Below, piece after piece: positions 1 to 42,796 of a stretch of DNA of 42,796 nucleotides (its first letter is position 1; each line of letters starts with the position of its first letter). The notes beneath the pieces were generated by a model, which worked only from the letters and a program-made list of their open reading frames with translations, made no database searches and was not told the origin of the DNA. The position numbers were made by a program, and so were the translations under genes. Origin of the DNA: an uncultured bacterium. Lineage in GTDB: Bacteria > Vulcanimicrobiota > Vulcanimicrobiia > Vulcanimicrobiales > Vulcanimicrobiaceae. Location of the stretch: assembly GCA_903829325.1 (NCBI GenBank), contig CAIKPM010000007.1, forward strand, positions 1 through 42,796. The letters are read 5' to 3'.

Positions 1-50
1 CCGGCGGCATCGGCTTTGAACTCTTGAGAGAATGATCGCCTCGATGGCAT
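1..50 (-). CDS. IS3-like transposase OrfA, N-terminal fragment
   Basis: Read leftward from an ATG at 50, the first 16 codons give MPSRRSFSQEFKADAA, which closely matches the usual opening of IS3-family OrfA proteins (R-R-x-F-[ST]-x-E-F-K-x-[DE]-A), the start of their helix-turn-helix. A GAGGTG Shine-Dalgarno sits four bases upstream of the ATG, which supports a true start. The rest lies outside the window. The element's terminal inverted repeat should fall between about 51 and 122, but its edge cannot be fixed without the other end. Family assignment rests on 16 residues only. Confidence 0.6.
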   Translation of the reverse strand, partial: MPSRRSFSQEFKADAA

Positions 51-122
51 GTTGCACCTCGCTGCCTGGATACTTCGCCAGGCTTAACTTGGTGTCACGC
101 TAACCGGGGCCATCTCACAAGC

Positions 123-150
123 TTGAATGCTTACGAAAATCAGCTAAGAT
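123..150 (+). promoter_or_regulatory. Putative sigma70-type promoter for the 630-residue gene
   Basis: TTGAAT at 123-128 and TAAGAT at 145-150 are separated by 16 bases. Transcription would start near 157, about 25 bases before the ATG at 182. The promoter lies just outside, or at the edge of, the neighbouring insertion element, so the element may have brought or altered it. Consensus match only. Confidence 0.45.
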
Positions 151-181
151 TTTGTTACATTTATCGCGAAATCAGGATGAC

Positions 182-2074
182 ATGGGTGGCTCATTAGAAC
201 CTCGTCAAGAACTCGGGGTTACCTCGGCGCGCCGGCTCGACCGCCGTACGTTGAGCTGTCCGAGCCTCCAAAACACAACTCATGACGCCGGAAACAGCTC
301 CAATCCGTCTGAAGCTTGGAAACAAGACCGCATAGAACGGATTGTCTCCGTGTCTGGAACTCAAAATTCTTACCCGGTCAAAGAGCCCTCAGCTGAGTTT
401 CGAGCCTGGGTGTGCCTTGATAATTCTGCAATCATTGCGGCGGTGCATCCGCCGCCAACCACGATGGCTGATCTACAACCTTCCAGTGTTCGTGAGCAAC
501 AAGACAAGGTACTTGATCTAGCGTTGAGTCAGCTTTTTAGAACGCCAACTGTTCGTAAGTCATTGGGTCGTTCAAAGTCTTCGCCATCGTTTATGCACCT
601 TTGCGCTGGAGAGCACAATCTAGATGATCCGGCGGCATCCTTGTCACCGAGCGTTACATTGCCAGCACCTGAGCAGATTTCAACGTATCTACGTGAGGAA
701 GCAACCGAGACATCCAGCACACCAAGTGATAAAAAACACAATTTCCTAGCAGACCTACCCTCTGAATTCATCGACCGACTTTATCTGAGTGTACCACAAC
801 ACGGCCCAGAGTACGCTGCTCTATCGGAGCTATTGCCGCCTTGGCAGCCTCAGACACAATCTGCTCGCATACAACTGCAAGCAATTCAATACTACAAAGA
901 AACTAATCACAACGCAATTGAAGAGGCATATCAGCCCTTAATTATTGATGCAATCTGCATGGATAGCATCCACAGCAAATTCAATGCACTGATGATTTTA
1001 GCAGAAAATCCGAACTATAAGTCAACAATGCTGCCTACTATAGTAGCCCAAATGCTTGAACTGTTACATAAAAGTGAGGCTAGAAAGAAAGTTCCAGATA
1101 GCGCCAAGCGCAGCGTTATAATACAAACGATTGACGGCATAGAACCTCCGGAGCTACGTATGGCTTGGCTAGACAAAGTTGACATTTTGCCTGAACAACT
1201 AGAGAAAGCCGCCGAAGATAACGAAGCCGCGATATTATCCCTCATCGACGCTTACACATTGGTAACAAGTGGCCTAATGGACTGTTCCAATATTGCACGT
1301 CAAGAGCTCATTGCCCCATTAGAAGCAATTGCAAAGGTCACTAAAAAAGAATTTCTAGCTAGCTACCTTGGAAAATCCATTCCATTGGTACTCCCCTATC
1401 ATGAAGAGCTCAATGAGAAACTGTATTGTTTTATTGATCACCAGTTAAAATTTATTCCTGAATCAAATGAATACCAGGCCGCTTCCATTACAGAAACCAT
1501 CCTTACAAGGTTTGGTCAAAATCCGCAAGGCATACCAAAGCTACCATTGGATCAACAATACAAATATATGCCCATGCTGATCAATACAATACAGGCGCAC
1601 GCGAAAACAACGCCAATGCATATGGCTTACCTACAAGCACTCAAAAAAATTGTCGAATTAGACGACTCGCTAACACCATTAATGTTGAACAAATTAACCA
1701 GCGCAATCGCCAGTTACCCTGCCACGCATCCCGCTACACATCTCTCCGCGTGTCACGAGCCGGGTCGTGAACTCCCCAAGGCATATATGCGTTGCGCTTT
1801 GCTGGCTGAACAAGCGAGCATGATAATCAGAACGCAAACACCCTATAGCAATGAAAATTTGCTCGCGATGATCAAAACTCACATCGAACGCGAACATCAC
1901 ATCGACACACTATTCAAGCTACAACCCACTCTAACACATCCACTAAATGCCTACGTTTTCAGAGAAGCGCACGAGGAGTATGCGAAACTGTACTTCGACG
2001 ATATTGAAAAAAACCAAGCACTTTTCGCTAGCGCACCCGCTGCAGCGACACAACCAACGTCCCCCGGTACCTAG
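182..2074 (+). CDS. Large orphan protein, 630 aa, function unknown
   Basis: I chose ATG 182 because AGGA at 174-177 lies four bases upstream; an in-frame TTG at 152 has no such site. I recognise no domain. The first ~200 residues are low-complexity, polar and Ser/Thr/Pro-rich with no Sec signal peptide. The remainder looks mostly alpha-helical and leucine-rich, and ends in an Ala/Pro/Thr tail. No membrane segment is evident. The gene is clearly more AT-rich than the thiolase and epimerase genes beside it, and an insertion-element gene adjoins it, so recent acquisition is plausible. A disordered N-terminus followed by a helical body is a shape also seen in secreted effectors, but that is speculation. 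Its 3' end overlaps the convergent gene by 47 bases. Confidence 0.7.
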   Translation: MGGSLEPRQELGVTSARRLDRRTLSCPSLQNTTHDAGNSSNPSEAWKQDRIERIVSVSGTQNSYPVKEPSAEFRAWVCLDNSAIIAAVHPPPTTMADLQPSSVREQQDKVLDLALSQLFRTPTVRKSLGRSKSSPSFMHLCAGEHNLDDPAASLSPSVTLPAPEQISTYLREEATETSSTPSDKKHNFLADLPSEFIDRLYLSVPQHGPEYAALSELLPPWQPQTQSARIQLQAIQYYKETNHNAIEEAYQPLIIDAICMDSIHSKFNALMILAENPNYKSTMLPTIVAQMLELLHKSEARKKVPDSAKRSVIIQTIDGIEPPELRMAWLDKVDILPEQLEKAAEDNEAAILSLIDAYTLVTSGLMDCSNIARQELIAPLEAIAKVTKKEFLASYLGKSIPLVLPYHEELNEKLYCFIDHQLKFIPESNEYQAASITETILTRFGQNPQGIPKLPLDQQYKYMPMLINTIQAHAKTTPMHMAYLQALKKIVELDDSLTPLMLNKLTSAIASYPATHPATHLSACHEPGRELPKAYMRCALLAEQASMIIRTQTPYSNENLLAMIKTHIEREHHIDTLFKLQPTLTHPLNAYVFREAHEEYAKLYFDDIEKNQALFASAPAAATQPTSPGT

Positions 2075-2774
2075 CCAAAAACTTTACCACATGCTCCGCC
2101 GCTAAATCAGCCACCACCACACGCCCCACGCGATCGACCGGCTGCTCAAAATCGGTTGACGTGCCATCGCCCAAATATACGTGCTTCACAAACGTCGCTA
2201 AATGTGAGCCCACTCTCCGCCGCTGCATCGCACTTAAGGGGAAACTCGCATAAGCACCAAGCGCAAAGCGAGCGCTCGGCGCGGGGGCATATGCGACCGA
2301 ATCAACTACAGGCTTGAAAGCGATCAGCATCGCTTCACTAATCGGAATCAAAGCGCGACTTTCAGCAATCGCCGGCGTGCTTAAGGCAACCGTAACGTAG
2401 ACATCGTGTAATAAATAATGCGGGGCAATCGTAAATGTTGCTCCGTCGGAGAAACGAACGACGCCGCCGCGACGTGCACTGATGTTCGCAAGCAACACCT
2501 CGTACGCTCGTGAAGTCGTCCTCTGCAACAGCTTGCTCGGCAACAACACCGGCTTGCTCTGACTCGCCAACAATGCCTGGAGGACTTGCAAGCGGAGGTT
2601 GAGCAAGCGGCTCTGCGACGCAACCTCGGCAGCGCTCAGAACGCGAGCAGTCGGTGCAACCAAAGGACGCTGAACCTCGAAACCGTGGCTAACCAGCCGG
2701 CTCCCAGCCCTATACACCCCATACATGACGCCGAGCAAGCAGACAAATAAAACGCCCTGTAATATCCGCAGCAA
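2028..2774 (-). CDS. Membrane-anchored protein of unknown function, 248 aa
   Basis: One hydrophobic segment at residues ~5-22, followed by R and K residues, suggests a signal anchor. The rest would be extracytoplasmic, with a short leucine-rich helical stretch at ~50-85 and then a beta-rich region. I see no enzyme motif. The start is a TTG seven bases after the thiolase stop, with no clear Shine-Dalgarno; a later ATG near residue 17 would remove most of the anchor. It is the last gene of a leftward epimerase-thiolase group and was probably co-transcribed with them. The 3' end overlaps the convergent 630-residue gene by 47 bases. Confidence 0.6.
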   Translation of the reverse strand: MLRILQGVLFVCLLGVMYGVYRAGSRLVSHGFEVQRPLVAPTARVLSAAEVASQSRLLNLRLQVLQALLASQSKPVLLPSKLLQRTTSRAYEVLLANISARRGGVVRFSDGATFTIAPHYLLHDVYVTVALSTPAIAESRALIPISEAMLIAFKPVVDSVAYAPAPSARFALGAYASFPLSAMQRRRVGSHLATFVKHVYLGDGTSTDFEQPVDRVGRVVVADLAAEHVVKFLARYRGTLVVSLQRVR

Positions 2775-2781
2775 GAAGAGT

Positions 2782-4089
2782 TTAATGGCGCACCCGCACT
2801 AAAACCGCGTCACCTTGCCCACCTCCACTGCAAATCGCCGCAATCCCCCAGCCGCCGCCCCGCGCGCGCAATTGGTGCACCACACTCGCGAGAATCCGCG
2901 CTCCTGACGCGCCAAGCGGGTGCCCGCAAGCAATCGCGCCGCCGTGCCGATTCATGACATCCGGCGCGATACCAAGCTCGCGCGCCGCAATCAGCGCAAC
3001 CGCCGCAAAAGCTTCGTTGATTTCCCACACGGCAATATCACTCGCTTGTAAACCATGCCGCGCTAACAAGCGCTGAGCCGCGAACGCCGGAGTCAACGGC
3101 AAGTACGGCGGATCCCACGCGACCGTGGCATGATCGATCAACTCGGCAAGCGGAGTCAATTCGTGCTCGCGCGCCCAGTCAGGATGCGCCAAAACCAAAG
3201 CCGCAGCGCCATCACTAAGCCCAGGCGCGTTTCCAGCGGTGACCGTCCCGCCGATATCAAGCGCCGATAGCTTTGCGAGCGCAGCCAACGACGCGTCCGC
3301 TCGGACCGCCTCATCGTATTCGATCAACCGCGTAGGCACATCGCCCGTCTCAAACGGCATATAACGCGCATATGGGACCTGCATCTCCGACGGTGCCTGA
3401 TGCGCGCTGAGCGGCTGCGATACGGCAATCTGCGGCAAAACGGGTAGCCACAAGCGATCGAGCTGCTTTTCGACGATGTGCAGCGGAACAATCTCCGCCG
3501 CTAAACGCCCCGAACGCGCAGCCTCGGCCGCACGCTCGTGGCTCGCCAAAGCAAACGCATCCTGCTCGGCGCGCGAGAGGCCAAACTCGGCGGCAACTTT
3601 GGCCCCCATCCCCACCATGCTCAACTGCAAATACGCATCGGTGAGGCCATCTTGCAGAATCGCATCCTGCATGACTCCATGCCCCAAGCGATACCCCTTG
3701 CGCACCCCTGGCAAGAGATAGGGGGCGTTGCTCATCGACTCCATCCCACCGGCCAGGACAACCGAGGCGTCCCCATCGCTGATAAGCCGCGCTGCGCATA
3801 CCGCCGCGAGTAAACCCGAGGCGCACACCTTATTCACCGTTTCGCCCGTAGTAGTTTTTGCCAACCCCGCCTTGAGCAAGGCTTGACGCACCGGCGCCTG
3901 ACCTACTCCCGCTTGGAGCACCTGACCCAGCACCACATGCTCGACATCAGTCGCGTCAACGCCACTCCGTTCTAGCGCCGCACGCATCGCAACCGCCGCG
4001 AGCGTCGGTGCTGAGAGCGTTGCAAGCGCGCCACCGAGACGCCCAAACGGGGTACGCGCGGTGCCAAGCACCACGGCAATCGACCTCAT
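2782..4089 (-). CDS. Acetyl-CoA acetyltransferase (thiolase)
   Basis: Thiolase condenses or cleaves acyl-CoA, typically two acetyl-CoA to acetoacetyl-CoA and CoA. The acyl-binding cysteine is C89 in NKVCASG, followed by AGGMESMS. The catalytic histidine is H390 in CGHPLGASGAR and the second cysteine is C420 in ICSGGGQGDA. The spacing of 30 between H390 and C420 is the same as in the Zoogloea biosynthetic enzyme. At 435 aa it is about 40 residues longer than usual, with extra sequence around residues 205-260. ATG 4089 overlaps the epimerase stop as ATGA; a longer reading to 4161 would run into the epimerase. Whether it serves degradation or synthesis is not evident. Confidence 0.92.
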   Translation of the reverse strand: MRSIAVVLGTARTPFGRLGGALATLSAPTLAAVAMRAALERSGVDATDVEHVVLGQVLQAGVGQAPVRQALLKAGLAKTTTGETVNKVCASGLLAAVCAARLISDGDASVVLAGGMESMSNAPYLLPGVRKGYRLGHGVMQDAILQDGLTDAYLQLSMVGMGAKVAAEFGLSRAEQDAFALASHERAAEAARSGRLAAEIVPLHIVEKQLDRLWLPVLPQIAVSQPLSAHQAPSEMQVPYARYMPFETGDVPTRLIEYDEAVRADASLAALAKLSALDIGGTVTAGNAPGLSDGAAALVLAHPDWAREHELTPLAELIDHATVAWDPPYLPLTPAFAAQRLLARHGLQASDIAVWEINEAFAAVALIAARELGIAPDVMNRHGGAIACGHPLGASGARILASVVHQLRARGGGWGIAAICSGGGQGDAVLVRVRH

Positions 4090-5018
4090 TGAGCCAACAG
4101 ACCTCGGAAATACGCAACCGTCGCACGCATTCCACTCAGCAAATCGGTCTGCGGTTGCCACTGTAATTCCGACTGTGCCAGGCTCGCATCGAATTGCGCG
4201 GCGCGCACATCGCCAGCACGCTTCGGCGCGTGAGTCACCGGCGCCGGGAAGCCCGTCACCTCGACTAAGGCGCGGTAAATCTCATTCACGCTCGTACGAA
4301 TGCCGGTGCCAATCACATAGCAGCCACCGCCGCCGCGCGTCAATGCAGCGATATTGGCCTGAGCGACATCGCCCACGTAAATATAATCACGCGTTTGCTC
4401 GCCATCCGAATCGATGCGTACACCCTGTTGAGCGAGAAATTTTCCGATAAAAATCGAGATCACCCCGGCTTCTCCGTTGGGATCCTGGCGCGGACCGTAT
4501 ACATTCCCATACCGCAAAGCAGTAAAATCCAGACCGTGTTCTTGGCGATAAAAACGCAAGTAATGCTCGGTGACCATTTTGGTGATGCCGTATGGCGAAG
4601 CCGGCCGTTGCGGCGTCGCTTCATTCATGGGCAATTGATCGGGCTCTCCAAACGTGGCTCCGCTCGAAGCAAAAATGCATTTTTTCACACCAACGCGGAC
4701 GGCTTGATTGAGCACATTGAGCAAGCCGAGCACATTCACGTTCGCATCGAATTCAGGATCACGCGAACCGATCGCGACGCTGTGTTGCGCCGCATGATGG
4801 CTGATAATCTCAGGTTGAAAAGCGGTAAACACATGCGCTAAAGCCGCATCGCGGATGTCGAGCTCAACCAGTCGTGCCTGGGGCGGCACATGCTCGCGCC
4901 GCGCGCCACCATGCGACCAAAAATTATCGACGATGAGCACCTCGTGCCCCGCCGCAATATAGGCCTCGGCAATGTGCGAAGCAATAAATCCCGCTCCGCC
5001 CGTGATCAAAATCCGCAC
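4086..5018 (-). CDS. NAD-dependent sugar-nucleotide epimerase/dehydratase (GalE-like)
   Basis: This is an extended short-chain dehydrogenase of 310 aa. The N-terminal Rossmann motif is GGAGFIAS (residues 7-14), the serine region is SSGATFGE, and the YGITK motif carries the catalytic Tyr and Lys. The substrate side contains RYGNVYGPRQ, usual for UDP-glucose 4-epimerase-like enzymes. The exact substrate cannot be read from the sequence. Start is GTG 5018 with a strong AGGGGGA site four bases upstream. It heads a leftward operon and its stop overlaps the thiolase start as ATGA. comEC diverges from it across 43 bases. Confidence 0.9.
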   Translation of the reverse strand: MRILITGGAGFIASHIAEAYIAAGHEVLIVDNFWSHGGARREHVPPQARLVELDIRDAALAHVFTAFQPEIISHHAAQHSVAIGSRDPEFDANVNVLGLLNVLNQAVRVGVKKCIFASSGATFGEPDQLPMNEATPQRPASPYGITKMVTEHYLRFYRQEHGLDFTALRYGNVYGPRQDPNGEAGVISIFIGKFLAQQGVRIDSDGEQTRDYIYVGDVAQANIAALTRGGGGCYVIGTGIRTSVNEIYRALVEVTGFPAPVTHAPKRAGDVRAAQFDASLAQSELQWQPQTDLLSGMRATVAYFRGLLAQ

Positions 5019-5061
5019 GATGTCCCCCTAGTGTAACAGTGCCAACGCGTGATCAGCAGGT

Positions 5062-7335
5062 GTGGATCAACGACGATTGGCCCTCGCAGTTCGGGCGTTC
5101 TTGTGCCTCGCCCTTGCGAGCACACTACTCTGTCATCTGCCTACGCCAACTCCCCGCCAGCTAGCAAGCCAGTCGGTTACTCTCAGCACGACCCTGCTCG
5201 AACGCGAAAGCAGTCCAAGCGGCGAACGACTCACGCTCGAAGATAGTGCCCATCAACGCTACACAGCCTTTATCCCTACGACAGCCTTCAACCCAGGCGA
5301 TCAGCTGCTCATCCGTGCTGTCTGCGAACCGTTTGAACCAGCCCGTAACCCGGGAGCGTTTTCGCCCCAGCAGCTCGCCGCCCAACGCGGTCTGAGTGGC
5401 AATCTCGTGAAGCTGCACGTTCTAGCAAGCCGCCCAGGCAATCCGGCAGATTGGCGTTTTTGGCCGGCGCGCTTCCGCCTCTGGGCTCAGAGCAGCATCA
5501 GCTCGCGCTTCCCTAGCGATGAAGCGGCCTTGCTCACGGGCATGCTCTGGGGCGATCACCATGCGCTCAGCATCGAAGATAGCACCGCATTTAGTCGAAC
5601 GGGGACGAGTCATCTCTTGGTGACCGCCGGCCTGCATCTCGGTTTTTTTGCAGCGATCGTGCGCTTGGTTTTGCGCCTGCTCACCATCGAGCGCGGCTGG
5701 GCCGCAGCGGCAACAATGCTACTGACTTGGTGCGCCTGCGTGATCAGCAATACGCATATTCCCAGTGTGCGCGCGGCAACAATGATCAGCGTGTTTCTCT
5801 GTGCCGAAATGCTCGGCACTACCGGGCAGAGTCTGCGCACCCTGGGCTACGCGCTCGTGATTACGCTCAGTTGCAATCCGAGTGCCGTAGGCGAAATTTC
5901 GTTATATCTCTCGTTTTCGTGTGTGTTTGCGCTGATCGCAGGCACGCAACTACTCGAGCAAGCTTTGCGGCCTTTGCGCCTGCATCACTGGCTCGCCAAA
6001 ACGCTAGCAGTGACGACAGCTGCACAAATCGGGACTTGGGCGCTCATCGCCCTCCAGTTTCATCAGATTTCCCTCAGTGCTCCGCTCGCGAATTGTCTCG
6101 CAATTCCCCTGGCATTGCTCTGCCTGGCGCTCGCACCCGGCCTGCTCATCGGTATTGCTCTGCACTGCAGCGTGATCAGCGCTGTCATGCAGCCGCTCTT
6201 GCATCTCGCGCTGGGGATTCTGTTGGCCCTGGTGCGGTGGTGCGCCCACCTCCCGCTCTCGGCCCTGCATATCCATACGCCAGCGCTGTGGAGCGTGATT
6301 GGCTATGAAATCGCACTCGTGCTCTGTGGTTGGCTGATCCAACCACGCATCAGTACGAGCCTCGTCGGTCTCGTCCGGGAAATATATCCTCACCTCGACC
6401 AGCGACGGCAAGACTGGCTCCTCACCTACGCCTTTAGCGTGGTTTTGCGACAACGGCTGGCGATCAGCACGCTGCTCGGGGCGGGTGTTATGGTCGTGCT
6501 CACCAGCTCTACCAGAACGCCCGAACTACGAATCACGATGCTCGATGTGGGGCAAGGCGATGGCATCGTTGTTCAAACACCTCACGGGCATACCATCATC
6601 ATTGATACCGGTGGTCGCCTTGAGCTGCATGCGCAACATCTCGCCCAATCACCCGCAGAGATCGCAGCGGCAGGCGTATTTCTGCCGTTTCTGCAGAGCG
6701 AAGCGATTAGCCAGATCGATCTGCTGCTGCTCACCCATCCTCACGGCGATCATGCAGGCGGCGTCGCCCCCCTTATCCGCACCCTGCCAGTAACACTCTT
6801 TCTCGATAGCGGTCAGGCATACGCCGGTACCGCCTACCAAGACGGTATTCACCAAGCCTCGCTGACGCAGGTCACGCGCATCTTCCCCAGGCGCGGAGCA
6901 GAGCTGTCGTTTGACGACGGAGTCACCCTGCGGATTTTAGCTCCCCAGCTTCGGCTTTTTCACGGTGGACGCAACGACATCAACGAAAATTCAATCGTAA
7001 CGATGCTCTGCTACCAGCATTTTCGCATGCTCTTCACCGGCGATGCGGGATTCCAAGCAGAAAGCCAGCTCCTCGCACAAAGGACCGATCTCCGCGCGGA
7101 TGTCCTGAAAGTCGGCCATCATGGCTCCGCCTACGCTTCTAGCACTGAGTTCCTCGAAGCCGTCCATCCACGGATCGCACTCATCAGCGTCGGCCGACAT
7201 AACCTCTTCCACCATCCCGCTGCGCCAACACTAGCTCGTCTGCGCGCAATCGGGGCGCGGATCTACCGCACCGATCAATGTGGGGCAATCACGGTAACTC
7301 CGAGCAGCATCACCACGATGCTGCCGTGCACCTAA
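5062..7335 (+). CDS. comEC: ComEC/Rec2 DNA-uptake channel protein
   Basis: ComEC forms the inner-membrane channel that brings single-stranded DNA into the cytoplasm during natural transformation. The 757-residue protein has the full architecture: an N-terminal membrane part with an OB-like soluble region (~20-130), a multi-helix Competence domain (~135-475) and a C-terminal metallo-beta-lactamase-like domain (~490-757). The last contains LDVGQGDG, THPHGDHAGG, FTGDAG and KVGHHGS, the usual metal-binding set. GTG 5062 is the first start after an in-frame stop at 5050; its Shine-Dalgarno is poor. No other competence gene is in the window. It converges on the pseudokinase gene with an 8-base gap. 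Confidence 0.95.
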   Translation: MDQRRLALAVRAFLCLALASTLLCHLPTPTPRQLASQSVTLSTTLLERESSPSGERLTLEDSAHQRYTAFIPTTAFNPGDQLLIRAVCEPFEPARNPGAFSPQQLAAQRGLSGNLVKLHVLASRPGNPADWRFWPARFRLWAQSSISSRFPSDEAALLTGMLWGDHHALSIEDSTAFSRTGTSHLLVTAGLHLGFFAAIVRLVLRLLTIERGWAAAATMLLTWCACVISNTHIPSVRAATMISVFLCAEMLGTTGQSLRTLGYALVITLSCNPSAVGEISLYLSFSCVFALIAGTQLLEQALRPLRLHHWLAKTLAVTTAAQIGTWALIALQFHQISLSAPLANCLAIPLALLCLALAPGLLIGIALHCSVISAVMQPLLHLALGILLALVRWCAHLPLSALHIHTPALWSVIGYEIALVLCGWLIQPRISTSLVGLVREIYPHLDQRRQDWLLTYAFSVVLRQRLAISTLLGAGVMVVLTSSTRTPELRITMLDVGQGDGIVVQTPHGHTIIIDTGGRLELHAQHLAQSPAEIAAAGVFLPFLQSEAISQIDLLLLTHPHGDHAGGVAPLIRTLPVTLFLDSGQAYAGTAYQDGIHQASLTQVTRIFPRRGAELSFDDGVTLRILAPQLRLFHGGRNDINENSIVTMLCYQHFRMLFTGDAGFQAESQLLAQRTDLRADVLKVGHHGSAYASSTEFLEAVHPRIALISVGRHNLFHHPAAPTLARLRAIGARIYRTDQCGAITVTPSSITTMLPCT

Positions 7336-7343
7336 ACTCAGGC

Positions 7344-8207
7344 TTACAATTGCGTCTGGAGCGCCTCGAGGGCGTTGGCCAAGCGTTCGCATTCCCTGAA
7401 GGCTTCACGCTGATCCTCGGCTTGAGCAATACGTCCGCCTTCGGCTAGGGCAACCCGCGTGAAACTCAACAATTCGGGATCGATCAAGCTCGGCGCAAGC
7501 CCCTCGACACACGCTCTATACACGCTCTCGCCCAACAACAGCGCAACGTGCAAAATCTCGCTGGTCTTATTGAGCTGGCGAAATTCTTCTAGCGCCGCAC
7601 GATACAGCGGCACCGCTTCGGCATATTGCCCGCGATTGACCGCCAACATGGCGGTGACCAGATGCGCGAACGCGCCTTTGGTGTGACGCTGGGAAGACTG
7701 CGGACGCTCTGTTTGCGCGCGCGCACTGATTTCGTTCGGAAGCGCGACATCCTCAGCCAAGGGCTCGAGCGATTCCAACGCCGTGAGCACCGCCTGGGCT
7801 GAAGCGAAACGCGTCGTACCCGGCGTATCAAGCAAGGCCAGCACGACACGCTCAAGGGGGCTAGGAATCTGCACATTGAGCGCGCGCGGGGGGATCGGCA
7901 TTTCGAACCCCGCGTCGGGGAAAGGCGCGGCTCCAGTCAAGAGTTCATACAACAGCACACCGGCGGCGTAGATATCACCCGCAACGTCACCGCCAGCTGA
8001 GGAGCTCACCTCACCCAAGCTCATGTTGTCGTCATGGTCGACAGAAACGCTTGCCAAGCTCAGATGACCGTGCACGATTCCCTGGCAGTGCAGCGCTTCA
8101 AGCTCGGCAAACAAGCGAGAACCCAGCGCCAAAGCGCGAGACACTGACAGGGGATTCGCTTGCAGAAGCTCGGCCAAAGTCGGACGCAACATTTGCTCAG
8201 AATGCAT
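7344..8207 (-). CDS. Degenerate protein-kinase C-lobe fused to a TPR-like tail
   Basis: Residues ~35-150 resemble the C-lobe of Hanks-type Ser/Thr kinases. IVHGHLSLASV stands where active kinases have HRDLKPxN, and GDIYAAGVLLYELLTGAAPF matches the subdomain IX helix. The N-lobe with its glycine loop and ATP-anchoring lysine is absent, as are the catalytic Asp and the DFG motif, so this cannot be a functional kinase by known rules. From ~180 there is a helical, TPR-like region (RGQYAEAVPLYRAALEEF). A scaffold role is plausible. I use ATG 8207, which overlaps yraN by 11 bases and has AGGG nine bases upstream; ATG 8192 is possible. It is the last gene of the operon that includes trmD. Confidence 0.75.
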   Translation of the reverse strand: MHSEQMLRPTLAELLQANPLSVSRALALGSRLFAELEALHCQGIVHGHLSLASVSVDHDDNMSLGEVSSSAGGDVAGDIYAAGVLLYELLTGAAPFPDAGFEMPIPPRALNVQIPSPLERVVLALLDTPGTTRFASAQAVLTALESLEPLAEDVALPNEISARAQTERPQSSQRHTKGAFAHLVTAMLAVNRGQYAEAVPLYRAALEEFRQLNKTSEILHVALLLGESVYRACVEGLAPSLIDPELLSFTRVALAEGGRIAQAEDQREAFRECERLANALEALQTQL

Positions 8208-8541
8208 TGCGCAACACCCTCGCAACACCAGCTTCAATGGTGACCACATCAAATCGGATCATCGTCGACGCACCTTGCGGGAAAAACTGCATGTAGTTGG
8301 CGGCACTTTGACGGATGCGTTGTCGTTTCTTGCGATCGACGGCCGCCAACGCTGAACCAAACCGGTACGATTGACGAGCCTTGACCTCAACAAAGACCAC
8401 GACGGCCCCCTCCCGGGCAATAATATCAAGCTCACCTTCGGGGGTACGTACGTTGCGAGCCAAGATCTCATAGCCCTGAGTCTGCAGCAGTATGGCGGCT
8501 TGTTCTTCAGCCGCAAGCCCACGTTCGGTTGTGCTCTTCAC
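8197..8541 (-). CDS. yraN: YraN/UPF0102 family nuclease-fold protein
   Basis: A ~114-residue protein with the restriction-endonuclease-like fold typical of UPF0102. Visible motifs are the early RGLAAEEQAA helix, GELDIIAREG and VFVEVKAR, which supply the D and E-x-K residues, followed by a basic helix DRKKRQRIR. Its biochemical role is not established. It commonly lies next to rnhB, as here. The start is probably GTG 8541, which overlaps the rnhB stop as GTGA; a GTG at 8547 is a near-equal alternative. Confidence 0.9.
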   Translation of the reverse strand: MKSTTERGLAAEEQAAILLQTQGYEILARNVRTPEGELDIIAREGAVVVFVEVKARQSYRFGSALAAVDRKKRQRIRQSAANYMQFFPQGASTMIRFDVVTIEAGVARVLRNAF

Positions 8542-9185
8542 GAGCACAACGCACGAATCGGGGCAAAGCTACGACGATGCTCAATGGTCGGCCCATGCGC
8601 GCGCAGGGCTGCCATATGCGCCGCAGTGCCATACCCCTTGTGGCGCGCGAAGCCGTACAGCGGATATGCTTGATCCAGCTCACACAGAAGTCGGTCGCGG
8701 AATACCTTCGCAACAATCGAAGCCGCAGCAATGACCGCACTGAGCCCATCGCCGCCGATAATTGCCTGCTGCCGACCAGCGTAGGTCGGCAAGTGGACGG
8801 CATCGACCAAAACGATATCAGGCACTACAGCGACCCCGGCTAGTGCACGTTCCATCGCCAATTTCGTCGCAACGCCGATATTGAGTCGATCTATTTCGGC
8901 CACACTCGCGCTCGCAATATGGTATGACGCGGCTTGCGCGGCGATTTGCTCGGCCAAAAGTTCGCGCCGGCGCTCGGGAACACGTTTACTATCGCTCAGG
9001 CCCGCAAGCAGAAGCGGCGCCTCGATCACCACACACGCAGCTACCACCGGACCCGCCCAGGGGCCGCGGCCCACTTCATCAATCCCAGCAATCCGCACGC
9101 AGCCTTCAGCCCAATATGCCCGTTCGAACCGATGCAAGCCCTCTAAGCGCTCACCCTCAGTAGACGTCAGCACAAGCCCTTTCAC
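8538..9185 (-). CDS. rnhB: Ribonuclease HII
   Basis: RNase HII cuts the RNA strand of RNA-DNA hybrids and starts removal of single ribonucleotides from DNA. The 215-residue protein shows GIDEVGRGPWAGPVV with the first catalytic Asp and Glu, then SDSKR, a further Asp in VLVDAVHLP, AAASIVAKVFRD, and the C-terminal YGFARHKGYGT. Start is GTG 9185, overlapping the rbgA stop as GTGA, so translation is probably coupled. Length and motifs are normal. Confidence 0.96.
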   Translation of the reverse strand: MKGLVLTSTEGERLEGLHRFERAYWAEGCVRIAGIDEVGRGPWAGPVVAACVVIEAPLLLAGLSDSKRVPERRRELLAEQIAAQAASYHIASASVAEIDRLNIGVATKLAMERALAGVAVVPDIVLVDAVHLPTYAGRQQAIIGGDGLSAVIAAASIVAKVFRDRLLCELDQAYPLYGFARHKGYGTAAHMAALRAHGPTIEHRRSFAPIRALCS

Positions 9186-9988
9186 GCCTCGGGCTGCTCA
9201 AAGCTATAGCGTCCAAACCCAGCTTCGTTAAAGACCTTGAGATATTGGCGCGTCGCATTATCGAGATCCAAGTGATCGCCTTTGCGGCGAAAGCCGCGCT
9301 GCGCCGCGAATTCCTCGAGAGTGGGCAGCGTTTCGCTGGGGATGCCGGCGGTACCGTGGTGCTCGGTCCAATACTGGTGGATACGTTCGATGACCGTGCG
9401 CGCATCGTAGCGTTCACGCGGCAGCGCCCCCGTCAACGCTAACATCCATTGTCCCGTTTCAGTCACAATTTTCGGCATCAAAATACCGGGCGAATCGAGT
9501 AACTCCAAACGTGGCGATACCCGAAACCACTGCAAGGATTTCGTTACCCCCGCTCGATTCTCAACTTTAGCAACATTGCGTCCCACTAAACCGTTGATCA
9601 CCGTTGACTTCCCCGCATTGGGAATTCCCACGATCATGATGCGACCCGTGCCTTTTTTTTGAAACGAGCCTTCGAGCAGCATGATCAATTTCTTGAGATC
9701 GCCCTGGCGCTTCCCGTCGATCGCGATACTACCGACCTGACCAGCCGGTTTGCTTGCAACCCACGCTGCGGTAATGGTCGGGTCTGCTAAGTCAGCGCGA
9801 GAATACACCCGAACCCAGGGCCTCCGAGCCGCAATCTGTTCGAGTGCTGGATTCGCACTCAGCCGCGGCAAGCGGGCATCCACAATTTCCACGACCACGT
9901 CGACAACCGCCAGACGCTCTTCCATACGCCGCAAACTGGCAGCCATATGGCCGGGAAACCACTGGATATGCGGATCACGCTGCTCCAT
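9182..9988 (-). CDS. rbgA: Ribosome biogenesis GTPase RbgA/YlqF
   Basis: This is a circularly permuted GTPase that matures the large ribosomal subunit. The N-terminus has the family signature IQWFPGHMA (residues 8-16). As expected for the permuted order, G4 precedes G1: G1 is GIPNAGKST (121-129), followed by GVTK (147-150) and G3 DSPG (165-168). The G4 site, normally NKxD, reads SRAD (63-66), so the Asn and Lys are replaced and only the Asp remains. The C-terminal ~90 residues form the usual helical domain. It lies between lepB and rnhB, a common order. Start ATG 9988. Confidence 0.93.
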   Translation of the reverse strand: MEQRDPHIQWFPGHMAASLRRMEERLAVVDVVVEIVDARLPRLSANPALEQIAARRPWVRVYSRADLADPTITAAWVASKPAGQVGSIAIDGKRQGDLKKLIMLLEGSFQKKGTGRIMIVGIPNAGKSTVINGLVGRNVAKVENRAGVTKSLQWFRVSPRLELLDSPGILMPKIVTETGQWMLALTGALPRERYDARTVIERIHQYWTEHHGTAGIPSETLPTLEEFAAQRGFRRKGDHLDLDNATRQYLKVFNEAGFGRYSFEQPEA

Positions 9989-10005
9989 TTTAGCAACCTG
10001 CCGAA

Positions 10006-10755
10006 TTAGCGTAACAAGTGCAGATGGTTCAATGGATAAAACAGGAAAAATGCGTGCCCGGTAAATTGTGCATGCTGGCCTTGGAGCGGTCCAGTCGCAA
10101 AAGTCCCACCGGCCTGAGCAAAGCCCCAGATATGCGAATCTTCCGAGTCATTGCGATTATCACCGAACATCAGGTAACAATTCGGGGGGATGCGATCCGG
10201 AGCGGTCCATTGCGAGCGCGGGGGAATATTGGCCGAATCTGGCTCCAGACGGACCCCATCAACATAAATCCCATAATTTCTCACTTCGAGATCGTACGCC
10301 GGATGCTGGGCAATGTATGGCTCGATTAATGCCTTACCGTTGCGATACACGATCCCGTCTTGCACGCGAAGTGTATCTCCTGGCAAACCGATGATGCGCT
10401 TGATGAAATCACTCGGCGAAGGAATCGGCGGCTTGAAAACTACGATATCGCCATGCTGGGGATGGGTAAAACGATACTCGAATTCGTTCACCAACAACAC
10501 ATCGCGAATTTGCAAGGTAGGTTCCATCGAGCCCGATGGAATGTAGAATGTGCGGACCACGAACGTGATCAAAAAGAGCGCGACAAAACCCGCAACGATA
10601 AACGCTTCAAGATACTCGCGCAGCACAAAAACGAAACCCTCATAATCCCAATGCGCAAAACGAGTGCGCATATACCCATGAGCCACCGGAAGACCGAGGG
10701 CAAAACGTAGGGCGATGAGTGCGCAGATGAAGAGTAAGAGTTGGAGTGGGGTCAC
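10006..10755 (-). CDS. lepB: Signal peptidase I
   Basis: LepB is the membrane serine protease that removes signal peptides from exported proteins. The catalytic Ser is S76 in SGSMEPTL and the general-base Lys is K119 in KRIIGLPGD. Box E is present as GDNRNDSEDSHIWG. Two hydrophobic segments, ~4-24 and ~50-70, precede the catalytic domain. Start is GTG 10755, nine bases after the rplS stop. Its clients in this window would include the proteins starting at 21504 and 28631. Confidence 0.95.
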   Translation of the reverse strand: MTPLQLLLFICALIALRFALGLPVAHGYMRTRFAHWDYEGFVFVLREYLEAFIVAGFVALFLITFVVRTFYIPSGSMEPTLQIRDVLLVNEFEYRFTHPQHGDIVVFKPPIPSPSDFIKRIIGLPGDTLRVQDGIVYRNGKALIEPYIAQHPAYDLEVRNYGIYVDGVRLEPDSANIPPRSQWTAPDRIPPNCYLMFGDNRNDSEDSHIWGFAQAGGTFATGPLQGQHAQFTGHAFFLFYPLNHLHLLR

Positions 10756-10764
10756 TGGGGCGCG

Positions 10765-11124
10765 TTACGCGCTTGCCCGGACAGGCTTCCGCTCTTTGAT
10801 GCGAGCGGCTTTCCCAATACGATCCGCCAGATAATAGAGACGACTCCGACGCACAATGCCACGCTTGGTTACTTCAACTTTGTCAACCCGCGGGCTATGG
10901 ATCAGGAAGGTCCGCTCAACACCGACGCCATGCGCGACGCGACGAACCGTGAACGATTCAGCCGAACTACCGCCTTCACGTACGATTACCACACCCTCGA
11001 AGACTTGAATGCGTTCTTTCCCGCCTTCAACGACCTTGACGTGGACTTTCACCGTATCGCCAGGACGGAAATCTGGAACGGAAGCTTTCGTTTGTTCTTG
11101 CTGAATCAGATCGATGACGTTCAT
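10765..11124 (-). CDS. rplS: 50S ribosomal protein L19
   Basis: L19 sits at the 30S-50S interface. The 119-residue protein contains the family pattern [23 protein letters not shown] and [13 protein letters not shown], then a basic end [21 protein letters not shown]. The ATG at 11124 fits the known N-terminus ([11 protein letters not shown]); a reading that starts at 11199 would only add a poor extension. It has its own putative promoter at 11170-11199 and sits downstream of trmD. Confidence 0.97.
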
Positions 11125-11169
11125 CACATAGCTCTCTCGACAATAGGTCCCCAGTAGGGCAACCCCGGC

Positions 11170-11199
11170 ATGATACCACGCCTCGAGCAGACGAAGCAA
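11170..11199 (-). promoter_or_regulatory. Putative internal promoter for rplS
   Basis: Read leftward, TTGCTT (11199-11194) and TATCAT (11175-11170) are 18 bases apart. This places the start of transcription near 11163, giving a leader of about 39 bases before the rplS ATG. The 124-base gap between trmD and rplS is the largest inside this operon, which fits extra transcription of the ribosomal gene. Consensus match only. Confidence 0.5.
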
Positions 11200-11248
11200 G
11201 AGCTAGCGGCAATCAAGCATACTCGGTGGTGCGCCGCAGGTGCCTAGC

Positions 11249-11923
11249 TCACAAAAGATCGGGACGACGCAAGCGCGTCCGTTCGCGCGAACGCTCGCGT
11301 CGCCACGCTGCAATCGCCGCATGATCGCCCGAAAGCAAGACCGGCGGAACATCGACTCCGCGAAAGCGCGGGGGGCGCGTATAGGCAGGATAGTCGAGAC
11401 CCTCGGAGCCGAACGATTCGCTGTGCAAGGACTCTTCCGTAATTGCCCCACTGAGCAGGCGCACCGTCGCATCGAGCATGAGCATCACCGGAATCTCACC
11501 GCCGGTCAGAACAAAATCACCCACGCTCAACTCTTCGCAAGGGTAGAGCGTGCTGATGCGCTCATCGATCCCCTCGTAATGCCCACAGAGAAAAATGATC
11601 CGGTCGAAGCTCGTGAGGCGTTGCGCCATCGGCTGCGTAAATAACTGCCCGGCAGGCGTCGTCAGCACAATGAGGCGACGTTCGTCGGGGGGTGCTTCCT
11701 CAAGAATGCGATCGAGAATTGCCACCAACGGTTCCAGGCACATCACCATGCCCGGACCGCCGCCATACGGTGGCGCATCTGCCCGCGCGGAGCCGACCAA
11801 GGCATCGAGTGGGTTGAGCAGGCGCACCGTCACTAAACCACGCTCAACCGCGCGACCAATAATCGACAGGCCGATCAGAGGCGCAAACATCTCCGGGAAC
11901 AGCGAGATGATGTCAATGTTCAT
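11249..11923 (-). CDS. trmD: tRNA (guanine-N1)-methyltransferase TrmD
   Basis: TrmD methylates G37 next to the anticodon and prevents +1 frameshifting. The SPOUT-fold protein of 224 aa shows ISLFPEMF, the PYGGGPGMVM loop, LCGHYEGIDERI and SVGDFVLTGGEIP, which form the knotted SAM site. YTRPPRFRG follows in the C-terminal domain, which ends rather early at RRPDLL. Start ATG 11923 lies inside the end of the upstream gene (11-base overlap). Its operon place before rplS is standard. Confidence 0.97.
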   Translation of the reverse strand: MNIDIISLFPEMFAPLIGLSIIGRAVERGLVTVRLLNPLDALVGSARADAPPYGGGPGMVMCLEPLVAILDRILEEAPPDERRLIVLTTPAGQLFTQPMAQRLTSFDRIIFLCGHYEGIDERISTLYPCEELSVGDFVLTGGEIPVMLMLDATVRLLSGAITEESLHSESFGSEGLDYPAYTRPPRFRGVDVPPVLLSGDHAAIAAWRRERSRERTRLRRPDLL

Positions 11924-12425
11924 GAGGTGGCGGCCAAGCCGCCAAAACTTCCATCACGTTGCCAATCGCATCGGTATTGGTCAAATCTTCCAAATATTCG
12001 AACAGTTGGGGCAAAGAAATCCGCTCCAACTCGGTCTTGCGCTGCAAACTGCCTTCATCAGGGCCATCATCACGCAAATAACAGCGAGATTCAATCCCTG
12101 GAGATGGTTCGCTCACGAAAGCAACGGCAAAGCTTTTCCCGCATTCTTCTTCATAGACGCGCAGAGTCGCTGGATTGAGGATTTCCACCGAGTGCGCGGC
12201 ATGATCTCGGTCAAAAATCATAACCTGTAATTCGACGCGATTGATGACATCGATAGTCCCAACCACAAAGGTATTTTTGGTCGAGAAAAAGACATTGCCC
12301 GCACGATCTCTGCTGGACATTTCGCAAAACACGCGATGATGCACGAAACGACCGAGTATCTTGCGCAACGCCGCACCAGAGGCGAGCGTCTCTACACGGT
12401 CAGCATGGGTGTAGATAATCTTCAA
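11913..12425 (-). CDS. Unknown protein in the usual rimM position, 170 aa
   Basis: Order and length (170 aa, directly upstream of trmD) are those of rimM, but I cannot find RimM's N-terminal G-x-I...G-x-x-G-E pattern or its PRC-barrel motif, so I do not assign it. The protein is soluble, mixed alpha/beta and acidic, with no signal or membrane segment. It begins at TTG 12425, whose TTGA overlaps the stop of a 21-codon ORF with an excellent Shine-Dalgarno. An in-frame stop lies a few codons upstream, so a longer start is impossible without a frameshift. M36 is a later alternative start. Confidence 0.55.
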   Translation of the reverse strand: MKIIYTHADRVETLASGAALRKILGRFVHHRVFCEMSSRDRAGNVFFSTKNTFVVGTIDVINRVELQVMIFDRDHAAHSVEILNPATLRVYEEECGKSFAVAFVSEPSPGIESRCYLRDDGPDEGSLQRKTELERISLPQLFEYLEDLTNTDAIGNVMEVLAAWPPPHEH

Positions 12426-12487
12426 CGTCTTCTGACCAGACCTTCAAAAAATCCGAACGCTCTCGTAAGGGGGTTGCGGGCGGCCAC
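12422..12487 (-). CDS. Small leader ORF, 21 codons, coupled to the next gene
   Basis: GTG 12487 is preceded at ten bases by GGAGGAG (12504-12498), the best Shine-Dalgarno in this operon. It opens 21 codons, (M)AARNPLTRAFGFFEGLVRRR, ending in TGA. The stop overlaps the TTG start of the 170-aa gene as TTGA. That gene lacks a good Shine-Dalgarno of its own, so the small ORF may deliver ribosomes to it by re-initiation. Alternatively the two frames are one protein joined by a frameshift or split by a base error. There is no codon pattern typical of an attenuation peptide. Confidence 0.4.
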   Translation of the reverse strand: MAARNPLTRAFGFFEGLVRRR

Positions 12488-12543
12488 AGACGTTTTTCTC
12501 CTCCCCCACCTAGGCACCAGAAAATCGATCTGTGGCTGCACGC

Positions 12544-12549
12544 AGTATA
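12544..12549 (-). promoter_or_regulatory. Possible -10 element of the trmD operon
   Basis: TATACT on the minus strand would start transcription near 12537, some 50 bases before the small leader ORF. No convincing -35 hexamer lies 16-18 bases upstream, so this is weak. The 138 bases between 12487 and 12626 must hold the divergent control signals for this operon and for the Tat-like gene. Confidence 0.3.
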
Positions 12550-12625
12550 ACTATCGGCAACTGCCAAAATTTCCATAGGCGAAGAATGCTATTCCTGCCG
12601 TGATCTTCTCGAATCGAGGCCCCCT

Positions 12626-12862
12626 ATGCTCTCTTTCCCTGATATGGCGCTCTTGAGCGGCGTCGCGCTGATCGTCTTCGGCCCAGAACGTATGCCGCAA
12701 ATTGCGCGGCAGGTCGGTCGATTTATTGGCGAAGTGCGCCAAACCTCAGCCAGCTTCGTGCACACCATGGAACAAGCCGCCCACGAAGCCCCGGTCTCTC
12801 ACTCAGCGCCGGCAGCACCCCCTAGTCCCGTGCACCCACCAGCCGACCCCTTGTCGCCCTAA
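12626..12862 (+). CDS. TatA/TatB-like twin-arginine translocase component
   Basis: Residues 1-40 have the family layout: a short hydrophobic helix (LLSGVALIVF), the hinge GPERMPQIARQVG, and an amphipathic helix GRFIGEVRQTSASF. A flexible Ala/Pro/Ser-rich tail of ~35 residues follows. Tat subunits form the pore that exports folded proteins. At 78 aa it is TatA-sized, but the GPERMPQ hinge is also TatB-like, so I do not choose between them. The membrane helix is short and contains few charged residues. No tatC is in the window. Start ATG 12626; Shine-Dalgarno weak. Confidence 0.75.
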   Translation: MLSFPDMALLSGVALIVFGPERMPQIARQVGRFIGEVRQTSASFVHTMEQAAHEAPVSHSAPAAPPSPVHPPADPLSP

Positions 12863-12911
12863 GCCTCGGACGTGATGCATCCATCACAAGCATCTGTATG
12901 GAGAGAATGTG

Positions 12912-13766
12912 ATGAATGCCAACCTGTTTCCCAACGCCTTCCTCAACCTGAACCAAAACCAAAATCAACAAGACTCTTTCGCCACTCCCCTTACCAACGA
13001 CAACAACTTCGCGCCGTGGGATGATCCTTTCCAAACCATGCCTGGAATGGGATTCCAGAACGACGGTTCGCAAATGCAAAACGTGACGTTCCCGTCAGGG
13101 AGTATGGGGTCTTCCAATTTTTTGGGCCAAGGAGTCCCGCCAGGTCTTTTCGCGGCGATTTCCGGTGCCATCGCGCAGTACTTCGGCGGCCAGTCAGCCG
13201 GACAAACTCAGCCATTCTGCGGAGCACTGCCCTCTGGAGCCTCGCCCACGAACGGCGGTGGCACCCATTTCCAACAAATCAATCTCTCGTCCACAGGCGA
13301 TCCCCACGATGCCATCAACGGGACCACCAGCAATGGCATGATGGAAAGCGCCCACTGGGATAATATGCAAAGCCATCGCGACCTGCTCTGCGCCCCAAGC
13401 ATCGCTGGGGGGTTCCAACTCAGCTCGCAGGCCAGTACGCCGAACGCGCAAGGAGTGACGATGAACCAGTCGATCACCGCCACGATGAATAACGGCCAGA
13501 CGGCTCTATCGCTCAACGCCAACGGCACCGCCAGCCTCAGCGAAGGCAATATCACAACCCAGCTCGCCCCGAATCAAACGATCACTCTCAACCCGGAGCT
13601 GTCGGTCACCGACAACGGCAACTCGCTGATTTTTAATGCCCAGGCAATGAACGGAGGCAATCTACAAACGACGTTGAGCACGAACGGCCAAGGTGGCGTC
13701 GATGTCAACGCCCAGGGCAACAACATCGCCCTAGGCGGCTATCTCGTCAACGCTGCCACGGCATGA
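12912..13766 (+). CDS. Asn/Gln-rich protein with a GDPH motif, unknown function
   Basis: The 284-residue protein has no Sec signal, an Asn/Gln-rich start (NLNQNQNQQ), a Gly/Ser-rich middle, then STGDPHDAINGTT (GDPH at 129-132). The beta-rich C-terminal half carries repeated polar strands such as NGQTALSLNANGTASLSEG and NGQGGVDVNAQGNNIALGGYLV. Asp-Pro in a GDPH context is the self-cleavage site in some secreted proteins (the metal-induced autocleavage domain of Bradyrhizobium NopE1, DUF1521); similarity here is at motif level only. ATG 12912 has GGAGAG six bases upstream; GTG 12909 is an alternative. Its 3' end faces a NarL-type regulator seven bases away. A secreted or surface role is inferred. 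Confidence 0.7.
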   Translation: MNANLFPNAFLNLNQNQNQQDSFATPLTNDNNFAPWDDPFQTMPGMGFQNDGSQMQNVTFPSGSMGSSNFLGQGVPPGLFAAISGAIAQYFGGQSAGQTQPFCGALPSGASPTNGGGTHFQQINLSSTGDPHDAINGTTSNGMMESAHWDNMQSHRDLLCAPSIAGGFQLSSQASTPNAQGVTMNQSITATMNNGQTALSLNANGTASLSEGNITTQLAPNQTITLNPELSVTDNGNSLIFNAQAMNGGNLQTTLSTNGQGGVDVNAQGNNIALGGYLVNAATA

Positions 13767-13773
13767 GCCTCCC

Positions 13774-14409
13774 CTAAGCGAGGCCGCTGCGGATCGCATG
13801 GACCGCGACCTGCGTCCGAGCGACCACGTTGAGCTTGGTGAAAATGCGACTAGTATGGTTCTTGACCGTTTTTTCGGTCAAGAACAATCGCTGGCCAATT
13901 TCCTTATTCGACAGCCCCTCGGCAATCAAACGCACGATCTCGAGTTCACGCGTCGAAAACTGCTCGCGCAAATCACCCGTTCCGCCACCCCGGCGGCGCA
14001 AGACGCCACCAGCCACACGCGGATCCACATACGACGACCCTTCACAGATCGAGCGAATCGCTCGACTGAGTTCCGCTGGGGCGACATCTTTCGCGACATA
14101 CCCATCGGCCCCGGCCGCAAGGCAACGCTGCATCACTTCAGGTTTGAGGTGCATCGACATGACACAGATCCGCAATTCGGCAAAGACCCGACGTACAGCC
14201 GTAATCGCGCCTTCTAACTCAAACCCGGGATCGTCTAAATCAACGAGCACAACATCGGGTTGATACTGCTCAATCGCCTCAACGGTCAGAGCTTCCGTGT
14301 CGCCCACAATCGCTAAGCCGCGATCTAAGGCCAACAAATGCGCCAGCGCCTTGCCAAACAGCGACTGACTTTCGACAATCAAGACCTTCACCGCACTGGG
14401 AACAGCCAT
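13774..14409 (-). CDS. NarL/LuxR-family response regulator
   Basis: A receiver domain (~8-125) is joined to a LuxR helix-turn-helix (~150-205). The phospho-acceptor would be D57 in VVLVDLDDP and the conserved Lys lies in VAKD. At the acidic pocket only one acid remains (IVES, where EDH or DDH is usual), which may weaken metal binding. The HTH reads LSNKEIGQRLFLTEKTVKNHTSRIF. Start ATG 14409 has GGAGG nine bases upstream. No histidine kinase adjoins it. It is a close paralogue of the regulator at 29997-30629, sharing most HTH residues and the ending AVHAI(R/K)(S/T)GLA. It probably controls the convergent GDPH gene or related targets. Confidence 0.93.
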   Translation of the reverse strand: MAVPSAVKVLIVESQSLFGKALAHLLALDRGLAIVGDTEALTVEAIEQYQPDVVLVDLDDPGFELEGAITAVRRVFAELRICVMSMHLKPEVMQRCLAAGADGYVAKDVAPAELSRAIRSICEGSSYVDPRVAGGVLRRRGGGTGDLREQFSTRELEIVRLIAEGLSNKEIGQRLFLTEKTVKNHTSRIFTKLNVVARTQVAVHAIRSGLA

Positions 14410-14468
14410 GTTCGCCTACCTCCGTGTTGACTAGTCTCCCGCCTTAGCAGCAGGTGACTTCTGTCCCC

Positions 14469-14498
14469 AGCCTACCAGGCGTGCGACTCTAGAGTCAA
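14469..14498 (-). promoter_or_regulatory. Regulator promoter with a palindrome over the -35
   Basis: Leftward TTGACT (14498-14493) and TAGGCT (14474-14469) are 18 bases apart, about 60 bases before the regulator's ATG. The perfect 12-bp palindrome GACTCTAGAGTC at 14485-14496 covers most of the -35. A dimeric regulator, possibly the gene product itself, could bind there. Confidence 0.45.
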
Positions 14499-14511
14499 GG
14501 CGAAGAACGCA

Positions 14512-14570
14512 ACAGGCATCACTCTTCACAAATCGGCTGCAAGCGCCGATATAAGAAGCATGATGCCTGT
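14512..14570. other. Long symmetric hairpin or imperfect palindrome
   Basis: ACAGGCATCA (14512-14521) pairs with TGATGCCTGT (14561-14570). Inside, after a 2x2 internal loop, CTTC (14524-14527) pairs with GAAG (14555-14558). After a 4x4 internal loop, ATCGGC (14532-14537) pairs with GCCGAT (14545-14550) around a 7-base loop. All 20 possible pairs fall in register. No U-run follows on either strand, so a simple intrinsic terminator is unlikely. It lies between the PfpI-like gene stop and the regulator promoter. A structured RNA, a stalled-transcript end or a protein-binding palindrome are all open. Apart from this and the regulator promoter, I see nothing else in 14410-14684. Confidence 0.5.
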
Positions 14571-14684
14571 AGATGTCCTTGCAAAAGCTGCGATGCTTCG
14601 CCGTCGCGTTACACCAGCTTCAGAGCGCCGAGAGCTCGTTCGCCGGCAAAGCCAGCGCGAACGACGCCAGCAACTGCGAGCCGA

Positions 14685-15257
14685 CTACACACCACTCGTA
14701 ATCGAAACGAGCTTCTCGATAATCGCGCGATTGAATTGCGGCAAATCGTGTGGATTGCGCGAGGTAATCCAGTTACCATCCGTCACGACTGGCTGATCGC
14801 GATACAAGCCACCTGCATTGCGGATATCGTCGGCGATCGCCAACAATCCCGTCAATTGGCGACCACGAACCGATTGAGCTGAAATCAAGATCTGTGGGCC
14901 ATGACCAATGCTGAACACCGGCTTCTTGGCCGCATCAAATTCGCGCACGAAACGCCGAACATCAGCGTGGGTGCGCAGAAACCCTGGGGACTGGCCACCG
15001 GGGATCAGGAGCGCGTCGAAATCTTCCGCGGTCACATCGCCGACGAGCTCTTCGGCTTTGACCGAATTGCCTTCGTCCAAGCCACGCTTGCCACGAATCT
15101 TTAATTTTGCCTTATCGTCAATGCCGACGATGGTAACAATGGCGCCAGCGGCTTCCAGGGCCAAACGAGGCTCGACGAGCTCGGATTCTTCGAAGCCATC
15201 GCCGACTAAGGCTGCAATACGGCGGCCTTCTATGGATTGATGTGATTGATGCTGCAT
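14685..15257 (-). CDS. DJ-1/PfpI-family protein lacking the nucleophile Cys
   Basis: The 190-residue protein has the class-I glutamine-amidotransferase-like fold of the PfpI group: RRIAALVGDGFEESEL at the start, DALLIPGGQSPGFLR, and the nucleophile elbow FSIGHGPQ. In active members this elbow is [AS]ICHGPQ; here position 118 is Gly (codon GGT, one base from Cys TGT). Glu in FEESEL and the following His remain. So a thiol-dependent activity (protease, chaperone or deglycase) is unlikely unless another residue substitutes. ATG 15257 follows the Rieske stop by ten bases; an upstream in-frame reading would run into that gene. Confidence 0.88.
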   Translation of the reverse strand: MQHQSHQSIEGRRIAALVGDGFEESELVEPRLALEAAGAIVTIVGIDDKAKLKIRGKRGLDEGNSVKAEELVGDVTAEDFDALLIPGGQSPGFLRTHADVRRFVREFDAAKKPVFSIGHGPQILISAQSVRGRQLTGLLAIADDIRNAGGLYRDQPVVTDGNWITSRNPHDLPQFNRAIIEKLVSITSGV

Positions 15258-15267
15258 GAAATCGGCT

Positions 15268-15597
15268 TCACGCCAAGGGGGTAGCGTTCCCCCTAAGCGC
15301 AACCTGGTCGGCTTCGATTTCGACCTCAAAGGTCGCGATCTGAGCATAATCACCCAAGGTCATCCGTCCGGTGCGCAGTTCAAAGCACCACGCGTGCCAA
15401 GGACACACCACCCGGTCGCCTTCGAGCCACCCCTCTGCAAGGGAAGCACCTTGGTGCGGGCAGGTGTTTTCGACCGCAAAGACTTCTTCGCCCAAGCGGA
15501 AGAGGGCGACATCAACGCCCGCATATTGCACGACATGCCCTTCTCCTTCGCGCAAGTCAGAGAGATGAGCGACCGTTTGAAAACCAGGCGAAGGCAC
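15268..15597 (-). CDS. Rieske [2Fe-2S] ferredoxin-like protein
   Basis: The 109-residue protein is a single Rieske domain. The cluster ligands are C46 and H48 in CPHQG and C65 and H68 in CPWHAW. The size and lack of a signal or membrane segment match the soluble ferredoxins of dioxygenase systems or NirD-like subunits. No oxygenase or reductase gene is nearby, so its electron partner is unknown. GTG 15597 shares its first base with the TAG stop of the upstream gene and has AGGAG seven bases upstream, which decides the start against a longer reading. Confidence 0.92.
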   Translation of the reverse strand: MPSPGFQTVAHLSDLREGEGHVVQYAGVDVALFRLGEEVFAVENTCPHQGASLAEGWLEGDRVVCPWHAWCFELRTGRMTLGDYAQIATFEVEIEADQVALRGNATPLA

Positions 15598-16805
15598 TAC
15601 GCGACTCCTTTGTTGATTGCGAACGGCGCTGGACGATATGAATCGCGATAGACCCACTCGCCCTTGCGCACCGTATAGAAGAACAGATTCGGATCAAGCT
15701 GATCGCCAAACGGGGTGAAGCGGTAATCCCCCATGATGGTTTGATAGGTCGTGCCATCCGCTAAGGCGCGGCTTAGGCTGGGCCGATCAATCGCCCCTGT
15801 CCGACGAGCAGCCGCAATCAAAATCTGGGTCGCAGCGTACGCCAAGCCGGCAGCCGGCGTGAACAGCCCATACGTCGCGACAAAATCAGCAAAAATCCGG
15901 TCATCCACTCCGACCAAAGAAACGGGTGCAATTGACGTTGAAACGATCAGACCTTCTGCACTATGGGCGTGTTCAGTCGTCGTAACCGCACTAAAAAAGC
16001 CTTGCGAAGCAATCAACCGCAGCTCGAGGTCGCCAGCCACAACGAGATCAAACACAGCCCCGAGATCTTCGATCTTGCCTGCGCAGAAGAGCAGATCGGG
16101 TTTACTCGCGAGCGCCCGGGTAACACAGGCGGCGGCTGGCTCATCGATACCGCGAACAACCGCCTCGACCGGAACCCGAGCCGCACGCATTTCCTGCGCA
16201 AACCCTTGCGCGACTGTTTCTCCATAGGCGCCGGCTTTCGTCAGCACCACACAACTTTGCGGCTTTTGGTGTTTGCACAGATAGCGCGCGGTAAGGCGAC
16301 CTTCATCACTATCGCGAGTCGGCAGCCGAAAAACATTACGATACCCATGCGCAGTCACCACATCTGTCGAGGTGGCGGGAACCACTAACGGCATCTGTGC
16401 TGCAACATACGTCGGCAAAGCAGCATCGGTATTCGTCCCGGAAAAGTGTCCAATCACGCCCACGACATTGCTGAGATTGGTCGCATATCCAGCAGAGAGC
16501 GCGCTTTGGATCGGCTGGTTTTGATCATCAAAGGTGACCAACGCAAAGCTACGGTCTAAGGCGCCAGACGGTTGGATATTCGCATCGTTAATTGCAGCTC
16601 GAGCACCATTGACCATCTGCTGACCGATTTGCGCAAAAGGCCCGCTGAGCGGTCCAACAACCGCAAAGGTGAGGCTTGCGCTGGCGCCATTTGTAGGCAT
16701 CGGCAAACCGGTCACCGGGTTGACCGCGCCAAGCGGCTGACCGGTTGAGGTCACTGGGGTCAGAATCATTGCGACCAACGATTGCATGAATGAAAAGCGA
16801 TCCAC
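15597..16805 (-). CDS. LivK-like type-1 periplasmic binding protein
   Basis: From about residue 45 the protein follows the branched-chain amino-acid/amide-binding family: TFAVVGPLSGPFAQIGQQMVNGARAAI, FDDQNQP, VVGVIGHFSGTNTDAALP and the ATSTD region. It ends in the family C-terminal strands (TIMGDYRFTPFGDQ). No permease or ATPase genes are adjacent. The N-terminus is uncertain. GTG 16805 gives a hydrophobic stretch (FSFMQSLVAMILTPV) that could be a signal peptide without a clear cleavage site; ATG 16787 would shorten it, and a TTG at 16889 would add a polar leader. It is the first gene of a three-gene leftward operon and diverges from kdp. Confidence 0.85.
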   Translation of the reverse strand: MDRFSFMQSLVAMILTPVTSTGQPLGAVNPVTGLPMPTNGASASLTFAVVGPLSGPFAQIGQQMVNGARAAINDANIQPSGALDRSFALVTFDDQNQPIQSALSAGYATNLSNVVGVIGHFSGTNTDAALPTYVAAQMPLVVPATSTDVVTAHGYRNVFRLPTRDSDEGRLTARYLCKHQKPQSCVVLTKAGAYGETVAQGFAQEMRAARVPVEAVVRGIDEPAAACVTRALASKPDLLFCAGKIEDLGAVFDLVVAGDLELRLIASQGFFSAVTTTEHAHSAEGLIVSTSIAPVSLVGVDDRIFADFVATYGLFTPAAGLAYAATQILIAAARRTGAIDRPSLSRALADGTTYQTIMGDYRFTPFGDQLDPNLFFYTVRKGEWVYRDSYRPAPFAINKGVA

Positions 16806-16866
16806 AGACTCTCTGGTGGTCAACGCAGTTCCGCTTTCCTGCCATATGGATAAGCCATCTGATGGG

Positions 16867-16896
16867 TTGCGAGACAAGCCAGGACTCAACTAGTGT
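16867..16896 (+). promoter_or_regulatory. Putative kdp promoter
   Basis: TTGCGA (16867-16872) and TAGTGT (16891-16896) are 18 bases apart. Transcription would start near 16903, inside the palindrome at 16894-16913, giving a very short leader before kdpF. This leaves no room for a leader riboswitch. Confidence 0.45.
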
Positions 16897-16913
16897 AGCG
16901 AGATCTCGCTACA
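16894..16913. promoter_or_regulatory. Perfect 20-bp palindrome, candidate kdp operator
   Basis: TGTAGCGAGATCTCGCTACA is a perfect 10+10 palindrome overlapping the putative -10 and start point of kdp and ending 12 bases before the kdpF ATG. Its position suits a repressor rather than an activator. It also lies in the promoter space of the divergent binding-protein gene, so one regulator could act on both. Confidence 0.6.
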
Positions 16914-16925
16914 TGGGGAGTCAGT

Positions 16926-17012
16926 ATGATCGATCTCATTTTGGGGGGAGTGCTGGCTACAGCACTCTTTGCCTATACGGCGTATGCCATGCTCTACCCG
17001 GAGAAATTTTAG
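16926..17012 (+). CDS. kdpF: KdpF, small subunit of the potassium ATPase
   Basis: This 28-residue ORF encodes one membrane helix with the KdpF pattern: an N-terminal hydrophobic stretch (LILGGVLATALFAYTAYAML) followed by YPEKF. KdpF stabilises the KdpABC complex. GGGGAG stands six bases before ATG 16926. The stop is one base from the kdpA start. Confidence 0.9.
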   Translation: MIDLILGGVLATALFAYTAYAMLYPEKF

Positions 17013-17013
17013 G

Positions 17014-18714
17014 ATGAGTTGGACAGGATGGCTCCAAGCCGGGTTTGTGTTGCTGATCATCATCCTGGCAACAAAACCGCTCGGCAGCTATATCGCAGCG
17101 GTTTTTGCCGGTGAGCGAAACGTGCTTTCCAAGCTCCTGCGCCCAATAGAGCATGGCTGCTACCGCCTCTGCCGCATCGATCCTCAACGAGAAATGCTCT
17201 GGCAAGAGTACGGCGGCGCGGTGCTGATCTTCAGCCTCGTCGGTTGCGGATATTTATTTGCGTTGCTACTCACCCAAGCATACCTACCGCTTAACCCCCA
17301 GCATGCCAGCAATTTCGCACCCGATCTTGCCTGGAATACCGCTGTTTCATTTACGACCAACACGAATTGGCAATTTTATTCTGGTGAAACCGCCATGAGT
17401 CAACTCTCGCAGATGATAGGCTTGGCCTGGCATAATTTCGTCTCGGCTGCTACGGGAATCGCGATTGCCATTGCAATGATCCGCGGCATCACTCGACGCG
17501 GAATCGCGACCCTCGGCAACTTCTGGGTTGATCTCACCCGCGCACTCCTCTACTTGCTCTTGCCGCTCTCATTGATCGGCGCGCTCGCTCTCTGCTGGCA
17601 AGGTGTACCACAAAACTTCCATCGCTATACGCAAATCACGACCTATGAGCACGGCAGCCAACTCTTACCCCAAGGGCCCATCGCCTCCCAAGAAATCATC
17701 AAACTCTTAGGGACCAACGGCGGTGGTTATGTGAACGCCAACTCAGCCTCACCCAGCGAAAATCCGACCCCGCTCTCCAACCTCATCGAAATGGTGAGCA
17801 TGTTCCTCATCGGCGCCGCGCTCACGTATACATACGGCCGGTACGCCCGCGACCAGCGCCAAGGTTGGGCAATTTTCGTGGCAATGGCCATTCTATTCGT
17901 CGCCGGTTTTGCGAGCGTGTACGCCGCCGAGGCTGCCGGCAACCCCATTGTTCATCAGCTTGGGGTAGCGGGCGGGAATATGGAAGGCAAGGAGGTCCGC
18001 TTCGGGCTGCCGGGCTCCGCCCTCTTTGCAACCATGACCACCGATACATCGTGCGGTGCCGTCAATGCAATGCACGACTCGTTCACGCCACTGGGTGGGC
18101 TAGTACTCTTGCTCAATATGCAGCTCGGCGAAGTCGTTTTCGGCGGCGTCGGCTCTGGGCTCTACGGCATTCTCCTCTTCGTCATCCTCACCGTATTTAT
18201 TGCGGGCCTTATGGTGGGTCGGACCCCCGAATATTTAGGCAAAAAAATTGAGCGCCGGGAAGTGCAGTATGCGATCCTGGCCGCCTTAGTAGTACCGATT
18301 TTCGCATTACTACCCACTGCAATTGCCGCAGTATTGCCAAGCGCGCTCAATACTCTCGGCAATGCCGGACCGCATGGATTTAGCGAAATCCTCTACGCGT
18401 ATAGTTCTGGAGTCAATAATAACGGCTCGGCGTTTGGCGGCCTCGGCCCCAATCTCTGGTGGAATCTTTCGCTCAGCGTGGTGATGCTCGTCGGCCGCTT
18501 CGGCATCATCGTGCCAGCTCTGGCGCTCGCAGGCTCGCTCGCCAACAAACGGGTCGTCCCAGCCAGCGTCGGCACCTTCGAAACGTGCTCGCCGATTTTC
18601 GTTCTCCTGCTCATCGGCGTGATTTTGATCGTAGGCGCACTCACGTTTTTCCCAGCTGATGCCCTCGGGCCAATCGTTGAACAACTTTTGATGCAAAAAG
18701 GGACCACATGGTAA
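17014..18714 (+). CDS. kdpA: Potassium-transporting ATPase subunit A
   Basis: KdpA is the channel-like subunit that selects and carries K+. The 566-residue protein has about ten membrane helices. Selectivity-filter segments are visible as [54 protein letters not shown] and [13 protein letters not shown]. The second differs mildly from the usual N-x-x-HPFENPT. ATG 17014 follows the kdpF stop by one base. The 3' end overlaps kdpB by seven bases. Length is normal. Confidence 0.97.
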
Positions 18715-20753
18715 CCAACCGACAACGTCCTGCCCTCTTTGAAAGCACACTGCTCTGGCCCGCGATCAAATCATCTTTAGTCAAATTGGACCCGCGACAG
18801 CAGCTGCGCAATCCGGTCATGTTCGTCGTCGAAGTCGCGGCCGCAACCTGCACCTTGCTCGCCTTACGGGACGCCACCAAAAGCAACGCCGGATTTGATT
18901 GTGCGATCGCGGCTTGGCTCTGGTTTACCGTGCTGTTTGCCAATTTCGCCGAAGCGATCGCCGAAGGACGCGGCAAAGCCCAAGCAGACACGCTGCGCCG
19001 CAGCCGCAGCGACACCTACGCCCGACGTTTGCACGACGACGGCAGCGAAACGCAGGTCATCTCTGCGGATCTACGCCAAGGCGACCGCGTGATCGCCGAA
19101 GCCAACGACATTATTGCCGCCGACGGCGAGATCATCGAAGGCGCCGCCAGCGTCGATGAGTCAGCGATTACCGGCGAGTCGGCGCCCGTCATCCGCGAAG
19201 CCGGAGGGGATCGATCTTCGGTTACTGGAGGCACCCGCGTCCTCTCGGATCGCATCGTCTTTCGGGTGAGCGCCAACCCCGGCAGTTCGTTTCTGGATCG
19301 AATGATCGCCCTGGTCGAAGGCGCAAGCCGCCAAAAGACACCCAACGAGATTGCACTTTCGATTTTGCTCTGCGGCCTCACGCTGATTTTTTTGGTCGCC
19401 GTCACCACGCTTGCGCCCTTTTCGCTCTACGCCGGAAGCATGCCGAGCCTTGTCGAGCTCATCGCGCTGTTAATCTGCTTGATTCCAACCACCATCGGCG
19501 GCTTACTCTCGGCCATCGGGATTGCCGGGATGGATCGCGTGTTACAACGCAATGTGCTCGCCGTCAGCGGCCGCGCGGTCGAAGCCGCGGGCGATATTGA
19601 TACCCTCCTCCTCGATAAAACCGGCACGATCACGCTCGGGAATCGCCAAGCGAGCGAAATCGTGCTCGCGCCTGGCGTTACTCAGGCCACCGCGTATCGT
19701 GCGGCCTTTCTCGCGTCATCCTGCGACGAAACGCCGGAAGGGCGCTCGATCGTCGCTCTGAGCCACCAAGCCGACGTCAGCATGCCTGACAACGCTGCCC
19801 CGGTGCCGTTTAGCGCCTACACCCGCCTCTCCGGTATCGATCTGCCCAACGGAGAGCAATACCGCAAAGGCGCCCCCGAATCACTGCGGGCGTGGATTGC
19901 GCACAAAAACCAAGCACCAAACGACAACCATACGGTTTTGAGCAGCGAAGTAGAGCGCATCGCTCGCGCCGGTGGCACGCCTTTGCTGCTAGCCGACGCG
20001 ACCCGGATCTTGGGGGTAATCCTCTTGCGCGACGTCCTCAAGCCCAATACCCGCGAACGCTTTGCTCGCCTGCGTGCGATGGGGATACGCACGGTGATGA
20101 TTACCGGCGACAACCCGCTGACCGCTAGCGCAATTGCCACAGAAGCTGGCGTCGATGACTTTCTCGCCGAGGCTACCCCCGAAACAAAAATGGACCTGAT
20201 CAAACGCGAGCAGCGCGAAGGGCGACTCATCGCCATGACCGGCGACGGCACCAACGACGCGCCGGCACTCGCTCAAGCCGATGTTGGCGTCGCGATGAAC
20301 ACCGGCACCCAAGCCGCCAAAGAAGCCGCGAATATGGTGGATTTGGACTCTGACCCCACCAAGCTCATTGAAATCGTCGAAATCGGTAAGCAACTCCTGA
20401 TGACGCGTGGCGCTCTGACCACGTTTTCCATCGCGAACGATGTCGCCAAATATTTCGCGATTCTGCCGGCGATGTTCGCAGCAACCTACCCTGTCATGAA
20501 TCGTCTCAATATCATGCATCTCGCAACGCCCCAGAGCGCGATTCTTTCGGCGATTATTTTCAATGCGCTGATCATCATTGGGCTCATCCCCCTAGCGTTG
20601 CGAGGAGTGCCTTACAGACCTCGTGGCGCGAACGCAGTCTTGCAAGAAAATGTGCTTATTTATGGGCTCGGCGGGCTAATCGTGCCCTTTATCGGCATCA
20701 AAGCGATCGATCTACTCCTCCTAGCCCTTCACCTGACAAAGGGGCAATCATGA
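18708..20753 (+). CDS. kdpB: Potassium-transporting ATPase ATP-binding subunit B
   Basis: KdpB is the P-type ATPase that powers K+ uptake. In the 681 residues, TGES marks the actuator domain (with the serine that in E. coli KdpB is phosphorylated to inhibit the pump), [19 protein letters not shown] the membrane ion path, DKTGTIT the phosphorylated Asp, KGAPES the nucleotide pocket, and [17 protein letters not shown] the hinge. All are intact. It overlaps kdpA by seven bases and kdpC by four (ATGA). Confidence 0.98.
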
Positions 20754-21373
20754 ACAAACGTTCAGCAACCTGGGGGCAATCGTTGCTCTACACATTCTGG
20801 AGCGTCATCGTCTTTGGTTTGCTCTACCCGCTCATGATCGCAATCCTAGCCCATTACTTAATGCCAATCCAGGCCGATGGCTCACTGATTCGAGATAAGC
20901 ACGGAGTCATCATCGGCAGCAGCCTGAGTGGGCAACTGTTCACAAAGCAAGGATATTTCCACTCACGACCCTCCGCCGCGGGGAACGGCTATGATCCCAC
21001 TCAGTCTGGGGGCAGCAACCTTGGCCCTACGAGCAACAAGCTCATCGAGACCACCCGGGCCAACGTACTCCACCTGCGTCAGGAAAATCCCCAAGCACCA
21101 GCTACGATCCCCGCTGATCTCGCCAGTACCAGCGCGAGTGGCCTCGATCCCGAGATCTCACCCGAAGCTGCCACCTTCCAGCTCGCCCGCGTTGCCAATG
21201 CCACGCAGCTCAGCGGTACGCAGCTGCGTGCATTGATCCAGCTGCAAACGATTCAACCGGAGCTTGGCTTCATCGGTGAGCCGCGGGTAAATGTGCTCAA
21301 GCTCAACCTTGCAGTGCAAAATTTGATCTTTTGTACGCATTTGCCAAGAGATTGCCGAACCAGTGTAAAATGA
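20750..21373 (+). CDS. kdpC: Potassium-transporting ATPase subunit C
   Basis: KdpC has one N-terminal membrane helix (~12-35) and an extracytoplasmic domain that couples KdpA and KdpB. The family motifs [27 protein letters not shown] and [14 protein letters not shown] are present, as is NVLKLN near the end. The final ~20 residues ([16 protein letters not shown]) extend past the usual end and contain two cysteines. ATG 20750 overlaps the kdpB stop. Confidence 0.96.
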
Positions 21374-21503
21374 GGGTAAAGCTCGTGGTTTTGACGTGCC
21401 CGTCTCCGGTCTTCAAGAAGAGGTTTCGTTGACGTCAAGCAAGCGAGTGAGCCTCATTGCTAACTCAATCTCGCTCGTATCGAGCAAGGAACATTTGCTT
21501 ATC
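21374..21503 (+). promoter_or_regulatory. Leader between kdpC and the outer-membrane gene
   Basis: This 130-base gap holds a perfect palindrome TTGACGTCAA (21429-21438), a small hairpin GCTCG-TAT-CGAGC (21473-21485), and AAGGA 13 bases before the next ATG. TTGACG hexamers begin at 21391 and 21429, but neither has a convincing -10 partner. The outer-membrane gene may therefore be read through from kdp with local control. Confidence 0.3.
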
Positions 21504-22298
21504 ATGAAGCGTTTTCTTACGGCGCTCACGCTGGCTGCGCTTGCAACAACCGCACCTGCGTTTGCCGCGACTTCCCTGAGCGATCTCGTCGATCGCCCCA
21601 CCGTCACCGATGCAGCTTTAACCCTGGCCCCGAACACGGTCCTCGTCGAAGCTGGCTACGACAACCTGTCATACAAGGGCATCGGCTCGGTTGCTACCTA
21701 CCCACAAATTAGTGCCAAAATTGGTACCGAATTCAAGAATCTCGAGCTCGACGTTGTCGCTCCAAGTGAACAACGCAAATCGGTCAGTGGCAGCACCGTC
21801 ACGGGCGGAACCAATATCGCTGCGGGCCTCAAGTACCTCATCCTCCACGCGAAGCGTTATGCGGTGAGCGGTGAACTCGGCGTCCAGATCCCGACCGGCA
21901 CGATCGGATTTCCCGGCGTTTACACCAAGACGCAAACCTCCGTTGCAGTCGATGCAAACTACAAAATCAATAAGACCTTTACCGTCAAGACCACTCAGCG
22001 CTTCACCGCTCAGAGCATCCCCGGTGACCGTTATGGTTCTTACACACCTTCGTATGCACTCTCAGCCGCGCTTCCTTACAAAACAAATGTGTTTGCTGAA
22101 TATGCTTCCTTCGGCCGTTTCACTGGGCCAGCTACGAAATCAGCACGCTTTTTCCAAGTTGGTGCCAATCATGAGTTGAGCAGCAACCTGATCATCGACG
22201 TGGAAGCCGGACGATATGCCAGCTACACCGACACTGGCTCAGGTTATTCTCTCCCCAAGGGTACCCAAATCGGTTTCGGCGCAGCGTACAAGCTCTAG
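21504..22298 (+). CDS. Outer-membrane beta-barrel protein
   Basis: The 264-residue protein starts with a clear Sec signal peptide (MKRFLTALTLAALATTAPAFA, cleavage near residue 21). The remainder is alternating beta strands ending in GFGAAYKL, as expected for a barrel closing strand, though its last residue is Leu rather than Phe. The overall pattern resembles small porin-like or transporter-like barrels (MetA-pathway type). ATG 21504 is chosen because it begins the signal peptide. It follows kdpC in the same direction and may serve ion entry across the outer membrane together with Kdp. That is inference. Confidence 0.8.
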   Translation: MKRFLTALTLAALATTAPAFAATSLSDLVDRPTVTDAALTLAPNTVLVEAGYDNLSYKGIGSVATYPQISAKIGTEFKNLELDVVAPSEQRKSVSGSTVTGGTNIAAGLKYLILHAKRYAVSGELGVQIPTGTIGFPGVYTKTQTSVAVDANYKINKTFTVKTTQRFTAQSIPGDRYGSYTPSYALSAALPYKTNVFAEYASFGRFTGPATKSARFFQVGANHELSSNLIIDVEAGRYASYTDTGSGYSLPKGTQIGFGAAYKL

Positions 22299-22328
22299 TC
22301 CTAGTTTAGAAAAGCGCGTCGGCGCACC

Positions 22329-22372
22329 AGTAGAGGAGCCAGCAAGATGTGTTGCTGGCTCCTCTACTTTTC
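22329..22372 (+). terminator. Strong terminator shared by converging genes
   Basis: A 17-bp perfect stem (22329-22345 with 22352-22368, including GTAGAGGAGCCAGCAA) closes a 6-base loop. TTTTC-rich sequence follows on the plus strand, ending kdp and the barrel gene. The leftward kdpD-like gene's TAG stop lies inside the right arm (22366-22364). On that strand no U-run follows, so it may act less well there. Confidence 0.85.
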
Positions 22373-24400
22373 TGCGGTCATGCTGCGGAGCACGAAGAGT
22401 TCTTTCGCGTCGGCTTTGAGCAAGCGCTGGGCAAACGAGGGTTTTCCCAGGAACCTCCGCGACTGATGCGTCGATTCGACAGCCACCAAGTCATGCTCAC
22501 CGGCTAACGCAGCTAAGGCTTCTGCGGCATCCTTGCCGATGCGAGCAAAGAAAATGCCGCCGGCCGCCGCAGAGACCTGCACAAAGCGTTCATGCAGGGC
22601 CAGCGATAGCGGCTCCGCCGTAATGCAAAACACCCAGAGCTGGACATGCAAACGCTTTGCCAAACGCGCGACCTTTTCAATCAGGCGTGTTTGCGTCTCC
22701 CGCGGTGCGACACCCAACAGAATACGCGCGAACGGCCGACCAAAACGGCGCACACTCCGCGCACGGCGTAATTCTCGCACCGCTAATTCGCGCAAAGCAA
22801 CAAGCTGTTCATAGCGGAAAAAATTCGCTAACGCAGCCTCAACGCGCTCTAAGGGATAGATTTTTCCAGCCCGCAAGCGCTCTTGTAAAACATCCGAAGA
22901 AACGTCAATAAACACCACGTCGCTTGCAATATCTAGGACTTCGTCCGGCACAGTCTCGCGCACGCGGATGGCCGCCAGTCGCTCGACAGCCTCGCCAACA
23001 CCCTCAAGATGCTGGATGTTGACCGTTGTCAACACGTCAATCCCCGCCGCAAGGCAATCCAAAATATCTTCGTAGCGTTTGCGATGCAATGCTTGCGCTG
23101 GATTCGTGTGGGCTAATTCGTCGATCAACGCGACTTGGGGGCGGCGGCGCAGCAAGCCCGCTAGATCGAGCTCCCCGTTCGGCTGCCGAGGCAGCACCTC
23201 CAATTGGCCGACCATCGCAGCGGTATCCGCCCGGCCATGCGTTTCGAGAAGCCCCGCGACCACATCAACCCCCGTTTGCCGCAGTTGCTGGGCTCGATCA
23301 AGCATGGCGTAAGTCTTGCCGCTACCCGCGACCGACCCTACATAAATCGTTAGGGCACCAGCTTCGGGATTGGCCCGCAACGCCTGGGCGCGCTCCGAAA
23401 CTGCGCCGACCATCGGCAACGGCCGACGCTGAGGGTCAGCAATCAAGAGCGAGCGATCCAGTGGCCCCCGCAACAGGCGCTGGGCCAACTTGCCAGGCGT
23501 GAGCGCAATCATCGTAGCCTGGGCAGACTGCACATCACCGTGCAAGATGGCGGGATCAAGACTCACCGCGTGCGCGCCCAGATCCTGGACCGCTTCGAGC
23601 AAAGGTTCGTCTTCAAGCGTAAGTCCCCCGACGTCCAAAGCCAGGTTGAGCGCGTCGGCGATTGCCGCCACCCGCTGCAAAAAAGGGAGCGGGTCCTGAT
23701 TATCAACGACCAAAGCCAGCGCCCGCGACGTGCGACTCGGGGGAATTTGAGGCTCAGTCATATCGTCAACAATCTGCCAGAGCAAAGCACGTAGCGTCTG
23801 CACGACCTGGGGTCGCAAAATGCCTCGACTCGCGCGGGAAATATCTTCGGCACGCACGATTGCACGCTGATCCAAACGTTGCTGCAACACTTCTAAAGGA
23901 ACATCAATCGCCACAACGCGGTCGGCTTCACGCAACACCTGGTTCGGCACAATCTCCGTGAGGGGAAACTCAATCACCCGTTCCGCAACGGGAGCCACCG
24001 ATTCGATATGATACACATTGCAGGCGGTCAATACCGATTTTCCCGCCCGGCGTAACGCGACGACGTCTTGCCAGCGCTTCGAATGCAGACTACCGCGGGG
24101 ATTCGTATGCGCTAATTCATCGATCAGGATAATTTCTGCATCGCTAGCGAGCGCCGCGGCAACATCAAAATCGAGAAACGTTGCGTACTCAATGGAAAAC
24201 GACTTCGCGGGAATACAGGGCAGCTGCGCCGCTAACGCATCGAGATCGGGGCGCCCCTTGGTCTCAATCCAACCAATTGCCACTCGACGACCGGCCTGCT
24301 GTTCGAGCAAGCCATCGTGCAGCAAGCGGTGCGTTTTTCCCACACCTGGCACGCTGCCCAAATAGACGACCAATTTCGCGGTTTGAACGTCCATATGCAT
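22364..24400 (-). CDS. Tandem KdpD sensor protein without kinase domain
   Basis: The 678-residue protein contains the KdpD N-terminal domain twice. Copy 1 has Walker A GSVPGVGKT (15-23) and LIDELAHTN (92-100). Copy 2 has GSVAGSGKT (355-363) and LIDELAHTN (425-433), followed by NIQHLEGVGEAVE. After each copy comes a universal-stress-protein-like segment (~225-325; ~555-670, with ARILLGVAPRE). The four membrane helices, GAF region and histidine-kinase domains of ordinary KdpD (~900 aa) are absent. Short kinase-less KdpD proteins are known from cyanobacteria, but those carry one copy. It probably senses K+, ATP or a nucleotide signal and acts through a partner, perhaps the divergent kinase. ATG 24400; GAGGAG lies 14 bases upstream. 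Confidence 0.92.
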   Translation of the reverse strand: MHMDVQTAKLVVYLGSVPGVGKTHRLLHDGLLEQQAGRRVAIGWIETKGRPDLDALAAQLPCIPAKSFSIEYATFLDFDVAAALASDAEIILIDELAHTNPRGSLHSKRWQDVVALRRAGKSVLTACNVYHIESVAPVAERVIEFPLTEIVPNQVLREADRVVAIDVPLEVLQQRLDQRAIVRAEDISRASRGILRPQVVQTLRALLWQIVDDMTEPQIPPSRTSRALALVVDNQDPLPFLQRVAAIADALNLALDVGGLTLEDEPLLEAVQDLGAHAVSLDPAILHGDVQSAQATMIALTPGKLAQRLLRGPLDRSLLIADPQRRPLPMVGAVSERAQALRANPEAGALTIYVGSVAGSGKTYAMLDRAQQLRQTGVDVVAGLLETHGRADTAAMVGQLEVLPRQPNGELDLAGLLRRRPQVALIDELAHTNPAQALHRKRYEDILDCLAAGIDVLTTVNIQHLEGVGEAVERLAAIRVRETVPDEVLDIASDVVFIDVSSDVLQERLRAGKIYPLERVEAALANFFRYEQLVALRELAVRELRRARSVRRFGRPFARILLGVAPRETQTRLIEKVARLAKRLHVQLWVFCITAEPLSLALHERFVQVSAAAGGIFFARIGKDAAEALAALAGEHDLVAVESTHQSRRFLGKPSFAQRLLKADAKELFVLRSMTAEK

Positions 24401-24453
24401 CGGCGTTTGCGTATCTCCTCGCCGGCTCCCTGTATCAGGGACAGGGCCAGTCC

Positions 24454-26022
24454 ATGGGCGATACCAACACTGTGGCTGTGCGTAATTCCCTGATCATCGC
24501 AGGAACGTGGGGCTTCTTGCTCCTGGTCTTTCTCGTCGATGCATACACCCCACAAGATCTCGTGATCGCAATTTTGTTTACGATCCCAATCGTCTTGGCA
24601 GCTTTAACGCGCATTAGGCAGCATATTTTTGCGATGGTCATCGCCGCCTTAGCTGGCGATCTGACGGCGGCGATTCTTAACGCCCAACGCGACCATAACC
24701 ATTGGGATATCGTCGGGGTTTGGAATCGCGTTTTGTCAGCGTTCTCCATTGTGCTTGTCGGCTATCTCAGCACCGCCGTCCAAGAACGCGCGCACCACGT
24801 TGGCCTGGTCATGGCTCGTGAGGCGCGCATGCGACGCGAGATTTCCCTGGCCGCCGCAATCGATCGTCTGCGCACACTGCTCTCGCGTGAGCTCGTTGAA
24901 CGCGCGTTGGTGCGCGAAGCCGCCTGCCTGTTCGAAGTCGATGGCGTATCCTGGCTCTCCACACAGCGCGATTACCCGATGTTGAGCGTCAATAGCAACG
25001 ATCGCACCACAATAGACGAACACGCTGTCGAAGGAACCGAGTTGACTTCCCTGATGCAAAGCGTGCTCGATGGCATGCTCCCGCGTCAGCTCAGCCGTGC
25101 CGATGCATTCGGCCGACTCATCCTCGCGCGCTACAAACGCAGCAGCGCCATTGCGTTCCCCGTCCGCGAAGGGGGCGCGGCGTACGGAACATTGATTTTA
25201 TGGAGCAATAGCGAGCACGTCATCGATGATGACGATATTCTGACCGCCCGCATGTTTTTGCGCTCGGTCGCAACCGCACTCGGTCGCGCCGAACTGTTCG
25301 CCGAGCTTGCCAATCGCAATGAAACGATCGCCGAACGCAACGCGATCATCCGCGATGTTGTCTACGCGCTTACCCACGATCTCCGCACCCCGCTCAGTGC
25401 CCTCGGGGTCACCATGCGACAAGCACGCAATAATGCATACGGCAACCTCCCGCCACGATACGCAGAAATTCTCGACGCAAGTATCGCCGCAATCGACGAT
25501 CTGCAACGGCTGGCTGAAACGCTGCTAACCGTCGCACGGATCGAAAGCGGGGAATTACGCACGACGCGTGACCCACTTGATCTGCAAACACTGCTGAGTG
25601 AGGTCTCCACAGAATTCTCGGCAATGGCAGAACAACGCCAGATCAGCCTCACGCTCAAGCCACACGAAGCGGTCACGATCCTTGGTGATCGCGGCGACCT
25701 GCGTCGCGCAATCACCAATCTCCTCGCAAACGCGCTCGAGCATACCCCCACCCAGGGCCACGTGGAGTTGAGCCTCGAACTGCAAGGGAATGTAGTGCGC
25801 GTGCATGTCCGCGATGATGGCTACGGCATCGACCCCGAACAACGCTCGTCACTCTTTGAGCGATTTTCATCTGCCAGATCAGCTACGGGACGCGGTACAG
25901 GCTTGGGCCTATACATCGTGCGGCGGATCACCGAAGCCGCAGCTGGCACCGTGCAATATACGCCCTTGCAACCCCGCGGCTCACTCTTCACCCTCGCTTT
26001 CCCGATCATAGGACGCTCGTGA
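24454..26022 (+). CDS. Membrane histidine kinase with GAF-like domain
   Basis: The 522-residue protein has about four membrane helices (~10-115), a linker and GAF-like domain (~155-290), a HisKA domain with H308 in THDLRTPL, and an HATPase domain with NLLANALEH, DDGYGID and GRGTGLGLYIV. All catalytic boxes are intact. ATG 24454 begins the first membrane region and has AGGG-rich sequence before it. It diverges from the tandem KdpD gene across 53 bases and overlaps the following regulator as GTGA. The layout suggests that this kinase supplies the membrane and transmitter parts missing from the KdpD-like protein, though no KdpD domain is present in it. Confidence 0.92.
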   Translation: MGDTNTVAVRNSLIIAGTWGFLLLVFLVDAYTPQDLVIAILFTIPIVLAALTRIRQHIFAMVIAALAGDLTAAILNAQRDHNHWDIVGVWNRVLSAFSIVLVGYLSTAVQERAHHVGLVMAREARMRREISLAAAIDRLRTLLSRELVERALVREAACLFEVDGVSWLSTQRDYPMLSVNSNDRTTIDEHAVEGTELTSLMQSVLDGMLPRQLSRADAFGRLILARYKRSSAIAFPVREGGAAYGTLILWSNSEHVIDDDDILTARMFLRSVATALGRAELFAELANRNETIAERNAIIRDVVYALTHDLRTPLSALGVTMRQARNNAYGNLPPRYAEILDASIAAIDDLQRLAETLLTVARIESGELRTTRDPLDLQTLLSEVSTEFSAMAEQRQISLTLKPHEAVTILGDRGDLRRAITNLLANALEHTPTQGHVELSLELQGNVVRVHVRDDGYGIDPEQRSSLFERFSSARSATGRGTGLGLYIVRRITEAAAGTVQYTPLQPRGSLFTLAFPIIGRS

Positions 26023-26666
26023 CATCAGAGCCCGAATCAATCCGCGTTTTTCTCGTCGAAGACCATGCCCTTACTCGGGCTGGTTTGCGCACGGCCTTTG
26101 CCGAGGCCGGGTTTTGCATCGTCGGGGAAAGTGGCGATGGACTCGCCGCGCAGCAGCAGATTCTTTCCCTGCAACCCCACGTCGCCGTACTCGATGTGGG
26201 CCTCCCCGGGCAAGATGGCATTGCGCTCAGCCGTGCGCTCAAAACTGCCTGCCCGCAGATGGGCATCGTTATCGTCACCATGCAAGAAGGTGAAGATTAT
26301 GTGTTTCCAGCTTTGACCGCTGGGGCCAACGCCTTTTGCGTCAAGACCTCGAATATAGCGACGGTCATCGATGCAGTGCGCACGGTCGCGGCGGGGGGAG
26401 CATATTTCGATCCGAAAATTGCCCACCTTATTTTAAACCGGCTGAATAACAGCAACACGCCACGCGCATCGCAAATTCTCACCCCACGCGAACTGGATAT
26501 TTTACGACTCGTCGCCGAGGGTCACGGGAATCTCGCTATCGCCGATATGCTCTACCTCGGCGTCGGTACAGTCAAGGGTCATATCCACGATATTCTCGAG
26601 AAATTATCCGCATCTGATCGCGCGCAAGCCGCAGTCATCGCCTTCCGTCAAGGGTGGTTACGTTAG
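26019..26666 (+). CDS. NarL/LuxR-family response regulator, partner of the kinase
   Basis: The receiver domain (~8-125) has a full acidic pocket (E14, D15), phospho-acceptor D59 in VLDVGLPG, T87 and K109. A LuxR-type helix-turn-helix fills ~150-210. GTG 26019 overlaps the kinase stop (GTGA), so the two are a matched pair. KdpE proteins that control kdp are OmpR-type with a winged helix; this one is NarL-type, so if it controls kdp the regulator has been swapped. The canonical receiver sets it apart from the two orphan NarL regulators in this window. Confidence 0.94.
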   Translation: MTSEPESIRVFLVEDHALTRAGLRTAFAEAGFCIVGESGDGLAAQQQILSLQPHVAVLDVGLPGQDGIALSRALKTACPQMGIVIVTMQEGEDYVFPALTAGANAFCVKTSNIATVIDAVRTVAAGGAYFDPKIAHLILNRLNNSNTPRASQILTPRELDILRLVAEGHGNLAIADMLYLGVGTVKGHIHDILEKLSASDRAQAAVIAFRQGWLR

Positions 26667-26670
26667 CCCG

Positions 26671-27471
26671 CTACGGTGTAAACGCCAGACGGCCATCCGA
26701 ATGGATCGTCAAGCCGTTCACCCAGCGGTTAAAGCGAAGCGTCTTCCCTTTAGGGAGCGTGCGCAGCGTCCCCTCAGGCGTCACGTACATCACACTGGGA
26801 CGACCATCAACATTCACAACAATCCGCAACTCAATCCCACCAGGCAAGGTGATTGAAACCTGGGGCATTTCATGCACCATCGCCTCGATCATTGGGCCGA
26901 GGGCTTCTTCAGGATCATCTTGCTGATCGCGCGATTGGCGCTGTTCATCGGATTGTCGCCCATGCTGGTCTTGCCGCTGCACTTGCGAAACACGTTTCAT
27001 CTGGTCACGCTCCTCAAGCGCACGGCGCGTCGCCGCTTGCGCAGAAACAGCTTGCATCTCACTCATGACTTTTTCCATGGGATTTAATGCAAATAAATAA
27101 TTAGCCGTAATATTTTTATCTTCAACCGCAGGCGGAATGATCTCCTCATTATGCGGCTGCGCCAAAATACGCACATCGTCTGCTTTGGGGCTCGCTTGCG
27201 TAGGGATGGGCAAGCTGTTCTCGTGGAAGTTCTGCGTTATTGGAGCCAGCATCGGCCTGAGTTCTTCAGAAATAAACGACCCGACTTGCTGCGAGCTGCG
27301 GGTTGCAGAATCACCACTAAAAGCCGGTATCTGCTCACGAAGCTCTGCCTCGCTCTCGATAACCGCTGTCAAATCATTGAGGACTTCAAGGACATCGTCA
27401 AGCTCGCTCTGCAAAGCCGACTGGAAGGGACTTTGATACGGCGTATGAGTGTTAGAATAAGGGATAGCCAT
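26671..27471 (-). CDS. Orphan protein of 266 aa, unknown function
   Basis: I recognise no family. The N-terminal ~120 residues are acidic, polar and encoded by AT-richer DNA. Around 145-190 there is a highly charged Gln/Arg/Asp-rich helix (KRVSQVQRQDQHGRQSDEQR), probably coiled coil. The last ~70 residues form a compact beta-like domain (ITLPGGIELRIVVNVDGRPS, VTPEGTLRTLPKG). No signal peptide or membrane segment. ATG 27471 is preceded by GAGG at five bases. It converges on the kinase-regulator pair with only a 4-base gap. Confidence 0.6.
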   Translation of the reverse strand: MAIPYSNTHTPYQSPFQSALQSELDDVLEVLNDLTAVIESEAELREQIPAFSGDSATRSSQQVGSFISEELRPMLAPITQNFHENSLPIPTQASPKADDVRILAQPHNEEIIPPAVEDKNITANYLFALNPMEKVMSEMQAVSAQAATRRALEERDQMKRVSQVQRQDQHGRQSDEQRQSRDQQDDPEEALGPMIEAMVHEMPQVSITLPGGIELRIVVNVDGRPSVMYVTPEGTLRTLPKGKTLRFNRWVNGLTIHSDGRLAFTP

Positions 27472-27636
27472 AAAAGCCTCGAGAGAAATTACGCGTATAA
27501 AAGAGATAAAACAAGAGAGAGAATAAACCGTGCTCCATACTAATTATTCGTCAGAAAAAAACTGACTCATGCTTAGCACAAAAAGCTCTTTATTCACTTA
27601 TTTTATGCGCACATTTTCAGGACAAGGCACGCACAT
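27472..27636. other. AT-rich intergenic region
   Basis: 165 bases, markedly AT-rich compared with the flanks, between the SDR stop and the start of the 266-residue gene, both leftward. A small hairpin GTCAG-AAAAAAA-CTGAC is present. I could not pick out a reliable promoter. The shift in composition continues into the N-terminal part of the next gene. Confidence 0.4.
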
Positions 27637-28404
27637 TCACTCGCTTGCGTTGGTTAGGCCGCCACCAATTCCTAGAACACTGCCATTAATGAAACTTGCT
27701 TGCGGGGAAAGCAAAAAGCAAGCAGCATCGGCGATATCTTCCCAAGACCCAGCATGCCCAGTGGGATTAGCTGCGGGAACGCGCTGGGCTTGCTCGCGCG
27801 ACGAGGTCTTATCGCGAATATCTCCCGGCTCGAGCACATTCACAGTAATGCCTGCGGCGGCTTCTTCTAAGGCGAGCGTACGCGCAAATGCCACCAGCCC
27901 CGCCTTCGCCGCGCCATACAGTGCCAAGCCCCGCGCGGGCCGCGTGACACTCGAGCCGGTCATACCGAAAAATAGCAGTCGCCCTGTACCGCGAGCACGC
28001 ATACCGGGCAAGACCGCTTGCGCCAGAAGAATCCCGCTCATCAAATTCTCTGCCAGCATCAACTGCGCATCTTCTCGAGTTGAGCGCTGCAGGAGACCGA
28101 TTTTCATCGGCCCGCGTCCGTGAATCGCAGCATACAGGGGCCCATGCGTGGCTTCCAGCTGCTGCAATGCAAGGTCTACCGCAGCGGGATCATCCCAATC
28201 GAAACACTGCGCTCCAGCGCCGGGATCAAAAGCACGCATACGGGCCAGGACCGCAGCCGGATCACCGCCGCCATGCCGAGTCGCGACCACAACCCGATAC
28301 CCAACCTGAGCCAAACGCTCGGCAACCCCCGCACACAGGCCGCCGGTGGCTCCGGTCACCAGCACCACCGATCGCTGCTTATCGCCCGCGTGCTCCACCG
28401 GCAA
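27637..28404 (-). CDS. Short-chain dehydrogenase/reductase
   Basis: A classical SDR of 255 aa. The cofactor motif is TGATGGLCAG near residue 17, followed by ATRHGGG, whose Arg suggests NADP(H) preference. The catalytic Tyr and Lys lie in YGAAK, and the serine region is MTGSS. The end resembles FabG-like reductases (FINGSVLGIGGG). The substrate cannot be predicted. In place of the usual NNAG the sequence has HGRGP, a small deviation. ATG 28404 lies 18 bases after the tRNA-Leu gene. Confidence 0.88.
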   Translation of the reverse strand: MPVEHAGDKQRSVVLVTGATGGLCAGVAERLAQVGYRVVVATRHGGGDPAAVLARMRAFDPGAGAQCFDWDDPAAVDLALQQLEATHGPLYAAIHGRGPMKIGLLQRSTREDAQLMLAENLMSGILLAQAVLPGMRARGTGRLLFFGMTGSSVTRPARGLALYGAAKAGLVAFARTLALEEAAAGITVNVLEPGDIRDKTSSREQAQRVPAANPTGHAGSWEDIADAACFLLSPQASFINGSVLGIGGGLTNASE

Positions 28405-28422
28405 AACACCTCAAAAAACATC

Positions 28423-28506
28423 TGCGCAAGACTGGATTTGAACCAGCACGCCGTTGCCAGCGCTAGCACCTCAAGCTAGTGCGTCTACCAATTCCGCCAC
28501 TCGCGC
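28423..28506 (-). tRNA. tRNA-Leu (anticodon GAG)
   Basis: The minus strand folds into a complete class II tRNA. The acceptor stem is GCGCGAG/CTTGCGC with discriminator A, the D arm is GCGGAATTGGTAGACGC, and the anticodon stem CTAGC/GCTAG surrounds the loop TTGAGGT. A long variable arm follows, then the T arm GCTGG-TTCAAAT-CCAGT. Anticodon GAG reads CUC and CUU. The CCA end is not encoded. The gene is 84 bases long. Confidence 0.96.
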
Positions 28507-28630
28507 ATATTGAGGATTTTCACGCCCCGCAGGGCGACCACACAACTACGCTGCTTAAGAGCCGCAAACCTCTGCGGCGGCACCCTGCAAGAACGGGGTC
28601 CATCAGTGCAAACGCGAAGTCAATGGTCCT

Positions 28631-29179
28631 ATGTCTGTACGCCTGCTCACCTGTCTCGTTCTTGCCGCGGCCCTGTCGCCGGCTCTGGCGCGCGCGCAAA
28701 CACCACCAACGCCAGCCCCCTTGCCGAGTGCAGCTCCGAGCATGTCACCAAGCATCGCACCGGTTCCCACACTCTCGAGCGCACCCCCACCAGCCCCAGT
28801 GCTGCCACCCACGCCACTGCCAACCGCCATCCCGACCGTGGCACCGACCACATCACCCTACGGCTACACCTATCAGCCACCGCAGACATCGCAAATCGGC
28901 CCGCGCATTCTGGAAATCGACCTCACCGATCGGATCATTCGACCTGGGCTGATGCAACTGCGAGTCCTGGCAGACCCGAGCGTCACGAGTGTCATCGTCC
29001 GTTCCATGGGACGGCAATTCGCACTCCCGCAACAAGCAGCCGGAGTTTTTACCGCCGCGAATATGGTCCCGAATATCCCCTTCTTCCTACGGGGCCGAAC
29101 CCTGTGGGTTGATATCGTTGCCACGCGGCAAGACGGGAGCCAAACCCAAATCTCGCTGCCCATTCAGCTGATGGGCTAA
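28631..29179 (+). CDS. Secreted proline-rich protein, unknown function
   Basis: The 182-residue protein has a Sec signal peptide (residues 1-22, ending LARAQ) and a low-complexity Pro/Ala/Ser/Thr linker (~23-75). A compact beta-rich domain (~90-182) follows, with VLADPSVTSVIVRSMGRQFAL and WVDIVATRQDGSQTQISLPI. The linker could span the cell wall or envelope. No lipobox. Function unknown. Start ATG 28631 begins the signal peptide. The gap from the tRNA (28507-28630) holds small GC hairpins only. Confidence 0.75.
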   Translation: MSVRLLTCLVLAAALSPALARAQTPPTPAPLPSAAPSMSPSIAPVPTLSSAPPPAPVLPPTPLPTAIPTVAPTTSPYGYTYQPPQTSQIGPRILEIDLTDRIIRPGLMQLRVLADPSVTSVIVRSMGRQFALPQQAAGVFTAANMVPNIPFFLRGRTLWVDIVATRQDGSQTQISLPIQLMG

Positions 29180-29200
29180 AGGGGGAAACGATACCCTTTT
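29178..29200 (+). terminator. Weak hairpin after the secreted-protein gene
   Basis: AAAGGG (29178-29183) pairs with CCCTTT (29194-29199) around a 10-base loop, followed by T. It begins at the stop codon of the secreted-protein gene. The stem is short, so termination would be partial. Confidence 0.3.
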
Positions 29201-29207
29201 GGCCCTC

Positions 29208-29235
29208 TTGCCACTATGCGCGACGGTGACATAAC
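29208..29235 (+). promoter_or_regulatory. Possible promoter of the second orphan cassette
   Basis: TTGCCA (29208-29213) and CATAAC (29230-29235) with 16-base spacing. The start would be near 29242, about 70 bases before ATG 29313. Weak -10. Confidence 0.35.
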
Positions 29236-29312
29236 CCTGATGTATGGCAATGGCAAGCGGCTACCCGTCAAGCACATTCTGGCCAGCGAGCCAACCCAAC
29301 CAAGGGGCGACA

Positions 29313-30005
29313 ATGTCAAGCCCCAGCATGGCGCTCGCGCCAACCTTGCCGTTCGCCGCACCATCAAACACCCTCTCCAGCGAAGACCTGAGCAGCAGCA
29401 GCCAAGCGGGGCCTCCTCCAACCATACCACTGATACAGTCGATGCCCCCAGCTCCAACGAATACCGCCGGCACAAACACCGACAACAGCAACCTGCAGCG
29501 GATCGATTACCTGGTCAACACACCTGGATTGATGTTTTCGTATCAAATGCCAGATGGTGCCACGCTGAGCAATGCTATGATCCCCGGCTATTTGACCATC
29601 GCCAAGAATAATGTGCTCGTCGTGCGCGATCAACAACACGACGCATTTGCCGCATTTCTCTTAGACAAAGATATCGCTCTTTCGGCGATGGGCGATGGCT
29701 CGGTGCAAATCAAGCAAAACGGTACGACGGTATACAGCGACCCACTCGGCAACGTCAGCATCTTCTCCCAAGGCAACAAAGTCGCGCAATTTCCCGCGAA
29801 GACATTCAACCCCCAACGCGATTTAGTGCAAGCCGGTTATCTCACTGCAGACGCAGCAGCTATGTTCATCAATGTGTTTGCCAATGGCGGCCTTGGTATG
29901 TTGCCCGATCTGCAAAGCACATTCACGTCCGAGGACACCAATTATCTCAATCGCCAACAATGGGATAACGCGAATCAAGGCAACGCAGCTAGCCCGCTAA
30001 GCTAA
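29313..30005 (+). CDS. Orphan protein with Pro/Ser-rich N-terminus, 230 aa
   Basis: ATG 29313 is chosen because AAGGGG lies five bases upstream; an in-frame ATG at 29244 has no such site. Residues 1-65 are low-complexity (Ser, Pro, Thr, Asn) with no Sec signal. Residues ~75-165 look like a beta-sandwich-type domain (LMFSYQMPDGATLSNAMIPG, DGSVQIKQNGTTVYSDPLGN). The C-terminus is mixed and ends with QQWDNANQGNAASPLS. No family recognised. Like the GDPH gene at 12912 it lies tail-to-tail with an orphan NarL regulator (9-base overlap), though the two proteins are not obviously homologous. A secreted role is possible. Confidence 0.65.
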   Translation: MSSPSMALAPTLPFAAPSNTLSSEDLSSSSQAGPPPTIPLIQSMPPAPTNTAGTNTDNSNLQRIDYLVNTPGLMFSYQMPDGATLSNAMIPGYLTIAKNNVLVVRDQQHDAFAAFLLDKDIALSAMGDGSVQIKQNGTTVYSDPLGNVSIFSQGNKVAQFPAKTFNPQRDLVQAGYLTADAAAMFINVFANGGLGMLPDLQSTFTSEDTNYLNRQQWDNANQGNAASPLS

Positions 30006-30629
30006 ACCCGTTTTAATCGCATGCACAGCGGCTTGTGAGCGTGCATTAATGTGGAGCTTGGCGAAAATCCGGCTGATGTGATTCTTGACAGTTTTCTCGG
30101 ATAACGACAAGCGTGAACTGATTTCTTTATTCGAGAGCCCCTGAGCAATCAGACGAATAACATCAGTTTCACGCATCGAAAGATCGAACGATTCACGGCT
30201 GGCACCGGTCAGCGGGGCACGAGTCACGCGCAAACGGGGATCGACAATACGCTCTCCTGCGCAAATTGCTTTGAGTTGACGCAATAATTCTGATGGTAAA
30301 ATATCTTTGAGCAACAAGCCATCAGCATCAAGCGAGAGTCGCCGCGGCGAACGTTGAATCCCAACACTCGATGATAACAGAACCAAGCGCGCTGATGGCA
30401 ACAGCCGACGCAAATGCATGATTTTATACTCGATTTCTTCGCTCAAGCCATCGAGATCGACAATAACCAAATCGGCTTTCGCGGCAACCAGTGCTTCGAC
30501 GTCAAAGCGCGATAAATCATCAAGCGCGGTAATATTCGGATCGAGAGACAGTAAATACGAGAGCGCTTTTCCAAAAAGAGTATGTTCTCCCATTACGATG
30601 AGACGAATTTGCTGCGTACCAATTGCCAT
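29997..30629 (-). CDS. Orphan NarL/LuxR-family regulator with a weakened receiver
   Basis: Close paralogue of the regulator at 13774-14409. The phospho-acceptor would be D58 in VIVDLDGL and the Lys lies in LLKDILP. The acidic pocket is reduced (VMGEH), and the region after the conserved Ser is unusual (SVGIQRSPRRLSLDADG), so phosphorylation may be poor or absent. The HTH is well kept (LSNKEISSRLSLSEKTVKNH). No kinase adjoins. The start codon ATG 30629 follows an AT-rich leader (GAGAATATAATG). It overlaps the end of the facing orphan gene by nine bases. Confidence 0.9.
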   Translation of the reverse strand: MAIGTQQIRLIVMGEHTLFGKALSYLLSLDPNITALDDLSRFDVEALVAAKADLVIVDLDGLSEEIEYKIMHLRRLLPSARLVLLSSSVGIQRSPRRLSLDADGLLLKDILPSELLRQLKAICAGERIVDPRLRVTRAPLTGASRESFDLSMRETDVIRLIAQGLSNKEISSRLSLSEKTVKNHISRIFAKLHINARSQAAVHAIKTGLA

Positions 30630-30699
30630 TATATTCTCACATATTTCAAAAAGAGCGTTATAAAGTCGGGGGAGCTATTAGGCCTATGATATGGTATCT

Positions 30700-30728
30700 T
30701 TGTCATGAGACTGTGTAGAATATATAGA
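30700..30728 (+). promoter_or_regulatory. Putative mfd promoter
   Basis: TTGTCA (30700-30705) and TATAGA (30723-30728) are 17 bases apart in an AT-rich gap. This is the best consensus match in the window. It would start transcription near 30735, 50 bases before the mfd ATG, and may drive the block that runs to gpmI. Confidence 0.6.
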
Positions 30729-30784
30729 AAAATCGTCAAGCGGCCCAGGCCAGAATACTCTTGGCCGCGCATTATGAAACTACC

Positions 30785-33700
30785 ATGACCCTTGCCGCGA
30801 CCTTCGTCCGCGCTCTTTTGAGCGCCAGCCGCCCGTTCGCCCACCTCGTCGAACGCTTGCGTAGCACCACGAACACCGTTTCCTTAGAACAGACCACCCA
30901 GGCCGCCCGTCCCTACGTGCTGGCCGGGCTCTCGGCGGCAGTGCAACGCCCGCTCTTTATCGTCGTCCCCACCCCTGACATTGCCGAGCGCACGTATGCG
31001 GATCTGCTGTATTATCGCGAAGCAAACGACAATGGCGCAGCGCACCACGTAGCGCTCCTGCGCGCACGTGGCGAAGCGATCGGCTCGATCGAGAGCCCCT
31101 CTGAACGCAGCGCTCGCATGACCTTACTCGCAGATTTGAGTTTCGAGCCCAAGCCACAGCAGATCGTCATCGCACCGGTGGCCGCTCTTCGCCAATACGT
31201 CATGCCCCCCAGCGTCTTTCGCGAGCTGACCTTCATGCTGGAGGTCGGTAACGAGGCAGGCTGGGATACCACACTTACCGCCCTCCACAGACTTGGCTAC
31301 ACCCGGGTTGACGTGGTTTCAGCCGTCGGCGAATACGCCGTACGCGGCGGCATCCTCGACCTCTATGCCGCAACAGCGAATCTGGCAACCCGAATTGAAT
31401 TTTTCGGCGACACCGTTGAGAGTATGCGCCCCTTTGATCTCAACTCGCAGCGCAGTGAAGGTGAGCACACGCTTACCCAACTGCGCGTCACCCCATGGAG
31501 TGAAATACCCCGCGATACGCTGCTTCAGGAGCGGCTCTGCACGACTGCGGCTGCGACCGTTGACCCAGAACGTGCCAGTCACCGAGCCATCGATGAAGCC
31601 TTAACCAGCTACTTTGCCTCGGGCGCTGATATCCCCGAAGCCTGGCTTGCACTGTGCTACGAGCAGCCTGCAACACTGGTGGAATACCTTGATGCGAGCA
31701 GTATCGTAGTGCTCGAAGAACCCGGCATGCTGGCGGCAATCGAACAAGGCCTTGATGCGGAACGTGAACGAGAAACCCGCTCGCTCCTGCGCGAACTCGA
31801 GGGCGATCAATTAAGCGTAGCGGAGAACGAGATCGGGGAAGCCTTGCTAGGCGAGGTCACGCCACCCCGTCCAAGCCTGTCAGACATTGCCGGAACCTTT
31901 GAGCAACATGCCTGCCTCGTTTTCCCTGGCGCGATTGAGCACACTCAACCCGCCTGGCTGCCAAGTGTCCAAGAAAAGTTCGTGCTCGAAACCCGCCCCG
32001 CCGAGCACTTCAATCGCCAAATCACCCACTTTATCGACGCTGTGCGCGGCTGGTCGCAAGCGGGCGAGACCGTGCTGCTCGTCGTTTCCGGCGCTTCACG
32101 GGTGGTAGATCTGCTACAAGCCGCAGATCTACCCGTTGAACGCAAGGCGAATATCATTCATCTGCAAGCCGCCGACGGCGCCAAGCTCGCCAACGTCGGT
32201 GGACGCCCCATTTATGTCGATAGCGGCAGCATCGATGGTGGCTTCTCACTCCCTGATCTGCGCCTGCACGTACTGGGCGATCGCGAAATCTTCGGCCAGC
32301 CGCCAAAACGCGTGAAGCTGCGCGCGGTCAAAGAAGGCGTACCAGTTACTTTAGCCGATCTCCGCGTCGGTGATCTCGTGGTACATGCCGTCCATGGGAT
32401 CGCTCAATACGTCGGGCTGCGCACCGAAACCATCTTGGGCGCCACCAGTGACTATCTCGATTTGAAATTTGCCGGCACCGACCGGCTCCTCGTGCCCGTG
32501 CATCAAATGCATCAGGTCACGAAATACGGCGCAACCGAGGGAGCGAGTCCGCGACTTTCCAAAATGGGCGGCGCGGATTGGGCACGCGCAAAGAGTCGGG
32601 TTTCGGAAGCACTGGCCAAAATTGCCGAAGGCTTGGTCGATTTATACGCCGAGCGCGAACTCGCCGAAGGGCACGCGTATCCGCCCGATACGCCCTGGCA
32701 AGCAGAGTTAGAAGAATCTTTCCCTTACGAGACGACCCCGGATCAACAAAAAGCAATCGATGAAACGAAACGCGATATGGAGCGCGCGCGCCCGATGGAT
32801 CGCCTAGTCTGCGGAGATGTTGGTTACGGGAAAACCGAAGTCGCTTTGCGAGCAGCGTTTAAAGCACTCTGCGATAAACGCCAAGTCGCAATTCTCGTTC
32901 CGACAACATTGCTAGCCTCGCAACACGCCCGCAATTTAACCAATCGATTCGCTTCGTTCCCAGTCCGGATCGATGAACTTTCGCGCTTTCGCAGCAAGAA
33001 AGAGCAACAACAGACCCTCCAAGATCTTGCCGCCGGCAAAGTCGATATTATCGTCGGCACGCATCGACTTCTGCAGAAAGATGTTGTTTTTGCAAATCTG
33101 GGACTAATTATTGTTGATGAAGAGCAACGTTTCGGCGTGATGCATAAAGAACGCCTCAAGCAAATGCGCGCTTCGGTTGACGTCTTGACCTTATCAGCAA
33201 CCCCCATCCCTCGCACCTTGCACATGTCGTTGATGGGCGTGCGTGATCTTTCATTAATCCAGACCGCTCCACGCAATCGTATGTCGGTGAAAACGGTTGT
33301 GATGCCAGCCAGCGATACCGTCGTGCAAAAAGCCATTCTGCACGAGTTGGATCGTGGTGGGCAGATCTATTACGTACACAATCGTGTCGAATCGATTAAT
33401 GCCGTCGAACGCGCATTAGCAGAACTCGTGCCCAAAGCAAGAATTGCCGTAGGGCACGGCGGCATGACCGAAGCAGAGCTAGAGCCGATCATGACGAAAT
33501 TCATCGATGGTGAGATCGATATTCTCGTAGCAACCACAATTATTGAAAATGGCATCGATATCCCCAATGTTAATACGATCATTATCAACGATGCAGACAA
33601 ATTCGGTTTGGCACAACTCTATCAATTGCGTGGCCGTGTCGGGCGCTCCAATCACCAGGCCTATGCGTATTTACTGTATCAAGGGCATAAAGTGCTCTCG

Positions 33701-34372
33701 GAAGATGCTAAAGCTCGCCTCGAGGCAATTCGTGAATTCACCCATTTAGGAAGTGGCTTACAAGTTGCAATGCGCGACCTCGAAATTCGCGGAGCGGGCA
33801 ATCTGCTCGGAGCCGCTCAATCCGGCTTTATCGGCGCGGTCGGCTTTGAAACCTATTGTCAGCTCTTAGCCGAAGCTATCGCCGAGCGGCGCGGTGCGGC
33901 CACGCAAGCGGAAGCCGCGCGCGAGGCCGTGATCGACGTCAAGCTTGACGCCTACGTGCCGAATGACTATATCCCCCAAGTATCACAAAAAATTGCCGTG
34001 TACCAACAACTCGCCCGCGCCCGCAGTGAGAGCGAAGTGAACGATATCGCCGCCGGCGTCCGCGATCGCTTCGGCCCCTTACCGAAACCGCTTGAACAGC
34101 TCGTTGCAATCACCCACCTACGCACGATTGCACTCGCCAAACGAGTCACGCGGGTCATCATCGATGAACAACGCCTTACGTTCGGTGTCGGCAGCGGCTT
34201 TGCGATTGACCCCACAGCCATCCCTAAAATGCAATCGCTCACAAAAAATCGCTTCCGTTTTAGCGAAGGAAAAATTCTCGTAGACTTACCCAAACCGCCA
34301 CCGAATACCACAACTCGCGCCTCAATCGAAGCAGTCATGCCCTTAGTACGGCAATTACTCGAAGCACTCTGA
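30785..34372 (+). CDS. mfd: Transcription-repair coupling factor Mfd
   Basis: Mfd removes RNA polymerase stalled at DNA damage and recruits UvrA. The 1195-residue protein has the full layout: UvrB-like N-terminal domains (~1-350), a linker, the polymerase-interaction (CarD-like) domain with GDLVVHAVHGIAQYVG near 530, the motor with Walker A GDVGYGKTE (677-685), DEEQ near 778, SATPIPRTL and GRVGRSNHQAYAYLL, then the C-terminal regulatory domain. Length is normal. I use ATG 30785; an in-frame TTG at 30761 would add eight residues. Neither has a strong Shine-Dalgarno. Confidence 0.97.
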   Translation: MTLAATFVRALLSASRPFAHLVERLRSTTNTVSLEQTTQAARPYVLAGLSAAVQRPLFIVVPTPDIAERTYADLLYYREANDNGAAHHVALLRARGEAIGSIESPSERSARMTLLADLSFEPKPQQIVIAPVAALRQYVMPPSVFRELTFMLEVGNEAGWDTTLTALHRLGYTRVDVVSAVGEYAVRGGILDLYAATANLATRIEFFGDTVESMRPFDLNSQRSEGEHTLTQLRVTPWSEIPRDTLLQERLCTTAAATVDPERASHRAIDEALTSYFASGADIPEAWLALCYEQPATLVEYLDASSIVVLEEPGMLAAIEQGLDAERERETRSLLRELEGDQLSVAENEIGEALLGEVTPPRPSLSDIAGTFEQHACLVFPGAIEHTQPAWLPSVQEKFVLETRPAEHFNRQITHFIDAVRGWSQAGETVLLVVSGASRVVDLLQAADLPVERKANIIHLQAADGAKLANVGGRPIYVDSGSIDGGFSLPDLRLHVLGDREIFGQPPKRVKLRAVKEGVPVTLADLRVGDLVVHAVHGIAQYVGLRTETILGATSDYLDLKFAGTDRLLVPVHQMHQVTKYGATEGASPRLSKMGGADWARAKSRVSEALAKIAEGLVDLYAERELAEGHAYPPDTPWQAELEESFPYETTPDQQKAIDETKRDMERARPMDRLVCGDVGYGKTEVALRAAFKALCDKRQVAILVPTTLLASQHARNLTNRFASFPVRIDELSRFRSKKEQQQTLQDLAAGKVDIIVGTHRLLQKDVVFANLGLIIVDEEQRFGVMHKERLKQMRASVDVLTLSATPIPRTLHMSLMGVRDLSLIQTAPRNRMSVKTVVMPASDTVVQKAILHELDRGGQIYYVHNRVESINAVERALAELVPKARIAVGHGGMTEAELEPIMTKFIDGEIDILVATTIIENGIDIPNVNTIIINDADKFGLAQLYQLRGRVGRSNHQAYAYLLYQGHKVLSEDAKARLEAIREFTHLGSGLQVAMRDLEIRGAGNLLGAAQSGFIGAVGFETYCQLLAEAIAERRGAATQAEAAREAVIDVKLDAYVPNDYIPQVSQKIAVYQQLARARSESEVNDIAAGVRDRFGPLPKPLEQLVAITHLRTIALAKRVTRVIIDEQRLTFGVGSGFAIDPTAIPKMQSLTKNRFRFSEGKILVDLPKPPPNTTTRASIEAVMPLVRQLLEAL

Positions 34373-34373
34373 C

Positions 34374-34409
34374 GGAGGAGACCGGAGCGGCTTTGCGAAG
34401 CCGCTGTGC
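34374..34409 (+). promoter_or_regulatory. Shine-Dalgarno separated from the start by a hairpin
   Basis: GGAGGAG (34374-34380) lies 29 bases upstream of the ATG at 34410, too far to work directly. Between them AGCGGCTT (34386-34393) pairs perfectly with AAGCCGCT (34398-34405) around the loop TGCG. With the hairpin folded, the effective distance falls to nine bases, the normal optimum. Nothing closer to the ATG resembles a Shine-Dalgarno. Confidence 0.6.
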
Positions 34410-35360
34410 ATGACGACGTTCTCTTCGCGGCGGGCCGTCACGGTCGCCGCCCTTGCTTGCTCAACATTGCTCGCAGCGTGTTCCAACACCACCACACCGA
34501 GTGCGGCAGCGCCCTTCACCGGCACCCCCGGTAGCATTGCCGTTGTGAATGGCCAAGCGATTAGTCGCGCCGATTTCGAGCGACGAATTGATGCTTCACC
34601 CATTGCGAAGCAAACGCTCAGCCAACTCATTCAGGGCGTGCTCATCGATCAATATGCGACCCAGCACCACATCATTATTCCTCAAGCGAGCATCGAGAAA
34701 AAGCTCGGTGAAATCCGTGCCAAATACCCGTCGGGGCAGTTCGATGTCTTGCTTGCGAACCAAGGCTTTACCATCGACGATGTCAAGCGTTTTCTGCGCC
34801 AGCAGTTAGTACTCGAACAAGCAGTCGGTAATAACATCAAGATTTCCGACAGCGACGTCAGCAGTTACTTCGCGAAGAATGCCGCGCAATTCGATCAGTC
34901 GGAGCAAGTGCACGCTCGCCACATCCTCGTCGCAGATCTCAAGACCGCTGACGAAGTCGAAGGCCAGATTAAAGGCGGGGCCAAGTTTGAAGACCTCGCA
35001 AAGAAATACTCGAATGATCCATCCTCCAAAGATAAAGGCGGAGATCTCGGTTTCTTTGGCCGCAAACAAATGGTCCCCAGTTTTGAAGAGGCAGCGTTCT
35101 CACAGCCTATCAATGTCGTTGGGCCACCAGTTAAATCCCCATTTGGGTATCACATCATTGAAGTTCTTGAGCGCAAGCCCGCGGTCAAAGCCACACTGGC
35201 CAATTCAAGCGATGCGATCCGCAAGCAATTACGTCAACAGCAAATGTCCACACAGATACCCAGTTTTATGGCTGAGCTGAAGTCAAAAGCCAAGATCGAA
35301 ATCTCCGATCCAGGGCTCAAAGAAGTTGGTAATGTGACCTCGATATCAGGTGGGCAATAA
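34410..35360 (+). CDS. PrsA/SurA-type peptidyl-prolyl isomerase lipoprotein
   Basis: The 316-residue protein starts with a lipoprotein signal (lipobox LLAAC, Cys at residue 23). A SurA/PrsA-type helical N-domain (~40-160, with VNGQAISRADFERRID) follows, then one parvulin domain (~168-262: HARHILVADLKTADEVE, GGDLGFFGRKQMVPSFEEAAF, FGYHIIEVLERK) and a C-terminal helix. It would assist folding of exported proteins. Start ATG 34410, preceded by the hairpin-separated Shine-Dalgarno described separately. It lies 37 bases after mfd. Confidence 0.93.
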   Translation: MTTFSSRRAVTVAALACSTLLAACSNTTTPSAAAPFTGTPGSIAVVNGQAISRADFERRIDASPIAKQTLSQLIQGVLIDQYATQHHIIIPQASIEKKLGEIRAKYPSGQFDVLLANQGFTIDDVKRFLRQQLVLEQAVGNNIKISDSDVSSYFAKNAAQFDQSEQVHARHILVADLKTADEVEGQIKGGAKFEDLAKKYSNDPSSKDKGGDLGFFGRKQMVPSFEEAAFSQPINVVGPPVKSPFGYHIIEVLERKPAVKATLANSSDAIRKQLRQQQMSTQIPSFMAELKSKAKIEISDPGLKEVGNVTSISGGQ

Positions 35361-35390
35361 TCACTCCCCAGCGCATGAGATGAGACCAAC

Positions 35391-36605
35391 TTGCTACGTA
35401 TCGTTGGCTTAGGGCCGGGCGACCCAGACCTTCTTACCCTCGGATCGCTTGAGTCGCTGCGAGCGGTAGGAAGGGCGGTGCCGTTGTTGGCTCCGCCCGA
35501 GCTTGCGCTTTTCTTAGAGTCAGAAGGGGTCGTTCTGATGCGTCAGCTCATCAGCGACCCTGATCTTTTTGTGCGCGGCAGCGAAGAAGTCATCGCCAGC
35601 TTTGTTCGCGACCTGGACCAGAGTGATCTGGCCTTGGCTATTCTCGGCAATCCACTCTCGGATTTTGCTGGTTTACCAATTCTGCTGCGCGGCCTAGAAG
35701 CACGCAATATCCCGACCGAAATCGTGCCCGGCATGCCGCGCGCCACCTTAGCCGCTGCTATCGCCATGCCGCTTGTCCCGCTGCCACCTCAGGCGACACA
35801 ACATTCTTGGCACGACCTCGTCGAGGTTATGGCCCGTTTACGTCGCTCGTGCCCCTGGGACCGTGAACAGACCCATCGCAGCCTCATACCGTATCTCGTC
35901 GAAGAAACGTACGAAGTTGTCGACGCGGTAGAGCAAAATCATGACGGAGATCTCTGCGAAGAACTCGGCGATCTCTTGCTGCAAATCGTCTTCCATTCAC
36001 AACTAGCGACCGAACGTGGCAAATTTTCCATCGCCGATGTCGTCAATGCGCTAGCAAATAAAATGATCCGCCGGCACCCTCATGTCTTCGGGGAAACCCA
36101 GGTGAGCACGGTCTCCGAAGTTTGGCAAAATTGGGATGCACTCAAAAGCACCGAAGCGTCAGTGGCCAAACGGAAAAGCAAGCTCGACGGAATCCCCAGC
36201 GGTTTGGGCGCCTTACAACGCAGCCAGAAGATGCAAGAAAAAGCCGCACGCGTAGGTTTCGACTGGCCTAACCTGGAGGGCGTGCTTGCCAAACTCCACG
36301 AGGAATTAGGCGAGCTGGAAGCGGCGCGGGTAGAGCGGGCAAATACTCCGCGCAGCCTACGGCATGGCCTTGCCGATCCCGACCGACACCTGCGCGAAGA
36401 GATGGGCGACGTGCTATTCACGGCAGTCAACCTCGCGCGGGCACTCGGCCTCGATGCAGAAACGGCGTTGCGCGACGCCAACACAAAATTCTATACGCGC
36501 TTTACGTTCATGGAGCAAGAGAGCGAACGCAACCAAAAAAGTTTGAGTGAACTCTCCCTCGATGAACTCGACGCGCTATGGCAACTCGCCAAGATTCACA
36601 CCTAG
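35391..36605 (+). CDS. mazG: Nucleoside triphosphate pyrophosphohydrolase MazG with methylase remnant
   Basis: MazG hydrolyses nucleoside triphosphates to monophosphates and clears abnormal nucleotides. The C-terminal ~260 residues have two MazG units: EETYEVVDAVEQN with CEELGDLLLQIVFH, and LHEELGELEAARVE with LREEMGDVLFTAVN. The N-terminus (VGLGPGDPDLLTLGS) is a tetrapyrrole-methylase domain, as in Bacillus YabN, but only about 130 residues long instead of ~220, so the methylase part looks incomplete. TTG 35391 is the only possible start: an in-frame stop lies at 35376. Confidence 0.93.
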   Translation: MLRIVGLGPGDPDLLTLGSLESLRAVGRAVPLLAPPELALFLESEGVVLMRQLISDPDLFVRGSEEVIASFVRDLDQSDLALAILGNPLSDFAGLPILLRGLEARNIPTEIVPGMPRATLAAAIAMPLVPLPPQATQHSWHDLVEVMARLRRSCPWDREQTHRSLIPYLVEETYEVVDAVEQNHDGDLCEELGDLLLQIVFHSQLATERGKFSIADVVNALANKMIRRHPHVFGETQVSTVSEVWQNWDALKSTEASVAKRKSKLDGIPSGLGALQRSQKMQEKAARVGFDWPNLEGVLAKLHEELGELEAARVERANTPRSLRHGLADPDRHLREEMGDVLFTAVNLARALGLDAETALRDANTKFYTRFTFMEQESERNQKSLSELSLDELDALWQLAKIHT

Positions 36606-36621
36606 AATCGTGTAGCGCAAG

Positions 36622-37509
36622 ATGTCCCGACTGCGCTCGTGCGACACCAAAGACGCGCTCGCCGCTGAGCTCCCCGATGATCCGGCCTTACGTGATCTGC
36701 TCGCTGCCGCTCTCCTCGCTTATGGCGTCCAGCGCGAGGCTGGGTGGCTGACACGTCGCCTACCGATCGCCCGTCTGTTCCATCGCTTGTTACCGGGAGC
36801 CCATATCCAGCGGATGCCTGGACGCGCATCGTTTCACGTCCAGTACCTCCAACCGGGGCCGACACTGCCACCACTAGCAAGCGTAGCGCGGTCCGTCACC
36901 AAACGACGTTTGGAGCTGCGTGCAGCGTTTTTGAGCTGTGGATCACTTTCGGTCAGCAAACACGGCGGCTACCACCTGGAATTTGTGCCACACAGCCCGC
37001 CTCTGTCTGAACGGCTAGAACGCCTAGTCCACGCAGAACATATTACTCTCAAGACACTAACCCGCCGTGGGCACAAGCTGCTCTACATCAAAGATAGCGA
37101 ACAGATCATCACGCTCTTATCAGCGATGGGCGCGTTTCCGACGATCTTGCAACTTGAGGATCTCCGCGCGGTCCGAGAAACCAAAAATCGTATCCAACGG
37201 ATCGTGAATACCGAAGCCGCCAACCTTGATCGAACGATCAACGCTGCAACCAGTATGCGCGAAGTCATCGAGACGCTCGCGATCGCTCCAGGGCTATCGG
37301 CTTTACCACGCGCACTACGCGAAGCCGCAGAAATACGTTTGCGTTACCCATTGGCCAGCCTGAGCGAATTAGCCGCCGCATGCTCACCCCCCGTTAGCAA
37401 ATCGACCCTGCATGGACGCCTCCTCAGCTTGCGGAAAAAGGCGCAACAGGCTTCGCCCGACGCTACTGCAAACGATGCGCCACAGCTTGTTGAACGGAGA
37501 GATAGATGA
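36622..37509 (+). CDS. whiA: DNA-binding protein WhiA
   Basis: The 295-residue protein matches WhiA: a LAGLIDADG-like N-domain with LRAAFLSCGSLSVSKHGGYHLEFV, YIKDSEQIITLLSAMGAF, RNxxxR-like KNRIQRIVNTEAANLDRTINAA, and a C-terminal helix-turn-helix (LAAACSPPVSKSTLHGRLLSL). WhiA controls sporulation genes in Streptomyces and influences cell division in Bacillus. Its presence in an apparent diderm is notable. ATG 36622 lies 16 bases after mazG; the stop overlaps gap as ATGA. The usual neighbours rapZ and gpsB/yvcK are not seen. Confidence 0.93.
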   Translation: MSRLRSCDTKDALAAELPDDPALRDLLAAALLAYGVQREAGWLTRRLPIARLFHRLLPGAHIQRMPGRASFHVQYLQPGPTLPPLASVARSVTKRRLELRAAFLSCGSLSVSKHGGYHLEFVPHSPPLSERLERLVHAEHITLKTLTRRGHKLLYIKDSEQIITLLSAMGAFPTILQLEDLRAVRETKNRIQRIVNTEAANLDRTINAATSMREVIETLAIAPGLSALPRALREAAEIRLRYPLASLSELAAACSPPVSKSTLHGRLLSLRKKAQQASPDATANDAPQLVERRDR

Positions 37510-38519
37510 AAAAAGTTGGCATCAACGGATTTGGTCGGATTGGTCGCAACGTGATGAAAGCGTTACTCGAGCGCTACCCTGAGCTCGAAGTCGTGGCCGT
37601 CAATGATCTGACGAGTGCAGCTCAAAGCGCTCATCTCTTCAAGTATGATTCCAACTACGGCACCTTTCCCGGCACGGTCACCCACGACGAACGCTCGATC
37701 ACGATCAATGGGAAAACTACCGTCATCACTGCCGAACGTGATCCAGCCAAAATTCCCTGGGATCGCTTCGGTTGCGACATCGTCATTGAATCAACTGGAC
37801 TCTTTACCGACGCCGATAAAGCCCGCGCCCACCTCGAAGGCGGAGCGCAAAAAGTGCTTATCTCAGCTCCCGCTAAAGGCGAAGACGTCACCATCGTGAT
37901 GGGCGTCAACGACAATGCGTATGACCCTGAAAAGCACCAGATTATCTCGAACGCATCGTGCACGACCAATTGCTTAGCCACAGCGCTCAAGCCGATCGTC
38001 GACGCGCTCGGGTGGCGCAAGGGCTTTATGACCACGATCCACTCGTACACGAACGATCAAAATATTCTCGATGCGCCTCACAAAGATTTACGCCGCGCCC
38101 GCAACGCCGCGACGAATATTGTCCCAACCAGCTCTGGGGCAGCCAAGGCGCTTTATTTGGTCATTCCGGAAGTGAAAAATAGCTTCACGGGATTCGCCTT
38201 GCGCGTGCCGACGCCGACGGTTTCTGCCGTGTACCTCGTCGCCCACGTGAAGCGTGCGACCAGCAAGGAAGAAGTCAACGCACTCTTCCGCGACGCGGCA
38301 AGCAAAGAGCTCAAAAACATCATCGAAGCGTCCGAACTTCCCTTGGTCTCGGGTGATTTCAAGCGGTCTCCGCTCAGCTCGATCATCGATCTTGAGTTGA
38401 CCGACGTCCAAGAGGATCTTGTGCAAATCGTTGCTTGGTATGACAATGAGTGGGGCTATTCGTGCCGTTTAGCCGATTTAACCCACCTCGTCGCCTCAAA
38501 GCTGCCCGCCAAAGTTTAA
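37506..38519 (+). CDS. gap: Glyceraldehyde-3-phosphate dehydrogenase, type I
   Basis: Converts glyceraldehyde 3-phosphate to 1,3-bisphosphoglycerate with NAD+. In the 337 residues, GINGFGRIGR (residues 5-14) binds the dinucleotide, D34 in VNDLT indicates NAD+ preference, and C152 in SNASCTTNCLA is the catalytic thiol. WYDNEWGYSCR near the end is the family signature. GGAGAG precedes the ATG, which overlaps the whiA stop. It leads the glycolytic gene set. Confidence 0.98.
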   Translation: MKKVGINGFGRIGRNVMKALLERYPELEVVAVNDLTSAAQSAHLFKYDSNYGTFPGTVTHDERSITINGKTTVITAERDPAKIPWDRFGCDIVIESTGLFTDADKARAHLEGGAQKVLISAPAKGEDVTIVMGVNDNAYDPEKHQIISNASCTTNCLATALKPIVDALGWRKGFMTTIHSYTNDQNILDAPHKDLRRARNAATNIVPTSSGAAKALYLVIPEVKNSFTGFALRVPTPTVSAVYLVAHVKRATSKEEVNALFRDAASKELKNIIEASELPLVSGDFKRSPLSSIIDLELTDVQEDLVQIVAWYDNEWGYSCRLADLTHLVASKLPAKV

Positions 38520-38527
38520 GCACAAAC

Positions 38528-39727
38528 ATGACATCATATCTGCGTGTCCAGGATCTAAAGCTATCCGGCAAACGGGTATTGCTGCGGGTCGATCTCAATT
38601 TGCCGATACACGACGGTCATGTTACCGATGACACTAGACTCATTGGCATCCTACCTACCCTCAAACTGTTGCGCGAGAATGGCGCTCGCACGTTACTCAT
38701 TTCGCATTTTGGGCGACCGAATGGCCAAGCAGCTGAGGCTTTCAGCTTGCGGCCTATCGCCCAGCTCGTTGCCGAACGCATCGGTGCACCGGTAGCGTTC
38801 GCAGCTGATTGCATAGGCGCGCCCGCTCGCGACGTGATGCACGCTCTGCGCGACGGTGACGTTGCGATGCTGGAAAATGTGCGCTTCCACCCTGAGGAAG
38901 AACGTAATAATCCCTCGTTTGCAAAAGCTCTGGCTTCCCTCTGCGACATCTATGTGAACGATGCGTTTGGTGCCGCCCACCGCGCGCACGCTTCGACCAG
39001 TGGTGTCACGGCATTCGTTCCTTCGGCTGCTGGACTCTTGATGCAAGCCGAACTCGATTCTCTCACCGCGCTCACCACCAATCCCGTGCGCCCATATGTC
39101 TGTGCAATCGGTGGCTCGAAAGTCAGCGATAAAGTCCGTGTTTTCCAGAGCTTACTCGATAAAGTCGATGCGTTTGTGATCGGCGGAGGAATGGCCAATA
39201 CATTTCTCGCCGCTCAGGGTATCAACATGGGCACCTCGCTCTGCGAACGCAATCTCGAACCCGCGCAAGAGATTATCGCTGCAGCCAAAGCAAGAGGCGT
39301 ACGTCTTCTGCTCCCCTCCGACGCTGTGGTCGCGCCACACTTTGACGCCGACGAACAAGCGAACGTCGTGCAAATTGACGCGATCGGTACGAGTATGATG
39401 CTCGACATTGGCCCAGCAACAGCCGCCGACTATGCCGCGGAACTCCATGGCGCCAAGACGATCATCTTTAACGGCCCTATGGGCGTGTACGAAAAAACCG
39501 CCTATCAGGCTGGTACGCGCGCCGTGTGTGCAGCGATTGCTGAAGCAACGGCCGCTGGCGCTCTGAGCGTCGTCGGCGGGGGCGATGCCGCTTCGGCAGC
39601 CAAAGCGATGGGCTTCGGAACAGCTTTTAGCCATATCAGCACGGGCGGAGGAGCCATGCTCGCATTTCTGGAGGGAACCCTCCTTCCCGGTGTAGCGGCA
39701 CTCCAAGCTGCAGCGATACCGAGTTGA
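38528..39727 (+). CDS. pgk: Phosphoglycerate kinase
   Basis: Transfers phosphate from 1,3-bisphosphoglycerate to ADP. The 399-residue protein shows VLLRVDLNLP, LISHFGRPNG, VNDAFGAAHRAHAS, IGGSKVSDK, FNGPMGVYE and SVVGGGDA, all conserved. ATG 38528 starts the known N-terminus; a longer in-frame reading would lie inside gap. It is eight bases after gap and overlaps tpiA by one base (TGATG). Confidence 0.98.
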   Translation: MTSYLRVQDLKLSGKRVLLRVDLNLPIHDGHVTDDTRLIGILPTLKLLRENGARTLLISHFGRPNGQAAEAFSLRPIAQLVAERIGAPVAFAADCIGAPARDVMHALRDGDVAMLENVRFHPEEERNNPSFAKALASLCDIYVNDAFGAAHRAHASTSGVTAFVPSAAGLLMQAELDSLTALTTNPVRPYVCAIGGSKVSDKVRVFQSLLDKVDAFVIGGGMANTFLAAQGINMGTSLCERNLEPAQEIIAAAKARGVRLLLPSDAVVAPHFDADEQANVVQIDAIGTSMMLDIGPATAADYAAELHGAKTIIFNGPMGVYEKTAYQAGTRAVCAAIAEATAAGALSVVGGGDAASAAKAMGFGTAFSHISTGGGAMLAFLEGTLLPGVAALQAAAIPS

Positions 39728-40584
39728 TGAAGCGTCGCCCACTTGTTGTAGGCAACTGGAAAATGAACGGCACGCTCGCTGAAGCTGTGCTGTTAACCCG
39801 TAATCTCCAGGCCCTTTTTGTCAGCATGTCGGCTACGACCATTCATCCAGCGGTGGATGTCGTCATCGCACCACCATTTACTGCATTAGCCTTAGTCGCC
39901 GAGCAACTGCATCTGATTCAGGTCAGCGGCGTGCATTTGCCGCCACGGAATCTCGCCACCAAAACATCCGAACAACGCGGCTTACACCTGCGTCTCGAAT
40001 TAGGCGCTCAAACGATGGCAGCCCAAGAAGCAGGGCCACACACCGGCGAAATTTCGGCGAGCATGCTCCACGAACTTGGCGTACGCTGGGTTATCCTCGG
40101 CCATTCCGAACGCCGTGCGACCTGTGGTGAAACCGATGCCACCGTTGCAGACAAAGTGAAGACCGCGATCTCGATGGGTTTGACCCCAATCGTCGCGGTT
40201 GGCGAAACCCTCGCCGAGCATCAAGCGGGTCTTGCGCATGCGAGAGTGACCGAACAAATACAAGCGGCACTTTCTCGACTGAGTGTCAACGATGTAGCGC
40301 GTTGTGTGGTCGCGTATGAACCGATTTGGGCTATCGGTTCGGGACAAAGCGATGACCCCGAGCATGCAAATGAGACCATGCAAGCGATTCGCGAGGCCGT
40401 ACCAGGTTTAGAGCACGCGCGCTTGCTCTACGGAGGCAGTGTCAAGCCAGAAAATGCGCACGGGTACTTCACCCAGCCGGAGATTGACGGCGCACTGGTT
40501 GGGGGGGCAAGTCTCTCGGCAGAAAGCTTCGCAAGCATTGTCCAAACCGCCAACGAAGCGGGGAAAGTGATTCACCGTTCATGA
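39727..40584 (+). CDS. tpiA: Triosephosphate isomerase with an insertion
   Basis: Interconverts dihydroxyacetone phosphate and glyceraldehyde 3-phosphate. Catalytic residues are K12 in NWKMNGT, H126 in GHSERR and E198 in YEPIWAIGSG; the C-terminal phosphate loop is LYGGSVKPENA. The protein is 285 aa, about 30 longer than usual. Most of the extra is around residues 66-90, before GAQTMAAQ, in the region of loop 3 where dimer contacts lie. ATG 39727 shares one base with the pgk stop; a TTG three bases earlier is possible. Its stop overlaps gpmI as ATGA. Confidence 0.96.
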   Translation: MKRRPLVVGNWKMNGTLAEAVLLTRNLQALFVSMSATTIHPAVDVVIAPPFTALALVAEQLHLIQVSGVHLPPRNLATKTSEQRGLHLRLELGAQTMAAQEAGPHTGEISASMLHELGVRWVILGHSERRATCGETDATVADKVKTAISMGLTPIVAVGETLAEHQAGLAHARVTEQIQAALSRLSVNDVARCVVAYEPIWAIGSGQSDDPEHANETMQAIREAVPGLEHARLLYGGSVKPENAHGYFTQPEIDGALVGGASLSAESFASIVQTANEAGKVIHRS

Positions 40585-42110
40585 CCACCGCGCAAGGCCC
40601 GCTAGTATTAGCGATTCTCGATGGATGGGGCATAGCGCCGCCGACACCGGGCAATGCAATCACCGCCGCAAAAACGCCAAATTGGCAACGGATCCTTGCA
40701 GCAGGTCAAACAACCGAACTCGCCGCGAGCGGTGAAGCAGTCGGCTTACCCAAAGGCGTGATGGGCAATAGTGAAGTTGGCCATATCAACATCGGCAGCG
40801 GACGCGTTGTGCCCCAGGGTGTCGTCGTCATTAATAGCACGATTGCCGACGGGAGCTTAGCGCAAAATCCAACGCTAACCGCGACTTTTGATCATCTACG
40901 CCATACCGGTGGACGTCTGCATTTTTTTGGTTTACTTTCGGACGGTAGCGTGCATAGCTCAATCGCCCATCTCGAGGCCTTGATCGCCGCCACGGTCGCG
41001 CAGCGTATCCCCTTCGTCGTCGATGTTATCGCCGACGGACGTGACGTACCGCCCCAATCACTGCCACAGTATCTTCATCGACTAGAGGCAACGTGTGCAG
41101 CGCTCGGGCAGCACGACGTTATTGCCAGCCTAGCTGGACGATTTTACGCAATGGATCGAGATCAGCGCTGGGAGCGAACCCAGGCTGCGTATGATGCACT
41201 AGTTGGACGGAGCGAACTGCAAGTCGCAACCCTGAGCGCAGCATTATCGGCGGCTGCCAGTCGGGGCGAAACCGATGAGTTCATGACGCCGACGCAAATT
41301 GGTCAAGCTCGCTCGGTGACTGATGGCGACGCGATTATTTTCTTTAATTTCCGCCCTGATCGTGCACGGCAAATAACCTTAGCATTTACGCGTGCTGACT
41401 TTGCGCATTTTCCCGTGATATCGTTTACGAATCTGCCCTTTGTAAGCATGACTCGTTATGACGAAGACTTCACGAACCCGATTTTGTTCGGACCACGCCC
41501 ACAACACGACACATTCGGCGAATGCGTCTCGCATGCGGGCTTGACCCAATTACGCCTCGCTGAAACCGAGAAATACGCCCACGTAACGTATTTTTTCAAC
41601 GGCGGCCGTGAAGAAATTTTTCACGGTGAAGATCGTGCGCTGCTACCATCAGATCGTAGCGTCGCAACGTACGACCAAGCTCCAGATATGCAAGCTCGGG
41701 CGATCACAGATTATGCCATCGCCGATCTTAACGCAAAAAAACATCACGTCATTATCATGAATTATGCCAATGCAGACATGGTCGGGCATACCGGCAAACT
41801 CTCTGCCACCATCCGCTCGATTGAAACGCTTGATCATGAATTAGGACGTCTCTTCGATACGGTTCAAGCATTAGACGGCACTCTAGTGATCACGGCGGAT
41901 CACGGCAACGCCGAAGAAAAACTCGATGCGCAAGGCCAACCGCTTACTGCGCATACCACAAACCCCGTGCCACTTGTGATCGTGAGCGCAAAGCAAGTCC
42001 CACCACTTCAGAGCGGCGGCTGCCTGGGGGACATCGCCCCGACGCTCTTACCATTGCTGGGCATCCCAACGCCAGCAGCAATGACCGGACGCGACTTGTC
42101 CTCACGCTAG
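40581..42110 (+). CDS. gpmI: Phosphoglycerate mutase, 2,3-bisphosphoglycerate-independent
   Basis: Interconverts 3- and 2-phosphoglycerate with two Mn2+ ions. The 509-residue protein has ILDGWG at the start, the phosphorylated serine S64 in MGNSEVGH, DGRDVPP, RFYAMDRDQRWER, FFNFRPDRARQ, NGGREE and the metal site TADHGNAEE. All are intact. It is the last gene of the block starting at mfd. No enolase gene follows; the next gene is unrelated. Confidence 0.98.
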   Translation: MTTAQGPLVLAILDGWGIAPPTPGNAITAAKTPNWQRILAAGQTTELAASGEAVGLPKGVMGNSEVGHINIGSGRVVPQGVVVINSTIADGSLAQNPTLTATFDHLRHTGGRLHFFGLLSDGSVHSSIAHLEALIAATVAQRIPFVVDVIADGRDVPPQSLPQYLHRLEATCAALGQHDVIASLAGRFYAMDRDQRWERTQAAYDALVGRSELQVATLSAALSAAASRGETDEFMTPTQIGQARSVTDGDAIIFFNFRPDRARQITLAFTRADFAHFPVISFTNLPFVSMTRYDEDFTNPILFGPRPQHDTFGECVSHAGLTQLRLAETEKYAHVTYFFNGGREEIFHGEDRALLPSDRSVATYDQAPDMQARAITDYAIADLNAKKHHVIIMNYANADMVGHTGKLSATIRSIETLDHELGRLFDTVQALDGTLVITADHGNAEEKLDAQGQPLTAHTTNPVPLVIVSAKQVPPLQSGGCLGDIAPTLLPLLGIPTPAAMTGRDLSSR

Positions 42111-42120
42111 CCGACCAATC

Positions 42121-42144
42121 AACGTAACGTCTTACCTTACGTTA
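42121..42144 (+). terminator. Weak AT-rich hairpin after gpmI
   Basis: AACGTAA (42121-42127) pairs with TTACGTT (42137-42143); an alternative register pairs TAACGT with ACGTTA. There is no U-run. It is the only foldable element in the 181-base gap before the next gene, which otherwise is AT-rich with a few TATA-like hexamers near 42278-42290. Confidence 0.25.
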
Positions 42145-42291
42145 GTGCGTCTACAGCAAGGAAGTATTGGGTACTAATTTCCTACTCTTTCTCACTGGCG
42201 CCCATCCCATAATGAAGCATTCCTGATATGCAAATGCATAGAGCAACCTATCGTTAATTCTTGCGAATCACTTTCCGATATATTCTATATA

Positions 42292-42796
42292 ATGAATGAA
42301 CGCGGAGTATCAGCTACAATCCGGTCATGGGCTTATCGTGAACCACAAAAAGGCATATCGACCACTATCACCCTATGGGGAATATTTATTGGCTGGCTCT
42401 TCGTTATTATTAATGCAAGCATACAACATGTTCCTTGGCGCGACGAAGTACGTGCATACACCATCGCAATCACCAGTGCTGATCTAGGCGCGCTCTGGCA
42501 AACCCTTCATCAAGAAGGCCACCCACTGCTTTGGTACCTGCTATTGCGCGGATTGCATGCAATAGCTCCATATCCCGTCGTTTTAAAAATAGCATCCCTG
42601 ATTATCGCTGCGTGCACGGGTTTTATTGTGACGATGAAGTCACCTTTTCGCATCTGGATACGCTGCCTCATCCTGATGAGCGAAATGATGATTTTTGAAA
42701 ATTCGGTATTATCGCGCAGTTATGGCATGAGCGTGCTCTGCATGTTCCTCTTCGCTTGGTGCTACAAAAAATATCGCAGAAAAAGTCTTGTGCTAG
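42292..42796 (+). CDS. Membrane glycosyltransferase (GT39/ArnT-like), 5' part
   Basis: The reading frame from ATG 42292 stays open to the window end (168 codons). A membrane helix (ITLWGIFIGWLFVIINAS) is followed by WRDEVRAYTIA and then EGHPLLWYLLLRGLHAI. This matches the first periplasmic loop of polyprenol-dependent glycosyltransferases, where the DE pair is catalytic, and the following GHPxLWY segment. At least two more helices follow. These enzymes move sugars from lipid carriers to proteins or lipids. No clear Shine-Dalgarno; the upstream sequence is AT-rich (TATATAATG). The 3' end is not seen. Confidence 0.75.
   Translation, partial: MNERGVSATIRSWAYREPQKGISTTITLWGIFIGWLFVIINASIQHVPWRDEVRAYTIAITSADLGALWQTLHQEGHPLLWYLLLRGLHAIAPYPVVLKIASLIIAACTGFIVTMKSPFRIWIRCLILMSEMMIFENSVLSRSYGMSVLCMFLFAWCYKKYRRKSLVL

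What the first reader, a model, noticed from the sequence alone, without database searches (positions are those of the whole stretch)
22364..24400. KdpD sensor domain duplicated in tandem, with no kinase
Both copies keep Walker A and the DELAHTN motif, and each is followed by a USP-like segment, so this is a true internal duplication (KdpD-USP-KdpD-USP) with no membrane or transmitter part. Kinase-less single-copy KdpD proteins are known in cyanobacteria; I know of no fused double copy. A fused pseudo-dimer could sense K+ or a nucleotide by itself and act in trans. The two Walker A loops differ (PGVGKT versus AGSGKT), so the copies may have specialised.
Basis: partly seen in the sequence, partly recalled or inferred. 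Interest (0 to 1): 0.8.

Follow-up and report, generated by a model that had tools for sequence, protein, structure and literature searches.

The report
Two-headed KdpD pump-control protein
In an uncultured soil-bacterium lineage (Eremiobacteria), the part of the potassium sensor KdpD now known to switch off the potassium pump by serine phosphorylation is a separate protein with two fused copies, one standard and one rebuilt; similar fusions in two other bacterial phyla suggest a recurring and, as far as I could find, undescribed regulatory design.

Summary
The minus-strand ORF 24400-22364 (678 aa) carries two PF02702 domains, each followed by a USP-like segment, with no HisKA or HATPase. "No kinase" needs correcting: the PF02702 domain is itself an atypical serine kinase that phosphorylates KdpB Ser162 (PMC11018627). 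The fusion is not unique to this genome. It is near-universal among kdp-bearing Eremiobacteria, usually convergent with kdpFABC and divergent from a histidine kinase/LuxR-regulator pair. The C-terminal copy is canonical. The N-terminal copy forms its own clade: it keeps GKT, Walker B DE and the adenine-site Arg190, but replaces the adenine-stacking Tyr/Trp39 with Arg/His and fixes new residues (R40, K63, V197, D201).

I also found the same layout in Bacillota (diverged copy first, Walker B Glu lost in 7 of 8) and Chloroflexota (diverged copy second, Walker motifs degraded). A canonical kinase fused to a diverged partner probably arose more than once, although the tree does not exclude one origin. 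I found no publication describing it.

Best mechanism (inferred): the C-head phosphorylates KdpB Ser158 to shut the pump; the N-head is a nucleotide-binding regulatory partner. This is a new variant of a known kind.

The parts
22364..24400 (-). Double KdpD/USP gene, 678 aa (KdpD-USP-KdpD-USP; N copy diverged, C copy canonical)
23771..24379 (-). N-terminal PF02702 copy (diverged subfamily)
24332..24355 (-). N-copy Walker A SVPGVGKT (aa 16-23), followed by HR where canonical KdpD has YA/WA
24101..24121 (-). N-copy Walker B DELAHTN (aa 94-100)
23435..23737 (-). USP-like segment 1 (about aa 222-322), very diverged
   Evidence: no Pfam hit; profile probability 79%
22769..23362 (-). C-terminal PF02702 copy (canonical KdpD kinase domain)
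23312..23335 (-). C-copy Walker A SVAGSGKT (aa 356-363), followed by YA
23102..23122 (-). C-copy Walker B DELAHTN (aa 427-433)
22385..22735 (-). USP-like segment 2 (about aa 556-672)
16926..17012 (+). kdpF-like small ORF (28 aa, MIDLILGGVLATALFAYTAYAMLYPEKF)
   Evidence: sequence; identity by position and length, not tested by a family search
17014..18714 (+). kdpA (ORF listed from 16969; ATG at 17014 follows kdpF)
18708..20753 (+). kdpB; TGES motif with Ser158, equivalent of E. coli Ser162
20750..21373 (+). kdpC
24454..26022 (+). Divergent histidine kinase (hydrophobic N-terminus, weak GAF-like region, HisKA, HATPase_c)
26019..26666 (+). Response regulator with LuxR/GerE output domain (not OmpR-type KdpE)

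Best explanation
The gene encodes a soluble, two-headed regulator of the Kdp potassium pump. The C-terminal KdpD head is a canonical atypical serine kinase that phosphorylates the TGES serine of KdpB (Ser158 here) and so stops the pump when potassium is sufficient. The N-terminal head is an ancient, diverged copy that still has an intact P-loop and Walker B but a rebuilt base-binding site; it acts in cis as a nucleotide-binding regulatory partner of the C head. Transcription of kdp is handled separately by the divergently encoded histidine kinase and LuxR-type regulator. Shown: domain content, conserved residues, gene linkage, phylogeny. Inferred: KdpB as substrate (by homology with E. coli and D. 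geothermalis KdpD), the regulatory role of the N head, and control of kdp by the neighbouring two-component pair.
For: PF02702 is an experimentally shown serine kinase, also as an isolated domain and as a short KdpD/USP protein (PMC11018627). In the C copy every named catalytic residue is kept: K37/T38, D109/E110 and R190, with an aromatic at 39, in 46 of 46 kdp-linked Eremiobacteria doubles (a 47th row in that group is the Bacillota L068). KdpB keeps TGES in 34 of 34 full-length Eremiobacteria KdpBs. The gene sits beside kdpABC in most relatives, and no other PF02702 protein above the family cut-off exists in the window's genome. The N copies form one clade (100/100 support, stem 1.4) with their own fixed residues R40, K63, V197, D201, while GKT, D109, E110 and R190 stay (nearly) invariant: selection maintains a functional but altered nucleotide site. 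Mean identity is 61% among N copies and 71% among C copies, against 39% between copies of one protein. In lineages where the pump is missing or elsewhere the signatures erode in 3 of 5: L123 C copy K37T, L122 C copy H113R, L126 N copy E110D. Bacillota and Chloroflexota show the same pairing of one canonical and one diverged copy beside kdpABC.
Against: No biochemistry was possible. In four genomes of 93-96% completeness (G017, G018, G036, G042) the double gene exists without a detected KdpA, so some members must do something else or be relics. The N copy keeps all tested catalytic residues except the aromatic at 39, so calling it regulatory rather than a second active kinase is a judgement. 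The model gives no oligomer or domain-contact evidence.
Confidence: 0.6

Rival explanations
1. Both heads are active serine kinases with different substrates or nucleotides: the C head acts on KdpB, and the N head acts on another protein such as the neighbouring histidine kinase or response regulator, or uses a nucleotide other than ATP.
For: The N copy keeps Walker A, Walker B D/E, H113 and R190 in every kdp-linked Eremiobacteria member that could be read, unlike the Bacillota and Chloroflexota partners, most of which lost catalytic residues. Its base-site positions changed together and became fixed.
Against: The aromatic of the adenine pair is lost in 55 of 60 N copies, and the W39A/R190A double mutant of E. 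coli KdpD is nearly inactive (PMC11018627). No candidate substrate was identified.
Confidence: 0.22
2. The protein is mainly a sensor that regulates the neighbouring histidine kinase in trans, replacing the missing N-terminal part of a split KdpD.
For: The histidine kinase is divergently adjacent in about 39-40 of the 42 loci with enough upstream sequence to show it. Split KdpD/USP plus TM/GAF/HK pairs are known (PMC11018627).
Against: The histidine kinase's membrane and GAF-like part shows no detectable relation to KdpD's (profile probability 3%). The regulator is LuxR-type, not KdpE. Three loci with a double gene lack the histidine kinase (L022, L039, L050).
Confidence: 0.12
3. Dosage or structural redundancy: the second copy only provides a fused dimer scaffold with no distinct function.
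For: Fusion of two copies of a domain is a common route to pseudo-dimers (general knowledge). The layout recurs in three phyla.
Against: The diverged clade has its own invariant residues and a long stem followed by strong conservation, which simple redundancy would not give.
Confidence: 0.06

Closest known systems
Short KdpD/USP proteins without histidine kinase (D. geothermalis KdpD; NCBIfam NF038185 KdpD_non_kinase)
   Same: PF02702 plus USP, no membrane or transmitter part, encoded beside kdpABC, canonical Walker A/B and R190
   Different: Two fused KdpD-USP units instead of one; the N unit is remodelled at the base site; the published c-di-AMP motif is absent; scores 390 against a cut-off of 550 for NF038185
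E. coli full-length KdpD (tandem serine/histidine kinase)
   Same: C-terminal head aligns with the KdpD domain at about 41% identity and keeps all serine-kinase residues
   Different: No four-helix membrane part, GAF, DHp or CA domain in the same chain; a separate histidine kinase whose input part is not detectably related; LuxR-type regulator instead of KdpE
Split KdpD (KdpD/USP kinase plus TM/GAF/HK chain) reported in Acidobacteriota and Chloroflexota
   Same: Serine-kinase and histidine-kinase functions on separate chains
   Different: Kinase chain doubled; gene usually convergent with kdpFABC and divergent from the histidine kinase
Double KdpD-USP proteins of Bacillota and Chloroflexota found here
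   Same: KdpD-USP-KdpD-USP, one canonical and one diverged copy, beside kdpABC
   Different: Diverged copy has lost catalytic residues (E110 in 7 of 8 Bacillota; Walker A Lys, Walker B Glu or both in Chloroflexota); order reversed in Chloroflexota

Membership tests
KdpD-type atypical serine kinase (PMC11018627) | PF02702 domain | tested here: met
   Two copies over the Pfam cut-off
KdpD-type atypical serine kinase (PMC11018627) | Walker A GKT and Walker B Asp109/Glu110 | tested here: met
   Both copies in the window; invariant in nearly all relatives
KdpD-type atypical serine kinase (PMC11018627) | Adenine pair, aromatic 39 plus Arg190, in the C copy | tested here: met
   Tyr39 in 61 of 62 and Arg190 in 61 of 61 readable C copies
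KdpD-type atypical serine kinase (PMC11018627) | Adenine pair, aromatic 39 plus Arg190, in the N copy | tested here: not met
   Arg190 kept 62 of 62, but position 39 is Arg or His in 55 of 60, His in the window
KdpD-type atypical serine kinase (PMC11018627) | Substrate serine in KdpB TGES | tested here: met
   Ser158 in the window; 34 of 34 full-length Eremiobacteria KdpBs
KdpD-type atypical serine kinase (PMC11018627) | Phosphorylation of KdpB and pump inhibition | not testable with these tools
   Needs purified proteins
NF038185 KdpD_non_kinase | Whole-protein score over the curated cut-off | tested here: not met
   390.1 bits against 550
KdpD sensor histidine kinase | HisKA and HATPase_c in the same chain | tested here: not met
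   No match
KdpD with c-di-AMP-binding USP | Motif (A/G/C)XSXSX2N(Y/F) (PMC8214093) | tested here: not met
   Absent from all N and C copies; the motif was derived from Firmicutes, so absence is not proof
KdpD with c-di-AMP-binding USP | Diadenylate cyclase in the genome | tested here: met
   One DAC protein in the window's genome; but none detected in G035, G041, G043 and G051, which have KdpA and the double gene

The most novel reading that the evidence does not exclude
Fusion of a canonical KdpD serine kinase with a diverged partner arose independently in three phyla, as a bacterial parallel to kinase-pseudokinase pairs. In Eremiobacteria the partner did not die but became a new, still catalytic P-loop head with altered nucleotide or substrate choice, giving two-input control of one potassium pump, sometimes redeployed beside cation/proton antiporters.
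Probability: 0.25. Interest if true: 0.72.

Novelty: new variant of a known kind. Interest (0 to 1): 0.52.

Why it matters
KdpD's serine-kinase activity was reported only in 2024, and how it is controlled when membrane sensor domains are missing is open. Proteins that carry a canonical kinase fused to a diverged partner, found here in three phyla, give natural comparisons of what regulates it. The Eremiobacteria form argues against c-di-AMP as the only input for histidine-kinase-less KdpDs, and its remodelled, conserved base site is a concrete, testable candidate for the missing sensor.

Tried and rejected
Split-KdpD origin of the neighbouring histidine kinase: profile comparison of its input part with KdpD TM/GAF gave probability 3%, so not claimed. 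c-di-AMP motif: absent from both USPs and from the Bacillota and Chloroflexota doubles checked. Walker A loop difference as the sign of specialisation: rejected, since position 33 varies in single KdpDs and position 35 varies within both copies. Independent origin as proven fact: the AU test does not reject one clade of all diverged copies (p 0.27), nor of the Eremiobacteria and Bacillota ones (p 0.23), nor sisterhood of the Eremiobacteria N and C copies (p 0.45); several origins are favoured only by reversed order, different lesions and nearest relatives of the canonical copies. Palindrome TCCCTGTATCAGGGA in the 53-base intergenic region: one exact copy, not conserved in relatives, dropped. 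Plasmid collection: no record where one place covers 80% of the query. Literature searches for a double or tandem KdpD, or KdpD with Eremiobacterota, found nothing relevant. The supplementary data of PMC11018627 could not be read, so a double form might be listed there.

Full report
OBSERVATION. The ORF at 22364-24400 lies on the minus strand (678 aa). Pfam gives two PF02702 domains and no transmitter or membrane family. The halves align at 33% identity, E = 3e-35. Both carry GKT and DELAHTN. The AlphaFold model (51-sequence alignment, mean pLDDT 89.6, pTM 0.71) is an all alpha/beta protein. Its best PDB match is 2r8r, the N-terminal region of KdpD, and tandem-type USPs also match. The USP assignment is good for the second segment and weak but supported for the first. 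The gene is the only PF02702 protein above the family cut-off in its 1.89-Mb genome; its nearest relatives are Candidatus Eremiobacterota.

WHAT THE DOMAIN IS. Silberberg et al. (PMC11018627) showed that the PF02702 domain of KdpD is an atypical serine kinase. It uses Walker A, Walker B D109/E110 and the adenine pair W39/R190 to phosphorylate KdpB Ser162, inhibiting the pump at high K+. The isolated domain is active. A short KdpD/USP protein from D. geothermalis does the same and responds to c-di-AMP. They also report separate KdpD/USP and TM/GAF/HK chains in some phyla. So the title's "no kinase" is not right: the histidine kinase is missing, the serine kinase is not.

DISTRIBUTION. Of 60 relatives, nearly all kdp-bearing members of the same class have two PF02702 matches in one frame of about 700-790 aa, broken only by contig ends or gaps in a few. 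Two other families of the phylum have single copies (G055, 397 aa; G058, 647 aa). A genome-collection scan brought about 50 more Eremiobacterota loci with the double gene. The gene is usually convergent with kdpABC (40 of 52 loci) and divergent from a histidine kinase/LuxR-regulator pair (HK 42 and RR 38 of 52 by script, many of the rest cut by contig ends; the script missed L017's histidine kinase because of an over-long ORF). In the window, kdpF (16926-17012), kdpA, kdpB and kdpC precede a predicted outer-membrane-like protein and the double gene.

THE TWO COPIES DIFFER IN A DEFINED WAY. The C copies look like ordinary KdpD. The N copies keep GKT, D109, E110, H113 and R190, but position 39 is Arg or His in 55 of 60, and they fix R40, L41, K63, L68, A141, A154, A179, V197 and D201 where C copies and single KdpDs mostly have A, M, H, T, T, V, L, Y and R/K/Q. 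In kdp-linked loci the signatures are intact in 44 of 44 readable Eremiobacteria N copies and 46 of 46 C copies; the one deviating row in that table is the Bacillota L068. In trees the N copies form one clade with full support and a long stem (1.4 changes per column), and the C copies form another (one search agrees for N). One ancient duplication before the radiation of the class, followed by a burst of change in N and then conservation, is the simplest reading.

RECURRENCE ELSEWHERE. Neobacillus pocheonensis (L068) led to a family search in which 8 of 20 KdpD-bearing genomes have 764-814-aa doubles, directly downstream of kdpABC where the loci were read. A wider Bacillota sample gave 4 of 13. 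There the N copy is diverged and has lost Walker B Glu in 7 of 8 (Asp, Ser, Thr, Gly, Val or Asn instead). In Chloroflexota, 5 of 46 KdpD-bearing genomes have doubles (plus one interrupted, L119). There the first copy is canonical and the second diverged: each of the seven diverged copies read has lost Walker A Lys, Walker B Glu, or both. L120 has two unfused neighbouring KdpD/USP genes, a plausible precursor state. None of 15 KdpD-bearing Actinomycetota has a double. Reversed order, different lesions and separate clades favour repeated origin, but topology tests do not exclude one origin of the diverged copies.

MECHANISM. The C head most likely phosphorylates KdpB Ser158 (TGES kept in 34 of 34 full-length Eremiobacteria KdpBs). 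The N head is most likely a regulatory nucleotide-binding partner. Its conserved catalytic residues leave open that it is a second active kinase. c-di-AMP as input is doubtful: the published motif is absent, and G035, G041, G043 and G051 (96-98% complete) have KdpA and the double gene but no detected diadenylate cyclase. Arginine stacking on adenine or a changed base preference are possible readings of R39/R40; no coordinates were available to test this.

EXCEPTIONS THAT INFORM. G017, G018, G036 and G042 have the double gene but no detected KdpA. In G036 and in a second copy of G034 the gene is convergent with a Na+/H+-exchanger-family protein, and in G034 also next to a TrkA protein. In G042 it neighbours an Nramp transporter. 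Three of the five copies examined here have damaged signatures (C-copy K37T in L123, C-copy H113R in L122, N-copy E110D in L126). This fits selection on these residues being tied to the pump, and hints at redeployment or decay where it is missing.

LIMITS. No biochemical test; survey limited to four phyla; the literature library lacks most subscription journals, and supplements could not be read.

Noticed in passing
L126 6485-10574 and L124 9286-12562: Second or kdp-unlinked double KdpD genes sit convergent with a Na_H_Exchanger-family protein, in L126 also beside a TrkA_N/TrkA_C protein, suggesting use with another cation transporter.
   Followed up: partly
L125 8718-12434: A double KdpD gene in a genome without detected KdpA lies next to an Nramp-family metal transporter.
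   Followed up: partly
L120 1180-3622: Chloroflexota genome with two unfused, adjacent KdpD/USP genes after kdpABC, a plausible precursor of the fused form.
   Followed up: partly
window 24454-26666: A HisKA-type histidine kinase is paired with a LuxR/NarL-type response regulator, an unusual combination, conserved beside kdp in Eremiobacteria.
   Followed up: partly
window 16926-17012: kdpF-like 28-aa ORF ahead of kdpA; kdpA probably starts at 17014, not at the listed TTG 16969.
   Followed up: partly
window 21396-22298: Signal-peptide-bearing, probably beta-rich protein of no known family between kdpC and the double gene, kept in the nearest relatives (about 31-37% identity).
   Followed up: no
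window 24427-24441: Perfect palindrome TCCCTGTATCAGGGA in the 53-base divergent intergenic region; not conserved in relatives.
   Followed up: yes
L024, L065: Bins labelled Rhodospirillales carry the Eremiobacteria cassette and share exact PF02702 match coordinates and scores with G015 and G007; probably mislabelled.
   Followed up: no
L068 6842-12831: Neobacillus pocheonensis has both a double KdpD and, next to it, a 902-aa full-length-sized KdpD with a very diverged sequence.
   Followed up: partly
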